This document shows positions 1 through 64,000 of a stretch of 64,000 bases of DNA, piece by piece. Source of the DNA: Marinobacter sp. LQ44 (GTDB lineage Bacteria > Pseudomonadota > Gammaproteobacteria > Pseudomonadales > Oleiphilaceae); assembly GCF_001447155.2 (NCBI RefSeq), contig NZ_CP014754.1, forward strand, positions 1,426,001 to 1,490,000, given 5' to 3'. A program made the position numbers and the translations under genes. A model generated the notes under the pieces. It did not search any database and was not told the origin of the DNA. It saw only the letters and a list, made by a program, of their open reading frames with translations. The stretch's first letter is position 1; the number at the start of each line of letters is the position of its first letter.

Positions 1-922
1 CCGCTGCACCTGCGGACAAAGCATGGCGGCCGGTATAACCTGGCAAGGTATCGATGAGTGCGGTGATACCCACCAGAACCAGCCCGACCACCATCCACAG
101 ATACGCCAGCGTCAGCAGCAACAGATACAACCGGGTCATCGCTCTGCCCCACGGCCATTCACTCAGACGGTCGGCCTGGGCTGCCGCAGCGGCAAGGGCA
201 ATCCAGCCGGTAACCACGTGGCCCGGAGCCCAGAAATCCGCAATCACAAACAGAATCAACGCGGCCACCGCCAGATGTTCCCGGGCAGGTGTTAATCGAC
301 CAGGGCCCGAAAGGCCGATTTCCTTCCGTGCCTCCATGGCCACCACCCGGACAATACGAGTAGCCGTGAGAGCGATCAGTACCAGTAGCAGATTGACGGT
401 GGTGTTAAGGATCATTACCGGCGTGATCGTGCCGGCGACATCCGGCCACAACCAGGCCACATAGAAAAGCCCCTGAACCAGCACATAGCCGATCAGAGCC
501 ATGCCGATACTCAGGTGTCGGCGGCCAGCCTCGGACAGCAAGGCCGGGGCTGCCCAGAGTAACAAAACAAGAGGAAAGGCAAGGTTCACAATAGCCACCA
601 GCCAGCCTGGTATCAGAGCGGACAACCAGAACAGTACCCGCCCCGCCAGCCAGAGCATAATCAGGGCAGCCAAGGGCTTTCCTGCGATGGGTGCCACACA
701 GGCCCATGAAGGAATCGAGGTCAGCAGAAACCCTACCAGGGCTGCGCTGACAAACCCGAACAGCATTTCATGGCCATGCCAGGCCAACGGAGGCAACGCC
801 ATGGGCAGGATGAATTGCTGCATCAGCGCACCAATCCAGGGCAGCAGCGCAATTGGCGCGTACAGGGCGCCCAACAGGAAAAAGGGCCGGAAGCCGTAAG
901 CCAGCCAGGGATGGTTAAACAT
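1..922 (-). CDS. nnrS: NnrS family heme/copper membrane protein (3' end cut by window)
   Basis: This reading frame opens at ATG 922 on the minus strand and stays open to base 1, so the C-terminus is missing. The protein starts MFNHPWLAYGFRPFFLLG and contains WHGHEMLFGF about 50 residues in. Both motifs (FRPFFL and WHxHEMLFGF) are hallmarks of NnrS, a polytopic membrane protein tied to denitrification and nitric oxide tolerance. Hydrophobic segments follow throughout. The start overlaps the end of the substrate-binding protein gene by 8 bases, so it is the last known gene of a permease-ATPase-binding protein-nnrS operon. Family assignment is firm; the exact role of NnrS is not settled in the literature. 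Confidence 0.88.
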   Translation of the reverse strand, partial: MFNHPWLAYGFRPFFLLGALYAPIALLPWIGALMQQFILPMALPPLAWHGHEMLFGFVSAALVGFLLTSIPSWACVAPIAGKPLAALIMLWLAGRVLFWLSALIPGWLVAIVNLAFPLVLLLWAAPALLSEAGRRHLSIGMALIGYVLVQGLFYVAWLWPDVAGTITPVMILNTTVNLLLVLIALTATRIVRVVAMEARKEIGLSGPGRLTPAREHLAVAALILFVIADFWAPGHVVTGWIALAAAAAQADRLSEWPWGRAMTRLYLLLLTLAYLWMVVGLVLVGITALIDTLPGYTGRHALSAGAA

Positions 923-1901
923 GGTAGAAATCCGCATCCGGCAACTTCCCGCCGATGAACCCAGACGACAATTCAGACAGTGCCGAGAAGAAGTCCTCCA
1001 GAGCTGGCCGGGCTTCCTGCGCATTGACCATTTTCAGTGCGGTGCGGGCAATCGCTCCTTCATACACCTGACGGCTCAAGGGTGACCGATCCGCACCCAA
1101 CCTCGCCGCGTCCTCCGGCTGGCTGACTACCCAGTCAACCGCCCGGCCAATGGCCGCTTGCAGCGCTGCAACCTGCTCGGGCACCTGCTCCAGCAACTCC
1201 CGCCGGCAGAGTACACCTGCCTGGGGCAGCAGTGGCTCACCACCGGCCAGCCGCGCCCACTCCTGCTGAAGATCCAGCTCATTGGGTGGCTGCCCGAACT
1301 GCACGCTCTGTAGTCGAGTTGCCGTGCGCATGGGTTCCGGCAACACCGCCGCATCCAGGCGTTGCGCTACATACATCTGTACCGTCTCGAACGGACTGGA
1401 CTGATAGCTCACCTTGACGTCACGTCCCACTTCCAGGCCCGCCTTACCGAGCAAGTAGCGGAACACCAGATCCGGCATATCGCCGCGCCATGGCACGCCC
1501 ACATGCCTGCCGGCCAGATCTTCCATCTTCGCCAACGAGCCTTTCTGCTCCAGGCCCAACATGCCCAGGGTACCCCACACATTCACGTTCATCAGCACCA
1601 CGGGGACGCCACGGTTATACAGGTTGGCGGCCACGTTGGTCGGGGTCGCCGTCATCATCACTTCCGCCCGTGCCAGCCAGGCCCGCAACTGATCCGGGTC
1701 TTTCCAGTCCAGAAGTTCCCGTTCAGGGATCAGGTTTTTCAGCTCCGGATCTTCCAGCGCCCGGGCCAGGATCACCTGGGGCAAGCCAAGAGGTGTAGCT
1801 GCAATGAGTTTGCCGGGTTTGGCTGCAAACGCCCTTTGTAGGGGTACGGCTGAAATCAAAGCCGAACAGGCCGCCAGCTTGAGCAATTCACGACGATTCA
1901 T
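915..1901 (-). CDS. ABC transporter substrate-binding protein, NitT/TauT (NMT1-like) type
   Basis: 328-residue exported protein. The N-terminus MNRRELLKLAACSALIS has a twin-arginine-like start, a hydrophobic core and an AFA cleavage region near residue 26. The body resembles periplasmic binding proteins of the nitrate/sulfonate/taurine class. It follows the ATPase with a 4-base ATGA overlap and overlaps nnrS downstream, so the four genes form one operon. The ligand cannot be read from the sequence. The divergent TonB receptor and nnrS suggest a metal, heme or metallophore needed for anaerobic respiration, but this is inference. Confidence 0.78.
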   Translation of the reverse strand: MNRRELLKLAACSALISAVPLQRAFAAKPGKLIAATPLGLPQVILARALEDPELKNLIPERELLDWKDPDQLRAWLARAEVMMTATPTNVAANLYNRGVPVVLMNVNVWGTLGMLGLEQKGSLAKMEDLAGRHVGVPWRGDMPDLVFRYLLGKAGLEVGRDVKVSYQSSPFETVQMYVAQRLDAAVLPEPMRTATRLQSVQFGQPPNELDLQQEWARLAGGEPLLPQAGVLCRRELLEQVPEQVAALQAAIGRAVDWVVSQPEDAARLGADRSPLSRQVYEGAIARTALKMVNAQEARPALEDFFSALSELSSGFIGGKLPDADFYHV

Positions 1902-2638
1902 GCCAACTCCGAATCCGGATGAAACAGAAAACTCTCGCTGACCACCGGTTGCCTCAGCAGGTGGCCAGCTTCTTCATACAGCCAGGCATGGCTGCGCTCG
2001 CGGTAAGGGGTTGTGACCGGATGTTCAAACACCACGGTGCCGGGCGAGCCGGAAACAACAATGATTCGATGGGCCAAACGCAGGGCTTCAGTGAGATCGT
2101 GAGTCACCATCAAGGTCGCTATACCCTGATCGACCACAAGCCGCTCCACCAGATCCTGGGCTTCGCTGCGCAGCCCCACATCCAGGGCACTGAAGGGCTC
2201 ATCCAACAGCAGGAAATCGGCGCCTACGGCCAGCGCCCGGGCCAGAGCCACTCGCTGTTGCATACCACCGGACAGCTCATGGGGGAAATGCTCGTAATAA
2301 TCCGCAAGCCCTACCTGGTCGGCCAACTCTTTGGCCTGCCTCAGTCGATCTCGCCGGAGCACACCCCGGGCTTTCAAGCCCAGAGCAATGTTGTCGAGCA
2401 GCCGGCGCCAGGGCAGCAACCGGGATTCCTGGAATACTGCAGCGGTGGTTGTAAAGTGATTACTCACCTGTCCCGAAGTGGCCTCAAGCACTCCCGATGC
2501 CAGACGCAACAGGCTGGTTTTTCCGCAGCCGGATGGCCCCACCAGGCACACGGATTCACCCGGTGCCACCTGAAGATCCACCTCCGACACAATAGTGTTC
2601 AGGCCAAGATCCAGTGAAGCCTTTTGCAGCGTCAGCAT
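1898..2638 (-). CDS. ABC transporter ATP-binding protein, NitT/TauT type
   Basis: 246-residue ATPase starting MLTLQKASLDLG at 2638, where GAGGAG lies just upstream; an in-frame extension upstream has low-complexity Trp/Cys sequence and is not coding. Visible motifs are Walker A GPSGCGKTSLL, signature LSGGMQQRVALARAL, Walker B FLLLDEPFSALD and the H-loop VTHDLTEAL. It would energise the permease encoded just upstream. It overlaps the binding protein gene by 4 bases and begins 10 bases after the permease stop. The length is usual for SsuB/TauB-like ATPases. Confidence 0.9.
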   Translation of the reverse strand: MLTLQKASLDLGLNTIVSEVDLQVAPGESVCLVGPSGCGKTSLLRLASGVLEATSGQVSNHFTTTAAVFQESRLLPWRRLLDNIALGLKARGVLRRDRLRQAKELADQVGLADYYEHFPHELSGGMQQRVALARALAVGADFLLLDEPFSALDVGLRSEAQDLVERLVVDQGIATLMVTHDLTEALRLAHRIIVVSGSPGTVVFEHPVTTPYRERSHAWLYEEAGHLLRQPVVSESFLFHPDSELA

Positions 2639-2648
2639 CGTAAACTCC

Positions 2649-3434
2649 TCAGCCCTGCATGGCAGGGCCTTTGACCTGCCGCCAGGGTTCCATTTTCTTC
2701 TGCAAGGGCCGTAGAAATCCGTGTTCGGCCACCAACAGCAACACCACGACCACCACAATCCAGGCCATGGCACCGGCGGTGTCCAGGCTCACCCGAGCCA
2801 TGGCCATCCCCGCCCCCACCCCATCCTCTGTGGCAAACAATTCCGCCATTACGGTGACTTTCCAAGCCACCCCCAGAGCAGTAATCAATGCCGGGAAGAC
2901 GTAGGAGACAATGTGCGGCAGATAGAAATCCCAAAGGCGCAAGGCAAACGGCACCCGGAACACATCGCCCATTTCCTGCAGGCGGTGGTCCAGGGTTCGT
3001 GCACCAATCTGGGCACCGGCAAAAGCAACCGGAATGGTGGTGGCCACCACCGTGTAGATCGCCGCCAGGGAGCCACTGCCGAACCACAATAGTGCCAGCA
3101 CAATCCAGGCGATGGGCGGTATGCCCAGAAGCACCGTCGATACCGGCTCCAGCGCTCGGCCAACCGTGTGGGACAACCCTGCAATCAGGCCCAGAGCGAC
3201 ACCAGCCAGCGCAGCAATGGCAAAGCCGGTCATGGCCCGCCAGGTGGTGGCCCAAACGGCCGCCCAGAGCTCACCGTTGTCGGCAAAGCCTACGATGGAC
3301 GATAGCGCATCCCGCGGGCCGGGGAGCAAAAAGCTACCGTATGACAAACTCCCCCACTCCCAGAGCGCCACGAATAGTAGAACTCCGGTAAGGCTGCCAC
3401 CCCAACCCAGACCACTGCGAATCAAACTGCCCAT
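2649..3434 (-). CDS. ABC transporter permease, NitT/TauT type
   Basis: 261-residue inner-membrane permease with about six hydrophobic segments and the BPD_transp_1 EAA-type region around residues 140-200. I chose ATG 3434 (MGSLIRSGLGWGG) because AGGG lies upstream; ATG 3461 would add nine residues with no good ribosome-binding site. It is the first gene of the permease-ATPase-binding protein-nnrS operon. The promoter should lie in the divergent region with the TonB receptor gene, where two Fur-like boxes are visible. Confidence 0.85.
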   Translation of the reverse strand: MGSLIRSGLGWGGSLTGVLLFVALWEWGSLSYGSFLLPGPRDALSSIVGFADNGELWAAVWATTWRAMTGFAIAALAGVALGLIAGLSHTVGRALEPVSTVLLGIPPIAWIVLALLWFGSGSLAAIYTVVATTIPVAFAGAQIGARTLDHRLQEMGDVFRVPFALRLWDFYLPHIVSYVFPALITALGVAWKVTVMAELFATEDGVGAGMAMARVSLDTAGAMAWIVVVVVLLLVAEHGFLRPLQKKMEPWRQVKGPAMQG

Positions 3435-3504
3435 ACACTCACACCCTGCAATAACTGACATGAGTGTACCTGCACGAACACAAACCTCTGTTGACGAAAA
3501 TCAA

Positions 3505-3547
3505 ATACGAATCAGTTTCATTTGTAGTATATTGCGATCCATTCTCA
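3505..3547. promoter_or_regulatory. Two Fur-like boxes in the divergent TonB receptor/ABC promoter region
   Basis: Bases 3505-3524 match a typical Fur box (ATGAGAATGATTCTCATTTG) at 15 of 20 positions. Bases 3533-3547 read on the minus strand match TGAGAATGATTCTCA at 12 of 15. They lie between the divergent permease and receptor genes, the usual place for iron control of a TonB uptake system. Matches were counted by eye; a Zur or other Fur-family site is possible. Confidence 0.45.
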
Positions 3548-3573
3548 ATCGTCAGCAGTTATCGGAGAACTCC

Positions 3574-5643
3574 ATGAATCGACGCCCCCACCCACTGGCT
3601 TTAGCCATCTTTGCCTTTTCCGGTTTACCCGCAGCACACGCTGCAACCGGCCATTCTTCGGAACTTAAGGAACTGGTCGTAACCGCCAAAGGCTACGAAT
3701 CCGACACGCTGGAAACCGCGAGCGCAACAGAGCGTTTAACCACGGACAACACTGCCGCTTCGAAAACCGCCGGCGATCTCTTCCGTGGCAAACCAGGCCT
3801 GGCGGTTCAGGGCGATGGCGGCGCCTGGGGTGGTAACCCGGTTATTCGTGGCCTGAAAAAGGAGAGTGTGGTACTTCTGGTGGACGGTGTCCGCCTGAAC
3901 TCTGCCCAGCCCCAGGGGGCCATTGCATCCCTGGCAGACATGAGCCTGCTGGAAACAGTCGAAGTGGTCAAAGGCCCAGCCTCGGTACTACATGGCACCG
4001 GCGCCATGGGCGGCGCTATCAACCTGCGGACTCCAGAGGCGACTTTCTCGGAACAACCTGAAGCCCATGGTCGATTCTCCGGCAGCACTGGCACGGTGGA
4101 CAGCAGCCTGGCCGGCGGCGCCCTGTTGGAGCTTTCCAGCAAGAACCACGGCCTTGTCATCGGTGCCGCCGCCAAGGATGTGGACGACTATGAAACACCC
4201 GACGGTGATGTTGAAAGCAGCGGCTTCCGCTCGGAATCCTTTCTGGCGAAATACGCGTTCAGGTTAACCGACAACCAGAAACTGACCCTGAACCTGCAGA
4301 ACCACGAAGACCGGGAAGTCTGGTATCCAGGCTCTGCCAAGCCCGGCCCGGGCGGCAACGGCACGCTGACGATCCATTCGCCCAAGCAGAAGCGCACGCT
4401 TGCCGAACTCGGCTACGAGGCCGGCATCGGTACCGGCACCCTGGAGACCAGCATTTATCGGCAGGAAGTGGACCGGCAAATCCGCGCCTGGTGGGATTTC
4501 AAAGAGCGCAATCAGGTGTGGAACGATGTCAGTTTCCGCACCGACGGTGTTAAAGCGCAGTACCGGTTGCCTGTGGGCGATAACCACCTGGTCACGGTTG
4601 GGGCCGAGGGCTGGGAAATGACCGGTGACCCTGAGCGTTTTACCTACAACCCGCCCATGTCAGATAACGCCGTTGCCAACTCACCCTTCCGGGATGGCGA
4701 AATCGAGAGCCGGGGCCTGTTCGTGCAGGATGACATCATGGCCGGCAACTGGAACATCCAGCTCGGCGCCCGCTATGACAAAGTGACTGGCGATGCACGG
4801 GTGGTGGGCAACGGCCCGGCAGCCAGAACCGAGGGGTTAAAGAACACTTCCGAAACGCTGTCCTGGTCTGCCGGTGCCATCTACAACCTGAGCGACATGG
4901 TCAATCCTTACCTTAATATCGGTACCGCCTACCGTGCACCTGACATGCGCGAACGCTTTGAAGATGCCACCCGGGGTGACGGGTTCTTCCACCGCGGTAA
5001 CCCGCAACTCGATCCGGAAAAATCCACCAGCGCGGAGGTTGGCCTGAAAGGTCGCGGCCGACTGGGCCAGTACCAGGTTGCGGCCTTCTACACCCGGATT
5101 GATGACTATATAGCAGGGCGTATCACCGGCCAGAACCACCCCCAGAATAACCTGCCCATCAAACAGACCGAGAACCTGGACGAAGTGGTGATCTACGGTG
5201 CCGAAGCCGGTTTCGTGATGCCACTGGAAGCCTTAAACGCCAGCGCCCCGGCCATCGATCTGGACGGCAGCCTGACCTGGCTGCGGGGTGAAAACAAACA
5301 GGACGATGAGCCGCTCTACCAGATGCCGGCTCCGGAACTGACTCTGGGGCTGGGCCAGCAAAACCGCCCCGGCTTCAACTGGCATGGGCAAGTGCGAGCA
5401 GTAGCCGAACAGGACCGGACCGCGGATGCCTTTTCCAACGGCACGGAAAACAGCACCCCCGGCTATACAACTGTGGACGTTGAGCTGGGCTGGAACTTTG
5501 GTGCTACCGGCAGCCTCAGCGCACTGGAAGTCTCGGTTGAAGGCAACAACCTGCTGGACAAGCGTTACCGGGAACACCTGACGGACGGCGGTATACTATC
5601 GCCGGGCCGCGGGCTGGTGGCCAAAGTCTCCGGACGCTTCTGA
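3574..5643 (+). CDS. TonB-dependent outer-membrane receptor
   Basis: 689-residue receptor. I use ATG 3574, preceded by GGAGAACTCC; a long upstream extension in frame is not coding. A signal peptide ends near AHAA (about residue 23). A TonB box-like ELVVTA follows, then a plug with VIRGLKKESVVLLVDGVRLN and VEVVKGPASVLHGTGAMGG, and a 22-strand-type barrel ending in the terminal aromatic GRF. The plug most resembles heme/siderophore/colicin receptors. It is divergent from the ABC/nnrS operon, with Fur-like boxes between, suggesting joint uptake of iron, heme or another metal. The ligand is not determined. Confidence 0.85.
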   Translation: MNRRPHPLALAIFAFSGLPAAHAATGHSSELKELVVTAKGYESDTLETASATERLTTDNTAASKTAGDLFRGKPGLAVQGDGGAWGGNPVIRGLKKESVVLLVDGVRLNSAQPQGAIASLADMSLLETVEVVKGPASVLHGTGAMGGAINLRTPEATFSEQPEAHGRFSGSTGTVDSSLAGGALLELSSKNHGLVIGAAAKDVDDYETPDGDVESSGFRSESFLAKYAFRLTDNQKLTLNLQNHEDREVWYPGSAKPGPGGNGTLTIHSPKQKRTLAELGYEAGIGTGTLETSIYRQEVDRQIRAWWDFKERNQVWNDVSFRTDGVKAQYRLPVGDNHLVTVGAEGWEMTGDPERFTYNPPMSDNAVANSPFRDGEIESRGLFVQDDIMAGNWNIQLGARYDKVTGDARVVGNGPAARTEGLKNTSETLSWSAGAIYNLSDMVNPYLNIGTAYRAPDMRERFEDATRGDGFFHRGNPQLDPEKSTSAEVGLKGRGRLGQYQVAAFYTRIDDYIAGRITGQNHPQNNLPIKQTENLDEVVIYGAEAGFVMPLEALNASAPAIDLDGSLTWLRGENKQDDEPLYQMPAPELTLGLGQQNRPGFNWHGQVRAVAEQDRTADAFSNGTENSTPGYTTVDVELGWNFGATGSLSALEVSVEGNNLLDKRYREHLTDGGILSPGRGLVAKVSGRF

Positions 5644-5648
5644 TTTCG

Positions 5649-5680
5649 ATGAGCCGTGCCCATGGAAGGCAGCGGCTCAT
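5649..5680. terminator. Hairpin after the TonB receptor gene
   Basis: Arms ATGAGCCGtGCC and GGCAGCGGCTCAT pair over about 12 bp with one bulge and a short loop, six bases after the receptor stop codon. There is no long T-run, so it may act as a weak or bidirectional terminator between convergent genes. Confidence 0.5.
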
Positions 5681-5729
5681 ATTCGCGCTAGTGTAGGCCA
5701 AGCACTGTACGACTGAGCCAGCGCGTTGG

Positions 5730-6038
5730 TTACTTCCAGTAGTCGTTGGCCGCTGCAACCGTCTGGAAGTTAACCGCGATCACTTCTGAGGCATGCATCA
5801 GGGCCCCACCATCTTGAGAGTATTTTGCCCGCTCTCGAAACAGAACCTCTTTACTGGACTGGGTGCTTTTTACTCCCATTCGGGGCAGCTTGATGGCTAG
5901 CTCAAAACCCTCCTGTGGGGTATCCGTAATCAGGCTGGGCAACCAGACGTCAGCTTTCTCCTCTGCCTGAATCATCATCGGCATGAGCATGGCCAGTGCG
6001 ACCAATACGGCGGCGAGCTGCTTTCTTGTTTTCATCAT
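5730..6038 (-). CDS. Small exported protein of unknown function
   Basis: About 102 residues. The start is the ATGATG at 6035-6038, with AAGGAGA seven bases upstream. MMKTRKQLAAVLVALAMLMP plus a QAEE cleavage region is a clear signal peptide. The mature part (about 78 residues) is charged, with no cysteine pairs or motif that I recognise. It is convergent with the TonB receptor gene and monocistronic as far as seen. Confidence 0.6.
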   Translation of the reverse strand: MMKTRKQLAAVLVALAMLMPMMIQAEEKADVWLPSLITDTPQEGFELAIKLPRMGVKSTQSSKEVLFRERAKYSQDGGALMHASEVIAVNFQTVAAANDYWK

Positions 6039-6160
6039 CAGAATCTCCTTGCATCTCATCAATCAAAACCCTCTCAAGGGAAGCATCTCCATTAATGGAC
6101 CATAATACAATTATTTTCAATGAATCTTTAAGCTCATGGCGTTGCTACTAAAGATGCAGA

Positions 6161-6280
6161 TTCGGCAGCGCCACACTGCCACCGTGGTTCATTCATGGCT
6201 TCATGGTACTGCTGATTATTGCCGAGGTGGGTGGCTCACTGGTGCTGGGGTCGGGCGCCCTCATAGCCACATGGCAGTAG
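6161..6280 (+). pseudogene. Possible fragment of a membrane-protein gene in an otherwise empty 390-base gap
   Basis: Between 6039 and 6428 I see no convincing gene. One frame from 6161 to the TAG at 6278 encodes a coherent hydrophobic stretch (PWFIHGFMVLLIIAE then GGSLVLGSGALIATWQ) that looks like the tail of a membrane protein, but it has no start or upstream continuation. It may be a remnant left by rearrangement next to the toxin-antitoxin pair. Confidence 0.2.
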
Positions 6281-6428
6281 CCGATAAAGCAGGGAGATCA
6301 CTCGCGAGTCAACCAACCACAATCCTCCAGCTCAGAACTAGCTGGTATTACCGGCTGCTACAGGAGGGATTGATGTGCAATTAACATGCGCATAAAATAG
6401 GTCCATCGATCTGTGCAAGGACTAAACC

Positions 6429-6674
6429 ATGCAAGCTGCTCAAGCTACCAAATCCATACGAAAGCCAACGAACCTGTCGCTAGATAGTGCCCTCCTCAAA
6501 GAGGCGAAAGCTCTGGGAATCAATGTTTCACGATCAGCAGAGGCAGGGATCGCGGAGGCTGTGAAGCTTCATAAACAGCAGAAGTGGTTGAAAGAAAATG
6601 CCACAGCCCTCGCAAGCTCTAACGCATACGTTGAATCTAACGGTTTGCCTCTTGCTCGGCACCGGCAGTTCTGA
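6429..6674 (+). CDS. ccdA: Type II antitoxin, CcdA family
   Basis: 81-residue protein with the CcdA layout: an N-terminal ribbon-helix-helix region (KPTNLSLDSALLKEAKALGI, residues 12-31) for DNA binding and dimerisation, and a C-terminal toxin-binding tail ending LARHRQF. It would neutralise the CcdB toxin encoded next and repress the operon. The stop overlaps the toxin start by one base (TGATG), typical for ccdAB. A chromosomal location is common and often marks mobile or recently acquired DNA. Confidence 0.88.
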   Translation: MQAAQATKSIRKPTNLSLDSALLKEAKALGINVSRSAEAGIAEAVKLHKQQKWLKENATALASSNAYVESNGLPLARHRQF

Positions 6675-6973
6675 TGGCCCGTTTCGATATCTTTGAAAAC
6701 AAGGATGGAGCTGGCTATCTGCTGGATGTTCAGTCAGACCTTCTCAGTGGCTTGAACACCCGAGTTGTTGTGCCACTGCTGCCCAAATCTTCGGCGCCTT
6801 CCCCTGCCCAGAGGCTGAATCCTGTCTTTAACATTGAGGGCCAGGAGGTAGTCATGGCGACTCAGTATATGGCTGCTGTGCCTGAAGGCGAATTGCGTTT
6901 TGGCGCTGGCAGCCTTGCTGGGCAACAAGATGAAATTTCCGCGGCGTTGGACATGCTGTTCTTGGGATTTTGA
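6674..6973 (+). CDS. ccdB: Type II toxin, CcdB family (gyrase poison), with Trp99 position changed
   Basis: 99-residue CcdB-like protein: MARFDIFENK, YLLDVQSDLL near residue 16, VVVPLLP near 32, and C-terminal ISAALDMLFLGF. F-plasmid CcdB traps DNA gyrase and ends NLMFWGI; its Trp99, Gly100 and Ile101 are needed for poisoning. Here the aligned tail is MLFLGF, so the Trp is Leu. The fold motif is intact but gyrase poisoning may be lost or altered. It is translationally coupled to ccdA. Confidence 0.87.
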   Translation: MARFDIFENKDGAGYLLDVQSDLLSGLNTRVVVPLLPKSSAPSPAQRLNPVFNIEGQEVVMATQYMAAVPEGELRFGAGSLAGQQDEISAALDMLFLGF

Positions 6974-7064
6974 AAATTGTTGCCGAAGCGGGAGGTCTAC
7001 TGGTGCTGTGGACGGGGCATTAGCAGAAAGCCGTGTAGAAACCGCACGTATCTAACTTACTCGA

Positions 7065-7667
7065 TCACCAACCCTCCAACGGCACACCGTGTTTCTCAAG
7101 ATAGGCACCGCTTCGCTCGAGGTAACCTTCCGTTGACTCCGAAAAATCATCAGGATTACCTTCAACTTCGATTGCCTGAACACGCATTACCTCTACCGCG
7201 TTTGTTCGCTGGCTCATCATCCAGACAACCACTTCTCCTCCGGGCGCCAACCCTAAAATCAAGTCGCTTCTTGGCAAATGGCGTATCTCACCATTTTGAG
7301 TCCTGGTGGGAGCAGGCACTCGCATTTGATCTTGCAAATCCGGCGGGACATCAATCAAGATGGAATAGTATTTCTGCTCCGCAAAAGAAAACCAATGGAT
7401 CGCGATCAGGTTGGGGAACGGATCCATCGCCCCCCCCGTTCCGAAAGGACCTCGGCCGCCCTCCCAGCAGCAGCCTTTATGGCCTGCAGGAATTCGCCAA
7501 CTACGCTCTCCGGATTTTTCCAGATGCAGGTTAATGACCCACACATCGTAGTTACTCGGGGCAGCGACGCCCACGTACCAGGAAATATCGTCATCCTGCC
7601 TGGGAGAGCACCCAGCCAAGATCAGCGAAAACGCGAGCCAAGTGAAATAGCGCATATAACTCATCAT
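7065..7667 (-). CDS. DUF2931-type lipoprotein, probable immunity to the adjacent lipase effector
   Basis: 200-residue lipoprotein: MMSYMRYFTWLAFSLILAGCSPRQ has a clear lipobox (LAGC) at about residue 20. The rest resembles DUF2931 proteins, periplasmic lipoproteins often encoded beside T6SS phospholipase effectors. It directly follows the DUF2235 gene, sharing the bases TAATG at the junction, so the two are translationally coupled. By analogy with Tle/Tli pairs it should protect the producer's own periplasm from the effector. Family assignment is by eye. Confidence 0.7.
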   Translation of the reverse strand: MMSYMRYFTWLAFSLILAGCSPRQDDDISWYVGVAAPSNYDVWVINLHLEKSGERSWRIPAGHKGCCWEGGRGPFGTGGAMDPFPNLIAIHWFSFAEQKYYSILIDVPPDLQDQMRVPAPTRTQNGEIRHLPRSDLILGLAPGGEVVVWMMSQRTNAVEVMRVQAIEVEGNPDDFSESTEGYLERSGAYLEKHGVPLEGW

Positions 7668-9736
7668 TACTCCCTAGAATTTGGATACATGGCCCGTTCA
7701 CCTGATTGTGCAGGCGCATTCGGGGTAACAATGTTCGGCAGTCGCAATGATGCTGGCGTGCCGAGCGCAGAGAACTGGATCGAGTTGAAGTTTGACGAAT
7801 AATGAATATATCGTTGGCGCAGCATTTGTTGTTGGCTCGCGTTCAAAGATGGGGAGTCGGTCTCACCAAAGCTCTCTTGCATCAATTGATCAGCGACAGG
7901 CCGGAGCTCAAGCGGGAGGTTAAAATCCTGCCTGTTGGGAATCGGTTCGAGAGGAACCCCTCCCCTAACTGCCAATTCATGCATAATTCGTAATGTAACC
8001 CGCGAATATTCTCCGCGTACTTGGCGCACCATCCGGAGTGCAAGCTCAGCCATCCGCCCACTGTGCGGGGTCCGCTGAGGGAAGATGTTTGTGTGGATAG
8101 CCAATCTTGCCTCACTCTCCGTACCCAGGCCACTGGGCGGAGGATTCGGTTTTTCCGATGCTCTTACCGGCAGGCTGTAGGCACCGATCCAGCCCTCAGC
8201 TTCCTTCTGCTTTTTCAGGCCTTCCAGCGCTTGCCATTGCCGGGTCTGTTCTGGCTGATCAAACCAAGAGAGAGAAACTCTCTCTATGGGGCTGATTAAA
8301 ACATCCTCACGCATATTCTCGCTGTATCCGCCGCCAATATCCGAGTGCACCCCAGGCAAAGAAATCTCCCGAAAATTATCAGGGAGACTGCCGTCCGAGT
8401 TTCGCAAGCTGTTGAGGGCGAAGTTTTCTCGATGCTCGTCTGAAGCCACCAGATGAACGGCCTGCTCAACCGCATGGGGATCCAGATATAAATTGACAGG
8501 GTCGTTCCGATCATTACCAAGAGACAAATCCAGGGCCAATGGATTCACTACAGCAGCAACGGTATCGAACAGTCCTACAAAGCGAATACTAACCTGCTCC
8601 GGCCAATCAATACTGTAATGATTGAGAGCCCGACCGAACGCACCTTCCACCCCGAGATTGATCTCGTGGGCGGCATGGCGCGAGGAAGCTGCGCCGCGAC
8701 TGAAGCCAAACAAATCAACTGTCAACGACCTTAAGGGAGCAGACAACCCTAATCGATAAATTCTTTTCGCTATTGCGTCAAAAGCCTGCTTAACCTGACT
8801 TACGATGCCGGTTTCGCCGCCCCCCGATGTCATTCCAATTAAAGAGTCTTTATCGCCGGTCCTTGTGCCTATGCCGGGTGCATAATGCGCTATGCGATGG
8901 ATGATGAAATTTTCCTCAACATCATCCAGTTCCGTGTACAAATCTGCCAACTTCGCCACATTACTCGGCGCGTTGGCATAACTCCCCCCCAGCATCATTG
9001 CCAGCCGATACCGACACTCCGCTTCGGTAATTTCACCGTCTTCAAGCGGGGTGAGGCATTCCTCCTGAACGCGGTCTTCCATTGCCCTGGAATTATCCGC
9101 GTTATTCAGGGTACCGTCGGTGAATAGGCCAATTTCCAGATGAACCTCCGGAGGCGTTTCAGACGCAGACGATTGTGGGGTTTGGGTCGTTGACGGCAAG
9201 GGCGCAACAGGGGTAGCCGGGAAGGGACTGTCCGAGGATGCCACTGATTGCCGTTGCAAAGCCTCCTCCTTGCGCAGGAGCCTCAGCTCTGTGCTGAAGA
9301 GTCCAGCAGACAACGAACCAATGCTTCTACCACCTTGGTGGGCCAGTTGTTGCGGAGTGATATTGTTTTCGTTCAAGCTCTGGACGCTATCCCTCAGGGC
9401 AAACCGACAGGCGCTGTCATTGATCATCCACCGCCCTTGCCCTGATGCATCCTCTCTCCAGCTCACTACCGGATCAAAGGGCTTTCCATCACAATAGCCG
9501 TATACCAGCCACAGCTTTCCTTCTCGGAGTCGATTACTGACTTCATTTATCAATCGCATCCGTTGGTCCGGTCGTAAACCGGACGAAGCCACTTGGTCAA
9601 GTATCTTGTTTAGATTGAAGCGATGACCGTGACGGTCATTCTCCAGCAGGTTTCTGGCTTTTTCAGCAGCAAAGAAGGGCGATTCCAGGTTGGGCAGATG
9701 TGCCGCAACCAGATCGAAAGTTTTGACAATATCCAT
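7667..9736 (-). CDS. DUF2235 alpha/beta-hydrolase, Tle1-like type VI lipase effector candidate
   Basis: 689 residues without a signal peptide. After an N-terminal region of about 165 residues and a Ser/Pro-rich linker (165-195), the DUF2235 domain begins EIGLFTDGTLNN. The nucleophile elbow is DLFGFSRGAASSR (Ser346 in GxSxG). FVGLFDTVAAV carries a candidate acid (D391), and GVHSDIGGGY a His/Asp pair (H464, D466). This is the pattern of Tle1-type T6SS phospholipases. No VgrG, PAAR or T6SS structural gene lies in the window, so delivery must use machinery elsewhere. Coupling to a DUF2931 lipoprotein supports an effector-immunity pair. Confidence 0.78.
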   Translation of the reverse strand: MDIVKTFDLVAAHLPNLESPFFAAEKARNLLENDRHGHRFNLNKILDQVASSGLRPDQRMRLINEVSNRLREGKLWLVYGYCDGKPFDPVVSWREDASGQGRWMINDSACRFALRDSVQSLNENNITPQQLAHQGGRSIGSLSAGLFSTELRLLRKEEALQRQSVASSDSPFPATPVAPLPSTTQTPQSSASETPPEVHLEIGLFTDGTLNNADNSRAMEDRVQEECLTPLEDGEITEAECRYRLAMMLGGSYANAPSNVAKLADLYTELDDVEENFIIHRIAHYAPGIGTRTGDKDSLIGMTSGGGETGIVSQVKQAFDAIAKRIYRLGLSAPLRSLTVDLFGFSRGAASSRHAAHEINLGVEGAFGRALNHYSIDWPEQVSIRFVGLFDTVAAVVNPLALDLSLGNDRNDPVNLYLDPHAVEQAVHLVASDEHRENFALNSLRNSDGSLPDNFREISLPGVHSDIGGGYSENMREDVLISPIERVSLSWFDQPEQTRQWQALEGLKKQKEAEGWIGAYSLPVRASEKPNPPPSGLGTESEARLAIHTNIFPQRTPHSGRMAELALRMVRQVRGEYSRVTLRIMHELAVRGGVPLEPIPNRQDFNLPLELRPVADQLMQESFGETDSPSLNASQQQMLRQRYIHYSSNFNSIQFSALGTPASLRLPNIVTPNAPAQSGERAMYPNSRE

Positions 9737-9811
9737 CGTTCGTCATCCATTGACTGAGTTAAAACATCCCTGTGATGCAACAGCCGTCCAAAGCTCGTTG
9801 CAATCAAAAAT

Positions 9812-10717
9812 TTATTGTAATCCAGGGTCCTGCACCAAATCCATCCCCGGCCTGCCATACCAATACCCGTTGCACGGCGGCGCTTCCACCAGCTGCAGTG
9901 GGTCGGTGGCTGGCACTTCCCCCCGGCGTACCTGGTCAAAGCGTTTGACTACCTCATCCATGCCCTGATGCTCCGGGCTCAAGCGCACGGTGCTCACGCC
10001 TATTCGTTCCATATCCGGCAACTCCCGCATCAGGTCATAGCGGGAGCCAGACAGGGTGGAAATGCCGTTCAGGCGGAACAGCTCCTGGCTTTCCCTGGAG
10101 CGCAGCTCCATGCCATCCGGATGCTCCAAACATCGGAACTCGCAGTTATCCTTGGGCAGGTTGTAATGGCGGGCGGTGAAGCAACGGGACGACCAGGCCA
10201 GCGGCAGGAAGCCCCAGGAGAATACCTCGGCGGGCAGATCCAGACCTTCGGCCTTCAATTCCCTGATCAGCTGTTCCAGGGTTTCCTTACCAAGCTCCAC
10301 CGGCAGGTTCCAGCCTTGCAGTCCCTGTCTGGCCAGGATTTTCAGGGTGGCGGTGTTGTAGATGTTCATGGACGGGCCGGTCACAAATGGAACTTTGTTG
10401 CGGATGGCCACCTGCAGGGCACTCTGGTCGTTGGCTTCCACCTGGAATTCATCCTGTTCGCAGAACCTGCGCAGGCGGCGCAGGTCGGCTTCGGATTCGA
10501 TCAGCGTGAGGGTCGACAACACCACGTTCTTGCCACAGGCTTTCAAATCCCGCGCCAGCTCCAGCCAGTCATCCGGCTTGAGTTCACGGCGGCGGGAACA
10601 GACCGCCTCGCCAAGATAGATGGTCTCTATCGGCCATTCAGCGGCTTTGGCGTAGAAATCGAATACGGACTGCTTGGTCCAGAACCACAGAATCGGGCCA
10701 AGGGATAGTTTCATCAT
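9812..10717 (-). CDS. ubiV: O2-independent ubiquinone biosynthesis protein UbiV (U32 peptidase-like)
   Basis: About 301 residues from the ATGATG at 10714-10717; the core starts [14 protein letters not shown] as in known UbiV. Cysteines fit the 4Fe-4S pattern of the family: [18 protein letters not shown] and [10 protein letters not shown]. With UbiU it forms the heterodimer that hydroxylates the ubiquinone ring without oxygen, using prephenate as oxygen donor in E. coli. It lies 13 bases after ubiU, with the ribosome-binding site overlapping the ubiU stop. No ubiT is present nearby. Confidence 0.92.
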
Positions 10718-10730
10718 AATCAGCTGAACC

Positions 10731-11726
10731 TTATTTCCATTTGCGGTGATAAGCGCCAATGGTGGTCAGGCCACCTTCGGAAAGCCCCGCCAGCGTCTGG
10801 TTCCACTGGCTTTCTACGGAAAACATGCCTGGCGTAGCGTCCAGCCGATCCAGCGCCTGGCGCCAGGTGCGGGCCACGTCGGCAATGTAGGCGGGGCTGC
10901 GTTGGCGGCCCTCGATCTTCACCGCGCTGATGCCCAGTTCCTTGAGCTCTGGCAGCAGGTCCAAGGTATTGAGGCTGACCGGCTCTTCAATGGCGTGATA
11001 GACACTGCCCTCCACCTTAAAACGGCCCTTGCACAGGGTCGGGTAACCGGCCGACTCGCCCTGACCATAACGGTCGATCAAGACATCGTTCAGGCGGGAC
11101 TCGAGCCCTTGTGAGGTCTCCTGCCAGCGCACGGCTTTGGCGGGCGAGCAGGCGCCTCGTGTGTTGGGAGACTCATCGGTGAGGTAAGACGATAGGTAGC
11201 AACGGCCCTCCGCCATGATGCACAGGCTGCCGAAGGCAAACACTTCCAGCTCCACCGGGCTGTGTTTGGCAACGCCCCTCACCTGGTCAATCGAGAGCAC
11301 CCGGGGCAAGACTGCCCGACGGATATCAAAGTTGTCTTTATAGAACGAGAGGGCTTCGTGGCTGGTGGCAGAACCCTGCACCGACAAATGGCGAGGGGTG
11401 TCCGGATACTTGTTGGCGGCGTAGTCCAGCAGCCCCATATCGGCCAGGATAATGGCATCCACACCCAGGTTCGCGGCGCGGTCGACTGCGCCCTTCCATT
11501 GCTCCCAGCCGTCTGGCTGTGGGTAGGTGTTGATGGCGCAAAATACCCGGCTGCCCTTGGAGTGGGCGTATTCAATACCCTCCCCTGCACGCTTTTCGTT
11601 AAAGTTCAGGCCAGAAAACTGGCGGGCGTTAGTGCTGTCGCGAAAGCCGAAATACACCGCATCGGCGCCGTTATCGACGGCGGTTTTCAGTGCGGGAAGG
11701 CTACCGGCGGGGCAAACAAGTTCCAT
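10731..11726 (-). CDS. ubiU: O2-independent ubiquinone biosynthesis protein UbiU (U32 peptidase-like)
   Basis: 331 residues from ATG 11726, preceded by GTGGAGAA; this equals the length of E. coli UbiU. Cysteines fall at 169, 176, 193 and 232 ([22 protein letters not shown]), the positions of the 4Fe-4S ligands in the E. coli enzyme. It works with UbiV in anaerobic ring hydroxylation of ubiquinone. A degenerate FNR/Anr-like site lies about 57 bases upstream, fitting expression at low oxygen. Confidence 0.93.
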
Positions 11727-11782
11727 GGCATTCTCCACTGCAAGGGTGGCGCTACCATAACGCCACTTCCACAGGGCATGCC

Positions 11783-11796
11783 TTGACCTTTGTCAG
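11783..11796 (-). promoter_or_regulatory. Degenerate FNR/Anr-like box upstream of ubiU
   Basis: TTGACctttGTCAG is a near-palindrome with the spacing of the TTGAT-N4-ATCAA site, using the TTGAC half-site variant. Its centre is about 63 bases upstream of ubiU, which would fit a -41.5 position if transcription starts near 11748. Confidence 0.35.
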
Positions 11797-11812
11797 CAGG
11801 CGAATCAAAAGC

Positions 11813-11959
11813 TTACAAGCTTCGTCCGCGAATGACCCGTACCAGTATGACCACTATCGCGACCACCAACAGAATGTGAATAAAACCACCCATGGAATAG
11901 GAAGTAACCAAGCCCAGGGCCCAAAGTACCAACAGAATGACGGCAATTGTTTCCAGCAT
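11813..11959 (-). CDS. Small two-helix membrane protein, lmo0937/DUF5670-like
   Basis: 48 residues from ATG 11959 (AGGAG upstream): MLETIAVILLVLWALGLVTS, then a Gly-containing turn and a second hydrophobic helix ending in RVIRGRSL. This is the form of the lmo0937 (DUF5670) family, often near CsbD and other stress genes. No function is known. It sits 74 bases downstream of the CsbD gene on the same strand, so co-transcription is likely. Confidence 0.7.
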   Translation of the reverse strand: MLETIAVILLVLWALGLVTSYSMGGFIHILLVVAIVVILVRVIRGRSL

Positions 11960-12033
11960 GACAACATGCTCCTGTATGGCCCAACACCAAGCCACGAGCG
12001 TCTGGACTCGCAGCCTGGGCGGGCTGACCAACC

Positions 12034-12240
12034 TTAACTTTTACCGAAAAATTCCTTCACCTGCTTTTCGGCTTCTTCCCGGGTAACGGCATAGCGTTCC
12101 TGAACCAGGCCTGCCAGCTTTTCCTGTCGCCCTTCTGCCTCAAGAAGTTCGTCTTCCGTCAACTTTCCCCAGGTCATCTTTGCTTTCCCAACCTGTTGCT
12201 TCCACTTACCTTTCATTTCATCCGCATTGAACATACTCAT
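12034..12240 (-). CDS. CsbD family stress protein
   Basis: 68 residues: MSMFNADEMKGKWKQQVGKA, then KMTWGKLTEDELLEAEGRQE and a charged helical tail. The W-K-Q-x-x-G-K-x-K and LTxDEL...G pattern is typical of CsbD/YjbJ small stress proteins of unclear function, abundant under osmotic and stationary-phase stress. A strong AAGGAGGGG ribosome-binding site precedes ATG 12240. The 279 bases to the chemoreceptor gene hold only the divergent promoters; no ORF is supported there. Confidence 0.88.
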   Translation of the reverse strand: MSMFNADEMKGKWKQQVGKAKMTWGKLTEDELLEAEGRQEKLAGLVQERYAVTREEAEKQVKEFFGKS

Positions 12241-12519
12241 CAGAATCCCCTCCTTTGGTTATGACTTCAATTTCACACTAGCCTTGCCCAACCGTTCGGT
12301 CTGTTCGGTGGCACACCAACGGTGGCAACCACCCCTTTCGGGGTACTCTCCGCAACAGTACGTACATGCCTCTTTTAATGCCAAACTTCATAGACTTAAC
12401 ATTACATTACAGAGACTTACAGCACTGAAACTACCCCATCAGCTACCCCAACCCGAGAATACCCTCACCTGCCACACTTGCCCACAATGGACGCACTAAT
12501 TCAGTGAAGGGGACCTTCC

Positions 12520-14541
12520 ATGTCATTCCTCAACAACCTCTCCATGCGGGGCAAGCTCATTACCCTGGTGCTACCCGCATTGCTGGTCATTGTGTTCTTT
12601 GCCGCTTTCAGCATCAGCCGTAATGCTGACGATCTAAGCAACATGCGACAACTTCAGGCCATGGTGAATCTGGCAGAACTGGGTGACCCCCTGATTGAAT
12701 CCCTGCAGAAGGAACGTGGGCGATCCGCTGTTCTGCTTTCCAGTGCTGCCGGAAGCAATGGCGAACAACAGGCTCGGAGGGAACTCAATGCCCAGCGGCA
12801 AGAGACCGACCGGAGCCTGCGGGACTACCGCCTGGGCGTTCAGCAACTGGCGTCGGATTCCGAGTTTGATGGAGCCATCAATGCCAGTATTGACCAGTTT
12901 GAGCAGCAGCTTGCCGCCCTTGGCCGGCTGCGCCAGAGTCTGGACAACCGCAGCATCAGCGGTGCTGAATCCGCCAGCACCTATACCCGGATGATCATGG
13001 AAGTGCTGAACCGGGTTCCGCTGCTGGTTCGCCGGTCAACCGACCCTGACCTTACCCGGCAGATCAATGGCTACTTCGCTCTGGCTGAAGCAGCCGAGAT
13101 GGCCGGGCGGGAGCGTGCCAACGGTGCGGCTCTGGTCCGTTCCGGTGACTTTGACCTGCCCACGCTCGGGCGAATCACCGGCATGAGCGGGCAACAGGAT
13201 GCTTATCTGAATTCGGCCATCAGCATGTTGCCGGCGAACTCCGGCATTCGGGCCGATATTGCCCGGCTGCCAGAACTGCCAGCCAGCCGTGAGTTTCAGA
13301 ACCAGCGCGAAACTCTGTTGAGCAGTCCTTCCGGCATGTATGCTCTGGATGCCAGCGAGTGGTTCAGCACCGCCACCAAGCGCATCGAAGCCATGAACGG
13401 CATCCGGAGCCAGATGCTGGCAGAGGTAGAGAGTTCCTCTGTTGAGGCCGTTACCGATGCCCGAACCGCCTTGATCGGAGCATCCGTGATTGCCGCCGGT
13501 GCCATCGCGCTTGTGATCATTCTGATGATGGTGATCATCCACGCCATCCATAACCAGGTAGCCGCATTGTTGTCTGGCGTTCGTTATGCCATGGACAACA
13601 AAGACCTGACACGGCGTATCCCGGTGTCCAGCCAGGACGAAACCGGCACTATTGCCAAGGCGGTCAACGAACTGTTCGGCCGGTTCAGCGCAGCCCTGAT
13701 GCAGATCGATAAGGCCAGCGTGCAACTGGCCACCGCCACCGAGGAAACCAGTTCCACCGCTGGCCAGAACTCCGGCCAGATCAAGAACCAGCAACAGCAG
13801 ATTGAGCAGGTTGCTGCCGCCACCGAAGAAATGTCCGCCACCTCGGAGGAAATCTCCCAAAACACCCAACAGGTTGCGGACGCTTCCAACAGTGCCATGG
13901 AGAAGAGCCGGACCGGTGAGCAGGTACTGCACTCAAGCGTTAAGCAAATCCGCACCCTGGCGCAATCGGTTCAGGAAGTGAATCAGGTGATCGAAGAACT
14001 GGAGGAACGCAGCGGCACCATCAGTGAAGTGGTGGATGTCATACGTAAAGTGGCCGACCAGACCAACCTGCTGGCCCTGAATGCTGCCATCGAGGCGGCA
14101 CGGGCTGGCGAGCATGGCCGCGGCTTTGCAGTGGTGGCCGATGAGGTACGCACCCTGGCCCGGCAGACCCACGAATCGACTACCCAGATTGAAGACATCA
14201 TCAACGGCTTCAAGAACATTACCGACAGCGCCAGCCGATCCATTGTTGCCAGCCACAAGCTCGCCAACCAGACCAGCGAGCAGGCCTCTGAGATGGAAAA
14301 AACCTTCGCTGACATCCTGACCGATGTGAACAGCATCTCCGACATGGCCACCCAGATTGCCACTGCGTCTGAACAGCAGGTCGCAGTGACCCGTGAACTG
14401 GCAGGCAGCATGGAGACAGTAAGTGAGGCCGCTATCCTGACGTTGACCGGATCACAGGAGATCAATCAGGTGACTCAGGAGCAGGCCAGGCTTGCCCGCA
14501 AACTCCAGGACCTGGCCAACGAGTTCAAAGTGGCTAGCTAA
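12520..14541 (+). CDS. Methyl-accepting chemotaxis protein with NIT (nitrate/nitrite-sensing) domain
   Basis: 673 residues. A first membrane helix (about 11-30) leads into a periplasmic helical domain with [18 protein letters not shown] (about 55-72), the signature of NIT sensors. A second helix lies near 315-340, followed by HAMP and a signalling domain with the conserved hairpin around [20 protein letters not shown]. It would report nitrate/nitrite or a related small ligand to CheA/CheW. Nearby anaerobic genes (hemN, ubiUV, nnrS) fit this. A perfect hairpin terminator follows. Confidence 0.88.
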
Positions 14542-14553
14542 TTCATCGAGTCA

Positions 14554-14591
14554 AACCAACAAGGGCTGCCATTTGGCAGCCCTTGTTGGTT
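14554..14591. terminator. Strong bidirectional hairpin between the chemoreceptor gene and hemN
   Basis: A perfect 17-bp stem with arms 14554-14570 and 14575-14591 (GGGCTGCC/GGCAGCCC core) and loop ATTT, between convergent genes. T-rich sequence follows on the plus side and A/T on the minus side. Confidence 0.85.
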
Positions 14592-14610
14592 CTGTTTACA
14601 GCAAACCCGG

Positions 14611-16020
14611 TCAGATAATCCGCGAGAACCGCTGGCTGGCACCTTCCTTGCGGTACATATCGAAGATCTGGCAGATGGCCCGAATCAGCAACCGGCCGGC
14701 GGGCTGCACCTGAAGTGCACCGCCATCATCGCCAATCAGTTCGTCCTGGATCATCGGCTTCAGGCGGTTCAGTTCATCCGCGAAGTACCGATCGAAGTCT
14801 TCGCTCCATTTGTCTGCAAACTGTTTGCGATCCAGGCGGAACTGGCAGATCAGCTGGCCGATCACCCACCGGCGAATCCGGTCATCCCGGCTCAGGCCAA
14901 CGCCGCGAACGATCGCCAGTTGCCCGGCATCAATTGAGGCTTCCCAGGACGGCAAATCATGGTTGTTCTGGAAATAGGCGTCGTCAGTCTGGCCGATGGC
15001 AGACACCCCCAGAGACACCAAATCGCAATCCGAATGGGTGGTATAGCCCTGGAAGTTCCGGTGCAGCCGGCCCTCGCGCTGAGCCACGGCCAGGCTGTCG
15101 TCCGGCTTGGCGAAGTGGTCCATGCCGATGTATTCGTAACCGGCTTCCAGCAGGCGGTTGATGGTGTTATGCAGAATGGTCAGCTTCTGCTGCGGGCTTG
15201 GCAGAGTGTCGGCCTGAATCCGGGTTTGCGGGTAGAAGCGGTCCGGCAGGTGCGCGTAGCTGAACACGGAGAGCCTGTCCGGGGACATCTCGATCACCGA
15301 TTCCAGGGTTTGTGCAAAACTTTCCGGGGTCTGGTACGGCAGGCCGTAGATCAGGTCCAGGTTAATGGAACGGAAACCAATGCGACGGGCTTCGTTCAAA
15401 ACCGCCTCGGTCATGTCCTTGGGCTGAATACGGTTAACCGCCTTTTGCACTTCCGGGTTTACGTCCTGAACGCCGAGGCTGATGCGATTAAAGCCCAGCT
15501 CCCACAGGGTCGACAGGGTATCCTGGTCCACTTCCCGAGGGTCAATCTCGACGCTGTAATCCCGCTCATCGCCAGACTGCAGGTTAAACAGATCAGCGTA
15601 TCCGGCCATCAGGTGCTGCATCACATCCCGGGGCAAGAACGTTGGCGTGCCGCCGCCCCAATGCAACTGTTGCACCGGGCGGTCCGCCCCGAACAGTTTT
15701 GACTGGATGGCGGCTTCTTTCAGAACACGCTCCACGTAAGGCATAGCCTTATCGCGCTTTTTGGTGATCACCTTGTTGCAGGCACAGTAGTAACAGAGAT
15801 GTGCACAGAACGGCAGGTGCGTGTACAAGGAAATGGGGCCACCGGCAGCCTTGCTGCGGCCGGCCGCTTTCACCATGTCTTCGATACCGTACTTCTGGGT
15901 GAACTCGACCGCCGTGGGGTAAGACGTATAGCGGGGACCACTGAGGTCATAGCGGCGAATCAGTGCCTCATCCCAGATGAAGGCGGGCAGGTTGTTTTCT
16001 GCAGCGTTGTTGGAAGCCAT
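14611..16020 (-). CDS. hemN: Oxygen-independent coproporphyrinogen III oxidase
   Basis: 469 residues from ATG 16020 (MASNNAAENNLPAFIWD), the start closest to known HemN; ATG 16065 would add 15 unrelated residues. Early RYDLSGPRYTSYPTA and the radical-SAM CxxxCxxC motif in HLCYYCACNK are visible, with GGGTPTFL downstream. It converts coproporphyrinogen III to protoporphyrinogen IX in the cytoplasm without oxygen. An FNR/Anr box about 76 bases upstream explains low-oxygen control. Confidence 0.95.
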   Translation of the reverse strand: MASNNAAENNLPAFIWDEALIRRYDLSGPRYTSYPTAVEFTQKYGIEDMVKAAGRSKAAGGPISLYTHLPFCAHLCYYCACNKVITKKRDKAMPYVERVLKEAAIQSKLFGADRPVQQLHWGGGTPTFLPRDVMQHLMAGYADLFNLQSGDERDYSVEIDPREVDQDTLSTLWELGFNRISLGVQDVNPEVQKAVNRIQPKDMTEAVLNEARRIGFRSINLDLIYGLPYQTPESFAQTLESVIEMSPDRLSVFSYAHLPDRFYPQTRIQADTLPSPQQKLTILHNTINRLLEAGYEYIGMDHFAKPDDSLAVAQREGRLHRNFQGYTTHSDCDLVSLGVSAIGQTDDAYFQNNHDLPSWEASIDAGQLAIVRGVGLSRDDRIRRWVIGQLICQFRLDRKQFADKWSEDFDRYFADELNRLKPMIQDELIGDDGGALQVQPAGRLLIRAICQIFDMYRKEGASQRFSRII

Positions 16021-16095
16021 AGTTAAAACTCTGTCGTCAGAAAAGATCGGCAAGCCGGAAAGCATCCATTATGCCCTATCGGCCCCGAGCATCAG

Positions 16096-16109
16096 TTGAT
16101 GCGTATCAT
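16096..16109 (-). promoter_or_regulatory. FNR/Anr box upstream of hemN
   Basis: TTGATgcgtATCAT matches the TTGAT-N4-ATCAA palindrome at 9 of 10 positions. It lies 76-89 bases upstream of the hemN start in the intergenic region, fitting activation at low oxygen. The divergent photolyase gene starts 95 bases on the other side. Confidence 0.7.
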
Positions 16110-16203
16110 CTGGAGTCTATCAGCATAGCCACTGAACCACCCTTGCGCCCATGGCGTATTCAGCCTACCCCTTTGGGATAATGCCAACACCGGAGCTGAT
16201 GCC

Positions 16204-17736
16204 ATGGCCAACCTGATTCTGATTCTCGGCGACCAGCTGAGCCACCAGCTTTCTGCACTCGAAGGCGCAGATAGAGACAACGATCGGGTGGTGATGGCGG
16301 AAGTCCATGACGAGGCCAGCTACACCAATCACCACAAGAAAAAGCTGGTGTATATCTTCAGCGCCATGCGCCACTTCGCCGGGGAACTGAAGCAACAAGG
16401 CTGGCAAGTGCATTACCAGCGCTACCATCCGGATAACCCTGAGAAATCCCTGGAAGCGGTCATTTCAAAGCTCGCCACAGAGCACAAGCCCGAGAGACTG
16501 ATCACCACCGAGTGCGGTGAATGGCGGCTGCACTCGCAGATCAGCCAGTGGCATGAACGCCTAGGCATTCCGGTGGAGATGCGGCCAGACACCCGCTTTG
16601 TGTGCCGCAAACAGGAATTCGCTGACTGGGCCAAGGGTCGCAAACAACTGCGCATGGAATTTTTCTACCGGGAAATGCGCAAGAAAACCGGCCTGCTGAT
16701 GACGCCTGAAGGCAAACCGGAGGGCGGCCAGTGGAATTTCGATTCCGACAATCGCAAGAAATGGTCCGGCAAGCCGCCCGCGCCGGCCCCGTTTCGCGTG
16801 GAGCCCGATTCGGTTACCCGTGAGGTGATCCAGCTGGTAGAGGAGTACTTTCCCGACCATTTCGGCACCTCAGAGGACTTCCATTTTGCTGTCACGGCGG
16901 AGCAGGCCCAGGCAGCGCTGGGACACTTTATCGACTTCGCCCTGCCCTGTTTCGGTGACTATCAGGATGCGCTGTCCGACCACGAAGACTGGTTGTTCCA
17001 TTCCATCCTGTCCCCCTATCTGAACACCGGATTACTGGACCCGACGAACGTTTGCCAGGCGGTGGCACAAGCGTGGTATTCCGGGCGGGCGCCACTGAAC
17101 GCGGCAGAGGGGTTTATCCGCCAGATCATCGGCTGGCGCGAGTTTGTGCGCGGCATTTACTGGCTGCTGATGCCGGATTACGCCAAAGAGAACCGGCTGA
17201 ACAACCAGCGCAGCCTGCCCTGGTTCTACTGGACCGGTGAAACCAACATGCGCTGTATGCACAAGGCCATTGATGCCACCGCCAGAAACGCCTACGCCCA
17301 TCACATCCAGCGCCTGATGGTGACCGGCAACTTCGCCCTGCTGGCCGGCATACATCCGGAGGACATCTGTGACTGGTACCTGGCGGTCTACATCGACGCC
17401 TTCGACTGGGTGGAACTGCCTAATACACTGGGTATGGTGATGCACGCCGATGGCGGCTATCTGGGCTCCAAACCCTACGCCGCCAGTGGCAAATACATCC
17501 AGCGCATGTCGGACCACTGCAAGAACTGCCACTACCGGGTGCAGGATGCCACTGGAGAGAAAGCCTGCCCGTTTAATGCACTTTACTGGCATTTTATCGA
17601 CCGCCATCGGGATGACTTTGCCAACAATCCGCGCATGGCCATGATGTATCGGAACTGGGATAAACAGCCAGATGAGCGGCGCCGTGCCATTCTCAGCCGC
17701 GGGGAGTGGCTGCTTGCCAATCTTGAGCAACTGTAA
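16204..17736 (+). CDS. Cryptochrome/photolyase-related protein of the iron-sulfur (FeS-BCP) type
   Basis: 510 residues starting MANLILILGDQLSHQLSAL, as in the COG3046 family of bacterial (6-4) photolyases. Near the C-terminus, CKNCHYRVQ and KACPFNALYW hold the cysteines expected for the 4Fe-4S cluster. WREFVRGIYW and the FAD-binding region lie between residues 300 and 440. It should repair UV lesions using light. It is divergent from hemN. A second, different photolyase gene lies 3.3 kb downstream. Confidence 0.9.
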   Translation: MANLILILGDQLSHQLSALEGADRDNDRVVMAEVHDEASYTNHHKKKLVYIFSAMRHFAGELKQQGWQVHYQRYHPDNPEKSLEAVISKLATEHKPERLITTECGEWRLHSQISQWHERLGIPVEMRPDTRFVCRKQEFADWAKGRKQLRMEFFYREMRKKTGLLMTPEGKPEGGQWNFDSDNRKKWSGKPPAPAPFRVEPDSVTREVIQLVEEYFPDHFGTSEDFHFAVTAEQAQAALGHFIDFALPCFGDYQDALSDHEDWLFHSILSPYLNTGLLDPTNVCQAVAQAWYSGRAPLNAAEGFIRQIIGWREFVRGIYWLLMPDYAKENRLNNQRSLPWFYWTGETNMRCMHKAIDATARNAYAHHIQRLMVTGNFALLAGIHPEDICDWYLAVYIDAFDWVELPNTLGMVMHADGGYLGSKPYAASGKYIQRMSDHCKNCHYRVQDATGEKACPFNALYWHFIDRHRDDFANNPRMAMMYRNWDKQPDERRRAILSRGEWLLANLEQL

Positions 17737-17832
17737 CCTACCTGGGAAAAACAGCTAAGAGAAAATAAGCCGGTTGACTGCTATGCTGTATCCATCGGCA
17801 AATTGTCAGCAATAAGGACGCTGGAGTCCGGC

Positions 17833-19128
17833 ATGTCTATCAGGCCCATAGCAGCAGGATTACTGTTCACCTTGATTCCGTGGACAGTTGCTGCAGACCA
17901 TGAAACATTCAGTTTATATACATTTGACTCTCCCCCCTACCAGCAGGCCAACCCGATCCCAGGCGGCCCGGAGGTGACCGGGGAAACGGTCGAGACCGTT
18001 CGATGCGCCATGAAACATGCGGGGGCGCAGGTAAACATTCGCCTGATGCCCCAGAACCGCGCCCGCTTCGCACTGCAGCGTCAACTCGTGGATGGCTACT
18101 TTGCCGTAGATCCATCACCCGATATGGATGAGGCAGCGGATATCAGCCACCCGGTGGCATTGGAAAAATGGTACTGGTTCTACCTTGGCCAACGCCCTGA
18201 CCCGACAACTGCAAAAATCGGTGTTGTCGGTGGCAGCAACGAAGAAGTCTGGCTCATCCAGAACGGCTTTGAGCCGTTTGTGACCGTCAGTTCAACCGAA
18301 CAATTACCGGCTTTGCTGAAACGCCAACGAATTGACCTTGCACTGATGGATCAACAGGTGATGGAGACACTGCGCGAAGACTCACTGGCACTTGGCCAAA
18401 CGCTGAACCGGGAATTCCTTCGTTACGCCCCGCTGCACCTCTATCTCAACCGACGATTTGTCAGCGAACACCCGGGGGTCCTGACCCGATTCAACCGTCA
18501 ATTGCCGGCGTGTATGGAGCAGCACATGCTGCTGTCTGCAGATGAGTATCAGCATGTAGCAGGGCAAGCCAGGGGGCTCATACAAGACCTGGAGCAACGT
18601 CTGAATCTGGCTCAGGCAATTCATCAGGGGCCAGTCTACGACAGCTTCACAGAGATTCTCACCCAGGACACCCTCTGGCAGGCTCTCGCCCCTGAGCAAC
18701 CGACACCCTTGGCCTCTGAGATACTCGGGCTACCGGCATCTCAGGCCCTGAAGCAGTGGCAAGACGAGCAAGGCGGATTGGTAACGGAACTTTTGCTGAC
18801 CGACAACAAGGGCGCATTGGTTGCCATGAGTCAGCTGTCATCCGATTACTGGCAGGGCGACGAGCCAAAGTTCCAGGAGATTGCCGTTGAAACCGAACGT
18901 GGTATGGAGCGCAAATCCGATTTGTGGATATCACCCATTCGCTACGATGCGTCTACCCGCCAGTTCCAGATTATCGTCAGTGTGCCCATCCCCCTGAAAG
19001 AGCCGAATAACGGCCTGGAAGGTATTCTGGCGATGGGGCTGGCCATCGAAAAAACGCTACACAACTACGAACGGCTGGCGCGGGCTCGTTCTGAGCAGGT
19101 CCCCATGGAGTTACCGGTAGCCGAGTAA
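17833..19128 (+). CDS. Exported solute-binding-like protein with a C-terminal sensor-like domain
   Basis: 431 residues from ATG 17833, with GGAGTCC upstream; a TTG 30 bases earlier is less likely. A signal peptide ends at TVAA. Residues 20-250 resemble family-3 periplasmic binding proteins (YTFDSPPYQ, later ADISHPVALEKWYWF). Residues 280-420 resemble the PAS/Cache-like half seen in periplasmic sensors (TELLLTDNKGALVAMS, LWISPIRYD). No membrane segment or output domain follows, so it may be a stand-alone binding protein. Its function is unknown. Confidence 0.6.
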   Translation: MSIRPIAAGLLFTLIPWTVAADHETFSLYTFDSPPYQQANPIPGGPEVTGETVETVRCAMKHAGAQVNIRLMPQNRARFALQRQLVDGYFAVDPSPDMDEAADISHPVALEKWYWFYLGQRPDPTTAKIGVVGGSNEEVWLIQNGFEPFVTVSSTEQLPALLKRQRIDLALMDQQVMETLREDSLALGQTLNREFLRYAPLHLYLNRRFVSEHPGVLTRFNRQLPACMEQHMLLSADEYQHVAGQARGLIQDLEQRLNLAQAIHQGPVYDSFTEILTQDTLWQALAPEQPTPLASEILGLPASQALKQWQDEQGGLVTELLLTDNKGALVAMSQLSSDYWQGDEPKFQEIAVETERGMERKSDLWISPIRYDASTRQFQIIVSVPIPLKEPNNGLEGILAMGLAIEKTLHNYERLARARSEQVPMELPVAE

Positions 19129-19133
19129 CACCC

Positions 19134-20822
19134 TCAGGCCGGCCCCAGCTCACAGGCCAGCACCAAAGCCCAGAACTCGGAAAAATCATTGACCACCACG
19201 TCCGGTTTGTCCGGGTGTTTGTGAGTGCCCGGAAAAATCCGGTTCAGCCAGGGCAAGTCCCACTGGGCACCGTTGAAGAACACCGACGTCATACCTGCCC
19301 GCTTCGCGGCAATCACATCGGTAGTAGAATCTCCCACGTACCACACACTCGGGTCCGGCGGGTAATCCAGTTTCTGCACCGCCAGCAGCAGCTGGTCCGG
19401 GTGCGGTTTTCTGAGCGGGGTATCATCGCCGCAAACATCCACATCGAACAGATGGGTCCAACCGGTGTCTTCCACCGCCGCCAGCTCGTGCTCAAAGAAC
19501 TCCCTATCCCGGTTGGTGATCACGCCCACCTGCATGCCCAGTCGTCGCAGCCCCTCCAATACTTCCCGGACTTTCGGCTCAAAGGCCTTCACCGTGCCGT
19601 AGTGCTTTCGGTAGTGGTGGTTAAACGCCTTGTGGGCAACCTGCTTGGCTTGCTGATCGTCCCCAAACAGCACCTCGAAAATATCAGTGCGGGAGATTTT
19701 CCGGTCTGCCTTTACCTTGGGGTGCAACTTGGCGTACTCCCGTACATAGGCCACCAGCCGGGCATCTTCCGGAGTTTTGCTGTCTTCCGGCGCCACCATC
19801 CGGTTCATCAGCCCCAGCGTGTGGAAATCCGGCAGCATATCGTCCACCGCGTGGTACATGGCGTCCAGGGTGTCCACCAGGGTGGCATGCCAGTCAAACA
19901 ACACCACCGCCGGGCGAATCAACTTCACCACCGCCGGGTGCCAATCCGGCTCAATACGCGGCTCCGGCCGTTCGGGTGGCGGGAAGGGCTTCGGGCGCAC
20001 TTCCGCCGGGCTGGCGGCGAACGCCTCAGGCTGTTCCCGCTCCAGCAACGCCAGCAAATCCATAAGGTCTTCAAAACTGTCGAGCACCGCCGCCGGTGCA
20101 TCCCGGGAGGTGAACCAGCTCGAAATCCGGTCTGACTCCCAGCAGGCGCCGTTGTAGAACACGCCGGACACCCCGGCACTGTGAGAGGTGAGCATATCGA
20201 CGTAGCTATCGCCCACATACCAGGCCCGGGCATCTGCCGGCAGCCCCAACTTCTCCAGGGTTCTGAGAATCACCTGCGGGTCGGGCTTGTATTCGGTCAC
20301 ATCATCAGCGCATACCGTTGCATCGAACAGATGATGCCATCGGCCCTCATCCACCGTTTGAAGTTCCTTGTCCAGAAACTCCCGGTTGCGGTTGGTCGAT
20401 ACCGCCAGCTTGATGCCCATGGCTTTCAGCGCGCACAGGTACTCATAGGCGCCGGGCTGAAAGGGTTTCACCTGGCCAAAATATTTCCGGTAAGCGTTGT
20501 TGTAGGCTTTGTGGGCAACCAGCTTGGCCGCTTTGTTATCACCGAAGATGGCGTTGAAGATGTCGGTTCTGGACACCCGCCGCTCCGCAAGAATCCTCGG
20601 ATGCAGGCGCCGAAAAATCCGGATGTAACGCACCAGCCGGGCATCGTCCTGCGTGCGGCACTGATCCTCCGGCAGCAACTTTTCCACCAGCCCCAGATCT
20701 TCCAGCTGCGGCAACATGTCTTCCATGGCGCTGAACATGGCATCGTGGGTGTCCACCAAAGTGCCGTGCCAGTCGAAGATCAGGACCGATGGGGGCTGTA
20801 TGCCTTCGTTCAGTGTGGTCAT
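19134..20822 (-). CDS. Tandem-duplicated HAD-superfamily hydrolase
   Basis: 562 residues made of two homologous HAD domains (about 10-260 and 295-555) joined by a Pro/Glu-rich linker. Both start with the same unusual motif I: FDWHGTLVDT in the first and FDWHATLVDT in the second, where the usual DxD is DxH. Motif II STNRN/ITNRD and motif III/IV WYVGDSYVD/WYVGDSTTD are present in both. The cap regions (ISRTDIF, HKAYNNAYRK/HKAFNHHYRK) are also duplicated. Substrate unknown; phosphoglycolate-phosphatase-like annotation would be loose. It stands alone, convergent with the gene before it. Confidence 0.85.
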   Translation of the reverse strand: MTTLNEGIQPPSVLIFDWHGTLVDTHDAMFSAMEDMLPQLEDLGLVEKLLPEDQCRTQDDARLVRYIRIFRRLHPRILAERRVSRTDIFNAIFGDNKAAKLVAHKAYNNAYRKYFGQVKPFQPGAYEYLCALKAMGIKLAVSTNRNREFLDKELQTVDEGRWHHLFDATVCADDVTEYKPDPQVILRTLEKLGLPADARAWYVGDSYVDMLTSHSAGVSGVFYNGACWESDRISSWFTSRDAPAAVLDSFEDLMDLLALLEREQPEAFAASPAEVRPKPFPPPERPEPRIEPDWHPAVVKLIRPAVVLFDWHATLVDTLDAMYHAVDDMLPDFHTLGLMNRMVAPEDSKTPEDARLVAYVREYAKLHPKVKADRKISRTDIFEVLFGDDQQAKQVAHKAFNHHYRKHYGTVKAFEPKVREVLEGLRRLGMQVGVITNRDREFFEHELAAVEDTGWTHLFDVDVCGDDTPLRKPHPDQLLLAVQKLDYPPDPSVWYVGDSTTDVIAAKRAGMTSVFFNGAQWDLPWLNRIFPGTHKHPDKPDVVVNDFSEFWALVLACELGPA

Positions 20823-20894
20823 AACAAAACCTTCGCCGTTTCAGTTACGTATATCTCCAAAACTCATACCTTCAGTTAAAACCAAAAGTCCCGA

Positions 20895-21038
20895 ATGCAC
20901 AAAAAACCACACTTGCCCGAGAAAACCTGCCCGGTGTGCCAGCGCCCGTTCAACTGGCGCAAGAAATGGGCAAAAGACTGGGACCAGGTTCGCTATTGCA
21001 GCGAACGGTGCCGCCGTAATCGGAGTCCGCAGCCATGA
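20895..21038 (+). CDS. DUF2256 small zinc-finger-like protein
   Basis: 47 residues from ATG 20895: [20 protein letters not shown], then a basic Trp-rich stretch, [11 protein letters not shown] and the stop. The CPVC...YCSERC pattern gives four cysteines suited to one zinc site and is typical of DUF2256, a family found beside cryptochrome/photolyase genes. Its last bases overlap the photolyase start (ATGA), so the two are coupled. No function is known; a link to photolyase activity is inferred from position. Confidence 0.85.
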
Positions 21039-22555
21039 CCACCGTGGTCTGGTTCAAACGGGATTTGCGCACCCGCGATCACGCCCCATTGGTGGCTGCC
21101 GCCAATCTGGGGGAGCCGGTTATTGCACTGTACGTGATTGAAGACGACTACTGGCAGCAACCGGATACCAGCGGGCGGCAATGGTGTTTTATCCGGGATT
21201 CCCTGGAGGACCTCGATAAGCAGCTGCGCAAAGCGGGCAACCAACTGGTGGTGCTGCGAGGGACCGTCATCGGGGCCCTGAGTGAGCTCAAGGCAAGCCA
21301 TGCCATTGAGCGTGTGTTTTGCCATCAGGAAACTGGCGGGCAATGGACCTTCGAGCGCGACAAAGCGGTTATCCAGTGGTGCTCCGACAACCAGATAGAG
21401 TTCCGGGAGTGGAACCAGTTCGGGGTGGTACGCCGGCTCAAAGACCGGGACATATGGGACAAAACCTGGACAGAACTGATGAGGCAGCCCGTACTTGAGG
21501 CACCTGGCTCCGTGCCATTTGCCGGCGCCATTCAGGGTGTAGCCTGGCGCGGTATCGAACCCGGCGCCACCGCAGCAGACCGGTGCCCGGATCGGCAAAC
21601 CGGCGGCAGCATTCGCGGCGAGACGTTACTGGCGTCGTTTCTGGAACGCCGCTGCGTGGGTTACCAGTACAACATTTCCAGCCCCAACACTGCCGTGCGC
21701 GCCTGCTCCCGGCTGAGCCCTCATATCGCCTATGGCACGGTCAGCCTCCGAGAAATTTACCAACAGGCCAAGGCTGCCGGCATTCACCGTAATACCCTGC
21801 CCCGGAAACAGAAAAGCCTGACCAGCTTTCGCTCCCGGTTGCACTGGCATTGTCATTTTATCCAGAAACTCGAAGACGAACCGGAGCTGGAATTTCGCGC
21901 CATGCACCGGGAACTGGAGGGCATAAAAACCGGGCCGAACGATTCCGAACGGCTGCAGCGCTGGCAGCAAGGGCAAACCGGTTGGCCTCTGGTGGATGCC
22001 TGCATGCGCAGCCTGCAACACACCGGCTGGCTCAATTTCCGAATGCGGGCAATGCTGATGTCGGTAGCCAGCTACCAACTGTGGTTGCACTGGCGTGAAC
22101 CTGCCCTGCACCTGGCGCGACTGTTTACCGATTTCGAGCCGGGCATTCACTATTCCCAGATCCAGATGCAATCTGGCCTGACCGGCATCAACGCCCTGCG
22201 CATCTATAATCCGGTGCTGCAAAGCCAGAAGCTGGACCCGCACGGCGAGTTTATCCGCCGCTGGATTCCGGAGCTGGCCGGGGTTCCCGAAGAAATGATC
22301 CATACCCCTTGGTTAATGACACCCGCCCAGAAAGCGAAGTTCGGCGGCAACACCTACATTGCGCCGGTATGTGACCATGAACAGGCGGCCCGGGCGGCGC
22401 GCAAAGCGGTGGGCGACTTCCGAAAACAACACGTCAGCCGGGAAGAGACTGGCCGGGTGCTGCACCGCCACGGCAGCCGCAAGGGGCCGCATCAAACACG
22501 GCCGAAACCGGCAAGCCAGCCGCCGCCGGACAACCAGCTATCGCTGTTTGACTGA
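21035..22555 (+). CDS. Cryptochrome/deoxyribodipyrimidine photolyase family flavoprotein
   Basis: 506 residues: [19 protein letters not shown] is the classic photolyase N-terminus (antenna domain). The FAD domain holds [27 protein letters not shown] and [14 protein letters not shown]. It lacks the iron-sulfur cysteines of the other photolyase-like gene. It is likely a light-driven repair enzyme or light sensor. It is translationally coupled to the DUF2256 gene. Its 3' end overlaps the convergent antiporter operon by 18 bases. Confidence 0.9.
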
Positions 22556-24016
22556 GCGCCAGGCCAGCGCCGCGATAGCCGTCGCCGCCAGAATGGGCCA
22601 GAACAGGCTCCAGGCCTCATAAACCATGGTGGCTAGCCAGGCTTTATCCGGCACGGCCCCGGGCCAGGGCAACCACCAGAACAGTACCAGGCTGCCAGCC
22701 GTGGCCAGGCCCCAGCCCAGATACATAAACGCAGGATTGCTGCCACCACTGGCAGCTGCCCGCTGCACCCACAAAAAACGCCATACCAGTAGCATGGTGG
22801 CCACAGCACCCGCGCTCATCAGCATGGGCAGGTAGGGCGCCATCGCAAACTCGAAGTTGCCCGGCTTGAGCAGGTCCTTCATGGCCAGCTTGCTGGCAGC
22901 GCCACTGGTAAACGGCAGCCCCGCAAGGGACAGCCCCGGCAATGCGATCAACAGCCACAACAGCCATTGGCCACCCCGTCCCGCCGGCAAAGCCATGGCA
23001 GTAGAGAGAAACAAGCTACCTTTGGCCAGACCATGATGCAGAACGTAAAGCGCCATCACCGCAAACAGCGGGCCCGCATACTCGGCATTGGCCAGCGCCG
23101 CGCCCACCATCAGTGTCATCAGGCCCATCTGGCTAATGCTGGAATAGGCCAACACGGTTTTCGGGCGCCGCTGGCGAACACCCAGCACAGCACCACCCAG
23201 GGAACCGACAGCGCCCAGGATCACCAGCGCATTGCCCCAATCCGGCAAAGACACCTCACCAAACGGCAAAGTGACCAGCCAACCCAATAGGCCGGCTTTG
23301 ATCATGGCGCCACTGAGCACCGCACTGGCTGGCGTCGGCGCGACCGGGTGCGCCAGGGGCAACCAGAAATGCAGAAGAGGCAAACCCGCTTTTACCCCAA
23401 AACCCGATAGCAACAGCAGCATGATCAACCAGCGCCGGTCGGCCTCCGCCACGGCGGCAGGCAGATCGGCCAACAAGCCACTACCTGCCTGCTGGGCGGC
23501 CATCAAAAGGCCGGACAGAATGGCCATTTCACCCACCACCGCCATGGCCAGGTAGACGCGCCCCGCGTGGTTGGCCTCTCCCGTTCCCTCGTGCACCACC
23601 AGGCCATAACCGGCAAAGGTCATCAGGGCGAAGAAGCTATAGAAGCTGGCAATATCCTGGGCCATCACCAGCCCCAGATTGCCAGCCAGAGTGAGTGCCC
23701 AGAACACACAGAAACGCCGCAGGTAATGCACCTTCAGATAGCCGACGGCGAAGACACCGGCCGCCAGCCAAAGCGTTGCCGTCAGAACCAGGAATACCTG
23801 GCGCAGCTCATCCAGCCCCCACAGGCCGCCTAACAGCAGCCCCGGCAATTCAAGGGACGCGTCTGGCCCCAATATCAGGCCTGCCAACAAGGCGGGCAAG
23901 GGCAACACGGGCAAACAGTAACGATAAGCCTGCTGCCAATCGGGTCGCAGCGCCAGTAACAATGAGGCCAGCGGCAGGATAATCGCCAACAACAGCAAGA
24001 GGTTTGACGCAAACAT
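22538..24016 (-). CDS. NuoL/M/N-like antiporter subunit, third copy of the Mrp-type operon
   Basis: 492-residue polytopic protein with about 14 hydrophobic segments. Proton_antipo_M features are GVKAGLPLLHFWLPLAHPV (conserved Lys and the HxWLP motif) and QRRPKTVLAYSSISQMG. ATG 24016 shares one base with the previous stop (TGATG). It is the last gene of the operon and overlaps the convergent photolyase gene by 18 bases. Known Mrp systems have only two such subunits (MrpA, MrpD), so this is the extra member. It may carry one ion-translocation channel of the complex. Confidence 0.83.
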   Translation of the reverse strand: MFASNLLLLLAIILPLASLLLALRPDWQQAYRYCLPVLPLPALLAGLILGPDASLELPGLLLGGLWGLDELRQVFLVLTATLWLAAGVFAVGYLKVHYLRRFCVFWALTLAGNLGLVMAQDIASFYSFFALMTFAGYGLVVHEGTGEANHAGRVYLAMAVVGEMAILSGLLMAAQQAGSGLLADLPAAVAEADRRWLIMLLLLSGFGVKAGLPLLHFWLPLAHPVAPTPASAVLSGAMIKAGLLGWLVTLPFGEVSLPDWGNALVILGAVGSLGGAVLGVRQRRPKTVLAYSSISQMGLMTLMVGAALANAEYAGPLFAVMALYVLHHGLAKGSLFLSTAMALPAGRGGQWLLWLLIALPGLSLAGLPFTSGAASKLAMKDLLKPGNFEFAMAPYLPMLMSAGAVATMLLVWRFLWVQRAAASGGSNPAFMYLGWGLATAGSLVLFWWLPWPGAVPDKAWLATMVYEAWSLFWPILAATAIAALAWRSVKQR

Positions 24017-25512
24017 CACAGCGCCACCTCCCTTGCCACAATCAACTCAGCCCAACTCAGGGGGCTGAACGGCAGGTTGGCGATCAGCCCGGCTACCAGC
24101 ATAAGAGCGGCAGTAATTAACGGTGGCCATAGCAGCCAGGCGCTGGTTTCAAGGCGTCCCCAACGGCGCTCGTGGGGCCACGGCTCGCACTGTTCGGCAA
24201 ACCAGAGCCGGTGCAGTATCGGGAGAAAATACGCCGCATTGAGCAGACTGCTGATCACCAACACCGCTACTACCCAATCCATACCGACCGCGAGTGCACC
24301 GCTGCCCATGGTCCATTTGGTAATAAACCCCGCCAACGGTGGGGCACCAATCATGCCAAAGGCGCCCAAGGTAAACGCCACCGAAGTGCCCGGCATGCGT
24401 TTGCCTGCACCGTCCAGTTCATCGATGCGGTGCACTCCGAGAGTTTCAGCGTAATTCCCGGCGCAGAAAAACAGGGTGATTTTCATGATGCCCTGATGCA
24501 CCAGATGCACCAGGCCACCGGCCACGCCCACGGGCCCGAACAGGCACAACCCCAGCACGATGTAGGACACCTGGCTGACCGTTGAAAACGCCAGCCGACG
24601 TTTCAGGTCAACCTGGTACAAGGCACGGGTGGAGCCATAGATAATGGTGAAGGCTGCCACGACCGAAAGCCCGGCCAGCAGCCCCATGTCTTTGGCCGCT
24701 TCCAACCCGTAGATCTCAAAGACCACGCGGATAATGCCAAAGGCACCAGCTTTCACCACCGCCACGGCATGCAACAGGGCACTGACCGGTGCCGGCGCTA
24801 CCATTGCCTGGGGCAGCCAGCCGTGGAATGGCACCAGGGCTGCTTTTACCCCCAGTCCGACCATCATCAGCACGAAAATGATCGTCAGAGGCCCCTGCAT
24901 GGATGGGTCAACCTCTGAGAAGTAGCCCCCTTCCTGGAATCTGAGATCCCCCACCAGGCCGTGCAGCCAGGCAATGGCAAACAGCAAAACCGCGCCACCG
25001 GTAAGGGTGTAGATAATGTAGTTACGCCCGGCCCTCAGCGCTTTGGTCGTGCCACGATGTACCACCAGCGGATAGGTGGAAAGGGTGAGCATTTCGTAGA
25101 ACAGAAAGAAGGTGAACAGGTTGCCCGCCAGGGCAATACCCATGGTACTGGCGACACACAGGCTGAAGAACCCGAAAAACCGGCTCCGGTTCGGGGAATC
25201 CTCAAGATAGCCCACAGCATAGATGGTGGTCAGCAACCACAGCAGGGCAGACAACCCGGCAAACAACATCGACAGCGCATCAGCCCGCAGCACGAATTCC
25301 ACACCAGGTACCATGGTGAACGCGGCCTCGTACTCGCGCCCCTGGGCCACACCCCAGATCATCAACCCAACCAGGGCAATCTTCAGAATGGCGGCTGCCA
25401 GGTTAATGATGGTTCTCAGACGATGCCCTTTCTCCGGCACAGCGAACAGAACCACCGACGCCAGCAACGAAGTCATCAGCGCAAAAACCGGCATTAATAC
25501 ACTCAGGGTCAT
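24016..25512 (-). CDS. NuoL/M/N-like antiporter subunit, second copy (MrpA-N or MrpD-like)
   Basis: 498-residue membrane protein. Visible are FYEMLTLSTYPLVVHRGT (the conserved Glu of the family), GLGVKAALVPFHGWLPQAMV (Lys plus HGWLP) and KRRLAFSTVSQVSYI. It starts with an ATGA overlap from the previous gene. It most resembles the N-terminal antiporter module that is part of the long MrpA in seven-gene Mrp systems, but the MrpA C-terminal part is not attached here and is encoded separately upstream in the operon. Confidence 0.83.
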   Translation of the reverse strand: MTLSVLMPVFALMTSLLASVVLFAVPEKGHRLRTIINLAAAILKIALVGLMIWGVAQGREYEAAFTMVPGVEFVLRADALSMLFAGLSALLWLLTTIYAVGYLEDSPNRSRFFGFFSLCVASTMGIALAGNLFTFFLFYEMLTLSTYPLVVHRGTTKALRAGRNYIIYTLTGGAVLLFAIAWLHGLVGDLRFQEGGYFSEVDPSMQGPLTIIFVLMMVGLGVKAALVPFHGWLPQAMVAPAPVSALLHAVAVVKAGAFGIIRVVFEIYGLEAAKDMGLLAGLSVVAAFTIIYGSTRALYQVDLKRRLAFSTVSQVSYIVLGLCLFGPVGVAGGLVHLVHQGIMKITLFFCAGNYAETLGVHRIDELDGAGKRMPGTSVAFTLGAFGMIGAPPLAGFITKWTMGSGALAVGMDWVVAVLVISSLLNAAYFLPILHRLWFAEQCEPWPHERRWGRLETSAWLLWPPLITAALMLVAGLIANLPFSPLSWAELIVAREVAL

Positions 25513-26975
25513 CGGCTGCCCCCCTCAAACGGCAAGGACATCACCGACAACACCGGCTCCGCCACCAGGCCAAGGCCAAGCGACAGCAACGCAAGAATCA
25601 TCGGTATCACCTCCAGGCTCCTGGACGGGTGATAGAACTGGTCCGTGTCTGTCGCTTCAATGAACGACGCCCGGTAAACCCGGAAGACATAGGCGGCAGA
25701 AAGCAAACCACCCGCCAGCAGAACCCCCAGCCACCACCATTGGCCACTGGCCAGGCTGGCCTGGAGGAGCAACCACTTCGCAGCAAAGCCCCCGGTAGGC
25801 GGCAGCCCCATCAACGACACCCCGGCCAGCCCGAAAGAAAACAGCGAGAACGGCAGGAACCGGCTGACACCCGCCAGGGCATCCACCCGGTTGCTGCCTA
25901 CCGACATGATCAGATTGCCGGCGGCCAGAAACATCGCGGCCTTGGCCAGGGCATGGCTGACCACCTGCAGGGTAATGCCCTGTTGCGCCTGCTGGGATAT
26001 GGCGTCGGTGACGCCCCAGGTGAGTGGGAACAGCAAAAACAGATAGCCAATCTGCGCCACGGAGGAATAGGCAACCACCTGTTTCAGTTTGGCCTGCCGG
26101 AACGCCAGCCAGCTACCCCAGATAACCGCCAAACTACCCAACACGCCTATCAACTGAGCCAGGGCATAGCCACCCAGGTCGCCTCCCAGGTCCAGCCAAA
26201 GCCTGGCGGCAATGTAGAACGAGGCTTTGACCACTAACGCAGACAACAGCGCACTGACCGGCGACTTGGCGATGCCATGGGCCGGCGGCAACCAGCCATG
26301 CATCGGGAACAGCGCGGTTTTCAGGGCCAGGCCCAGCAGCATCAGAATCAGCGGGAAGGTCAGGCCCGACTGAACATCACCGCTATTCATCAGCTCGGTC
26401 ACGCCTGCCAGCGACAGGGTGCCAAACTGGCCGTAAATCAGGGCCACACCAAGCAGGTACGCCAGGGAACCCAGCAAAGCCGCCATCAGGTAGCGAATGG
26501 CAGCCCTGAGTGCGTCCGCCTGGCCGCCCAACGCCACTAGCCCCACGGCGGCAAGGCTGATCAGCTCCAGCCCCACATACAGATTGAACAGATCGCCGCC
26601 CAGCCAGACCGCGTTCAGCCCGGCCCAAAGAAACCAGAACAGCGGCCAGAAATACCGGTGCCACGGCTTGCCGGGGGCCAGGTAGATGCTGGCGTGCCAG
26701 CCGCAAGCGGCCGCTACCAGAGCCGTCAGCAACACGAAGGTTACCGCCAGGCCATCCACACGCAGCTCAATGCCCAGTGGCGCCTGCCAACCACCGAGCA
26801 GGTAAAGAAAACCGCCCTCGCTGGCCACGGCGGCCCACAAGCCCAGAGACACCAACACCTGCACCAGGATGCCAAGCCAGGTCACCACCCGGCCTTTGCT
26901 GAAATCCAGCAACAGGGTCAGCACCGCCCAGGCCAGGGGTGTGAACAACAATCCCGCCATTAACCACAAGGTCAT
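25509..26975 (-). CDS. mrpD: Cation/proton antiporter subunit D
   Basis: 488 residues, about 14 membrane segments. LYVGLELISLAAVGLVALGG holds the family Glu. LGLALKTALFPMHGWLPPAH and KLKQVVAYSSVAQIGYL are the core channel motifs. It directly follows the NuoK-like subunit C gene with a 4-base overlap, the normal C-D order in mrp/mnh operons, so I assign it as MrpD. The complex exchanges Na+ (or K+) for H+ and supports pH and salt homeostasis. Confidence 0.86.
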   Translation of the reverse strand: MTLWLMAGLLFTPLAWAVLTLLLDFSKGRVVTWLGILVQVLVSLGLWAAVASEGGFLYLLGGWQAPLGIELRVDGLAVTFVLLTALVAAACGWHASIYLAPGKPWHRYFWPLFWFLWAGLNAVWLGGDLFNLYVGLELISLAAVGLVALGGQADALRAAIRYLMAALLGSLAYLLGVALIYGQFGTLSLAGVTELMNSGDVQSGLTFPLILMLLGLALKTALFPMHGWLPPAHGIAKSPVSALLSALVVKASFYIAARLWLDLGGDLGGYALAQLIGVLGSLAVIWGSWLAFRQAKLKQVVAYSSVAQIGYLFLLFPLTWGVTDAISQQAQQGITLQVVSHALAKAAMFLAAGNLIMSVGSNRVDALAGVSRFLPFSLFSFGLAGVSLMGLPPTGGFAAKWLLLQASLASGQWWWLGVLLAGGLLSAAYVFRVYRASFIEATDTDQFYHPSRSLEVIPMILALLSLGLGLVAEPVLSVMSLPFEGGSR

Positions 26976-27322
26976 TCGGGAGCACCCTCCCGGTTCACAG
27001 CCCGAGCCTTGGGCCTGGCATTTTCCCGGGCCGGCTCAGCCAGCGTAGTCTGGCCTGACAAATGGTAGTACCGGCGGATTAACACCACGGCCAGTGCCGT
27101 CGCTGCGATAGCCACCACAATGCCGGTGAGCACCAGGGCCTGGGGCACAGGATCTGGCTGACCGTTGCGCTGAGCCAGGCCAACCATGATCAGAAATACG
27201 CCGGAACCGATCAGGTTGAACGCCATCAACTTGCGCAGCAGGTGCTGCTGGCGCAGAAACCCGAACAGACCAATACCACACAAGGCAACGCCAGCGAATG
27301 CATACAACAGGGCCGAGGTCAT
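26972..27322 (-). CDS. mrpC: Cation/proton antiporter subunit C (NuoK-like)
   Basis: 116 residues with three helices: LYAFAGVALCGIGLFGFL, AFNLIGSGVFLIMVGL and ALVLTGIVVAIAATALAVVL, the NuoK/MrpC layout. A charged C-terminal tail of about 30 residues extends beyond the usual end. It overlaps both neighbours by 4 bases, showing translational coupling through the operon. Confidence 0.88.
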   Translation of the reverse strand: MTSALLYAFAGVALCGIGLFGFLRQQHLLRKLMAFNLIGSGVFLIMVGLAQRNGQPDPVPQALVLTGIVVAIAATALAVVLIRRYYHLSGQTTLAEPARENARPKARAVNREGAPE

Positions 27323-28020
27323 CCGCGCTCCCCTTCTTCCGGTTCTTCAGCGCCGTTAACCGGTGCCGACACAAACAGAGCCAGCAATACCATCGCAATG
27401 GAGAACGTAAGCACGGTTTCGATGACCAGGATCAGAGGTTTGTTAAAGGCTTCCGGGTACGCCAGGAACGCATCGCCGGCCAGGGCACTGGCCACCGCCA
27501 CCAGAAGGAATACGGAAAAGCCCAGGGCCAGCCCAAAACGCAACAACACGCCGGGGCGCAGAAATTCCATCGGGATCCCGCCAAGGCGCATCATCACACC
27601 CGACGCCGCCAACACGGCCCCGGCCTGGAACGCTCCTCCGGGGCGGTCGGAACCCGCCCACAACAGGTAGCCGGCAAGTACCAGCATCAACGGTACAAAC
27701 CAGCGCTGCAGGGCATACAACAAGGAATCTGAAGTGCGCAGGAGAGGATCTTCCAGGGACGTCGTTTTCGCCATGGAGATACCCGCAATCCCGGCGATGA
27801 CCAACACGCCGATCTCAAGCAGCGTGTCGTAACTGCGAAAGTTCAACAGCACAGCGGTGATTGGGTGCTCTACCCCACTGGCCTCCAGGTTCTCCACCAG
27901 CAGTCCGGGCAGGTCGACCGGCGCCTGGGTACCGGAAATCTGCCAGACCGTGATCATCAGGGCACCGGCAAAGGCCAGACACACTGCGGCGAGGATGGTA
28001 ACGCCAAAAAAACGCATCAT
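27319..28020 (-). CDS. mrpB: Fused MbhE-like/MrpA-tail and MrpB subunit
   Basis: 233 residues. The first 100 contain FRSYDTLLEIGVLVIAGIAG, matching the 'DTLGE' region found at the C-terminus of MrpA (the separate MbhE protein of membrane-bound hydrogenases). Residues 100-225 are the MrpB domain, with DRPGGAFQAGAVLAASGVMM. So one gene carries two pieces that are elsewhere split between the MrpA tail and MrpB. It overlaps both neighbours by 4 bases. Confidence 0.83.
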   Translation of the reverse strand: MMRFFGVTILAAVCLAFAGALMITVWQISGTQAPVDLPGLLVENLEASGVEHPITAVLLNFRSYDTLLEIGVLVIAGIAGISMAKTTSLEDPLLRTSDSLLYALQRWFVPLMLVLAGYLLWAGSDRPGGAFQAGAVLAASGVMMRLGGIPMEFLRPGVLLRFGLALGFSVFLLVAVASALAGDAFLAYPEAFNKPLILVIETVLTFSIAMVLLALFVSAPVNGAEEPEEGERG

Positions 28021-28301
28021 TCCGACGCCCCGCCCTGGCCATTGCCTTCACCACCGCAACGCCGGTTGTAGCCCAAATGCCTGGCCGCATCCAGCAGCAA
28101 CACGCCGGTCAGGCCGGCGCCGATGGCGGCTTCTGCCAGGGCAATGTCCGGCGCCTGCAGGCGAACCCAGGCCAGCGCCATCAGCAGGCCAAAGGCGATA
28201 AACATCACCACCGCCCGAAACAGGTTTGCAGACCACAACACCCCGATCGCGGTCGACAACAGCGCCAGCACCAAGATGGAGTCCACCAGCCAGTCAATCA
28301 T
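28017..28301 (-). CDS. DUF4040 (MbhD/MrpA-tail-like) subunit
   Basis: 94 residues from ATG 28301 (MIDWLVDSILVLALLSTA). ALAWVRLQAPDIALAEAAIG is the DUF4040 signature, matching MbhD and the middle C-terminal part of MrpA. It supplies a hydrophobic lateral element of the antiporter complex. It overlaps MrpG by 8 bases and the MrpB fusion by 4. Its presence as a separate gene shows the split-MrpA form of this operon. Confidence 0.84.
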   Translation of the reverse strand: MIDWLVDSILVLALLSTAIGVLWSANLFRAVVMFIAFGLLMALAWVRLQAPDIALAEAAIGAGLTGVLLLDAARHLGYNRRCGGEGNGQGGASE

Positions 28302-28614
28302 CAGCTGCCTCCTCAACCGCGGAATGCTCCGGGCGCACATGAACGGCGCGGGCAATCAGGTGCGCAGACGTTGCGCTGGCAGCCAGAGCTGCGGCCCAGA
28401 TCAATACCATTTTTACGCCACCCGCCAGCGACGGTGCCAGTGGCAAAAGCGCCAGCACAATAAAGCCCAACCCGAGGTTGTCCACCTTGGTCAGAGCATG
28501 GATACGAGTCAGGGTGTCGGAGAATCGGAACAGACCGAGGGTGCCCACCGAAAAAAACAGGCAACCCAGAACCAACAACAACAGCTGAACCACCAGTACA
28601 ACGGAGTCAATCAT
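28294..28614 (-). CDS. mrpG: Cation/proton antiporter subunit G
   Basis: 106 residues from ATG 28614 (MIDSVVLVVQLLLLVLGCLF); the frame continues upstream but that part lies in mrpF. GTLGLFRFSDTLTRIHALTK matches the conserved MrpG core (GLxRxPDxxxRxHA). Three hydrophobic segments. It overlaps mrpF by 8 bases. MrpG is a small structural subunit of the Mrp complex. Confidence 0.88.
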   Translation of the reverse strand: MIDSVVLVVQLLLLVLGCLFFSVGTLGLFRFSDTLTRIHALTKVDNLGLGFIVLALLPLAPSLAGGVKMVLIWAAALAASATSAHLIARAVHVRPEHSAVEEAADD

Positions 28615-28897
28615 CGAGGCCTCCATCATCGTCCATCGACTGCTCAATACGCACCACACGGGTTACAAACGCCACGATCGCGAGTACCGACAACACCGCC
28701 AGTGTCAGTGCCACATCCATCAGTGCGGGCATGGATTGGGCGTAGGACAGCACCAGTAACAGCGCCACGCCGGTTGTGCCGAACAGTTGTGACGCCAACA
28801 TCCGGTCGGCCGGCTCCGGCCCCCGCCAGATGCGGATCAGGGCAATCAACAGGGTCAGCAACAGGAAGGCCGCAACGGCATTGAGTATCAGGGTCAC
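28607..28897 (-). CDS. mrpF: Cation/proton antiporter subunit F
   Basis: 96 residues: three helices and the family motif RIWRGPEPADRMLASQL (RxxxGPxxxDRxxA) after the first helix, followed by ALMDVALTLAVLSVLAIVAF. The acidic tail EQSMDDDGGLDD is a little longer than usual. It overlaps mrpE by 4 bases. Confidence 0.9.
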   Translation of the reverse strand: MTLILNAVAAFLLLTLLIALIRIWRGPEPADRMLASQLFGTTGVALLLVLSYAQSMPALMDVALTLAVLSVLAIVAFVTRVVRIEQSMDDDGGLDD

Positions 28898-29409
28898 TGC
28901 ACCGCCCTCCCGATGTCGTTCAGGGAGAGCCCGAAAACCCGCGCCACCTGCCGCTCTGTCTCCCGCACGTCCTGCTCTACTGGCTCTCGGGTATCCAGGC
29001 AGTGCAGGGTCAATTGATCGCCCTCAAGCAAAGCGCTCAGGGTACCGGGCATAAGGGACAGGGTGTTGGCCAGCAGCCAGCGAGGGCTGCCCTCGGGCAA
29101 GTAAAGGGTCAGGGTGATTTCACCGGGGTGAACCGGCAAGGCCGGTGACAGCAAACGCCGGGTAACATCCAGACCGGCCACCACCGAGCGGCTGAGAAAA
29201 TAGCCGAGAAACAACATCAGCCCGAGGGGCCGGAGGTGATAACCGGATGGGGGAAACAGGCGTACCGACAGCCAGGCCACGAGGGCGGTCACCCCCAGGC
29301 CAAAACCCAGGGCAGACGTTTCACCGAGCGTTAGCGCCCACCAAACCACCAATAACGCAGCGCCACGAAGCAACAAACTGAGGGCGGGTAACGATGGCGC
29401 TGACTGCAT
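28894..29409 (-). CDS. mrpE: Cation/proton antiporter subunit E
   Basis: 171 residues from ATG 29409, with AGGAGA upstream. Two or three N-terminal helices are followed by a soluble domain with LSLMPGTLSALLEGDQLTLH (TLTPGT-like in MrpE) and HCLDT. This is the first gene of the nine-gene operon E-F-G-DUF4040-B-C-D-antiporter-antiporter. The order with E, F, G first differs from the A-to-G order of Bacillus mrp. The 139 bases upstream hold the promoter; no gene is seen there. Confidence 0.88.
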   Translation of the reverse strand: MQSAPSLPALSLLLRGAALLVVWWALTLGETSALGFGLGVTALVAWLSVRLFPPSGYHLRPLGLMLFLGYFLSRSVVAGLDVTRRLLSPALPVHPGEITLTLYLPEGSPRWLLANTLSLMPGTLSALLEGDQLTLHCLDTREPVEQDVRETERQVARVFGLSLNDIGRAVQ

Positions 29410-29548
29410 AGGGTCTCCTGTCCCGGGGTTCAACAGGGTCTTGGTTCGCTAACTCCCTGTTAAAGTTCCCAAAAGCCTAACACAGTCTGCCCGCCGGCCG
29501 GAAAACAAGCCCCGCAGGCAGCGCAGTCACCTGCCCACTACCGCCGGC

Positions 29549-30382
29549 TTACCAGCTGTAGACGCCCCGGTTCAGACCATCGCGAAAAGCACTGATCACC
29601 TTGGCTCCACGAAGTGTTGCGCCGGTGTAGCCGTCAATATCATCCACCACGTTCTCTGGCTCATACAACCGGAAAATTGCCTCCATCGGCTCGCCCTCCA
29701 GGCGCTCCGTGATCTGCTGATACTGACGCAAAACCGGGTAAAGCTCGGCGGAACTGTCCATCTTCAAATAGTCTTCATCCCGATAGAACAGGTGCCGGTA
29801 GGACATTCCCTTGATTCGCCCGCCTTCAAGCCGGAACTGCAGGCTTACCTGAATCAGCCCACGGTCGATGAAGTTGCCCCGGTAGGTGCCATCAAGATAA
29901 TTACCCGGTGCCAAACCCAACAGCATTCGCCCAAGGCGGTCATCGCCAGTGGCGGGCTGTGTAGCCGAATCTGCGGTTTCAACCGGTGCTGGTGCCGGGG
30001 CGCCGCCTTCAAGCACACCTATCCGATAATCCTCCAGCCGGGCTGCGGCCCGAGGGCTGTGGGGCCGGCCGTTGCCCTTATCGAGCCAGGCCGACGTTGC
30101 CTCTTTACCGCACCAGCGGGTGAAGACCTCTTCCTCGGTGGGGTGATTCGGCAGGTACTCGGTGAGGTCGTACACCACACCGTTAATCACCTTCCAACAG
30201 CTGCCGGCATGATTGTGTTCCGCCACATCATCGAGCCGGAAAACCGACTCACCATCGGCATTCTCAGCGGTACCACCTGCTGTGGGTTCGGGGTTGCCCT
30301 GAACCAGGTTAACCACCACCAATGTCAGAACTACGCTGACAAAGGCAACAAATCCTGTATAGGCAATTCGGTTGCTGGTCAT
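29549..30382 (-). CDS. Membrane-anchored cytochrome b5/FMN-binding fusion protein
   Basis: 277 residues. An N-terminal helix (about 8-28) anchors the protein outside the inner membrane. Residues 47-125 form a cytochrome b5-like domain with YDLTEYLPNHPTEEE (HPGG replaced by HPTE) and a second His in RPHSPRAAARLEDYRIG. Residues 145-275 form an FMN-binding domain with DGYTGATLRGAKVIS, whose Thr in TGAT is the usual ApbE-linked flavin site. It overlaps the flavocytochrome gene by 4 bases. I infer that it receives electrons from that reductase; the acceptor is unknown. Confidence 0.78.
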   Translation of the reverse strand: MTSNRIAYTGFVAFVSVVLTLVVVNLVQGNPEPTAGGTAENADGESVFRLDDVAEHNHAGSCWKVINGVVYDLTEYLPNHPTEEEVFTRWCGKEATSAWLDKGNGRPHSPRAAARLEDYRIGVLEGGAPAPAPVETADSATQPATGDDRLGRMLLGLAPGNYLDGTYRGNFIDRGLIQVSLQFRLEGGRIKGMSYRHLFYRDEDYLKMDSSAELYPVLRQYQQITERLEGEPMEAIFRLYEPENVVDDIDGYTGATLRGAKVISAFRDGLNRGVYSW

Positions 30383-31698
30383 AGGAAATCAAACGCCTCC
30401 GTGTGAATACGATGGGCAGGCACGCCTTCGTGCCTGAGCAGGGTTTGCAGGTGATTGATCATGCCCGGCGGCCCGCACAGGTAGATGTCCCGTTCGGCGA
30501 AATCCGGGCAGCGCTCGGCCAGATAATCCCGGGTGATCACGCCGTGTTCGTTCATGTAGTGCGTGTGAACCTCAAAGCCATCACAGGCCTCGGCAATGCG
30601 GACCAGCTCGTCCAGGTAATAGGCTCGTTCCGGCCGGTTGGCCAGGTAGAACAAACAGGCATCTGGCCCCTGAGCCACAGTGTTCCCGACCCTGTCCCGG
30701 GCGCCAGCAACAAACGGCGTAATGCCGATACCGCCGGCCAACCACAGTTGCTTGCGCGGCTCACCTGGCAGGCCAGTACCCTTCTGCGCCAAAGCCGCAT
30801 TCTCAAAAAAGGTTCCGTAAGGGCCTTCGATGCGCACCTCTGCCCCCGGCTTGATATCAAGCAATGCCCGGGTGGCATCGCCGACGGCTTTAATGCCGAT
30901 TTTTAGTTCATCATCCCTGGAGCCCGAGGCGATGGTGTAAGGGTGTTCTTCCCTGTACCCGGCCACCAGGGAAGAGTCCATCGGTGTCAGATACACAAAC
31001 TGCCCGGCCTGCCAGCGAATCCCCTTGCCCTTCGGGCGCAGGCGAAGCTCCACCACATCCCGGGCAAGTTTGTCGATGCCGTCTACCACATAGGGTTTCG
31101 TGGCCAGACGGGGTGACAATAACTTACGCCAGGCGATGGCCGCCAAAGCCAGGGCCGAGAGCAACCACCAGACCCAGGCTGTAGCTGAAAGCATCAGGGT
31201 ATGCACCAACGCCAACACCAGTGCCGGCGCAGACAGCAGATGCAGGCGTTTCCAGTTTTGATAGTGCAGGGTGCCAAAGAAACCGAGCGTGGGGGCGATG
31301 AAAACCAACATGGTGAGGAAGGCGGCCCAGCCAACCCAGACCTCCCAATGACTCAGGGGCGGGAACAGCGTGGCAACACTGGTGCCAAGAGACATCGGCA
31401 AGGTGGCCAGTGCCAACAACAACACATGAGCCATCACCAGCATAAAGGCCGAGAACCCCAGCCAGCGGTGAATGGTCCATAGCCGCACCAAGCCACCAAA
31501 CCAGGGATCTGTACCGGGAATACGGGCCGACAACATACCTGCCAGCAGAAACGCTGACAGGGCAAACACCCCGGCTAGCTCCGCCAGCGAATACAGCCAA
31601 CCCTGACTGCCCCAGGGCAACGCCGGAGCAACAACAACGACAGGCAGTAAAAAGAGCCCCAGCAACAACAGATCGCCAGGGTATTTTCTAAGGGTCAT
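30379..31698 (-). CDS. Ferric-reductase-like flavocytochrome (heme membrane domain plus FAD/NAD(P)H domain)
   Basis: 439 residues. The N-terminal half has about six helices with paired histidines suited to heme (HRWLGFSAFMLVMAH and LHLLSAPALVLALVH). The C-terminal half is a ferredoxin-reductase module: HPYTIAS for FAD, IEGPYGTFFENAA, AGGIGITPFVAGARD for NAD(P)H, and CGPPGMINHL. It would carry electrons from NAD(P)H across the inner membrane. It lies 24 bases after the Met-rich protein gene and overlaps the b5/FMN gene, making a three-gene unit under a copper-type TTCAG repeat. Confidence 0.85.
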   Translation of the reverse strand: MTLRKYPGDLLLLGLFLLPVVVVAPALPWGSQGWLYSLAELAGVFALSAFLLAGMLSARIPGTDPWFGGLVRLWTIHRWLGFSAFMLVMAHVLLLALATLPMSLGTSVATLFPPLSHWEVWVGWAAFLTMLVFIAPTLGFFGTLHYQNWKRLHLLSAPALVLALVHTLMLSATAWVWWLLSALALAAIAWRKLLSPRLATKPYVVDGIDKLARDVVELRLRPKGKGIRWQAGQFVYLTPMDSSLVAGYREEHPYTIASGSRDDELKIGIKAVGDATRALLDIKPGAEVRIEGPYGTFFENAALAQKGTGLPGEPRKQLWLAGGIGITPFVAGARDRVGNTVAQGPDACLFYLANRPERAYYLDELVRIAEACDGFEVHTHYMNEHGVITRDYLAERCPDFAERDIYLCGPPGMINHLQTLLRHEGVPAHRIHTEAFDFL

Positions 31699-31722
31699 AA
31701 ACGCTCCATGTCAGTGAGCTAT

Positions 31723-32232
31723 TTAACGTCCTCTCTGGCCCTGCGCCTGGTGCTCCAGCATTTGCTCCATCATCATCTGCATATGCTCCAGGCGCTGTTC
31801 CATCATTTCCATTCGCTGTTCCGGCTCCATACCCGCGCCACCCGAACGAGGCCCTTTGCCGCCGGACTGACCTTTCGGCTGGTTACCCATGCCCTGGCCA
31901 CCGCCCATCTGGCCCTGGTGCTGCCCCATCATGCCCTGCCCTTGGCCCTGGCCCATGCCCTGCCCCATCATGCCACCACGCATCATCTGCATGTGCTGCT
32001 GCATGGACTCCATGTGCTTCTCACGAATACGCTGGCGCTCCGCATCCGACTTGGCGTTGCGCATTTCCTGCATCATTTCCTGCATCTGCGACATGTTCTG
32101 TTGCATCTGCTGCATCTGTTCCTGGTTCATCATGCCACCCCGCGGCATTTGCCCGGAGTTGCCCTGGGCAAACACCAGAAGGGGTGCGGAAACGAGAACG
32201 GAACATGCGATTAACCTTGTAAACCTGTTCAT
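31723..32232 (-). CDS. Exported Met/Gln-rich, low-complexity protein, probable metal binder
   Basis: 169 residues with a signal peptide (MNRFTRLIACSVLVSAPLLV, FAQ cleavage). The mature part is extremely rich in Met and Gln: runs such as EQMQQMQQNMSQMQEMMQEM and a Gly-Met-Gln segment (GQGMGQGQGQGMMGQ). Met-rich periplasmic proteins commonly bind Cu(I). The helical EMMQ/EHMQMM parts could form a coiled coil. It heads the operon with the flavocytochrome and the b5/FMN protein, and a TTCAG direct repeat lies 57 bases upstream. It belongs to no family that I can name. Confidence 0.72.
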   Translation of the reverse strand: MNRFTRLIACSVLVSAPLLVFAQGNSGQMPRGGMMNQEQMQQMQQNMSQMQEMMQEMRNAKSDAERQRIREKHMESMQQHMQMMRGGMMGQGMGQGQGQGMMGQHQGQMGGGQGMGNQPKGQSGGKGPRSGGAGMEPEQRMEMMEQRLEHMQMMMEQMLEHQAQGQRGR

Positions 32233-32288
32233 GACATTCTCCTTTTCATCACAGTTGATGAGTGTCTACTACAGTTAAGACCATAAAA

Positions 32289-32304
32289 CTGAATCGAACC
32301 TGAA
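32289..32304 (-). promoter_or_regulatory. Copper-type direct repeat TTCAG-N6-TTCAG upstream of the Met-rich protein operon
   Basis: The minus strand reads TTCAGGTTCGATTCAG, two TTCAG units with 11-bp period, 56 bases before the start codon. The same repeat, in the same orientation, precedes seven other copper-type units in the window. Confidence 0.65.
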
Positions 32305-32349
32305 ATAGCGGCCAAACCTACAACCTCTCTTGGCAAGAATTGACGCAGG

Positions 32350-35300
32350 TCATCGGTGCGCAAGGCCCCTTCGTTTCCAGAGGTAGAACAATACGGGAAT
32401 GACCAACAATGCCAGCAGCATAGCACTGACCATACCACCCACCATCGGGGCTGCGATGCGCCCCATTACTTCCGAGCCCGTCCCGGTGCCGAACATGATG
32501 GGTAACAGCCCAATGATGATGGAACTTCCGGTCATCATGATCGGCCGAACCCGCAACCCGGCACCATGCAGAACGGCATGCCGGAGAGTTTCACGCCTGG
32601 GCTCAAGACCTTTTTGCTCGCAACTCTCAAGCATCGACTGGTAAGACTGGTTAAGGTACACCAGCATGATGACCCCGATCTCTACGGCAACCCCCGCCAG
32701 GGCAATGAATCCCACTCCAACGGCAACCGAAAAGTTGTAACCCAATAGATACATAAACCAGACTGCGCCCACCAGAGCAAACGGCAGTGTGCCCAGGATC
32801 ATCGCTACCTCAGCAATGCGGCGGAAGCTCATAAACAACAGTATGACAATGATCGCCAGGGTCAGCGGGACCACATAGGTCAGCCTTTCCTTGGCCCGGA
32901 GCATGTATTCATATTGGCCGGACCAGGCCACGGAGTAGCCTGCCGGCAGCTGCAGTTCATCATTTACAACCGCCATGGCCTGCTCTACGTAGCTGCCCAC
33001 ATCAACACCCTCGATGTCCACAAAGGTCCAGCCATTAAGCCGGGCATTCTCACTTTTTATTGCTGGAGGGCCGTCCTCAATCCGAATGTCGGCCACATCC
33101 GCCAAGGCAATGCGTTGGCCGGACGGCGTCACGATCGGCAGTTGCCGGAGCTTCTCGGGGGAATCGCGGTAGTCTTGCGGATAACGCACATTAATAGGGT
33201 ATCTTTCCAGCCCCTCGATGGTTTGAGACACGTTAATTCCGCCCACCGCCGAAGCGATCACCTGCTGAACATCGGCAATGTTGAGGCCATATCTCGCCGC
33301 CCGTAATCGGTCGATATCGGCCTGAACATAACGGCCCCCGGCAACGCGCTCCGAATACACAGATGCCGTACCGGGAACCTCCGAAAGAATGGCTTCCAGT
33401 TGCTTGCCCACTGCCTCGATGGTTGCCAGCTCAGGCCCGGCAACCTTGATGCCAACCGGCGTTTTTATCCCGGTCGCCAGCATGTCAATCCGGGTAATGA
33501 TTGGCATCACCCAGGCGTTGGTAACGCCGGGAAACTGGATAAGGGCGTTCAGTTCCTGTTTGAGTTTTTCGGTGGTCATCCCCTCACGCCACTGGTCGCG
33601 TGGCTTGAGTTGAATAAACGTTTCAATCATCGTCAGCGGGGCGGGATCTGTGGCGGTCTCTGCCCGGCCAACCTTGCCAAACACCGTTTCCACTTCCGGC
33701 AGCGAGGCAATCAACCGGTCGGTCTGTTGCAGCAATTCCCGGGCCTTGCCGATGGAAATCCCTGGGTAGGTGGTTGGCATATACATCAGATCGCCCTCAT
33801 CCAGAGGCGGGATGAATTCGCTGCCTATCCGGGAGGCAGGCCACACCCCCACCGCCAGAATCAGAACCACCACTACCAGGGTTGTCACCGGATACTTCAG
33901 GACACCCTTCAGCATTGGCAGATAGCCCGACACCAACAACCGGTTTACAGGATTTCGATGCTCCGACAGCACCTTGCCACGGATGAAGTAACCCATGAGC
34001 ACTGGCACCAGCGTGACCGCCAGAGCGGCACTGGCCGCCATGGCATAGGTTTTGGTGTAGGCCAGCGGCGAGAACATTCGGCCTTCCTGGGCTTCCAGCA
34101 CGAACACCGGGACAAAGCTGACGGTAATGATCAGTAATGAGAAAAACAGCGCCGGCCCCACTTCGGCCGATGCCTTTGCCACCACCTGCCAGCGGTTTTC
34201 ACGGGTCAGCGGTGTACGCCCCATGTGTTTGTGCATGTTCTCGATCATCACGATGGCACCGTCAATCATGGTGCCTATGGCAATGGCGATACCACCCAAC
34301 GACATGATGTTGGCATTGATGCCCTGCCAGTACATTGCGATGAAGGCTGTCAGGATGCCGACTGGCAGGCTGACCATCACCACCAGTGACGAACGCACGT
34401 GGAACAGGAAGATCACGCACACCAGCCCCACAACGAGAAGTTCTTCCAGTAATTTGTTCCAGAGGTTGGTCACAGCGCGATCGATCAACCCGGAGCGGTC
34501 ATACACCGTGACCACCTCGACGCCGTCCGGCAGGCTGCTCTGCAAAGACTCCAGTTTGGCTTTCACCCCCCTTATGGTCTCCTGGGCGTTTTCACCAAAA
34601 CGCATCACAATAACGCCGCCGACCGTTTCACCCTCGCCATTCAACTCGGCAATGCCCCTGCGCATCTGCGGCCCAACTTCTACGCTGGCCACATCCTTTA
34701 ACAAAACGGGCGTGCCGTTGTCGTCGAGCCCCAGCGGAACCGAGAGCAAATCTTCCCGGGACTGGATATAGCCCGAGGCCCGCACCATGTACTCGGCCTC
34801 TGCCATCTCAATCACCGAAGCCCCCACTTCCTGATTGCCGCGTTTTATGGCGGTTTCAATGTGGGACAAGGGAATCCCCAGGGTACGCAGCTTTTCCGGG
34901 CTCACCTGCACCTGGTACTGCTTGACCATGCCACCCACCGTGGCCACTTCCGAAACACCGGGTACCGTCTGTAACTCATACTTCAGGAACCAGTCCTGAA
35001 GGCTTCGGAGCTGGCTCAGGTCGTGCTGCCCGGTGCGGTCTACCAAGGCGTACAGATACACCCAGCCCACGCCGGTGGCGTCAGGCCCCAGTTGCGGCCG
35101 GGCCTGCTCCGGCAGGTTCGGCGCCACCTGCGACAGGTATTCGAGCACCCGTGAGCGGGCCCAGTACATATCGGTGTTTTCGTCAAAGATCACATAAACG
35201 TAGGAATCACCGAAGAACGAATAGCCTCGAACGGTTTGAGCACCCGGCACCGAAAGCATGGCGGTGGTCAGCGGGTAGGTAACCTGATCCTCCACCACCT

Positions 35301-35475
35301 GAGGCGCCTGCCCCGGGTAGCTGGTTTTAATGATGACCTGGACATCCGACAGGTCCGGCAGTGCATCCACTGGCGTGTTCTTCAGGGAGTACAGTCCCAG
35401 ACCGGTCAGCAGCAGTGCTGCCATGACAACCAGAAAACGGTTACGAACCGACCAGTAAATCAGCGACGTGATCAT
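32350..35475 (-). CDS. cusA: CusA-like Cu(I)/Ag(I) RND efflux pump
   Basis: 1041 residues, usual for heavy-metal RND pumps. N-terminal helix RNRFLVVMAALLLTG, then the porter domain. AIAIGTMIDGAIVMIENMHK carries the charged transmembrane residues. Near residue 650, RIDMLATGIKTPVG matches the Met-containing CusA region rather than CzcA. Efflux runs from periplasm or cytoplasm to outside with CusB and CusC. The start shares one base with the cusB stop. A 117-base gap leads to the Met-rich protein promoter. Confidence 0.92.
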   Translation of the reverse strand: MITSLIYWSVRNRFLVVMAALLLTGLGLYSLKNTPVDALPDLSDVQVIIKTSYPGQAPQVVEDQVTYPLTTAMLSVPGAQTVRGYSFFGDSYVYVIFDENTDMYWARSRVLEYLSQVAPNLPEQARPQLGPDATGVGWVYLYALVDRTGQHDLSQLRSLQDWFLKYELQTVPGVSEVATVGGMVKQYQVQVSPEKLRTLGIPLSHIETAIKRGNQEVGASVIEMAEAEYMVRASGYIQSREDLLSVPLGLDDNGTPVLLKDVASVEVGPQMRRGIAELNGEGETVGGVIVMRFGENAQETIRGVKAKLESLQSSLPDGVEVVTVYDRSGLIDRAVTNLWNKLLEELLVVGLVCVIFLFHVRSSLVVMVSLPVGILTAFIAMYWQGINANIMSLGGIAIAIGTMIDGAIVMIENMHKHMGRTPLTRENRWQVVAKASAEVGPALFFSLLIITVSFVPVFVLEAQEGRMFSPLAYTKTYAMAASAALAVTLVPVLMGYFIRGKVLSEHRNPVNRLLVSGYLPMLKGVLKYPVTTLVVVVLILAVGVWPASRIGSEFIPPLDEGDLMYMPTTYPGISIGKARELLQQTDRLIASLPEVETVFGKVGRAETATDPAPLTMIETFIQLKPRDQWREGMTTEKLKQELNALIQFPGVTNAWVMPIITRIDMLATGIKTPVGIKVAGPELATIEAVGKQLEAILSEVPGTASVYSERVAGGRYVQADIDRLRAARYGLNIADVQQVIASAVGGINVSQTIEGLERYPINVRYPQDYRDSPEKLRQLPIVTPSGQRIALADVADIRIEDGPPAIKSENARLNGWTFVDIEGVDVGSYVEQAMAVVNDELQLPAGYSVAWSGQYEYMLRAKERLTYVVPLTLAIIVILLFMSFRRIAEVAMILGTLPFALVGAVWFMYLLGYNFSVAVGVGFIALAGVAVEIGVIMLVYLNQSYQSMLESCEQKGLEPRRETLRHAVLHGAGLRVRPIMMTGSSIIIGLLPIMFGTGTGSEVMGRIAAPMVGGMVSAMLLALLVIPVLFYLWKRRGLAHR

Positions 35476-36746
35476 CAGTGGCCCCCTTCATGCTGCATGC
35501 CATGGGCGCTGTGATCCATCTCCGTCGGTCGGGGCGACATACGCAGAAAGTCAGAGGTTTTGCTGGATTCCGAATCGATCAGAAACTGCGCCGAGGTGAC
35601 CACCGTATCGCCCGGCCTTACCCCCTGCAGAATCTCCACATACTCCTCACCTACCCGCCCAACATTGACATTAACCGATTTGAACGCTCCTTCTTCCAGG
35701 GCCAGCACCAGGCGGTCACTCTGGCCGGTGCGAATAACGGATTCCCGGGGCACTAACATTCGCCGGTCACCACGCTCTCCCTGTATGTTCAGCCGGGCGA
35801 ACATACCCGGGCGCAAGGCACCGTCGGTGTTATCAAAGCGCAGTCTGACCCGGGCCGTGCGGGTTGTTGTGTTGATCTCCGGATAGACGTAATCCACCTG
35901 CCCCCGCCACTGCCGGTCCGGCATATAATCCAATGTCATCACCGCCCGATCACCGGGCTTAACTGCGGCAATCTGGCTCTCGAACATCTCGCCCAGAACC
36001 CAGACCTCGTCCAGCGAGGCAATGGTCACCACCTGGTCGCCGGGTTTGATGAACATCCCTTCGCGCACATTGAGACTCTCGATAACCCCGGTCGCCGGTG
36101 CGTAGACCGTCAGTGTACGGCGCACTTCGCGGGTATCCTTCAGGCTCCGTACCAGGCTGGTTGGAACATTCAGCGCCAATAGACGCTGCTCTGCAGCACG
36201 GACCAGATTCTCGTTGCCCCGGTTCAACGCCAGAACCAGTTCCTCCTGAGCGTTAACCAGGGTGGGCGAATACAACGAGTACAAGGCCTTGCCCTGTTCA
36301 ACCGGCTCCCCCTCCGCCTTCACATACAGCGCCTCAATCCAGCCCTCAACACGGGGATGCACATGGGCCATGGCGTCCTCGTTATACTGGACGTGCCCGA
36401 CGGTGGTGATGTTTAGTGGCAGGCGCCCCTGGATAACCGTGCCGGTCCTCACACCCAGGTTGTTGGTCACGGCGGGCGATATCCGGACGGTGCCCGCTGG
36501 GTCATCCGCGGCTCCGCCGTCCGCATAAACCGGCACAAGGTCCATCCCCATGGGCGACTTGCCCGGTTTGTCCCTTCTGAAATCAGGGTCCATGGGGGCC
36601 ACCCAGTAAAGCGGCTCCTGGGCCTGTGAATGTGCAGGATCAGCGGTGTGATCCATGCTGGCGCCAGCCGCCAGCCACCAGCTAATGCCGGCACCGGCAA
36701 AACCACCCAGCACGAGAAAGCCCAGAGGGCGAATGAAATTGGCCAT
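35475..36746 (-). CDS. cusB: CusB-like periplasmic adaptor with N-terminal heavy-metal-binding domain
   Basis: 423 residues. An N-terminal anchor (LGFLVLGGFAGAGISWWL) precedes a heavy-metal-binding segment near residues 48-75 (YWVAPMDPDFRRDKPG, SPMGMDLVPVY), and then the membrane-fusion hairpin and barrel regions. The C-terminus is His/Met-rich (MDHSAHGMQHEGGH). It links CusA to CusC and passes Cu(I)/Ag(I) to the pump. It sits between cusC (5 bases away) and cusA (1-base overlap). Confidence 0.92.
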   Translation of the reverse strand: MANFIRPLGFLVLGGFAGAGISWWLAAGASMDHTADPAHSQAQEPLYWVAPMDPDFRRDKPGKSPMGMDLVPVYADGGAADDPAGTVRISPAVTNNLGVRTGTVIQGRLPLNITTVGHVQYNEDAMAHVHPRVEGWIEALYVKAEGEPVEQGKALYSLYSPTLVNAQEELVLALNRGNENLVRAAEQRLLALNVPTSLVRSLKDTREVRRTLTVYAPATGVIESLNVREGMFIKPGDQVVTIASLDEVWVLGEMFESQIAAVKPGDRAVMTLDYMPDRQWRGQVDYVYPEINTTTRTARVRLRFDNTDGALRPGMFARLNIQGERGDRRMLVPRESVIRTGQSDRLVLALEEGAFKSVNVNVGRVGEEYVEILQGVRPGDTVVTSAQFLIDSESSKTSDFLRMSPRPTEMDHSAHGMQHEGGH

Positions 36747-36751
36747 AGTTG

Positions 36752-38095
36752 TCAGTCCTGATAACGAGTTGATGAAATGAGGGGGGCGTTATCCGCGCCG
36801 GCGGTGACGTAATCGAAACTGGCTTGCGACCTGGCGCGCTCGGCCACCATCTGAACCAGCTCGATGCGGGCATTCAGCTCGGCAATACGCGCACGCACGG
36901 CTTCGGCAAAATCACCATCGTCAGAGTTGTAAGCACTCAGGGCGGCTTCGGCCTGCTGCTCCATCTGAGGCAGCAGGGTTTCCCGGTAACGTGTAATGCG
37001 CTCATCCAGGCGCTCAATGCGCGCCAGTGCACTGCGGGCTGACGCCTGCAACTGGCGCAGCTGCAGCATACGTTCGGTTTTAACGGTCTCTGCCCGGGCC
37101 ACGGAGGCTTTGAGGTTCCGGTCTTGGCGGTTACTGGTGAATAGTGGGAGATCAACACTGATACCGACGGAGAAAAGGTCGGCCCTGTCCTGGCCATTGG
37201 GGGCTCTATCGCGGTATCCGTACTGTGCAGACAGTGACCATTCCGGTTTGTAGGCCTGTCTCGCCAGGTCCACCTCCAGAGTCCGCACCTCAATCAGTTC
37301 ATCCGTGGCACGAATCATCGGGTGGTCGATCGCCAGTGCGCTATCGACCTTCGGACTGCCGTTCGCAGACAGTGCTGTCAAATACGGCGGTATGGTGTCG
37401 TCAACAGCCAGGAGGTCGGCACGGATTCCAGCTATTTCGTCAACCCATGCTCCCACCCACTCCGCCAGCGCCTCACGGCTGGAACTGAGCTCTGCTGACA
37501 GCGCGGTTAGCCGGTCGTCCAGCCGGGTCAGCTCGACGGATGCGCGAATCACGTCCTGCTGCCGGGCGCTCATTGTGGCCGAGCGGTAGCCCGCCTGGGC
37601 AACGTCTTCCAACTGCTCGAACAGGCCACGACTGCTCTCGATCAGCTGCACACTTTGCTGGGCGCGCCAGACATCGAGCCACAGGTGGGTGACTGTTTCG
37701 GTCACCTTGAGTTCACGATTGTCTCGCTGGCGGGGTTGTATTGACGCCATCTGCAGTACCCTGGCTTTGGCAATCCGGCGGCTGTCCCCCCGGGGAAAGC
37801 GCTGGGTAATGCCAACGGTGGTCTGGGTCATTGCCTCTTGCCCGAGATCGAAAGTGTCTGTGGGCAGGTTTGCCAGCCCGAGCGTCAAGCGGGGGTCAGG
37901 CAGCGAGCCCTGTGCCACCGCTTCTTCCCTGAGGGCCTGTTCCTGATAAACGCTGCCTTGCAGCCAGGGGTCATTCTGTATGGCGATTTCAATGGCCGAC
38001 GTCAGGCCCAGCTCCTGCTGGGCCACTGCAGGCAAGGCTGAGATGGCCAGCATTGTGGCCATGCCCAGTTTTGGAAGGTGTCTGAGATAACGCAA
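36752..38095 (-). CDS. cusC: CusC-like TolC-family outer-membrane channel
   Basis: 447 residues: signal peptide MRYLRHLPKLGMATMLAIS with cleavage after AVAQ, then two repeated OEP domains with long coiled-coil helices (LQASARSALARIERLDERIT). It forms the outer-membrane duct of the CusCBA pump. First gene of the cus operon; a TTCAG-N6-TTCAG repeat lies 51 bases upstream of the start. Confidence 0.88.
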   Translation of the reverse strand: MRYLRHLPKLGMATMLAISALPAVAQQELGLTSAIEIAIQNDPWLQGSVYQEQALREEAVAQGSLPDPRLTLGLANLPTDTFDLGQEAMTQTTVGITQRFPRGDSRRIAKARVLQMASIQPRQRDNRELKVTETVTHLWLDVWRAQQSVQLIESSRGLFEQLEDVAQAGYRSATMSARQQDVIRASVELTRLDDRLTALSAELSSSREALAEWVGAWVDEIAGIRADLLAVDDTIPPYLTALSANGSPKVDSALAIDHPMIRATDELIEVRTLEVDLARQAYKPEWSLSAQYGYRDRAPNGQDRADLFSVGISVDLPLFTSNRQDRNLKASVARAETVKTERMLQLRQLQASARSALARIERLDERITRYRETLLPQMEQQAEAALSAYNSDDGDFAEAVRARIAELNARIELVQMVAERARSQASFDYVTAGADNAPLISSTRYQD

Positions 38096-38145
38096 AGTGA
38101 ATTCTCCGCAAAAGGCTGTTATGCGGAGAATGCTAGAGGGGCAAC

Positions 38146-38161
38146 CTGAACTGTGACTGAA
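38146..38161 (-). promoter_or_regulatory. Copper-type direct repeat upstream of cusCBA
   Basis: The minus strand reads TTCAGTCACAGTTCAG, two TTCAG units with 11-bp period. The nearest unit is 50 bases from the cusC start. A -10-like TAGCAT lies about 10 bases downstream of the second unit. Confidence 0.7.
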
Positions 38162-38236
38162 AGATTTGTCCTAAATAATGGATTTTTTGATCTCGCTCAA
38201 AACAATCAGACACGTGCTCTGATCTGGCTATTGAAT

Positions 38237-38587
38237 TTACATCAAACCAACGCCGAATCGTTTCATTACGAGTGCCAGGGAAACAAAACAGATCATGGTC
38301 AGCACGGCACTGACCGCCAGCGACAACCAGAATCCCAAACGGGGTAACAGGAACGGAAACAACAGAAACATCGGCAAGGTGGGCAACACATACCAGAAGG
38401 TGTACCAGGCATGGTTGGAGATTTTGTCCGCAGGCTGATGCTCAACATACATCCAGACCATAGCCAGCACAGTCACCATGGGCAACGCTGCAATCAGTGC
38501 GCCGAGTTTGTCACTGCGTTTGGCAACTTCCGAAATCAGTACCACCAGGGCGGCGGTGATGGCGTATTTGGTTATGAGCCAGGTCAT
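38237..38587 (-). CDS. DUF3147 family membrane protein
   Basis: 116 residues from ATG 38587, preceded by GTGGAGAG; the GTG at that site would be a less likely start. Four hydrophobic helices with MTWLITKYAITAALVVLISE and KLGALIAALPMVTVLAMVWM. This matches the DUF3147 family, whose function is unknown. It lies between cus and the HupE module, with its own promoter region. Confidence 0.72.
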   Translation of the reverse strand: MTWLITKYAITAALVVLISEVAKRSDKLGALIAALPMVTVLAMVWMYVEHQPADKISNHAWYTFWYVLPTLPMFLLFPFLLPRLGFWLSLAVSAVLTMICFVSLALVMKRFGVGLM

Positions 38588-38756
38588 TGTATTGCTCTCC
38601 ACAAAAGCCCCGGCAGGCGCGAACCCTTCGGAACATTTTTAATATTTAATTGTTATCCGTTTGGCGAGAAAGGTATCCTCATTCGCTTAAGCAATACAAC
38701 TACCGAAGCTGGGTTGTCACGACGATGCCCATGACCGAGCCAATGCACTGACACCC

Positions 38757-39128
38757 ATGATCGCCACCATTCGCCACAGAACACTGTTGCCACTGATGGT
38801 TATGCTCATCGCACTGGCTGGCATGACGCTCTCCACCATTGGTGAAGCATCTTCCCATGGTATTGCCGAACTCACAGGGTTGGACGTGACTGATCATGGT
38901 GACCATTCCCACAGTCATAGCCTGGAGGATCGCAGCGAGAGTTCACACGGTTCTCACCAGCACCACGACTCCGGCAACCACACCCATGAAACGGCAGATC
39001 GGCTGACCATAACGCTCACACCTGCACAAGTCATCTCACACCGGCAACCCCTGTCTTTCGCCGGAGCCTCGCCCCAGAATTTTCGTTATCGCCTGGAACG
39101 CCCTCCAAAACCCGCTCTGATTGCCTGA
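38757..39128 (+). CDS. His-rich exported protein
   Basis: 123 residues. The N-terminus (RTLLPLMVMLIALAGMTLST) is a signal peptide or anchor. It is followed by a His-rich stretch (VTDHGDHSHSHSLEDR, GSHQHHDSGNHTHE) that should bind divalent metals. The C-terminal 40 residues are basic with no motif. It lies 46 bases before the HupE/UreJ-like gene on the same strand and probably belongs to the same transcript. A metal-chaperone role is only inferred. Confidence 0.62.
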   Translation: MIATIRHRTLLPLMVMLIALAGMTLSTIGEASSHGIAELTGLDVTDHGDHSHSHSLEDRSESSHGSHQHHDSGNHTHETADRLTITLTPAQVISHRQPLSFAGASPQNFRYRLERPPKPALIA

Positions 39129-39174
39129 TTCTCGCTGCTCTGCAGCTGACTGAACGAACACAATTGGAGTCTTT

Positions 39175-39909
39175 ATGTTGTCAACTTTGCTTGGCGGCGT
39201 TCGGCGTAGGCGTCATGCCACCGGCGGATACCGTCTGTTATGGATTGTTCTGACCTTCGGGCTGTTCGGCATGAGCGCCGATGTGCTCGCACATGCCGTC
39301 GCCGAAGGCGATAAAGGCTATATCCAGGAGATCACCGGGGTTAACCTGATCGCCTTCATGTATCTGGGCGCCAAGCACATGGTCACCGGTTATGACCATC
39401 TGCTGTTCCTGCTGGGTGTCATCTTCTTCCTCTACCAGATGAAACACATCGCGATCTACGTGAGCCTGTTTGCGGTAGGGCACTCCACCACCATGCTGCT
39501 GGGGGTGTATTTCAACATTGGCATCAACAGTTACATCATTGATGCCATTATCGGTCTGTCCATCGTGTACAAGGCGCTGGACAACATCGGTGCCTATCAA
39601 CGGTGGTTTGGTTTCCAGCCCAACACCAAGGCCGCCACGCTGATCTTCGGGTTCTTCCACGGCTTTGGCCTGTCTTCAAAAATCATTGAATACGACATCT
39701 CGCCGGACGGCCTGGTGCCAAACCTGCTGGCGTTCAACGTCGGGGTGGAAATCGGCCAGCTCATCGCCCTGGCCATGATCCTGATTGCCATCAGCTTCTG
39801 GCGTAAAACCGATGGCTTTTTCCGCCATGCCTACACCGCCAATGTGGCCATGATGAGCGCAGGCTTCCTGCTCTTCGGCTATCAGCTCACCGGTTATTTT
39901 GTCGCTTAA
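39175..39909 (+). CDS. HupE/UreJ family membrane protein
   Basis: 244 residues with a basic N-terminus and about seven helices. Conserved features are HMVTGYDHLLFLLGVIFFLY, VGHSTTMLLGVYF, GFFHGFGLSSKIIE and NVGVEIGQLIALAMI, the His/Asp/Glu-bearing helices of HupE/UreJ permease-like proteins linked to nickel or other metals. No hydrogenase or urease gene is nearby; in this setting (His-rich partner, membrane-anchor protein) it more likely belongs to a metal-resistance module. Confidence 0.82.
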   Translation: MLSTLLGGVRRRRHATGGYRLLWIVLTFGLFGMSADVLAHAVAEGDKGYIQEITGVNLIAFMYLGAKHMVTGYDHLLFLLGVIFFLYQMKHIAIYVSLFAVGHSTTMLLGVYFNIGINSYIIDAIIGLSIVYKALDNIGAYQRWFGFQPNTKAATLIFGFFHGFGLSSKIIEYDISPDGLVPNLLAFNVGVEIGQLIALAMILIAISFWRKTDGFFRHAYTANVAMMSAGFLLFGYQLTGYFVA

Positions 39910-39924
39910 TTCTGGAGATTCGTT

Positions 39925-40596
39925 ATGTACAACACCGATAGACCAAACCGGGAGGAACTACCCTCCACCGCCAAACTGATTCGATCCACCATTATCGCCG
40001 CTATCGTTGCCCTGGTGCTGCTGGTGACGGTGGTCATGCCCGCCGAGTATGCGCTGGACCCGACCGGTGCCGGCCGGGTTCTGGGCCTGACCGAGATGGG
40101 TGAAATCAAGGAACAGCTGGCCGAAGAAGCGGCCGCCGATGCCGCCGCGCAAAGGGTGGCAGTGCAAACCCAGATAGAAGCACCGGCGCCAGCATCGGTT
40201 GAGCCCGCCGCCACTGCCGAAGCAGCTCCGGAAGCCGAACCGGCGCCGGAAGAGCCTGCTCCAGCAACCGCCGACGAATCCGAATGGCAAGATGAGGTTC
40301 GTTTTGTGCTGACGCCGGGCCAGGGTACGGAGTTCAAACTCACCATGAATGAGGGCGCCATCGCCCGGTTTTCCTGGGAATCCGAAGGTGGCCCCGTTAA
40401 CTTTGACACCCATGGCGATGGTGGCGGCCGGTCCATCTCTTACGAAAAGGGCCGGGGCGTCCCGGAGGATGAAGGCGAGCTTGAGGCCGCCTTTACCGGC
40501 AACCACGGCTGGTTCTTTCGGAACCGCAACAACAACAATGTGACCATGGTACTGCGCACCGGCGGTGATTACGGTGAACTGAAGAAAATGCTGTAA
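39925..40596 (+). CDS. Single-pass membrane-anchored protein with Ala/Pro/Glu linker
   Basis: 223 residues. One helix (about 20-42, IRSTIIAAIVALVLLVTVVM), then an Ala/Glu/Pro-rich linker (about 75-120) and a C-terminal beta-rich domain of 100 residues (VRFVLTPGQGTEFKLTMNEG, ending in YGELKKML). It resembles 'transmembrane anchor' proteins that accompany HupE/UreJ genes in metal-resistance clusters. It starts 15 bases after the HupE gene, so co-translation is likely. Function unknown. Confidence 0.68.
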   Translation: MYNTDRPNREELPSTAKLIRSTIIAAIVALVLLVTVVMPAEYALDPTGAGRVLGLTEMGEIKEQLAEEAAADAAAQRVAVQTQIEAPAPASVEPAATAEAAPEAEPAPEEPAPATADESEWQDEVRFVLTPGQGTEFKLTMNEGAIARFSWESEGGPVNFDTHGDGGGRSISYEKGRGVPEDEGELEAAFTGNHGWFFRNRNNNNVTMVLRTGGDYGELKKML

Positions 40597-40681
40597 CTGG
40601 TAAAGTACGCACCACTGCGACAGCCTCAGGGACGAGGCACAAATAAACGATATTGAATAATGTAATCAAGGAAAAGGGCTA

Positions 40682-41983
40682 ATGAGTGAAGTTTCTTTCA
40701 GGGAAGCGCTGATAGTCTGGATTAGGATCGGTCTTCTCAGCTTCGGCGGCCCGGCAGGGCAGATCGCGTTAATGCACCGGATTATTGTAGACGAGAAGAA
40801 GTGGCTGGATGAGTCTCGATTTCTACACGCCCTGAACTATTGCATGCTGTTACCCGGGCCTGAGGCTCAGCAACTTGCCACCTACATCGGTTGGCTAATG
40901 CATGGTGTGAGGGGCGGGGTTATTGCAGGCCTGCTGTTCATCATTCCTGGGGCCCTGGCAATTTTCCTTTTGTCCTGGGCGTATGTCACCATCGGTGACC
41001 TGACTCTTGTTGAAGGTGTTTTTTTCGGCCTGAAAGCGGCGGTGCTCGCGATTGTTGTTCAGGCCCTGATACGAATCGGCAAACGAGCACTCAAGGGCAC
41101 TTTGAGACCGTTCCTCGCCGTTGCCGGTTTTCTGGCTTTGTTTGTTTTCAGCGTACCGTTTCCGATCGTGGTTCTGACGGCGGGCATTGCGGGCTACCTG
41201 ATAGCACGTAGACTTGGGCCGGACAATACGGAGGCTAATCAGTCGTTGGTCAGCACCGAAACCATTGTGCGCCCGGGCACCCGGCGTGCCGCCCTGACCT
41301 GTCTGATACTTTGGGCACTAACCGTGTTCGGGTTGCTGGCCGCCCTGGGCTACGACCAAGTGTATTCACAGATTGCCGTGTTTTTCTCAAAGATGGCGAC
41401 GGTCACTTTTGGCGGCGCCTATGCGGTGCTCTCCTACGTGGCCCAGCAAGGAGTTGAGAACTATCAGTGGCTCCAGCCCGGTGAAATGCTGGAGGGCCTC
41501 GGCCTGGCGGAGACAACGCCAGGGCCCCTTATTCTGGTCACACAGTTCGTTGGATTTCTCGCAGCCTACCGCGATGCTGCCGGCGAGTCTGCGCTCCTCT
41601 TCGCCTCTATTGGCGCCCTGCTGACCACATGGGTGACGTTTCTGCCCTGCTTTCTGTGGATCTTTGCCGGTGCGCCCTACGTGGAGAAACTACGCGCAAA
41701 CCAAGCCATTTCTTCCGCCCTTGGGGCCGTCACTGCCGTCGTCGTTGGAGTGATTGCCAACCTGGCACTTTGGTTTGCGATCAGCGCACTGTTCGCCGAG
41801 CAATTCCTCTTCTCGGAGTATGGTGTCAACATGCAACTGCCCCATCTTGCCAGCGTAGATGTGCCGATGCTGACACTCTCAGCCGTGGCGTTTCTCTGTG
41901 CGTTCCAGTTCAAAATGGGGGTTATCCCCCTGGTGAGCACATTGGCCAGCCTTGGGGCCGTCTGGATGCTGATGGCGGGCTAA
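40682..41983 (+). CDS. chrA: Chromate transporter ChrA
   Basis: 433 residues with two CHR halves. The first half has RIGLLSFGGPAGQIALMHR and NYCMLLPGPEAQQLATYIGW; the second has FFSKMATVTFGGAYAVLSYV and GLAETTPGPLILVTQFVGF. These are the duplicated signature motifs (FGGP, PGP) of full-length ChrA chromate efflux proteins. About ten to twelve helices. It starts 85 bases after the HupE module; it may share its transcript or use its own promoter. Chromate specificity is by family only. Confidence 0.9.
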   Translation: MSEVSFREALIVWIRIGLLSFGGPAGQIALMHRIIVDEKKWLDESRFLHALNYCMLLPGPEAQQLATYIGWLMHGVRGGVIAGLLFIIPGALAIFLLSWAYVTIGDLTLVEGVFFGLKAAVLAIVVQALIRIGKRALKGTLRPFLAVAGFLALFVFSVPFPIVVLTAGIAGYLIARRLGPDNTEANQSLVSTETIVRPGTRRAALTCLILWALTVFGLLAALGYDQVYSQIAVFFSKMATVTFGGAYAVLSYVAQQGVENYQWLQPGEMLEGLGLAETTPGPLILVTQFVGFLAAYRDAAGESALLFASIGALLTTWVTFLPCFLWIFAGAPYVEKLRANQAISSALGAVTAVVVGVIANLALWFAISALFAEQFLFSEYGVNMQLPHLASVDVPMLTLSAVAFLCAFQFKMGVIPLVSTLASLGAVWMLMAG

Positions 41984-42297
41984 CCCAAGCTCGCTGCTGA
42001 CAACGACAGCGGACGCCCCGGTGCAGCCTCCGGACGGAACCTGTTCAAAGGAATCCATAACGATGTGACTGTGCAGCGTCATCGTAAACGCATCGCCTTT
42101 ATGATCACGAGGACAGAGAACAGAAATAAGCGAACACAAAGTCCCTATGTACTTCCGATAGGTCAGTTCAAGCCCCTTACTTCGTATTGTTCGGCGACAC
42201 AGCCTATTTAACAATAAAATAATTATATCCGCATACCCCTCGCACAACCCAATCAATTTTCGGCCGTTGACAAATATCAAAAATATATTTTTTATAT
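41984..42297. other. Intergenic region between chrA and the duplicated small-protein module
   Basis: About 310 bases with falling GC toward the right and no supported gene. The last 60 bases are A/T-rich, as expected for the promoter side of the adjacent TTCAG repeat. The drop in GC after chrA marks a boundary of different base composition. Confidence 0.5.
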
Positions 42298-42313
42298 TTC
42301 AGCTTCATTTCAG
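42298..42313 (+). promoter_or_regulatory. Copper-type direct repeat, module copy 1
   Basis: TTCAGCTTCATTTCAG, two TTCAG units with 11-bp period in the direction of the following genes. It aligns with the repeat of module copy 2 (45234-45249), although the first gene of copy 1 is deleted. Confidence 0.6.
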
Positions 42314-42370
42314 AAACTAATGATTAACTGCATTCACCAACCAAACAGGAGGTGTAATAAGGGAGAAAAA

Positions 42371-42470
42371 CACCGCAGGGTAACCCCCGCGGGAAAGTCA
42401 ACTCGCGGAGACACAAGCACCGGCTAACTCAAATGTTGAGCAGTCGATGCCCTGATCGCGGACAAGTAAA
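42371..42470 (+). ncRNA. Conserved structured leader, copy 1 (c-di-GMP-I riboswitch-like candidate)
   Basis: About 100 bases that align with 45568-45665. Elements in order: GCAGGGTAACCC, a stem CCGCG/CGCGG, GAGACACAAGCACCGGCTAA, a stem CTCAA-atg-TTGAG, and a stem CGAT/ATCG. The blocks CAGGGtAA.CC, GAC(G/A)CA(a/g)GC-ACCGG-CTAA and cAGyCG resemble, in order, the core of c-di-GMP-I (GEMM) riboswitches, but the first hairpin is longer than usual. It lies directly before the second gene of the module. Confidence 0.45.
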
Positions 42471-42511
42471 ACACACAAACCTGAAACCGAGCTGAATTAC
42501 TGAGCCTGTTT

Positions 42512-42730
42512 ATGGCAAGAAAGGAAAATATCATTAAGAAAGCAATTATCGCTGCTGCAGTCACTGCCTTATTTTCAACCATGGCTACTGCCAACTCGGG
42601 CTTGGCGGATCGTATCAATGAAGCACGCAGTTACCCGAACAAAACAATCAGTGCAGAAAAACCTGAAATGATCTGCACACAAAACAAAACCAATCACCGG
42701 AATATTAGGGAGGGTCTGATTAATGCCTGA
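42512..42730 (+). pseudogene. Small exported protein, module copy 1 (diverged, start codon changed)
   Basis: Homologue of the 45729-46010 gene: shared signal peptide core (ALFSTMATA) and GLADRxNExRSYPNK. In copy 2 the start is ATG; the aligned base triplet here (42533) is ATT, eight bases after AAAGGAAAA. The visible ATG 42512 adds seven residues and lacks a good ribosome-binding site. After SYPNKT the sequence diverges and ends at 72 residues, losing the His/Met-rich tail of copy 2. It may be a decaying copy, or start from ATT. An IS4-family element follows 45 bases on. Confidence 0.5.
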
Positions 42731-42766
42731 TTTCTTGCCGAATAACTTTATTAGCTCAAAAAAAGC

Positions 42767-42775
42767 TATTCAAAG
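42767..42775. repeat. 9-bp target duplication, left side of IS4-family element
   Basis: TATTCAAAG, identical to 44107-44115 on the right side of the element. Confidence 0.9.
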
Positions 42776-44106
42776 CTGAGGAATCCCCACGAACTTTGCT
42801 ATCCATCGCATAAGGCCTGCTCTTTGACTTCCCCTTGGAGGCTCGTCAGAACTGTCTTCCAAGAGGGCCATGGGACAGCACCGACACAATGACGTCGCAG
42901 CCACTCCAGTCCCAAACGCCACACGGAGAGAACGTTCCGATGACGGATCGTGTTGCTCTGGTAGCGTCGCTGTTGCCCGCTGTCTCGGACTTGAAGACCG
43001 GCAACCATCACCACGACATTGGCCAGCATCGCGATCAGCAGCAGGATTTCGATCCGCTTGCCTTGGCGAGACTGATGCATGCCGAAGCCCAGCCCGAACT
43101 GGGGACTCTTGACGTCGCGGAAGCCCTCTTCAATCTGCATGCGCTGCCGGTAAATGGCCACCAACTTGTCCGCCAGCGTTGAGCGCGCCGGTAGGTTACT
43201 GACCAGCACCCAGGGCTCCTTCTGGCGCTGGGCAATCGCCCGGCTGCGGCTGTCCTGGGAGACCTGTCCGCGCTTGTTGCGATGCTTGCGCCCCTGCGGC
43301 GGCCGATGGTAGAGCACCATGCGGGTGGTCAGTGGATTGCTCTCAGCAATTTGCACGGAACCCAGCGCCCGCGGTACCGATGTCGCTTGCGGAAACAGGT
43401 CTGACACAGGTTGCCACGCCTGCCCTGGCAGCTGGCAGCGAACCGGGCTACGCACCCGGCCGACGTAGTACCAACCACGTGCCTCAACCGCCTCGAACCA
43501 GGGATTACGAAAGCCCGCATCGGTGACCAAGATCGGCGTGGCGTTGTCAGGCAGTATCTCGGCCAGAGCGGCCAACAAGTATGCCTCACAGTGTTGGCAG
43601 CCATCCTTGTGGTGGACTTTCTCGAAGATTGGCAGCGAGCGCCCGGCAAAGGGCACCGCGGCGCGCAGCAAGAACCGTTTGCCACGGTCATCAATCGGCG
43701 ACCAGTCCACCAGAATCAGCGGGCGGGTCATGTGGCCAATCAGCAGGCTGGCCACGAGCCAATAGAACAGGGGACGCTCCTGATGCAGGTGAGGGTTGCC
43801 CAGCAACCGATCGACTCGCTTGATGGTGTGCTTGGTAGCCACTGGCCCTGGCAAGGCACGCCCCAGGGCGGTCAAGCCCAGGCGGCGCTCGCCCAGCAGG
43901 GCACCCACCGTGTCGAGCAGCGCCTGCAGGCGCTTGGCATGGACCAGGGGGAGTGATGAGGTCAGCAGAGTATGTAAGAATCGAGGGGCCTGCATGGGTC
44001 TCCTTAGGCATATTGTTGGTTTGGCGATTAACAACATGCCGACCCATGCAGGCCTTTTCAATCATATCATCCTGATTTTCTTATCTATTTCGTGGGGATC
44101 CGTCAG
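42776..44106 (-). mobile_element. Complete IS4/IS10-like insertion sequence, 1331 bp
   Basis: Terminal inverted repeats of 17 bp with two mismatches: CTGAGGAATCCCCACGA at the left and CTGACGGATCCCCACGA read inward from 44106. They resemble IS10 ends (CTGATGAATCCCC). A perfect 9-bp direct duplication TATTCAAAG flanks the element, the size made by IS10-type elements. The length is close to the 1.33 kb of IS10. It carries one transposase gene and looks intact. Confidence 0.93.
42799..43995 (-). CDS. IS4-family transposase (IS10-like)
   Basis: 398 residues from ATG 43995 (MQAPRFLHTLLTSSLPLVHA); the frame continues upstream into the terminal region but that part is not conserved-looking. IS4-type DDE features: LILVDWSPIDD (first Asp), LVTDAGFRNPWFEAVEARGW (second Asp) and the YREK-like YRQRMQIEEGFRDVKS (Glu). 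The length equals IS10 transposase (about 402). It is complete, so the element may be active. Confidence 0.92.
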   Translation of the reverse strand: MQAPRFLHTLLTSSLPLVHAKRLQALLDTVGALLGERRLGLTALGRALPGPVATKHTIKRVDRLLGNPHLHQERPLFYWLVASLLIGHMTRPLILVDWSPIDDRGKRFLLRAAVPFAGRSLPIFEKVHHKDGCQHCEAYLLAALAEILPDNATPILVTDAGFRNPWFEAVEARGWYYVGRVRSPVRCQLPGQAWQPVSDLFPQATSVPRALGSVQIAESNPLTTRMVLYHRPPQGRKHRNKRGQVSQDSRSRAIAQRQKEPWVLVSNLPARSTLADKLVAIYRQRMQIEEGFRDVKSPQFGLGFGMHQSRQGKRIEILLLIAMLANVVVMVAGLQVRDSGQQRRYQSNTIRHRNVLSVWRLGLEWLRRHCVGAVPWPSWKTVLTSLQGEVKEQALCDG

Positions 44107-44115
44107 TATTCAAAG
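44107..44115. repeat. 9-bp target duplication, right side of IS4-family element
   Basis: TATTCAAAG, identical to the left copy at 42767-42775. The next 83 bases up to the IS5-type transposase stop hold no gene and must include the left end of that element. Confidence 0.9.
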
Positions 44116-44198
44116 GCAATTTAGGCACGATCAGCCCCTCTATTTGTTCATTTTTTGCCCGTTTCCCGCGATTCCGGCGGAAAACAGGCGCACTGGCA

Positions 44199-45143
44199 CT
44201 ACGCCAGCAGGTATTTTTCACCCATCAGCAGGTTGCTGAACGCGGCCAGCAAGTGTAATCGGTTACTGTTTTTAGCCAGGCCGCGATAGCGAACCTTGCT
44301 GTAGCCAAAGACCTGTTTGATGTACCGGAACGGATGTTCCACTTTGGCACGGGCGCTGGCTTTGAGCTTTTCAGCCTTCAACTTTCGGTCGTCCAGTTTT
44401 TTACGAGAACCGGGGCGTTTGGCAATGAACCAAGAGACGTTTTTGCGATCCTTATGCTCATCCCGCTTTTGAATGCCAAGATAACCGGCATCACCGAACA
44501 CGCGCTGCTCGTCACCGTGAAGAAGGTTGCCGGCCGGCACAATGTCGTGGACGTTGGCGGCCGTCGTGTCGATGCTGTGGATCAGTCCGAGCGTGTCATC
44601 AACGCCGATGTGCATCTTCATGCCGAAATACCATTGATTGCCCTTCCTGGTTTGGTGCATCTCTGGATCCCGCTGACCACTTTTGTTCTTGGTGGAACTC
44701 GGTGCCGAAATAATGCTGGCATCCACAATGCTGCCTTCGCGCAGCATCAGGCCGTTCTTTTCCAAGTGCTTGTTAACTTCTTTGAACAGCACCTTGCCGA
44801 GTCCGTGGCGTTCAAGGAAATGGCGGAACTTGAGAATGGTGGTTTCGTCCGGCAGGCGGTCCAGCTTCAGACCAGCGAAGTGCCGCATGGATTCGATCTC
44901 GTAAAGAGCGTCTTCCATGGCTGGGTCGCTGAGGTTATAGAACAACTGCATGCAGTGGACTCGCAGCATGGTCGGCAGCGGATACGGTGGTCGGCCGGTC
45001 TGGCCCTTGGGATAATATCGGGCTACCTTCTTCTCCAACTGCTTCCACGGAATCAGCTTGTCCATCCGCTCCAAAAAGATCTCGCGGCGGGTCTTGCGCT
45101 TCTTGGTCTGGTACTCAGCTTCGGAGAAGGTAATCTGATCCAT
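44199..45143 (-). CDS. IS5-family transposase (IS5 group)
   Basis: 314 residues: MDQITFSEAEYQTKKRKTRR, then GRPPYPLPTMLRVHCMQLFY, GSIVDASIISAPSSTKNK (first Asp), VFGDAGYLG (second Asp) and ARAKVEHPFRYIKQVFGYSK (Glu). This is the DDE transposase of the IS5 subgroup, full length. I could not fix the terminal inverted repeats by eye; the right end probably lies near 45,210, since homology of the duplicated module starts just after it. It sits only about 20 bases upstream of the copper-type repeat of module copy 2. Confidence 0.9.
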   Translation of the reverse strand: MDQITFSEAEYQTKKRKTRREIFLERMDKLIPWKQLEKKVARYYPKGQTGRPPYPLPTMLRVHCMQLFYNLSDPAMEDALYEIESMRHFAGLKLDRLPDETTILKFRHFLERHGLGKVLFKEVNKHLEKNGLMLREGSIVDASIISAPSSTKNKSGQRDPEMHQTRKGNQWYFGMKMHIGVDDTLGLIHSIDTTAANVHDIVPAGNLLHGDEQRVFGDAGYLGIQKRDEHKDRKNVSWFIAKRPGSRKKLDDRKLKAEKLKASARAKVEHPFRYIKQVFGYSKVRYRGLAKNSNRLHLLAAFSNLLMGEKYLLA

Positions 45144-45233
45144 GGTGGCAACGAATCCTGTGCGGTTGACGGTGACCGTATTATCGCTGATTTTGAGACT
45201 TATTCAGAGCCTCCCTTTGTTTTTTTATTAAAA

Positions 45234-45249
45234 TTCAGGGTCATTTCAG
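45234..45249 (+). promoter_or_regulatory. Copper-type direct repeat, module copy 2
   Basis: TTCAGGGTCATTTCAG, two TTCAG units with 11-bp period, 46 bases before the 45296 start. A -10-like CAATAG lies about 12 bases after the second unit. Confidence 0.65.
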
Positions 45250-45295
45250 AAACCGATGTTTCAATAGAGCCATCAAACAACCCGGAGGTGTAATA

Positions 45296-45580
45296 ATGAA
45301 AACGTTATTTGTATTTGCAGCAGCCGTCACGATTTCAACATCCGTACTTGCAGGCAACATGTCAGACAATAAGAACATGAAGGCCATGCACAGCCAAATA
45401 ATGAACACCGAGTCCGTTGAAAAGATTCTTCAGAATGACGATATGCGGCGTTTGCACAGGGACATGACGCTTTATGCCATTTCCGAGGTAGGTATGGAGG
45501 CTCGCCTGCAAATGATGACGAAAGAGGGTCGCGCCTATCATAAGGCATTGGAGAAAAAGCAAAAAAATACCGCAGGGTAA
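45296..45580 (+). CDS. Small exported protein, first gene of the duplicated module
   Basis: 94 residues with signal peptide MKTLFVFAAAVTISTSVLAG. The mature part (about 75 residues) is Met-rich (NMSDNKNMKAMHSQIMNTES, MEARLQMMTKEG) and probably helical. GGAGGTGTAATA precedes the ATG. Its last codons (ACC GCA GGG TAA) already form the first block of the structured leader. In module copy 1 this gene has been cleanly deleted between GGAGGTGTAATAA and GGGAGAAAAA. Unknown family; Met content and the TTCAG repeat suggest a copper-related role. Confidence 0.6.
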   Translation: MKTLFVFAAAVTISTSVLAGNMSDNKNMKAMHSQIMNTESVEKILQNDDMRRLHRDMTLYAISEVGMEARLQMMTKEGRAYHKALEKKQKNTAG

Positions 45581-45665
45581 ACCATGCGGCAAAGTCAGCT
45601 CGCGGAGACGCAGGCACCGCCTGACTCGAATGCTGAGCAGCCGGCGTTCTAACGCCAGCAAGTAA
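45568..45665 (+). ncRNA. Conserved structured leader, copy 2 (c-di-GMP-I riboswitch-like candidate)
   Basis: Aligns with 42371-42470. Blocks: GCAGGGTAAACC, GGAGACGCAGGCACCG, CCTGACTC, GCTGAGCAGCCGG, and a hairpin GGCGT-TCTA-ACGCC. The last hairpin has different bases from copy 1 (CGAT/ATCG) but keeps pairing, and CTCAA/TTGAG becomes CTCGA/CTGAG with three or four pairs kept. These compensatory changes argue for an RNA that is folded. It lies between the two genes of the module, so it would control the second gene. Confidence 0.45.
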
Positions 45666-45728
45666 ACCATACCAACCTGAACCTGACTTGAATTACCGAG
45701 TCAGCTTATAGAAAGAGAGATCAACATT

Positions 45729-46010
45729 ATGAAAAAACTAATTATCGTTACTGCAATCATGGCTGCATTTTCAACCATGGCCACGGCCGGCGGCTTGGCC
45801 GATCGCTTCAATGAAGAACGCAGTTACCCTAACAAAACCAGTTACCCTAACAAAACAGAGCATACTAAAAGCATGCACATGCACCGTATGCATGAGAAAC
45901 AAAACCATGGGATGGTAAAAAAATCTCAGGCAAACCAGGATGAATCACGCGAAGTTAATTACGGAAAAGAACAATCAGAGAGAGCGCCTATTAACCATAA
46001 TCATCACTAA
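45729..46010 (+). CDS. Small exported His/Met-containing protein, second gene of the duplicated module
   Basis: 93 residues with signal peptide MKKLIIVTAIMAAFSTMATA. GLADRFNEERSYPNKTSYPN holds a short internal repeat (SYPNKT twice), followed by EHTKSMHMHRMHEKQNHGM and a C-terminal NHNHH. The His/Met clusters suggest Cu or Ni binding. GAGAGATC precedes ATG 45729. The structured leader lies just upstream. A diverged copy is at 42512. Family unknown. Confidence 0.62.
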   Translation: MKKLIIVTAIMAAFSTMATAGGLADRFNEERSYPNKTSYPNKTEHTKSMHMHRMHEKQNHGMVKKSQANQDESREVNYGKEQSERAPINHNHH

Positions 46011-46038
46011 ATCGGTGCAGCGAACATCATGTTAAAAC

Positions 46039-46073
46039 ATAGCCGGTCATCTTACGAAAAGATCATCGGCTAT
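46039..46073. terminator. Hairpin terminator after the small-protein module
   Basis: ATAGCCGGTCATCTT pairs with AAGATCATCGGCTAT (13 of 15 pairs) around a loop of about five bases, followed by TTATCATAT. It lies between convergent genes and can serve both. Confidence 0.7.
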
Positions 46074-46099
46074 TTATCATATAATTCCTAACTATATGT

Positions 46100-47233
46100 T
46101 CAGAAAAACCATTGTAACTCCATTAGCCCGACCGGCTCTAATCTCCCATATTCGCTGTCGTTGTCGCCTCCGAACCATTGGGCTCCTGCCGTGAGATAAA
46201 TTTCCCGTTTGAATGGCAGCGTCCATGTGGACCGGGGGTAAAGTACCCAACTGGCATCATCGGCATTGCGGATGACCACCACGCGATACTGCCAGAACGG
46301 ATTGATATCCTGCCATGCCAGCAGCCCGATATAATGGCGCCCGGTATACAGTGGGCGGGTGGAAACCAGCCTCAAAAGGTCCAGGTTTCCGGGCCGTGCG
46401 GGCTGACCGTTGTAGAAATACTCCAATGCCAGGTTAAAGCCGTTGCGATACGCCCAGTTCAGATCTGCCACGCCCTGCCAGTAACCATCGCCAGTATCTG
46501 CTTCGCTCCAGACGAGTTCAGTACGCCAACCGGTGCCGGCCACTGAGCTACTGCCGCTGACACCCGCTTTGGTCGTGCCTGCAAAATCGCCGATCATCAC
46601 ACTGGCATCGACCCCGGCAACAAAACGCTTGGCCCTCGCCGCCGTGCTGGCCTCTTTATCACCGTGTTGCGGGGCATGAACAGCGCTGATTCGGCCAGTT
46701 GCCCCCCAGGGGCTGTCCCATAACACGGCGTCCACGCCAATTCGTTCATCAGGTTCCAGATTGAGGGGGCTGACAGGATTGAGAATGTCCATGGGGTTCC
46801 AGATCAGGGCGGTGGACCAGTTCACCTGTTGGCGCCCAAATCGGAAATTCCCGGCTGGCGAGCGCCACTGTATGGTGCCACGGTAGAGTTGATGACGCGC
46901 CAACACATCCCCTGACTCATAGACGTCGCCCTGAAGATCCCAGTAGCGTGGATCGGGAACCTCTCTGAGCAGGGCGAATTCCGGGCTGTCCAGAAAACTG
47001 CCTGTCACCAGCTCCAGGTCGTAGGCCGCATCCAGAACCCAGTCTTCATATCGATAGCGGGGCTCCAGACGCAGGCGGGTAAGGTTCGAGAAGTAACGAT
47101 CCTCATCAACCAGCGAGCGCGACCCGGCACTGAGATTCTTGAGCGATCCGGAATGGCTGAAATCAGCCGCAGCGTTCGAAGCCAGCATCAGCCAGGCCAG
47201 GCCCACCGCCACCAGTGGAGTGCGATCAACCAT
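46100..47233 (-). CDS. Outer-membrane beta-barrel-like protein, last gene of the ABC/LolA-like operon
   Basis: 377 residues from ATG 47233, which overlaps the permease stop; GAGG lies upstream. Signal peptide ends at SNAAA. The mature protein alternates short amphipathic strands (GNFRFGRQQVNWSTAL, YRYEDWVLDAAYDLEL) and ends in aromatic ELQWFF, as outer-membrane barrels do. No named family could be assigned with confidence. Its operon partners (ABC ATPase, FtsX-type permeases, LolA-like carrier) suggest export or sorting of a lipid or lipoprotein. Confidence 0.65.
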   Translation of the reverse strand: MVDRTPLVAVGLAWLMLASNAAADFSHSGSLKNLSAGSRSLVDEDRYFSNLTRLRLEPRYRYEDWVLDAAYDLELVTGSFLDSPEFALLREVPDPRYWDLQGDVYESGDVLARHQLYRGTIQWRSPAGNFRFGRQQVNWSTALIWNPMDILNPVSPLNLEPDERIGVDAVLWDSPWGATGRISAVHAPQHGDKEASTAARAKRFVAGVDASVMIGDFAGTTKAGVSGSSSVAGTGWRTELVWSEADTGDGYWQGVADLNWAYRNGFNLALEYFYNGQPARPGNLDLLRLVSTRPLYTGRHYIGLLAWQDINPFWQYRVVVIRNADDASWVLYPRSTWTLPFKREIYLTAGAQWFGGDNDSEYGRLEPVGLMELQWFF

Positions 47234-47950
47234 GCCGAATGGCCTCAACCGGGTCCAGTCGTGAGGCCCGCCACGCCGGGTACAGCGCTACCAGCACGGA
47301 GCACAGGAACAACAGCAGGCTGGGAAGCCAGACATGATCGAAAATCAACACCGGATAGATGCGGTCGGTGATACCGGGGATGGCTTCCAGAGAGCGACTG
47401 ACCGAGGACAGATCAATACCGGTCTGGCCAAGCCAGAACACAAGCAGGCCGCCAACCACCGTTCCTGCCACCATACCCAACACCGCAAGAAAGAATGCCT
47501 CAAACAGAATCGTCAGCTGTAATTGTCCGCCTCTCGTACCCAATGCCAGCATGACGCCCAGTTCCGGGGTACGCTCCATCACCGACATCACCATGGTGTT
47601 CATGACGCCAATCGCGACCACCACAAAGACCACCGACAGAATGAGATAGAAATCCACCTTGCTCATCTCAACCATCTGCACAACCACAGGCAGCAAGGTT
47701 TCCCAGTCCTGGGCCACCAGCCCGTGGTTGGTCAGAGGCGACGACTGGTTCAGGGTCTGTGCCAGGGCCACACTGTCTGAGCGATCTGACAGCCTCAGCA
47801 CGATCCGTGAAACTTCGTCCTCCTGCAGGCCGCCCAGTGTTCGGGCTGCATTGATATCGATGAATGCATACTCTGTGTCGAACAGGTCACTGCCGGTGCG
47901 GTAGATGCCGCGAATGGTCTGGGCGCTGGAGGCAAGATCTCCACCAGCCA
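47226..47950 (-). pseudogene. C-terminal part of a second FtsX/MacB-type permease
   Basis: The frame ending at 47226 can be followed up to about 47950: AGGDLASSAQTIRGIYRTG, then SDLFDTEYAFIDINAARTLG and four helices (VVFVVVAIGVMNTMVMSVME, LYPAWRASRLDPVEAIRHG). The first helix and half of the periplasmic domain are missing. Part of what remains (QTIRGIYRTG...) is homologous to a segment in the adjoining fragment (FEVVGVFETG...), so two tandem permease genes were fused by a deletion. It is unlikely to work. Confidence 0.7.
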
Positions 47951-48595
47951 GCCCAGGACCTCCACATTGCGTTCCTGCAGCTGCTTCCGCAGGCTTCCAA
48001 CCACCGCTTCGAACTGGTCAGAGTCCTCTACGCGGGCAGCAATCTCGGTAAACCGCCCTTCAAAAGCATACAGTGTCTGGGCGGATGCCAGGGGCATCTG
48101 GGCTACAAATCCATCAATACGTTTGATGCCGGTTTCGAAAACACCCACCACCTCGAACCGGTCTGCGCCAATGGAGCCGTCCGCTGCCTGAACCACCAGC
48201 ACCAGCTCATCTCCCGGGGAGGTACTCAGGGCACTGGCGGCGTCCACGCCCATAACGATCTCATTGTCCCCCTCCAGATAGCGCCCGTGGATGATCGACC
48301 GATCAAGCCGGGTTACCTGCGGCTCTGTTGTGCTGTCGACCCCCATCACCTGCAAGGCCCGTGACTGGTCGGCATGGCTGGCCAGCGCATTGCCCGTCAC
48401 CCTGGGCGTGGTCGCTGCGACACCGGTTACGGAGGACATTTCCTCAGCAAGGTTCCAATGCTCGGCAACGGCAATGTTCATTTCCCGGTCGTCGTGAAAT
48501 CCGCGCTGGTGCACTTTCAGGTCGCCGGTTACATAACCGGTCATGTTGTTGATCATCTGGGCATTGATGCCATCGATAAAAGCCCAGAGAAACAC
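47795..48595 (-). pseudogene. Middle part of a first FtsX/MacB-type permease, truncated at both ends
   Basis: Coherent protein runs from VFLWAFIDGINAQMINNMTG (just after the first helix) through the periplasmic MacB-like domain to RNVEVLGW near 47950. Beyond this the frame reads unrelated sequence to a stop at 47795. The N-terminal helix start is missing, joined to the ATPase end at about 48605, and all C-terminal helices are missing. It is the remains of a permease gene between two deletion points. Confidence 0.7.
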
Positions 48596-49214
48596 CAGAC
48601 CTCCGACGCGCTCGCTCCATCACCATCGGATCGTGGGTGGAAAACACAAAGGTAATCCCGTGCTCGGCGTTCAACCCCCGCATCAAGTCCAGCAGGGCCG
48701 CACCGGTCGCGGAGTCGAGATTGGCGGTTGGCTCATCGGCCAGGACAATCGCAGGCTTACTGACGATGGCCCTGGCCACCGCGACACGTTGTTGCTGGCC
48801 GCCGGAGAGTTCATGGGGCAGACGCTGTTCCATCCCCTGCAGCCCGACCTCCGCGAGAATGCGCCGGGCCTCGGCCCGTCGTTCCCGAAACGGAATGCCG
48901 CGAAGCATCAGCACATACTCCACATTCTCCTGAGCCGACAAGACGCCGATAAGGTTGTATTCCTGAAACACAAAACCGATTTTCCACAACCGCAGAATGG
49001 TGCGCTTCTTGCGGCTGAGCCCGGTGATTTCCTCACCCGCCACCTGAATGCGCCCCGTATCCGGTTCGTCCAGGGCCCCGATCTGGTTCAGTAGGGTAGT
49101 CTTGCCCGAACCCGACGGCCCCACCAGCGTTGTGAACTCACCGGGCTCGATCGCCACGGATACATCGTTCAGCGCCTTGACGGCGATGGAATCCTGCTGA
49201 TAAATCCGCGACAC
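48444..49214 (-). CDS. LolD/MacB-type ABC ATPase, C-terminus replaced by out-of-frame sequence
   Basis: Residues 1-204 are a good ATPase: VGPSGSGKTTLLNQIG (Walker A), HELSGGQQQRVAVARAI, VLADEPTANLDS (Walker B) and STHDPMVMERARR. After residue 204 the frame reads into the permease in the wrong frame for 52 residues. The start is uncertain: GTG 49214 is the first conventional codon, but homology-like sequence (ISIVNVQHV) extends 24 bases upstream to an ATT at 49238, suggesting a lost ATG or a rare start. With its permeases broken, the transporter is probably dead. Confidence 0.7.
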   Translation of the reverse strand: MSRIYQQDSIAVKALNDVSVAIEPGEFTTLVGPSGSGKTTLLNQIGALDEPDTGRIQVAGEEITGLSRKKRTILRLWKIGFVFQEYNLIGVLSAQENVEYVLMLRGIPFRERRAEARRILAEVGLQGMEQRLPHELSGGQQQRVAVARAIVSKPAIVLADEPTANLDSATGAALLDLMRGLNAEHGITFVFSTHDPMVMERARRRSGVSLGFYRWHQCPDDQQHDRLCNRRPESAPARISRRPGNEHCRCRALEPC

Positions 49215-49247
49215 ATGCTGGACATTGACGATGCTAATAGCGGAGCC

Positions 49248-49877
49248 TCATTCCGGGTTGCGCAGGCGACGCAATGAGAAAAGCGCCTCGTCTACAGGAA
49301 TATCGAATTCAATGGATTCAATGTGGATGATCGTTCGGGACACGGGAATAGCGTCCGCGCGGATCTCGAATTCAAGCTGGCTCCAGACCACCGGCGCGTC
49401 GGGCCGTGGCGTTGAGACGACCCGGTACACCGGCACCTCGCCAGAATCATCTACCCCGGCAACCTCATGGGTGTAGTCGTCGACAAATGAACTTTCCTTG
49501 ACCAGATCATCGTTGCTGAAGTTGGACCCCATCCATGGCTGTAGCATCATTGACGGTGGAATCTTGATCGTGCGATCAACTTTGGGAAGGTAATTCCACA
49601 TGGCATCGCCGATTCTCAGCGAGCCAACGCCAGCCTCTTTTTTCGGTGAGTGAATCCGGATCAAGGTGTGATCGGGCCGATTCATCCAGGCTTCCAACTG
49701 CAGCTCCCGAGTCCAGTAGTCACTCTCGATACGCATGGTGGAGCGGCCGTGACTACTGTCTGACCAAAGCAACTGCTCCATGCGTTCAATTAAAGAAACC
49801 GCCGAAGTCGTGCTCGCCAGAAGAGGGGCAGAAAACAAAACAATTAGAAGAAAGCAGGAAAGCCTGTAATGAATCAC
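49248..49877 (-). CDS. LolA-like outer-membrane lipoprotein-sorting protein
   Basis: 209 residues; signal peptide MIHYRLSCFLLIVLFSAPLL, cleavage near LAST. RTLKIPPSMMLQPWMGSNF-type sequence (here TIKIPPSMMLQPWMG), MWNYLPKVDR and the beta-rich half-barrel pattern fit the LolA/'outer membrane lipoprotein-sorting' family found beside LolCDE-like ABC genes. It overlaps the ferritin-like gene by 4 bases. It would carry a lipid or lipoprotein across the periplasm for the now damaged ABC system. Confidence 0.75.
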   Translation of the reverse strand: MIHYRLSCFLLIVLFSAPLLASTTSAVSLIERMEQLLWSDSSHGRSTMRIESDYWTRELQLEAWMNRPDHTLIRIHSPKKEAGVGSLRIGDAMWNYLPKVDRTIKIPPSMMLQPWMGSNFSNDDLVKESSFVDDYTHEVAGVDDSGEVPVYRVVSTPRPDAPVVWSQLEFEIRADAIPVSRTIIHIESIEFDIPVDEALFSLRRLRNPE

Positions 49878-50332
49878 AGATCGTCCATCCGTCCTATTTG
49901 CCGGGCCAGGCGCATAGACTCGTTCGTTTCCATCTCCAGTAGTCCTTCCAGCAACTCTCGAGCTTCCGGGATTTCCGCTTTACCCAAAAGATTCTTGTAC
50001 AGATTCATGACTTGCTCATGGAAATCCATAACCTCGCGGTAGATTCCCTGGAAATCCAGTTTGGCGTATGGCTCGTCGCAGGTGCGGTGTGTTTCTATCG
50101 GATTGTGTCTGAGGTAGTCATAGACCCGTGTTTCCAGTGTGTTACTGGCACTCTGACCCTCAAACTCTTCGACGATCCGTGCAAGTTCCGATTCGTGAGA
50201 TGCAAGATACTCCAGTAACACTCCTGCCCTTTCCTCCTCATGCCGCGTGGCGCAGTGCCCGAGACACTGGGCCAGATGCGTGTGCAGGTCTCGGGTCCAC
50301 TCGATCAACTCACCAAAGCTTTTGATATCCAT
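49874..50332 (-). CDS. Ferritin-like/four-helix-bundle protein of unknown function
   Basis: 152 residues, nearly all helical, no signal peptide. Glu/His pairs suited to a di-iron bundle occur in CATRHEEERAGVLLEYLASH, the third helix VMDFHEQVMNLYKNLLG and the last helix LLEGLLEMETNESMRLARQI. This resembles ferritin-like proteins that are often unnamed. A usable ribosome-binding site (TTAAGGAGAGTAAG) precedes ATG 50332. It follows the interrupted methyltransferase gene, with 67 bases between. Confidence 0.55.
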   Translation of the reverse strand: MDIKSFGELIEWTRDLHTHLAQCLGHCATRHEEERAGVLLEYLASHESELARIVEEFEGQSASNTLETRVYDYLRHNPIETHRTCDEPYAKLDFQGIYREVMDFHEQVMNLYKNLLGKAEIPEARELLEGLLEMETNESMRLARQIGRMDDL

Positions 50333-50704
50333 GATGGCTTACTCTCCTTAAGTTGAACGCACGTCGTTGCGATGCCAATTCAGCGCCCTGGCCATGAAGC
50401 TAAATCCGTTGTCGAAAATCCCGGAAACTTGGGATAAACCGTGGTGTTTTAGCCGCATAGTCGCGCCACGCCTCCCCAAACTCTTTCTCGATATCTTTCT
50501 CCTCATGAATGGACAAACGTGAGTACATCCATAGGAGTACCGGAAACATTGCCAGGGTAAGCAGCGTCGGCCATTGCAGGAGAAAGCCAAACATGATCAG
50601 TGCAAACCCGACATATTGCGGATGACGAACCCAGGCATAAAGCCCACTGGTGGCGAGTTTGCTCTCTTTCTGAGCGGTGTACAGTGTGCGCCAACCGGCC
50701 GCGA

Positions 50705-50709
50705 TCAGA
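50705..50709. repeat. 5-bp target duplication, left side of Tn7-like element
   Basis: TCAGA, identical to 53673-53677. Five base pairs is the duplication size made by Tn7-type transposition. Confidence 0.92.
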
Positions 50710-50856
50710 TGTAGGATCGTAAAAAAGTTGGTAACTAAAAGTCTCTCCAGGGGGCGTATTTTCCCCTCAGAACCGATGCGATGGAAATAAAGTCGGTAAC
50801 TTTGAGGTAGGTTTAACTAGAATGGCTGCCCCCTGCATAATAATAAAGTCAGTAAC
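50710..50856 (+). repeat. Left end of Tn7-like element with three spaced TnsB-like sites
   Basis: Sites AAAGTTGGTAAC at 50724-50735, AAAGTCGGTAAC at 50789-50800 and AAAGTCAGTAAC at 50845-50856, spaced 65 and 56 bases. Tn7 left ends likewise have three separated sites over about 150 bases. From 50857 to 51100 I see no gene; only short unsupported frames. Confidence 0.88.
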
Positions 50857-51100
50857 TATTAAAAGCCTGACTGGCACCAAATTCCAATCCTATTCCGTTT
50901 TTGCCTCTCAGCTGAGTCTTATTGCTCGCCTCCGTTCCTTTCCATCATGAAGGCATGTTCCACGTGTGATCCATAGCTGAAGGGCTGAAGGAAATATTGG
51001 GGATGACGCATTTGAGTGACTTATGTCTGCACGAGTGTCTCCAAAGATCTAGTGGTTTGATCTCAACCTTTCAAAAATCTTTGGAACTGCAAGTGGAGTT

Positions 51101-51121
51101 CGGGGGCAGAAATTGCCCCCG
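51101..51121. terminator. Hairpin after the last cargo gene
   Basis: CGGGGGCA and TGCCCCCG form a perfect 8-bp stem with loop GAAAT, 10 bases past the stop of the 51132 gene. The side with T-residues (TTTAAAG) faces right, so its strength for the cargo operon is uncertain. Confidence 0.55.
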
Positions 51122-51131
51122 TTTAAAGTTT

Positions 51132-51491
51132 CTATCTCGTTTTTACCAGATAGGGTTCTATTGCGGCTTTTAGCTCTGGTGATGGAGCCTTGATTACCAG
51201 CTTCTCCATTGGGAGTTCGTGAACGACCATTAGCGATAACGCTTGATGGTCAAGAACGTGGATCGTTACTCGGTTACCCAGGTTATCCTTCGTCGCGGTG
51301 GCCAATTGGTTTCTTCCACTTGGTGTGAGTTTCAGCCAAAGTGTTCCTTCCGAAAGAACGGCTGCCTCAATCGCGTCCCCAGTCAAATTGATTGTGACCG
51401 CATCGCTCTCTTGAGCATGTGCTTGCTGCGACTGAGTACTACAAGCCGATCCGATAATGACGAGAGTCAAAACAAACAGTCTTAGAAGCAT
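51132..51491 (-). CDS. Cargo gene 3: small exported protein, possible lipoprotein
   Basis: 119 residues: MLLRLFVLTLVIIGSACSTQ is a signal peptide, with a cysteine at 17 in an imperfect lipobox (GSAC). The mature domain is about 90 residues of alternating beta/helix (VTINLTGDAIEAAVLSEGTL, KAAIEPYLVKTR) with no motif that I recognise; it could resemble the small substrate-inhibitor-like domains, but that is a guess. It overlaps cargo gene 2 by 10 bases. Base composition is lower in GC than the flanking chromosome. Confidence 0.55.
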   Translation of the reverse strand: MLLRLFVLTLVIIGSACSTQSQQAHAQESDAVTINLTGDAIEAAVLSEGTLWLKLTPSGRNQLATATKDNLGNRVTIHVLDHQALSLMVVHELPMEKLVIKAPSPELKAAIEPYLVKTR

Positions 51492-52315
51492 GGATTGGGT
51501 GGCATCCCGTCAGTCCAGGTAGATTCGATGCCATATGAAACTATGAATGCATCGGAATTGGTCGATACCTCAAAATTCCATCCCATAGGCTCGTCCCCAC
51601 CGTTTACAAAAGTGAAGGTGACGCTCTGCTGAGGCAGAATAATCGACTCCTTCGTTTGTCCAAGCGGGTCAGTATCCTTGACAGATATTGTCGTGCCAAG
51701 AAGGTTCTGGTTAGTGAATGTCAGTTTAACCGCCTGGCCAAATGATCCACTGATCGTAGCATCGCCGGTCAATGCACCACCTTGTCCTTCGACGGGCACA
51801 AATTGCTCTGTACGGAGGACCTGCACGGCGTCCACGGCCAGGGCCGAGTCTACGATCGTATCCCCTACATCCTGTACTTCATACGCTAGCTGTACCGTCG
51901 TGCCTACCAGCCCGGAAAGATCCGTGTTGTAATTGATCTCAGGCGTAGCCCCGTTATACCCAAGCAGACCTGATGACCAGGTAGAACTGTTGACGTTTCC
52001 GTTCGCTATGATTTCGACCTTACCGGGCGCAGTTAAACGTGCGAGATAAGTGTCATTATACTCTGTACCGTAGTATTGCGGCCACTCGTTAGAAAGAAAC
52101 CGAAGACGGCCAGAGACTTGCTCGTAAGCAGGTGGAACAACAAACGCCTGACTCAAGGTACCCTTTGCTGATTGCGAGCCAGCATTGCTGACAACAGCCG
52201 CTTGGGTTACCGGACAGCCAGCTGCAGCTGCGCTTTGCGCACCGGCGAGAAGCATCACTGCTGTGCAAGGGATCACGACGCTTAACTTTGGCGCCACTTT
52301 CTTCATGATATCCAT
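51482..52315 (-). CDS. Cargo gene 2: exported protein that looks like the detached C-terminal half of cargo gene 1
   Basis: 277 residues from ATG 52315 (AAGGGAG upstream). A signal peptide MDIMKKVAPKLSVVIPCTAV ends in an Ala-rich SAAAAG. The mature part (VVSNAGSQSAKGTLSQAFVV, RLRFLSNEWPQYYG, NDTYLARLTAPGK) is a beta-sandwich-like domain of the kind that normally follows an 'NxFENGLxGW' segment. That segment is exactly where cargo gene 1 ends (LNSNFENGLEGWSTEG...TPDSGN). So a single ancestral secreted protein seems to have been split, the second half gaining its own signal peptide. Confidence 0.6.
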   Translation of the reverse strand: MDIMKKVAPKLSVVIPCTAVMLLAGAQSAAAAGCPVTQAAVVSNAGSQSAKGTLSQAFVVPPAYEQVSGRLRFLSNEWPQYYGTEYNDTYLARLTAPGKVEIIANGNVNSSTWSSGLLGYNGATPEINYNTDLSGLVGTTVQLAYEVQDVGDTIVDSALAVDAVQVLRTEQFVPVEGQGGALTGDATISGSFGQAVKLTFTNQNLLGTTISVKDTDPLGQTKESIILPQQSVTFTFVNGGDEPMGWNFEVSTNSDAFIVSYGIESTWTDGMPPNPCF

Positions 52316-52330
52316 ATTACTCAATCTCCC

Positions 52331-53353
52331 TTAGTTGCCTGAGTCCGGTGTGGTGAAAACAAGGTTTCGGTCAATGAGGGTGACTGAGCCTTCTGTAGAC
52401 CATCCTTCTAGGCCATTCTCGAAATTGCTATTCAGGAACTCGGCATTTACAGTCTGAGGCGCAGTTATTGTCAGGTTGCGCGTGATCTGGGAGGAGTAAC
52501 TCGACAGGACTCCAGTGGTGGATCCGCTAGCACCAGTATCGTTTTTGAAGCCAACGAGAATCAGAGTTCCATCTCCATGGACATTCGTCAGTGCAAAAGA
52601 TCCATCGCTTGACGAGATTGTTGAGTATTTTCGGTCAGTATCGGGAAAGATAGCTGTTACCAGAGCGGCGGGAGCAGGCAGCCCAGATTCATCATAAACA
52701 GTTCCGTAGATGGCACTGCTACCTGCGGGGTCAACAGTAACGAGTACAGAAGATGTGTTTTCGGTTTCAAGCAAACTGCCTTGAGCGCTGCCTGTTCTTC
52801 CATCCTGAGTTGTTACGTCTACAACGTAAACTCCAGCTTCCGTTAGATCTGAGATTGAAAACAGACCATTGCTATCGGTGGTGGCTGTGAACGTAGATCC
52901 CGACTCGATAAAGCTAACGTTAACGATTGCGCCGCCGATAGGTGCCTTATCGTTGAAGCCGAACACACCGCCATTTATAGCCAATGTCTCTGGTTCAAAG
53001 TTACCAGAAATAATGGAAACGACTCTCTCGGCTTCAGATATCAATGCAGCCGCGTAACTCTCCCCAATAAATTTTCCGCTTCTCTTACTAACGCCTGCGA
53101 TATATTTTTCCAGCTCTTGAATCGCCTTATCGTCAGCCTCTTTTGCGTAGTGCTTTTCAGCATTAGCAACACGGTGGCAGAGCCCAGTTTGAGGGGGATT
53201 CCCCACGGCTGGGTCTAACGTCATTGTTGCAAGCTGACGAAAAGGTTCTGGAAGAGTCTCACAAGCAGCAGTTCCGTTGTTGCTCGCATGTGTCTGGATG
53301 GATATGAGTGCAATGGATAATAAAGACGCGAATAAGACAAATAGTCTTAGCAT
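52331..53353 (-). CDS. Cargo gene 1: exported protein with carboxypeptidase-regulatory-like repeats
   Basis: 340 residues; signal peptide MLRLFVLFASLLSIALISIQ, cleavage near HAS, GGAGG upstream of ATG 53353. Residues 25-115 are helical, with several cysteines (CETLPEPFRQLA, TGLCHRVANAEKHYAKEADD). Two CarboxypepD_reg-like beta domains follow at about 125-200 (GGAIVNVSFIESG, TTDSNGLFSISDLTEAG) and 205-295 (AIYGTVYDESGLPAPAALVT). It ends at TPDSGN, where a jelly-roll-like domain would start. Surface or adhesion role is possible but unproven. The 250 bases upstream hold the promoter within the element. Confidence 0.62.
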   Translation of the reverse strand: MLRLFVLFASLLSIALISIQTHASNNGTAACETLPEPFRQLATMTLDPAVGNPPQTGLCHRVANAEKHYAKEADDKAIQELEKYIAGVSKRSGKFIGESYAAALISEAERVVSIISGNFEPETLAINGGVFGFNDKAPIGGAIVNVSFIESGSTFTATTDSNGLFSISDLTEAGVYVVDVTTQDGRTGSAQGSLLETENTSSVLVTVDPAGSSAIYGTVYDESGLPAPAALVTAIFPDTDRKYSTISSSDGSFALTNVHGDGTLILVGFKNDTGASGSTTGVLSSYSSQITRNLTITAPQTVNAEFLNSNFENGLEGWSTEGSVTLIDRNLVFTTPDSGN

Positions 53354-53606
53354 TTAAAGCCTCCGTGTTTTCGTTTAGTCCCTAACGGCTACCACCTTCT
53401 GAAAGGCGTTGAAGCAGTGCCGTCGTGGGTAAAATACTAGGAGAGGATTTCAGCTTCTGTGTAACAGTGCGTACTTATAAAGTTATTTTTTGTCGAGCCG
53501 ACTCCAAAGGCATACCAGCATCGAATCCCATGAAGCGGCATTCGTTGATCCGGTTACTCTCTTCATTTTTTGATGAGCGGTTTGACCAAGCGGACACCGG
53601 AAACGA

Positions 53607-53672
53607 GTTACCAACTCTATTAGTAAGTTACCAACTTTATTATGTTGTTACCGACTTTATTACGATCCCACA
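53607..53672 (-). repeat. Right end of Tn7-like element with three tandem TnsB-like sites at 20-bp period
   Basis: Sites GTTACCAACTCT (53607), GTTACCAACTTT (53627) and GTTACCGACTTT (53647) repeat every 20 bases, then ATTACGATCCCACA to the terminus at 53672. Tn7 right ends carry four abutting sites of about 22 bp. Left and right thus differ in spacing as in Tn7. Confidence 0.9.
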
Positions 53673-53677
53673 TCAGA
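53673..53677. repeat. 5-bp target duplication, right side of Tn7-like element
   Basis: TCAGA, identical to 50705-50709. Confidence 0.92.
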
Positions 53678-54007
53678 TAAAATCCACCCGCAATGAAAGC
53701 GGTACTCAGCAAATGGAATGGCCCGAAGTGGGGAGAACCCTGCCACCCAAACAACATTTCCAGTAAATGCCCGCTGTCATGGGAAAACCAGTCAACATCT
53801 GGGTAGCTGCTTTGTAACCAGCCCGCAAGGAAGTAAATAGTTAACGGGAAACCGTACATTTCAGTAAACAACGCGACCAGAAACGCACTAAAGGCACCAA
53901 ACGAGCGCCAGTCGCGCTTAGTTTTAGGCTTGAAAAAGCTGAACGCAAAAAAGATAAAAACAGCAGAGTTCAGGACGACGAGACTCCAGAGCCCGTAGTC
54001 AGTTGCT

Positions 54008-54214
54008 TCATTGCTCATGGTGATCTTCCTTTTTCGGACCATGTTGATGTCCGGAATGGCCTCCGTGCATAAATATATGCATTAGCGGGCACAGCAGGAG
54101 AATCAACCACGGCAGTGCGCCGAGAATATGAACCTTGTGCTCGCCCCAAAGGAGAACCAGAGCAATCACACCGAAGAAAGAAAGCGTAATCCAATATCGA
54201 CGGCTAAATTCCAT
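54008..54214 (-). CDS. DUF2933 family small membrane protein
   Basis: 68 residues from ATG 54214, with AGGAGAATT upstream. Two helices (YWITLSFFGVIALVLLWGEH, ILGALPWLILLLCPLMHIFM) and a His-rich tail (HGGHSGHQHGPKKEDHHEQ). The LPWLxLLxCPLMHxFMHGGH pattern is typical of DUF2933, small proteins of copper-resistance clusters that often precede an ICMT-like gene, as here (11-base overlap). The His tail may bind Cu. A TTCAG-type repeat lies 84 bases upstream. Confidence 0.82.
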   Translation of the reverse strand: MEFSRRYWITLSFFGVIALVLLWGEHKVHILGALPWLILLLCPLMHIFMHGGHSGHQHGPKKEDHHEQ

Positions 54215-54298
54215 AACGAATTCTCCTGAAGCTGTGACAAGCAATTTTTGCTTACCAGCTCCTAAACCCAAGTGATAAGTCTAGGTAATCACAGAAGT

Positions 54299-54314
54299 CT
54301 GAATTCAAACTGAA
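54299..54314 (-). promoter_or_regulatory. Copper-type direct repeat upstream of the DUF2933/methyltransferase/ABC operon
   Basis: The minus strand reads TTCAGTTTGAATTCAG, two TTCAG units with 11-bp period, 84 bases before the DUF2933 start. Confidence 0.6.
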
Positions 54315-54345
54315 CACTTCAGCCAGCTTGGAAAAAGAGTTGATC

Positions 54346-55257
54346 TCAATCAATTCCTGGACGAACTTCGCGCACCCTCCCGCCTTCGCCCGGTGCTTTC
54401 ATGACGATAATCAGACCAATAATTGTGATACTAATGCCGGTGATTTCCACAACAGTGAAGGTTTCCCCAAACCACAGTAGCCCGATAACAACACCTATGG
54501 CCGGCGTAAGAAAGGTAAACGAATTGAGACTGTTCAAAGGAGCGCTTGCCAGCAGGGCATACCACAACACGACCATCAGTGCCGTAGCGGGAATGGACAG
54601 CATTAAAGCAGCGGTGGCAAACGACCAGGTCCAGTTAATGTCCATGCCTTCGCCCAGGATGACAGAAGCAAAACCCAGAAAAACTGAACCAATTACAAGC
54701 TGAATGCCCATTGACCAGTAGATATCATCGCTGCCGGCCTGGTATTTAAGCAGTACGTTTCCAATGGCAGTACCCCAACGGCGCCACCAAGAATTTAAAC
54801 CGATCCTATGAATCTGGAGTTACTTACTTCCATGTCAGGCGCTGCGAGCACCACAACACCGATAAAGCCAATGAGTAATCCGGCAAACAGACGCCCGCTC
54901 ACAACTTCCCTGATGAAAAAATAGGACAACACAGCTGCAAAAAGTGGTTGTGCGTTTGCCAAAACGGTTGCAAGCCCGGGGCCCAATTCTCCGGCTCCGA
55001 GAAACATCCCGCCAAGCCCCATACCGGTGTAACTGAAGCCGATAGCCGTCAACACAAAAAACTGTCGGGGGGGAGTATCGGACGCGACCGCCCCTTGCAA
55101 GGGCGATCAGAACCAGGCAGATACCCGCCAGCAATGCCCGTAACGCCGCAAAAAGCAAGGGTGGCGCGTCTGGAAGACCCACCACGATAAAGGGAAAACA
55201 AATCGCCCAAAGAACCACAATGAGCACCATGCCGGCAGCTGAACGTATCGACATCAA
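54346..55257 (-). pseudogene. EamA/DMT-family transporter with several inactivating changes
   Basis: Read together, three frames make one drug/metabolite transporter of about 300 residues: MMSIRSAAGMVLIVVLWAIC, then (after a slip at the run of seven G at 55067-55073) RQFFVLTAIGFSYTGMGLGG to SNSRFIGSV, then a stop TAA where Leu (TTA) is expected near 54778-54783 and a further frame change, then TAIGNVLLKYQAGSDDIYWS to the end. At least one nonsense change and two frame changes make it a pseudogene. It is preceded downstream-wise by the copper repeat of the DUF2933 operon. Confidence 0.8.
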
Positions 55258-55286
55258 CTAACTCACTGGCAACCCCTGATCACAGC

Positions 55287-57794
55287 TTAGCGGCGCTCTT
55301 TATCGTAACGCCGCCGCAGCAGCATTGAATTGCCAATCACCGACAGCGAACTGGCCGTCATGGCCACCACACCAATCATCGGGTGCAACAGACCGGACGC
55401 GGCGATAGGAATAGCGGCGATGTTGTAGCCGCTGGCCCATATCAGGTTTTCAACGATCTTCTTGAAGGTGGCACGGGACAACACCATGGCGTCGACAACA
55501 CCGGACAGTTCTCCACGAACCAGAGTGACGTCAGCAGCTTCGATAGCTACGTCCGCGCCGGCGCCTATGGCAATGCCCACGTTTGCCTGTTTCAGCGCCG
55601 GGGCGTCGTTGATGCCGTCACCCACCATGGCGACGTGGTTGCCGTATTTTTCCTGAAGTTCCCGAATGGCGTCCACCTTGCCCTCGGGCAACACGCCGGC
55701 ACGCACCTCATCAATACCGACTTCTTTGGCCACGGCGTTGGCGGCCCGCTCGTTGTCACCGGTAATCATGACGACGTGCAGCCCTTGCTCGTGCATGGCT
55801 TTGATCGCCGCGACGGATTCGTCCTTGAGCGTGTCGGCAACCGCGACAATGCCGCAGGCCTGACCGTCGCGGGCGACAATGACGGCGGTTCTGCCCTTGC
55901 CCTCCAGGTCCTGAAGCGCCTGGTCCAGGGCGTCCAGCCCTTGCACACCGCTTTCTTCCAATAGCAGACGGTTACCGATCAGCACCGTCTGACCCGCCAC
56001 GGTTCCGGACACGCCCCGGGCACCGGTGGACCGGAAGTCAGATACATCACCGGGCTTTACGCCCCGCTCCCGGGCGCCGTCGACGATCGCTCGGGCGATG
56101 GGGTGTTCAGAGGCATTCTCTACCGCAGCCGCAAGCTCCAGCAGTTCGGTTTCCGTTATCCCCGAGGCGACGACGGTTTCCGTGAGTTTTGGCTCTCCCC
56201 GGGTAATTGTTCCGGTTTTATCCAACACCATGACCTTGATGTCCTTGAAGGTCTGGATAGCCTCTCCCGAGCGAATCAGGATGCCGCGCTCGGCACCAAT
56301 ACCTGACCCCACCATCAGGGCCGTTGGCGTTGCCAGTCCCAGGGCGCACGGGCAGGCAATCACCAACACCGCAATCGCCGCCAGGATCGCCAGCACCGGC
56401 GTCGCCGCCGCCGGATCTACCCAGGGCAGGAATCCGGCACCCCATTCAAGGATTGGGCGCAGGGTATCAGCGGCGAACAGCCAGGCCAGCAGGCTGCCCA
56501 GCGCAATAATAAGAACCAGCGGGACGAAGCGACCGGTCATGCGGTCGGCAAATTCCTGGATCGGAACCCTGGAGCCCTGGGCCTCGTCGATCAGCTTTAC
56601 CACCTGTGCCAGGAAGGTATCACCACCAACGCGGGTTGCCTTCACCCTCAGGCGCCCCTCCTTGTTGATGGTCGCGCCGATAACGGTGTCGCCCGCACTT
56701 TTATAGACCGGGATCGACTCGCCCGTGGCGATGGATTCATCCAGGTGGCTCTCACCGTCCACGACCTCGCCGTCGGTAGGAACCTTGTCGCCGGGCCGAA
56801 CAACCATGATGTCGCCAGGAGCCAGTTCTTTCACGGGAATTTCAATTTCCTCGCCGTCCCGCTCGACGCGAGCCGTCTTGGCCCCCAGGGTGAGCAACCG
56901 CCGAATCGCCTGGGAGGCTTTGCCCTTGGCTTTGGCCTCGAGATATCGGCCAACCAGGTGGAAGGTCATGATGGTGGCAGCCATCTCGATGAAGGAGGTC
57001 ATCGGATAGACAAAGCCCACCAGGCCAATGATGAACGGTGGCAGGCTGCCCATGGATATCAGCACATCCATGTTGAAGGTGCCGTTCTTCAGGGAGCGCC
57101 AGGACGCCTTATGGGTAGCGGCACCGCCGAAGAGAAACACCACGGGGAATGCCAGCACGACGACAATCGCCAGATAGCCCGGGATGGGCTGCCAGAACAT
57201 ATGCGGCATCATCAGCAGCATGATCAGCGTGGTCGGTACCGCAGCAATCCAGAGCCTTCGCAAGGCAAGCTTGAGGTAAGCCTCCTCGACGGCTGAGTCT
57301 TCTTCCTGGTTGGTGTCTCCCTCCAGCGCAACAGCGGCAACGTCGTATCCGGCGCCCTCGATCAGCTTCTTCAGCTCCTGCTCTGCAGGACCCGCCGGGC
57401 CGACCACCACGCTTACGGTGTGGTTGGCGATATTGGTTGAAATGGTCTGCACGCCGTCGTGTCGCCCAAGTGTGCTTTTGATGATGCCTGCGCAGTGATC
57501 AGACCCCATCCCCGGAACAGTCACCTTGAACGTTCTGGTGCCAACCTCTCTGACGGAAGCCACATCGTAGCCAGCCCCCTCCACTGCCTTTCTTACAGCA
57601 TCTCCGTCAGGGCCAGACGTGAAGGAGCGTACACTCACCCTGTGCCTGGCTATGTTGGTTTGAACATTACTGACTCCGTCCAGGCGACTGATCGTCTTGT
57701 TGATAATACCGGCGCAGTGGTCTGATCCCATTCCCGGCACAATCAACTCAAGTTCTCTTTGTCCCTGCGGTGCCTGATTTTTCGCCTTGTCCAT
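55287..57794 (-). CDS. copA: Copper-translocating P-type ATPase with unusual SDHC metal-binding domains
   Basis: 835 residues from ATG 57794 (GGGAGG upstream). Two N-terminal HMA-like domains each hold VPGMGSDHCAGI (GMGSDHC at 21-27 and 95-101) instead of GMTCxxC, so one cysteine of each pair is missing. The membrane CPC is at 481-483, the phosphorylated DKTGT at 525, then SEHPIARAI, MITGDNERAA and GDGINDAPAL. MTASSLSVIGNSMLL in the last helix fits Cu(I) pumps. Exports Cu(I) from the cytoplasm. Last gene of a four-gene operon starting at 59769. Confidence 0.92.
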   Translation of the reverse strand: MDKAKNQAPQGQRELELIVPGMGSDHCAGIINKTISRLDGVSNVQTNIARHRVSVRSFTSGPDGDAVRKAVEGAGYDVASVREVGTRTFKVTVPGMGSDHCAGIIKSTLGRHDGVQTISTNIANHTVSVVVGPAGPAEQELKKLIEGAGYDVAAVALEGDTNQEEDSAVEEAYLKLALRRLWIAAVPTTLIMLLMMPHMFWQPIPGYLAIVVVLAFPVVFLFGGAATHKASWRSLKNGTFNMDVLISMGSLPPFIIGLVGFVYPMTSFIEMAATIMTFHLVGRYLEAKAKGKASQAIRRLLTLGAKTARVERDGEEIEIPVKELAPGDIMVVRPGDKVPTDGEVVDGESHLDESIATGESIPVYKSAGDTVIGATINKEGRLRVKATRVGGDTFLAQVVKLIDEAQGSRVPIQEFADRMTGRFVPLVLIIALGSLLAWLFAADTLRPILEWGAGFLPWVDPAAATPVLAILAAIAVLVIACPCALGLATPTALMVGSGIGAERGILIRSGEAIQTFKDIKVMVLDKTGTITRGEPKLTETVVASGITETELLELAAAVENASEHPIARAIVDGARERGVKPGDVSDFRSTGARGVSGTVAGQTVLIGNRLLLEESGVQGLDALDQALQDLEGKGRTAVIVARDGQACGIVAVADTLKDESVAAIKAMHEQGLHVVMITGDNERAANAVAKEVGIDEVRAGVLPEGKVDAIRELQEKYGNHVAMVGDGINDAPALKQANVGIAIGAGADVAIEAADVTLVRGELSGVVDAMVLSRATFKKIVENLIWASGYNIAAIPIAASGLLHPMIGVVAMTASSLSVIGNSMLLRRRYDKERR

Positions 57795-58021
57795 CAAGAC
57801 CTCCCTTCGCCGTCTTTGTTGCTTGGCCAGTCTCCAAACGCAATGATGTACAACAGAATCAGGTTCACTATCGGTATCAATATCAGGATACCCATCCACC
57901 CCGGATATCCCGTGCGCTGGCAAATGCGCCAGGCCGGAATGACAACAACGATGGCAATCACCAGCATCCACAGCCAATGCCCTGCCCACATGGTGTGGCC
58001 AAACATATTATCTTCCATCAT
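57794..58021 (-). CDS. Small membrane protein upstream of the copper ATPase
   Basis: 75 residues: MMEDNMFGHTMWAGHWLWML with Met, His and Trp suited to metal contact outside the membrane, then two helices around a GYPGWMGI turn, ending NKDGEGRS. GAGGAGGGCAG precedes the start. Its stop overlaps the copA start (TGATG), so the two are translationally coupled. The form resembles small DUF5684-type membrane proteins, but I cannot name the family firmly. A helper role to CopA is inferred. Confidence 0.62.
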   Translation of the reverse strand: MMEDNMFGHTMWAGHWLWMLVIAIVVVIPAWRICQRTGYPGWMGILILIPIVNLILLYIIAFGDWPSNKDGEGRS

Positions 58022-58051
58022 GGTCCTGCCCTCCTCGTTGTATCCTGGTTA

Positions 58052-59404
58052 TTAGTGGTTATGTTCATGAGGCTTCTCATGTCCCGATTGCCGGGAATTC
58101 TCAGACTTTTTCAGGAAGATCTGCTCGACTACCGCGATTGCAATCATGGTGACAACTGCCACGCCGATAACGAACGGATCGGTATTCAGTTTGCCCCAGA
58201 CAAAGCCTCCAAGGACGAGCAAATCCAGCAAAATGGCGATAGCTGGCACCCACGCTTTGGCCTGCACATCTTCGCGCAAATAGCGAAGTACGCCCCAATG
58301 GATGGCTATGTCCATGATCAGATAGAACACAATGCCCAGCGCCGCGATGCGGGAGAGGTCAAAGAATGCGGTCAGAATCAGCCCCAGAGCTACAGTGTAG
58401 ACCAGTGTGTGCTTCTGGATGCTACCCGGCATGCCGAAATGCCGGTGAGGAACCAGTTTCATTTCCGTCAGCATCGCGAGCATCCGGGATACCGCGAAAA
58501 TGCTGGCCAGAATACCTCCGGCGGTAGCCATCATGGCAATGGCAACGGTGAACCAGACAGCGTATTCCCCCAGTGCCGGGCGCGCGGCAGCGGCAAGGGA
58601 GTAGTCTCGCGTTTCGATAATTTCAGCCAATGACAGGTTGCTGGCGACAGCAAATCCGACCAGCGTGTAAATCACCACGCAGGCCGCAATGGAAATAACA
58701 ATGGCGCGCCCCACGTTTCGCTTCGGGTCTTTAACTTCCGAGCCACTGTTGGTGATGGTGGTGAAACCCTTGAAAGCCAGAATCCCGAGCGCAGTAGCTC
58801 CCAGAAAATTACCAGCAGCTCCAGCGTCGCCCGGGCTCGAGAAATCGACCGAAATGCTGTCGGCAATCCACAAACCAACCAACCCAAAAATCAATATGCC
58901 GCCGATTTTCAGGACCCCGATAAAGGAAGCCACGCCCTGAATCATCCGGTTGCCCTGAAGATTGACAAGAAATGCCACCAGAATCAGTGATACCCCCAAA
59001 ATGGGAACCATTCGCCCGCTTTCATCGCCTCCGAAAAGCTGCATGGTGTAGGAGCCAAACGTGCGCGCGAGAAAGCTCTGGGCAATCACCATGGAAAAAT
59101 ACATCAGCAAGGCATTAAACGCGGTTGGCAGCCGATTGCCGTAGGCCTTGTGCAAGTACATGCCAATACCGCCCGCAGACGGCCAAGTATTGGAGATTTT
59201 AATATAGGAGTAGGCGCTGAAGCTGACAATCACCGCCGCTGCAAGGAACGCGAGCGGGAACAGAGCACCCGTCATTTGTGCCATTTGCCCGGTCAATGCA
59301 AAAATACCGGCGCCAATCATGACACCGGTACCCAGCATGACCGTACCCGCCAGCGTGAGGCTGCCTTTTTTGTAGCGAGTGACTCTGTCCTGTTCCTTGC
59401 TCAT
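58052..59404 (-). CDS. APC-family amino acid/polyamine-type permease in the copper operon
   Basis: 450 residues, about 12 helices. GTVMLGTGVMIGAGIFALTG is the unwound first helix of APC transporters, and AFKGFTTITNSGSEVKDPKR the conserved segment near helix 6-7. The C-terminal tail is His-rich (GHEKPHEHNH). It starts 11 bases after the HMA-like gene and precedes the small membrane protein and copA, all on one strand, so it is part of a copper-type operon. The substrate is unknown; export or uptake of a copper-binding amino acid is a possibility only. Confidence 0.82.
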   Translation of the reverse strand: MSKEQDRVTRYKKGSLTLAGTVMLGTGVMIGAGIFALTGQMAQMTGALFPLAFLAAAVIVSFSAYSYIKISNTWPSAGGIGMYLHKAYGNRLPTAFNALLMYFSMVIAQSFLARTFGSYTMQLFGGDESGRMVPILGVSLILVAFLVNLQGNRMIQGVASFIGVLKIGGILIFGLVGLWIADSISVDFSSPGDAGAAGNFLGATALGILAFKGFTTITNSGSEVKDPKRNVGRAIVISIAACVVIYTLVGFAVASNLSLAEIIETRDYSLAAAARPALGEYAVWFTVAIAMMATAGGILASIFAVSRMLAMLTEMKLVPHRHFGMPGSIQKHTLVYTVALGLILTAFFDLSRIAALGIVFYLIMDIAIHWGVLRYLREDVQAKAWVPAIAILLDLLVLGGFVWGKLNTDPFVIGVAVVTMIAIAVVEQIFLKKSENSRQSGHEKPHEHNH

Positions 59405-59415
59405 TTAGCCTCCGG

Positions 59416-59769
59416 TCACTTTTTCATCGGTGGCATTTTCGAACAGCAGACAGGTACATGCTTGGCATTGGCCCGGACGTTTTCATCTGTAAAACGATAT
59501 CCAGCCAGTTTCCGGCGAGTCCACCACCCGGGCTTCAGGCCGCCGCCATGAGCCCCAATCAACTCAATCAACTCGTCAGTAGAGTAATGTGTGCCATCAT
59601 AGGTGACATGCAACTGGTTGCCGGATTTGCGCTCGGCAAAATCGACGCCGGGGTTATTGTTGAGCTCTTGGATGAGCTCTTCCCACTGCCGCTCGCCAAG
59701 GCCTTGTACTGTCAGTTTCCTGTGCATCAGAAACTGTTCTTGACTGGTTGCTTTGTGTGTTTTTGTCAT
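59416..59769 (-). CDS. HMA-like small protein without the CxxC motif
   Basis: 117 residues, no signal peptide. MHRKLTVQGLGERQWEELIQ, then NNPGVDFAERKSGNQLHVTY and TDELIELIGAHGGG have the beta-alpha-beta pattern of heavy-metal-associated domains, but the metal loop lacks cysteines (GLGERQ). The tail holds VPVCCSKMPPMKK, whose two Cys and Met might bind copper instead. First gene of the operon with APC permease, small membrane protein and CopA. The TTCAG repeat is 51 bases upstream, exactly as for cusC. Confidence 0.62.
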   Translation of the reverse strand: MTKTHKATSQEQFLMHRKLTVQGLGERQWEELIQELNNNPGVDFAERKSGNQLHVTYDGTHYSTDELIELIGAHGGGLKPGWWTRRKLAGYRFTDENVRANAKHVPVCCSKMPPMKK

Positions 59770-59819
59770 CGGGCTGCACCTCTACACCAGGTTAATTCCT
59801 TTTATCACAGCACCCCAAC

Positions 59820-59835
59820 CTGAACTAAAACTGAA
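59820..59835 (-). promoter_or_regulatory. Copper-type direct repeat upstream of the copper ATPase operon
   Basis: The minus strand reads TTCAGTTTTAGTTCAG, two TTCAG units with 11-bp period, 50 bases before the start at 59769. A -10-like TGATAA lies about 12 bases after the second unit. Confidence 0.7.
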
Positions 59836-59886
59836 AAGAGACGAAGGATTTCGATGTAACTGACATACATCAAATAGTAGATGGAA

Positions 59887-59916
59887 AACGGGCTCCAGGA
59901 ATTCCCGGAGCCCGTT
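59887..59916 (-). terminator. Terminator after copB
   Basis: Arms AACGGGCTCC and GGAGCCCGTT form a perfect 10-bp stem with a 10-base loop, 10 bases after the copB stop, followed on the minus strand by TTCC. Confidence 0.75.
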
Positions 59917-59926
59917 AAAACGGTGA

Positions 59927-60664
59927 TCAGAAGGCCAGTCTCGCCCCAACGACTGCAAACCAGTCCTCGGTACCCCCGCCGCTGGCGCGGGCGAGATCGG
60001 CTGTGTCGCCGTATTTGCGCTCATGGACCACGCCCACATAAGGTGAGAAAGAGCGGTCGATCAGGTCGTAACTCAGCCTCAAGCCCATCTCGGTGGAGTT
60101 TATACCCTTACCCACGCCAATCTCCCGGTCTTCCGAGAACGCCAGCAAGGTTTCGAAGGTGGCAGAGACAATCCAGTAATTAGTGATCAGCAGCTCGTAC
60201 TCAGCCTCAAAATCCACCGAGGCGTCGCCCTCATCACTGACATACAGGTTGGTGTCGATCTCGAACCAGTAAGGCGCCAGACCGGTCAGCCCGATCACGC
60301 CGTAAACCCGGTCCGGGCCTTCCGGTGTATCGATGCGAATACCTGCCTTGGCATCCCAGAACTCACTGATCGGGGTCTGGGCCAGAAACTGGTTTTCCAG
60401 GGTTTCCCACGCGTTGTGGGCTTCCTCCCACTCCCCCGTAAACTGCCACCGAAACTTCAGTTCGTCACTGCCATACCAGGCATCGGATTCAATCACCGCC
60501 AGCTTTTCATCGGAGTCGCTGTAGCGGTACTCGAATTTTTCGGCACTGACACCCCAGAACGCGTTAACGCTGTTCGCATCAATCGCCTCGTCTGCCAACA
60601 CGACGGCAGGACCCATCAGTGTCAAAGCAGAAATCCGGGCGAGCCATGGGTTACACGTTCTCAT
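59927..60664 (-). CDS. copB: Copper resistance outer-membrane protein CopB/PcoB
   Basis: 245 residues; signal peptide ends VLADE. The mature barrel has LKFRWQFTGEWEEAHNAWET, AKAGIRIDTPEGPDRVYGVI, GLTGLAPYWFEIDTNLYVSD and the terminal VVGARLAF, all standard for CopB/PcoB. The Met-rich N-terminal segment seen in many CopB proteins is absent, so this is a short form. It overlaps the copA oxidase gene by 4 bases and is the last gene of the cupredoxin-copA-copB operon. Confidence 0.92.
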   Translation of the reverse strand: MRTCNPWLARISALTLMGPAVVLADEAIDANSVNAFWGVSAEKFEYRYSDSDEKLAVIESDAWYGSDELKFRWQFTGEWEEAHNAWETLENQFLAQTPISEFWDAKAGIRIDTPEGPDRVYGVIGLTGLAPYWFEIDTNLYVSDEGDASVDFEAEYELLITNYWIVSATFETLLAFSEDREIGVGKGINSTEMGLRLSYDLIDRSFSPYVGVVHERKYGDTADLARASGGGTEDWFAVVGARLAF

Positions 60665-62424
60665 GCGTCACCTCCCTTGGCCTGTGCATCGCCAGAGGCG
60701 ACTTCTTCATCCGGGCCGCCCTCAACCACAATCTTGCGGAACATACCGGCCGCTGCGTGATAGGAGAGATGGCAATGGAACGCCCACTCACCCGGTGCAT
60801 CCACCTCGGTTTCCATATACACCGTGGTAGCCGGCGCCACGCTGATCACGTGCTTGATCGGATTCCACTTACCGGCCCCGACATCCAGGATTGACCACAT
60901 GCCGTGCAAGTGCATCGGGTGCGTCATCATGGTTTCGTTCACAAACTTGAACCGGACCCGCTCTCCGTATTGCAGCACCACTGGGTCAGCATCCTCATAC
61001 TTCACGCCGTTGATGCTCCACTCGTAACGCTCCATGTTGCCAGTCAGGCGCATTTCGATTTCACGGGTCGGCTCACGCTCTTCATAGAGCGGGCTTTGAG
61101 CCCGGAGATCGGAGTAAGACAGAAACTTACCGCCATTACTGGCCGTTGGAAGCAAGCCACTGCCGCTGGCGTAGAAGGGGTCTTCCGGCATTCCAGCACC
61201 ATGGGCCGAATGATCCATGCCACCCTGACTCATGGAGTCGTGGTTCATGGAACCGTGATCCATGCTGCCGTGGTTCATGCTGCCGTGGTTCATGTTGCTG
61301 TGATCCATCGCCCCATCGCTCATATTGCCATGGTCCATACCGCCATGATTCATCGAGCCGTGGTCCATATCGCCATGGTCCATGTGGCCGGCCATATCCG
61401 CCATGGTCAGCATCGGCGCTTTGCGCAGCTCCGGCACTTCAGCCACCATGCCCTCGCGGGGTGCCAGCGTGCCACGGGCATAGCCGGAGCGGCCCATGGA
61501 CTCAGCAAAGATGGTATAAGCCTGTTCATCGCGGATGTGCACAATCACATCGTAGGTTTCTGCCACACCAATCCGGAACTCGTCCACATTCACCGGCTGG
61601 ACGTTATTGCCATCGGCCTGGACCACCGTCATCTTCAAGCCAGGAATACGAATGTCGAAGTAGGTCATAGCGGAGGAGTTGATAAACCTCAGGCGCACCC
61701 GCTCACCGGGCTTGAACAGCCCCGTCCAGTTCTGCTCCGGCCCTTTGCCATTGATCAGTCCGGTGAAGCCCTGCACGTCTTCAATATCCGCTTTCATCAT
61801 CCGCATCTGGCCCCACATCCTGCGATCATGCAGCGTAGCCATGAAGCCTTGCTCACGGGATTCGGTAAAGAAATCCATCACCGTTTGCTGCTGGCGATTG
61901 TAGTAGTCAGGCGACGACTTCAGATTCCGCATGATGCGGTCACCGGAATGCGGGTGCTTGTCGGTCAGCTGCACCACGTACTCGCGGTCATATCGGAACG
62001 GCTCCCGACCTTCAGGCTCGATAATGATGGCCCCGTAGGCGCCATTCGGTTCCTGGAAACCGGAGTGGCTGTGGTACCAGTAGGTACCTGCCTGCACCAC
62101 TGGGAATCGGTAGGTAAAGGTTTCACCCGGCTGGATGCCGGGAAAGCTGATACCGGGCACACCGTCCTGCTCAAACGGCAGGATCAGGCCGTGCCAGTGT
62201 ATCGAGGTAGTCTCTTTCAGGTTGTTGGTGACGTTGATCACCACGTCCTCGCCCTCTTTGAATCGAAGGGTCGGGCCGGGCGAGCTGCCGTTGTAGCCAA
62301 TGCCTTCCTTGACGAAATCGCCGGTATCGATCTTTACCCGGTCAACCGTCAGGTCATACTCCCCTGCCATACCGATGGCTGGCAAAAACAGCGCCAGGGT
62401 GACCGCTATCAGGCGTCTCGTCAT
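60661..62424 (-). CDS. copA: Periplasmic multicopper oxidase CopA/PcoA with expanded His/Met repeats
   Basis: 587 residues. Signal peptide MTRRLIAVTLALFLPAIGMA. Copper ligands: IHWHG (about 75), YWYHSHSG (about 116), HPMHLHGMW and HCHLSYHAAAGM near the C-terminus. Between domains, residues 348-409 are about fifteen MDHG/MNHG-type units that should bind Cu(I). It oxidises Cu(I) in the periplasm as part of the Cop/Pco system. Note that the P-type ATPase in this window also carries the name copA. It overlaps copB by 4 bases and lies 13 bases after the cupredoxin gene. Confidence 0.94.
   Translation of the reverse strand: MTRRLIAVTLALFLPAIGMAGEYDLTVDRVKIDTGDFVKEGIGYNGSSPGPTLRFKEGEDVVINVTNNLKETTSIHWHGLILPFEQDGVPGISFPGIQPGETFTYRFPVVQAGTYWYHSHSGFQEPNGAYGAIIIEPEGREPFRYDREYVVQLTDKHPHSGDRIMRNLKSSPDYYNRQQQTVMDFFTESREQGFMATLHDRRMWGQMRMMKADIEDVQGFTGLINGKGPEQNWTGLFKPGERVRLRFINSSAMTYFDIRIPGLKMTVVQADGNNVQPVNVDEFRIGVAETYDVIVHIRDEQAYTIFAESMGRSGYARGTLAPREGMVAEVPELRKAPMLTMADMAGHMDHGDMDHGSMNHGGMDHGNMSDGAMDHSNMNHGSMNHGSMDHGSMNHDSMSQGGMDHSAHGAGMPEDPFYASGSGLLPTASNGGKFLSYSDLRAQSPLYEEREPTREIEMRLTGNMERYEWSINGVKYEDADPVVLQYGERVRFKFVNETMMTHPMHLHGMWSILDVGAGKWNPIKHVISVAPATTVYMETEVDAPGEWAFHCHLSYHAAAGMFRKIVVEGGPDEEVASGDAQAKGGDA
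61198..61383 (-). repeat. Tandem coding repeat for MDHG/MNHG units in the multicopper oxidase
   Basis: About 186 bases of imperfect 12-15-base units (ATGGACCACGGC/ATGAACCACGGC-like on the minus strand), encoding GDMDHGSMNHGGMDHG and similar. Such repeats can change copy number by slippage. Confidence 0.85.
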
Positions 62425-62437
62425 ATCTCTACTCCTG

Positions 62438-62986
62438 TTACTGTTGGAACCTTACGTCACCGTACATGCCTGCCTGGTAATGGCCGGGCACGTTGCAGGC
62501 GAATTCCAGGGTGGTGTCACCGGAAAAGCGCCAGATCAGTTCACCGCTCTGGCCCGGCTCCAGCAGTACGCTGTTCGGATCGTCATGCTTCATGGAGTGC
62601 CCGCCCCCCATATCCATTTCCATCATCTGGTGGTTGATGGTTCCACCCTGGATAACCCCGTGCTCCACCATCATGGCCATTTCTTCCTGATGGGCTTGGT
62701 GCATATCGGCCGTTCCGATATTGAACTCGTGAACCAACTGGCCGTGATTTTGCACCACGAAACGCACCACCTCTCCTTTCTGAATGTCGAGGGTTTCCGG
62801 CTCGTAGTAGTTGTCATACATAGCCACCGTGACGGTGCGAGTGGCTTCCGAAGCGTTTGCCGGTTCACCAATGGCAGCGCCAGAGCCGTGTCCATGCCCG
62901 TGGCTGTGCCCATGGGCGCCGGCGCCAAAGGCGGTAGCAGAAAGTGACAAGGCGGCCGCCGCAGTAATGAACTTTGTTATTCTCAT
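62438..62986 (-). CDS. Periplasmic cupredoxin (CopI-like)
   Basis: 182 residues from ATG 62986 (CAGGAGACATTCTG upstream). Signal peptide MRITKFITAAAALSLSATAF, then a His/Gly run (GAHGHSHGHGHGSG). The blue-copper fold shows LVHEFNIG (His ligand), a Met/His-rich insertion (MEMDMGGGHSMKHDD) and the C-terminal ligand loop FACNVPGHYQAGM (Cys, His, Met). It resembles CopI-type copper-tolerance cupredoxins. First gene of the cop operon, divergent from the regulator. Confidence 0.85.
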   Translation of the reverse strand: MRITKFITAAAALSLSATAFGAGAHGHSHGHGHGSGAAIGEPANASEATRTVTVAMYDNYYEPETLDIQKGEVVRFVVQNHGQLVHEFNIGTADMHQAHQEEMAMMVEHGVIQGGTINHQMMEMDMGGGHSMKHDDPNSVLLEPGQSGELIWRFSGDTTLEFACNVPGHYQAGMYGDVRFQQ

Positions 62987-63080
62987 CAGAATGTCTCCTG
63001 TATTGTGACTGGTGGAATGCGTGCAGAAAGTGCGCAACATTCCGATGCAGAGTGAACAGGCGATACCATGGCCCACCAAC

Positions 63081-63096
63081 CTGAATTCTTTCTGAA
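63081..63096 (-). promoter_or_regulatory. Copper-type direct repeat for the cupredoxin-copA-copB operon
   Basis: The minus strand reads TTCAGAAAGAATTCAG, two TTCAG units with 11-bp period, 94 bases before the cupredoxin start. A -10-like TGGTAT lies about 12 bases downstream of the second unit. Confidence 0.65.
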
Positions 63097-63114
63097 AAAG
63101 CCGATGAATTGCTG

Positions 63115-63130
63115 TTCAGGCTGAATTCAG
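63115..63130 (+). promoter_or_regulatory. Copper-type direct repeat for the response-regulator/kinase operon
   Basis: TTCAGGCTGAATTCAG, two TTCAG units with 11-bp period, 59 bases before the regulator start. A -10-like TAGTAC lies 12 bases after the second unit. It is back-to-back with the cop operon repeat, suggesting autoregulation. Confidence 0.65.
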
Positions 63131-63189
63131 GCTACTGCGGCATAGTACTTCGGGGTACAACAGGAACCGCTGCAAACGAGGCGAGTGAG

Positions 63190-63858
63190 ATGAGATTACT
63201 GTTGGTAGAGGATGACCGCTTATTGGCTGACGGCCTTTCACGTCAGCTCGAAAAATCAGGCTTCAGTGTCGATACCGCGCAAACAGCGAAAGAGGCTGGC
63301 ATTCTCGGCTCACAGGAGAGCTATCGCGTGTGTGTGCTGGATCTCGGCCTGCCAGATGGCAATGGTTTGACGGTGCTCAAACAATGGCGCGCTCACCGCA
63401 TCAATTTTCCAGTGCTGATTCTGACCGCCAGAGGCGATTGGCAAGATAAGGTTGACGGCCTGAAAGCAGGTGCCGATGACTACCTGGCCAAGCCGTTCCA
63501 GACGGAAGAGCTGGTCGCCCGCCTTAATGCAATTATCCGGCGCGGCGATGGACGTGTTTCCTCTACCGTTAAAGCTGGCCGGTTTGAGCTGGATGAAAAC
63601 CGTCAGAGCCTGAAAATGCAGGATGGCACCGAACACTCGCTCACGGGTACCGAGTTCCGCCTGCTCCGATGCCTGATGAACCGCCCGGGGCATGTCTTTT
63701 CCAAAGACCAGCTCATGGAACAACTCTACAGCCTTAACGACAACCCGAGTGACAACGTCATCGAAGCCTACATCCGCCGATTGAGGAAACTGGTGGGCGC
63801 TGAAACCATTGCGACCCGGCGGGGCCAGGGATATCTGTTCAATGATGCCGAACACTAA
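63190..63858 (+). CDS. OmpR-family response regulator of the copper-responsive two-component system
   Basis: 222 residues from ATG 63190 (MRLLLVEDDRLLADGLSRQL); an upstream in-frame ATG at 63109 lies in the promoter repeat and is rejected. Receiver domain: acidic pocket EDD, phospho-acceptor Asp in VCVLDLGLPDGNG, and KPFQTEELVARL. The winged-helix DNA-binding domain contains LTGTEFRLLRCLMNRPGHVF and DNVIEAYIRRLRKLVG. It is closest in style to PmrA/QseB/CusR regulators, which bind direct repeats spaced one helical turn apart. Likely activator at the TTCAG repeats. Confidence 0.88.
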   Translation: MRLLLVEDDRLLADGLSRQLEKSGFSVDTAQTAKEAGILGSQESYRVCVLDLGLPDGNGLTVLKQWRAHRINFPVLILTARGDWQDKVDGLKAGADDYLAKPFQTEELVARLNAIIRRGDGRVSSTVKAGRFELDENRQSLKMQDGTEHSLTGTEFRLLRCLMNRPGHVFSKDQLMEQLYSLNDNPSDNVIEAYIRRLRKLVGAETIATRRGQGYLFNDAEH

Positions 63859-64000
63859 ACCCCTGTCCGTCAGAACCACCCTGCTAACGCTCCTGTTACC
63901 ATCAGGCATTGTGTTAATGGCACTGGCGTGGGTCGTCCATGGCCTGTTGCTGGACCGCATGTCGCGGGATTTCGTGGAGGGCAGATTGCACGACGAAGTT
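63842..64000 (+). CDS. Sensor histidine kinase, 5' part only (cut by window end)
   Basis: Starts at ATG 63842 or 63845, overlapping the regulator's end by about 17 bases, and is open to the window end (53 residues). MMPNTKPLSVRTTLLTLLLP then a membrane helix (GIVLMALAWVVHGLLLDRMS) and the start of the periplasmic sensor region. Position and form fit the partner kinase of the regulator. Confidence 0.8.
   Translation, partial: MMPNTKPLSVRTTLLTLLLPSGIVLMALAWVVHGLLLDRMSRDFVEGRLHDEV

Follow-up and report, generated by a model that had tools for sequence, protein, structure and literature searches.

In the 64-kb stretch of DNA that was analysed here, called the window, a gene for a membrane methyltransferase is split by a segment that has the ends of a Tn7-type transposon and no tns gene. 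This raises the question of what kind of element the segment is and how a unit that encodes no Tns protein could have reached this site.

Boundaries of the element and the interrupted gene

The Tn7-type element occupies positions 50710-53672 (2,963 bp). Its features and those of the interrupted gene are as follows.

50400..50709, minus strand: C-terminal half of the split methyltransferase, its left boundary approximate
50705..50709: target-site duplication, left copy TCAGA (from the sequence; a single TCAGA in the empty allele L093)
50710..50735, plus strand: left terminal inverted repeat, 23/26 to the right one (end comparison)
50710..51093, plus strand: left-end segment (about 384 bp), not covered by the homology with the G120 operon copy that has no ends
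50724..50735, plus strand: left TnsB-type box 1 (box search)
50789..50800, plus strand: left TnsB-type box 2 (box search)
50845..50856, plus strand: left TnsB-type box 3, one mismatch (box search)
51094..53498, minus strand: captured operon segment, 89.6% identical to the end-less copy in G120
51132..51491, minus strand: 119-aa protein, signal-like N terminus; SecDF_P1_head match sub-threshold only
51482..52324, minus strand: 280-aa secreted-type protein; predicted model contains strands but lacks helices (mean pLDDT 81)
52331..53353, minus strand: 340-aa secreted-type protein; carboxypeptidase-regulatory-like domains (PF13620), sub-threshold FIMAH match
53499..53672, minus strand: right-end segment of about 174 bp
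53607..53618, minus strand: right TnsB-type box 3, one mismatch (box search)
53627..53638, minus strand: right TnsB-type box 2 (box search)
53647..53658, minus strand: right TnsB-type box 1 (box search)
53647..53672, minus strand: right terminal inverted repeat (end comparison)
53673..53677: target-site duplication, right copy TCAGA
53673..54042, minus strand: N-terminal half of the interrupted membrane methyltransferase (PEMT/ICMT family by intact homologue)

End comparison bore out the inverted ends that the initial annotation had described, the terminal 26 bp of the two ends being identical at 23 positions. Boxes of the 12-bp AAAGTYGGTAAC type with at most one mismatch were found six times in the 64 kb, where 0.22 are expected, and none of 100 shuffles contained six. 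All six lie at the element ends, three on the plus strand at the left and three on the minus strand at the right, as had been claimed; the left boxes are spaced 65 and 56 bp, the right ones have the claimed 20-bp period, and on both sides the innermost box has the one mismatch. The termini are TGT...ACA with asymmetric box arrays, as in Tn7-like transposons. The perfect TCAGA duplication was likewise found at 50705-50709 and 53673-53677, and the GC content of the element is 0.48 versus 0.57 for the window. These observations confirm that the element is real.

Removal of the element restores the target protein in frame, as predicted, giving a stop-to-stop frame of 237 aa (224 aa from its ATG). 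An empty allele exists in a relative: the homologue in G107 (L093) is 86% identical over 1,003 bp spanning the junction, has one TCAGA only, and its methyltransferase gene is uninterrupted at the exact junction. The site is this methyltransferase gene and not glmS, in agreement with the statement that the insertion is not at attTn7. TCAGA was considered as a preferred target because pMAQU02 shares it, but it was rejected since other duplications in the family differ.

Cargo operon and absence of transposition genes

The element contains three genes, all on the minus strand, for proteins of 119, 280, and 340 aa. The report that there is no tns gene among them held up in that the three proteins had no transposition-type Pfam match and a tblastn comparison of the identical copy L076 with 14 Tns references gave no match. 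The operon is present without ends in G120 and G067, and a partial end-less operon is present in G030. Since relatives have operon copies without ends, the cargo wrapped by the element is a captured operon. When the function of the cargo was searched for with Pfam, NCBIfam, and PADLOC, only sub-threshold or no matches were obtained beyond the carboxypeptidase-regulatory-like domains, and when the model of the 280-aa protein was compared with the PDB, TM never exceeded 0.33 among the matches listed (50 of 1,791).

The machinery was then sought in the rest of the genome, which is one 4.43-Mb contig. TnsB matches were found in 29 of 163 host-family genomes and not in this one; nor was there a TnsA match in a PF08722 search, which had no positive control. 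There was also no further copy of the 26-bp ends or boxes. Its dependence on TnsABC encoded elsewhere, which the initial annotation had asserted, agrees with there being no tns match inside and fails to find its counterpart in the assembly, where no TnsB match lies elsewhere. Because the assembly has no machinery elsewhere, the element is either stranded or dependent on a plasmid or a visiting element, and its mobility at present is hypothetical; plasmids may be absent from this assembly. Without tnsA, tnsB, tnsC, and TniQ/TnsD we class it among the non-autonomous passengers of the family and not as a Tn7-like transposon proper. We propose that it is very probably a non-autonomous Tn7-like transposon, a natural mini-Tn7 whose ends enclose a captured three-gene operon.

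Autonomous relatives with the same boxes

The AAAGTYGGTAAC-type boxes also head autonomous tnsABCDE elements in the host family, which lie 28-29 bp from glmS. Next to these end arrays, the relatives have genes for TnsA (PF08722/PF08721), TnsC with PF11426, TnsD, and TnsE. The autonomous element of G050 is 65.3 kb long with ATTAG at both sides, and its right end and the last codon of glmS are 28 positions apart. The non-autonomous Tn7-like reading is supported by these tnsABCDE relatives with the same boxes, by the empty site, and by the layout of Tn7 on plasmid R721.

TGT...ACA ends and 5-bp duplications could also point to another family, of the Tn5053/Tn402 or IS21 type. These types have a DDE transposase paired with an AAA partner and repeated end sites, and to that extent they resemble what is seen here. 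However, the TnsA, TnsC (PF11426), TnsD, and TnsE encoded beside the same end arrays led us to reject IS21 or Tn5053 identity, and the distance of the relatives from glmS and the Tn7 end of R721, with the same layout and a related box, also speak against it. An origin in such a family is hardly credible.

The non-autonomous reading also draws on the 24 host-family genomes with a right end of the window type, of which 5 had a TnsB at least 80% identical and 13 had none (E 1e-10). Box type does not simply follow TnsB identity. The 49%-identity TnsB clade has AAAGTWGTTAAC boxes instead at 3 of 4 loci, and the 39% clade had no such box array at the seven loci examined. In L026, L031, and L038, however, TnsB at 40-41% occurs together with YGGTAAC boxes, so that TnsB clade and box type do not correspond strictly.

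Relatives without tns genes

Similar ends around different cargo were indeed found in relatives, with 5-bp duplications. The 5-bp flanks were identical in 16 of 20 adjacent left/right end pairs and in 0 of 20 controls. The end profiles were built from 13 elements, all of them among these 16; in the 7 pairs outside training the flanks were identical in 3 and matched at four of five positions in 2, and the chance of at least three perfect flanks in 7 pairs is about 3e-8. The 4 pairs with non-identical flanks are all among these 7. None of the 20 end-pair elements, which are 182-7,926 bp long and lie on chromosomes and plasmids, matched any of the 14 Tns references.

Some of the tns-less relatives carry toxin-antitoxin-type genes, and three closely similar elements of this type (L036, L049, and L059) occupy three sites with three duplications. 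Short relatives include L041 (182 bp), L009 and L126 (248 bp each), and L010 (352 bp). The left ends of L079, L075, and pMAQU02 show about 77% identity to the first 177-185 bp of the element. The tns-less relative L085 is located at glmS, and therefore avoidance of attTn7 is no family rule. An order-wide search matched 6 of 390 genomes, of which the family set had included 4; the right end had no match in E. coli genomes at E 1e-5, and the exact two-box pattern was found in 0 viral contigs. The element is thus one of a group of passengers, present in marine bacteria and on plasmids, that has attracted little notice.

An alternative is that the element is a decayed autonomous Tn7-like element from which tnsABCDE were deleted after insertion, the three genes being leftover cargo. 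The host family does contain complete autonomous elements with these boxes, which is compatible with this, as is the failure to find the 2,963-bp unit at more than this one site. Against it, neither the ends nor the duplication show damage, the unit is present in G104 at the same site with 99.97% identity, and the identical copy has no tns match inside. Moreover, tns-less relatives 182-1,977 bp long that carry different cargo are flanked by duplications of their own, so that tns-less units seem to have moved as such. We consider decay unlikely.

Mobilisation and placement

If the element is a natural mini-Tn7, we infer that it is mobilised in trans. An autonomous relative resident in the cell would supply TnsA and TnsB, which would bind to the boxes, bring the ends together, and excise the element, and TnsC would hand it to the target; conjugative plasmids probably unite passenger and machinery. 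Placement away from glmS may proceed by a TnsE-type, replication-linked pathway, the TnsE pathway being the second pathway of the Tn7-like family besides that of TnsD and glmS.

The orientation of insertions away from glmS bears on this. Counted without control for gene direction, 23 of 29 are opposed to the replication fork (p 0.0023). The bias came to attention in the first set, where it was 16 of 19; in the follow-up set it was 7 of 10 (p 0.34 alone), and 6 of 8 at follow-up sites named beforehand. At three first-set sites glmS or a fragment of it lies nearby; leaving these sites out gives 13 of 16 in the first set and 20 of 26 overall (p 0.0094). The strict set based on origin/dif only gave 8 of 10 (p 0.11). 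This tendency fits TnsE-type placement; the scanned autonomous relative encodes TnsE, and replication-linked orientation is described for TnsE-guided Tn7 insertions in PMC5371812. It is also quite possible, though somewhat short of probable, that TnsABC(D) placement is relaxed, that no replication-linked pathway takes part, and that the skew reflects chance or transcription direction. The follow-up and strict sets, neither significant alone, the 6 of 29 insertions in the opposite orientation, and the uncontrolled gene direction are in its favour, whereas the overall counts, with and without the sites near glmS, and the TnsE evidence argue for the replication-linked pathway.

Implications

In PMC8649781, Tn7-like elements are catalogued via tns genes, and for plasmid insertions without a recognisable tnsE a trans-acting TnsE is named as one possible reason. 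Surveys anchored on tns genes would be blind to ends-only mini-Tn7s. Among the papers listed by our search of the PMC literature, none was evidently on natural non-autonomous or miniature Tn7-like elements. Passengers with intact ends and no tns genes would offer a case of action in trans that is open to direct test. They would extend the range of genes moved by Tn7 machinery, add natural end sequences, and make it easier to understand how small operons that carry no transposase arrive on plasmids. We are inclined to think that there is an overlooked second tier of Tn7, in which natural ends-only mini-Tn7s pick up operons (toxin-antitoxin, AbiE, MNT/HEPN, and secreted proteins), ride the TnsD/TnsE pathways of autonomous relatives, and spread via conjugative and mobilisable plasmids, reaching even an IncQ1 plasmid of Salmonella.

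Comparison with known systems

The element resembles Tn7 on E. coli plasmid R721 in its TGTGGG terminus, in the first box from position 15, in the AAAGT core, and in the right-end box spacing, which is 20-21 bp in R721. Tn7 makes a target duplication of 5 bp, as does the element. Unlike Tn7, it has no tns genes and lies away from glmS, and its box is AAAGTYGGTAAC and not the AAAGTCTTAAAC of R721. With the autonomous element of G050 it shares the boxes (the right 67 bp are 89.6% identical), the end layout, and the 5-bp duplication, but the G050 element carries tnsABCDE and is located at glmS.

TIMEs are also transposase-less, have the ends of a large transposon family and 5-bp duplications, can carry cargo, and use a transposase in trans, as the element probably does; however, TIME ends are Tn3-family 38-bp repeats, and in composite TIMEs a whole TIME flanks the cargo on each side, whereas the element has one pair of asymmetric ends. 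The element shares with MITEs and TIMEs the absence of a transposase, family-type inverted ends, and a target duplication; at 2,963 bp it exceeds their length of about 50-500 bp, within which L041, L009, L126, and L010 fall. In laboratory mini-Tn7 vectors the left and right ends of Tn7 surround foreign cargo and the transposase is supplied in trans. The element likewise has Tn7-type ends around foreign cargo, but it is natural and has another box type.

The element and its insertion site

The element splits a membrane methyltransferase gene, and the features of the window that concern it and its neighborhood are as follows.

50710-53672: element of 2,963 bp with TCAGA flanking both sides; three genes (119, 280 and 340 aa), all on the minus strand
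54346-55257: EamA-type transporter gene next to the copper cluster, apparently divided between frames
47226-49214: MacB/FtsX-type ABC transporter genes, apparently broken across several frames

The terminal 26 bp match between the two ends at 23 positions. At up to one mismatch, the 64-kb window has six copies of the 12-bp TnsB-type box AAAGTYGGTAAC (0.22 expected), all of them at the ends of the element, spaced by 65 and 56 bp on the left and with a 20-bp period on the right. A 16-bp version, also with up to one mismatch, was found six times in the one-contig genome of 4.43 Mb, only in the element, and its reversed control matched once in the same genome. Taking out the element gives a stop-to-stop frame of 237 aa, or 224 aa counted from ATG. 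The nearest homologue, in the compared genome G107 (retrieved locus L093), spans the junction with 86% identity over 1,003 bp, a single TCAGA and no insert, and this uninterrupted protein falls in the PEMT and ICMT families. Methyltransferase homologues (E 1e-20) are present in 51 of the 163 family genomes, own genome counted, and the own genome has paralogues at 85, 81 and 81%. In G104 the identical site holds the element (99.97% over 2,963 bp) with an equal duplication. G104 also has a second break in the other half of the methyltransferase gene, an IS630-like insertion assigned to this family by eye (L076:14491-15622).

Tn7-type ends and autonomous relatives

The ends of the element are Tn7-type. 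A pair of boxes spaced as in the right end was found in 36 stretches of genome_contigs, ten titled Marinobacter, and comparison with Tns references showed that tns genes adjoin such ends in part of the 36; the references were drawn from three of the compared loci, so those three match themselves. The G050 operon next to an end codes for TnsA, TnsB, TnsC, TnsD, and TnsE by Pfam, TnsB having only a sub-threshold Mu C-terminal match and TnsE_C an E of 7e-36, and this autonomous element, 65.3 kb long (1519793-1585100), is flanked by ATTAG on each side. At eight distinct loci (L011, L012, which is the same place as L087, L014, L025, L035, L042, L084, and L089) the last sense codon of glmS is 28 or 29 positions from the right terminus; seven have tns matches inside, and L035 has none in the 587 bp examined. 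AAAGTWGTTAAC boxes are in three of four loci of the 49% TnsB clade, and the AAAGT array is absent from the seven loci examined of the 39% clade. Box type nevertheless does not simply track TnsB identity: YGGTAAC boxes accompany TnsB at 40-41% in L026, L031, and L038.

A family of tns-less passengers

End profiles were trained on 13 elements that had themselves been chosen for having duplications. Pairing adjacent left and right ends across all loci examined gave 20 distinct pairs, of which 16, including all 13 training elements, have identical 5-bp flanks (elements of 182 to 7,926 bp), versus 0/20 for control flanks 10 bp further out. Among the seven pairs outside training, three are identical (L049, L059, L252), two agree at 4/5 (L074, L193) and two are unmatched (L075, L016). 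A tblastn search with 14 Tns references (E 1e-3) gave no match in the 20 elements, while the same queries matched other loci. Passengers on plasmids include the following.

M. nauticus pMAQU02: 1,358 bp
Methylophaga frappieri IncP plasmid: 248 bp
Salmonella IncQ1 plasmid pSAL4445-2 (L123:4475-5143): 669 bp, one 137-aa ORF, GTTGG duplication

The right end of the pSAL4445-2 passenger, on a small mobilisable plasmid, is 96% identical to that of the window over 56 bp. A Desulfobulbus MAG has a back-to-back arrangement of two tns-less Tn7-like elements (L010:2428-3116), the second with flanks at 4/5. Outside the family the end pattern is rare: 6 of 390 genomes in the order match it, only two of them from outside.

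The cargo is varied. At three different sites, elements that closely resemble one another (L036 GCAGA, L049 ACTGC, L059 GTTCG) carry a YafN/Phd-type antitoxin and a RelE/ParE-type toxin, the tns-less L079 element (L079:16321-18297) carries an AbiEi/AbiEii pair, and a 1,863-bp tns-less element of G045 (L252:3971-5833; CCCAC on each side) has a nucleotidyltransferase/HEPN pair together with an integrase-like gene. Metabolic and transporter genes are in a 7,926-bp tns-less element of G133 at glmS (31 positions; L085:1067-8992), and several other passengers have no genes or only genes without family matches. Directly behind the G133 passenger is a tnsABC of a different clade (L085:9120-13480). On pSMR5 (L193:777-2580) genes annotated HTH and AbiEii adjoin a 247-bp pair of Tn7-like ends with flanks at 4/5.

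In the window element, the 340-aa protein has carboxypeptidase-regulatory-like domains (Pfam), and none of the three proteins has a transposition-related Pfam match. G067 (75.8%) and G120 (89.6% over 2,407 bp, corresponding to window 51094-53498) have all three genes in the same order, and G030 has the 119-aa gene and most of the 280-aa gene (80.8% over 1,076 bp). Within the 11-16 kb examined around these copies, no end was found by the end profiles. A gene related to the 340-aa one is on pHL2708Z5, again without ends. Given these operon copies without ends, the element consists of a captured operon between ends of 384 bp (left) and 174 bp (right).

Helper machinery

A Marinobacter TnsB query had no match in the own genome and matched 29 of the 163 family genomes at E 1e-10. 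Searching the own genome for the TnsA family likewise gave nothing, which says little because 0/14 control genomes matched either. This right end is in 24 family genomes (26 minus G005 and G009, which have another box); TnsB identity is 80% or more in five of them, and 13 are without a TnsB match. Some of these absences are assembly gaps, since G030, one of the 13, has a TnsA fragment at a contig end (L034). G084, a genome without a TnsB match, has a 21.35-kb element with GTTAG on each side.

Orientation relative to replication

If TnsE-type placement is at work, orientation is expected to follow replication; a review (PMC5371812) describes replication-linked orientation of TnsE-guided insertions. 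The dnaA and dif-like sites were mapped in eight genomes, six of which were used, and on draft contigs local GC skew served to assign fork direction; in 9/10 rows of complete genomes skew and origin/dif gave the same answer. In the first set (21 rows, less G133:3220076, which is at glmS, and the orthologue in G084), 16 of 19 insertions were against the fork, the exceptions being G133:277972, G073:494862, and G078. This direction was fixed after the first set and before left ends of the follow-up were scored. Six of the eight follow-up sites named beforehand were against the fork, and two sites added after scores were seen, G069 C3 (against) and G114 (with), make it 7/10 (p 0.34 alone). G069 C3 was added because G069 C14 is the left end of an autonomous glmS element; the other four of the 14 follow-up rows (G050, G069 C14, G084, and G030 C113) were left out as autonomous, already counted or orthologous. 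Three of the ten are partial or weak ends (G120:291658, G110, G140), and for G133:290895 the origin/dif score was used although its own skew disagrees. The scoring does not include left ends at G035, G070, G127, and G030 C29, nor a small number of matches that are partial or have another box. Both sets pooled gave 23/29 against the fork (two-sided p 0.0023) and the origin/dif-scored subset 11/13 (p 0.022). The L252 element of G045 is oriented with the fork, opposite to the general trend.

A wider glmS screen showed an intact glmS 5.5 kb from G120:1497251. At G097:151706 (L081:130-1196) a truncated glmS (frame of 349 aa) comes to within 21 positions of a diverged right end and may be a fragment that a Tn7-like insertion brought along or left behind; G097:157398 is 5.7 kb beyond. 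The glmS match in L206 falls within a frame of 101 aa that is over 7 kb away from the end, and this site was retained. Without the three glmS-near sites (G120:1497251 and the two of G097) the counts are 13/16 for the first set (p 0.021), 20/26 pooled (p 0.0094) and 8/10 for origin/dif only (p 0.11). In these counts some insertions are close together and gene direction is uncontrolled. The orientation skew supports TnsE-type placement and is not proof of it.

Proposed mechanism and known systems

Most likely, TnsA and TnsB of an autonomous relative would bind the boxes of the passenger and then, by analogy with Tn7, pair its ends and excise it, and TnsC with TnsD or TnsE would, again as in Tn7, insert the excised passenger. 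Plasmids may bring passenger and machinery together. Klebsiella and Acidithiobacillus plasmids carry TnsB relatives with 62-64% identity, and related boxes precede tnsA in the one plasmid of each examined.

In the literature consulted, our search found no Tn7 counterpart of TIMEs as a natural family. By its method as described, the survey of Tn7-like elements in PMC8649781 takes tns genes as the starting point, and tns-less passengers would therefore be invisible to it. The component parts are already known, namely, Tn7 ends and, for Tn3, the TIMEs, an already described class that lacks a transposase. Tn7 of R721 has the same end layout as the element, with AAAGTCTTAAAC as its box.
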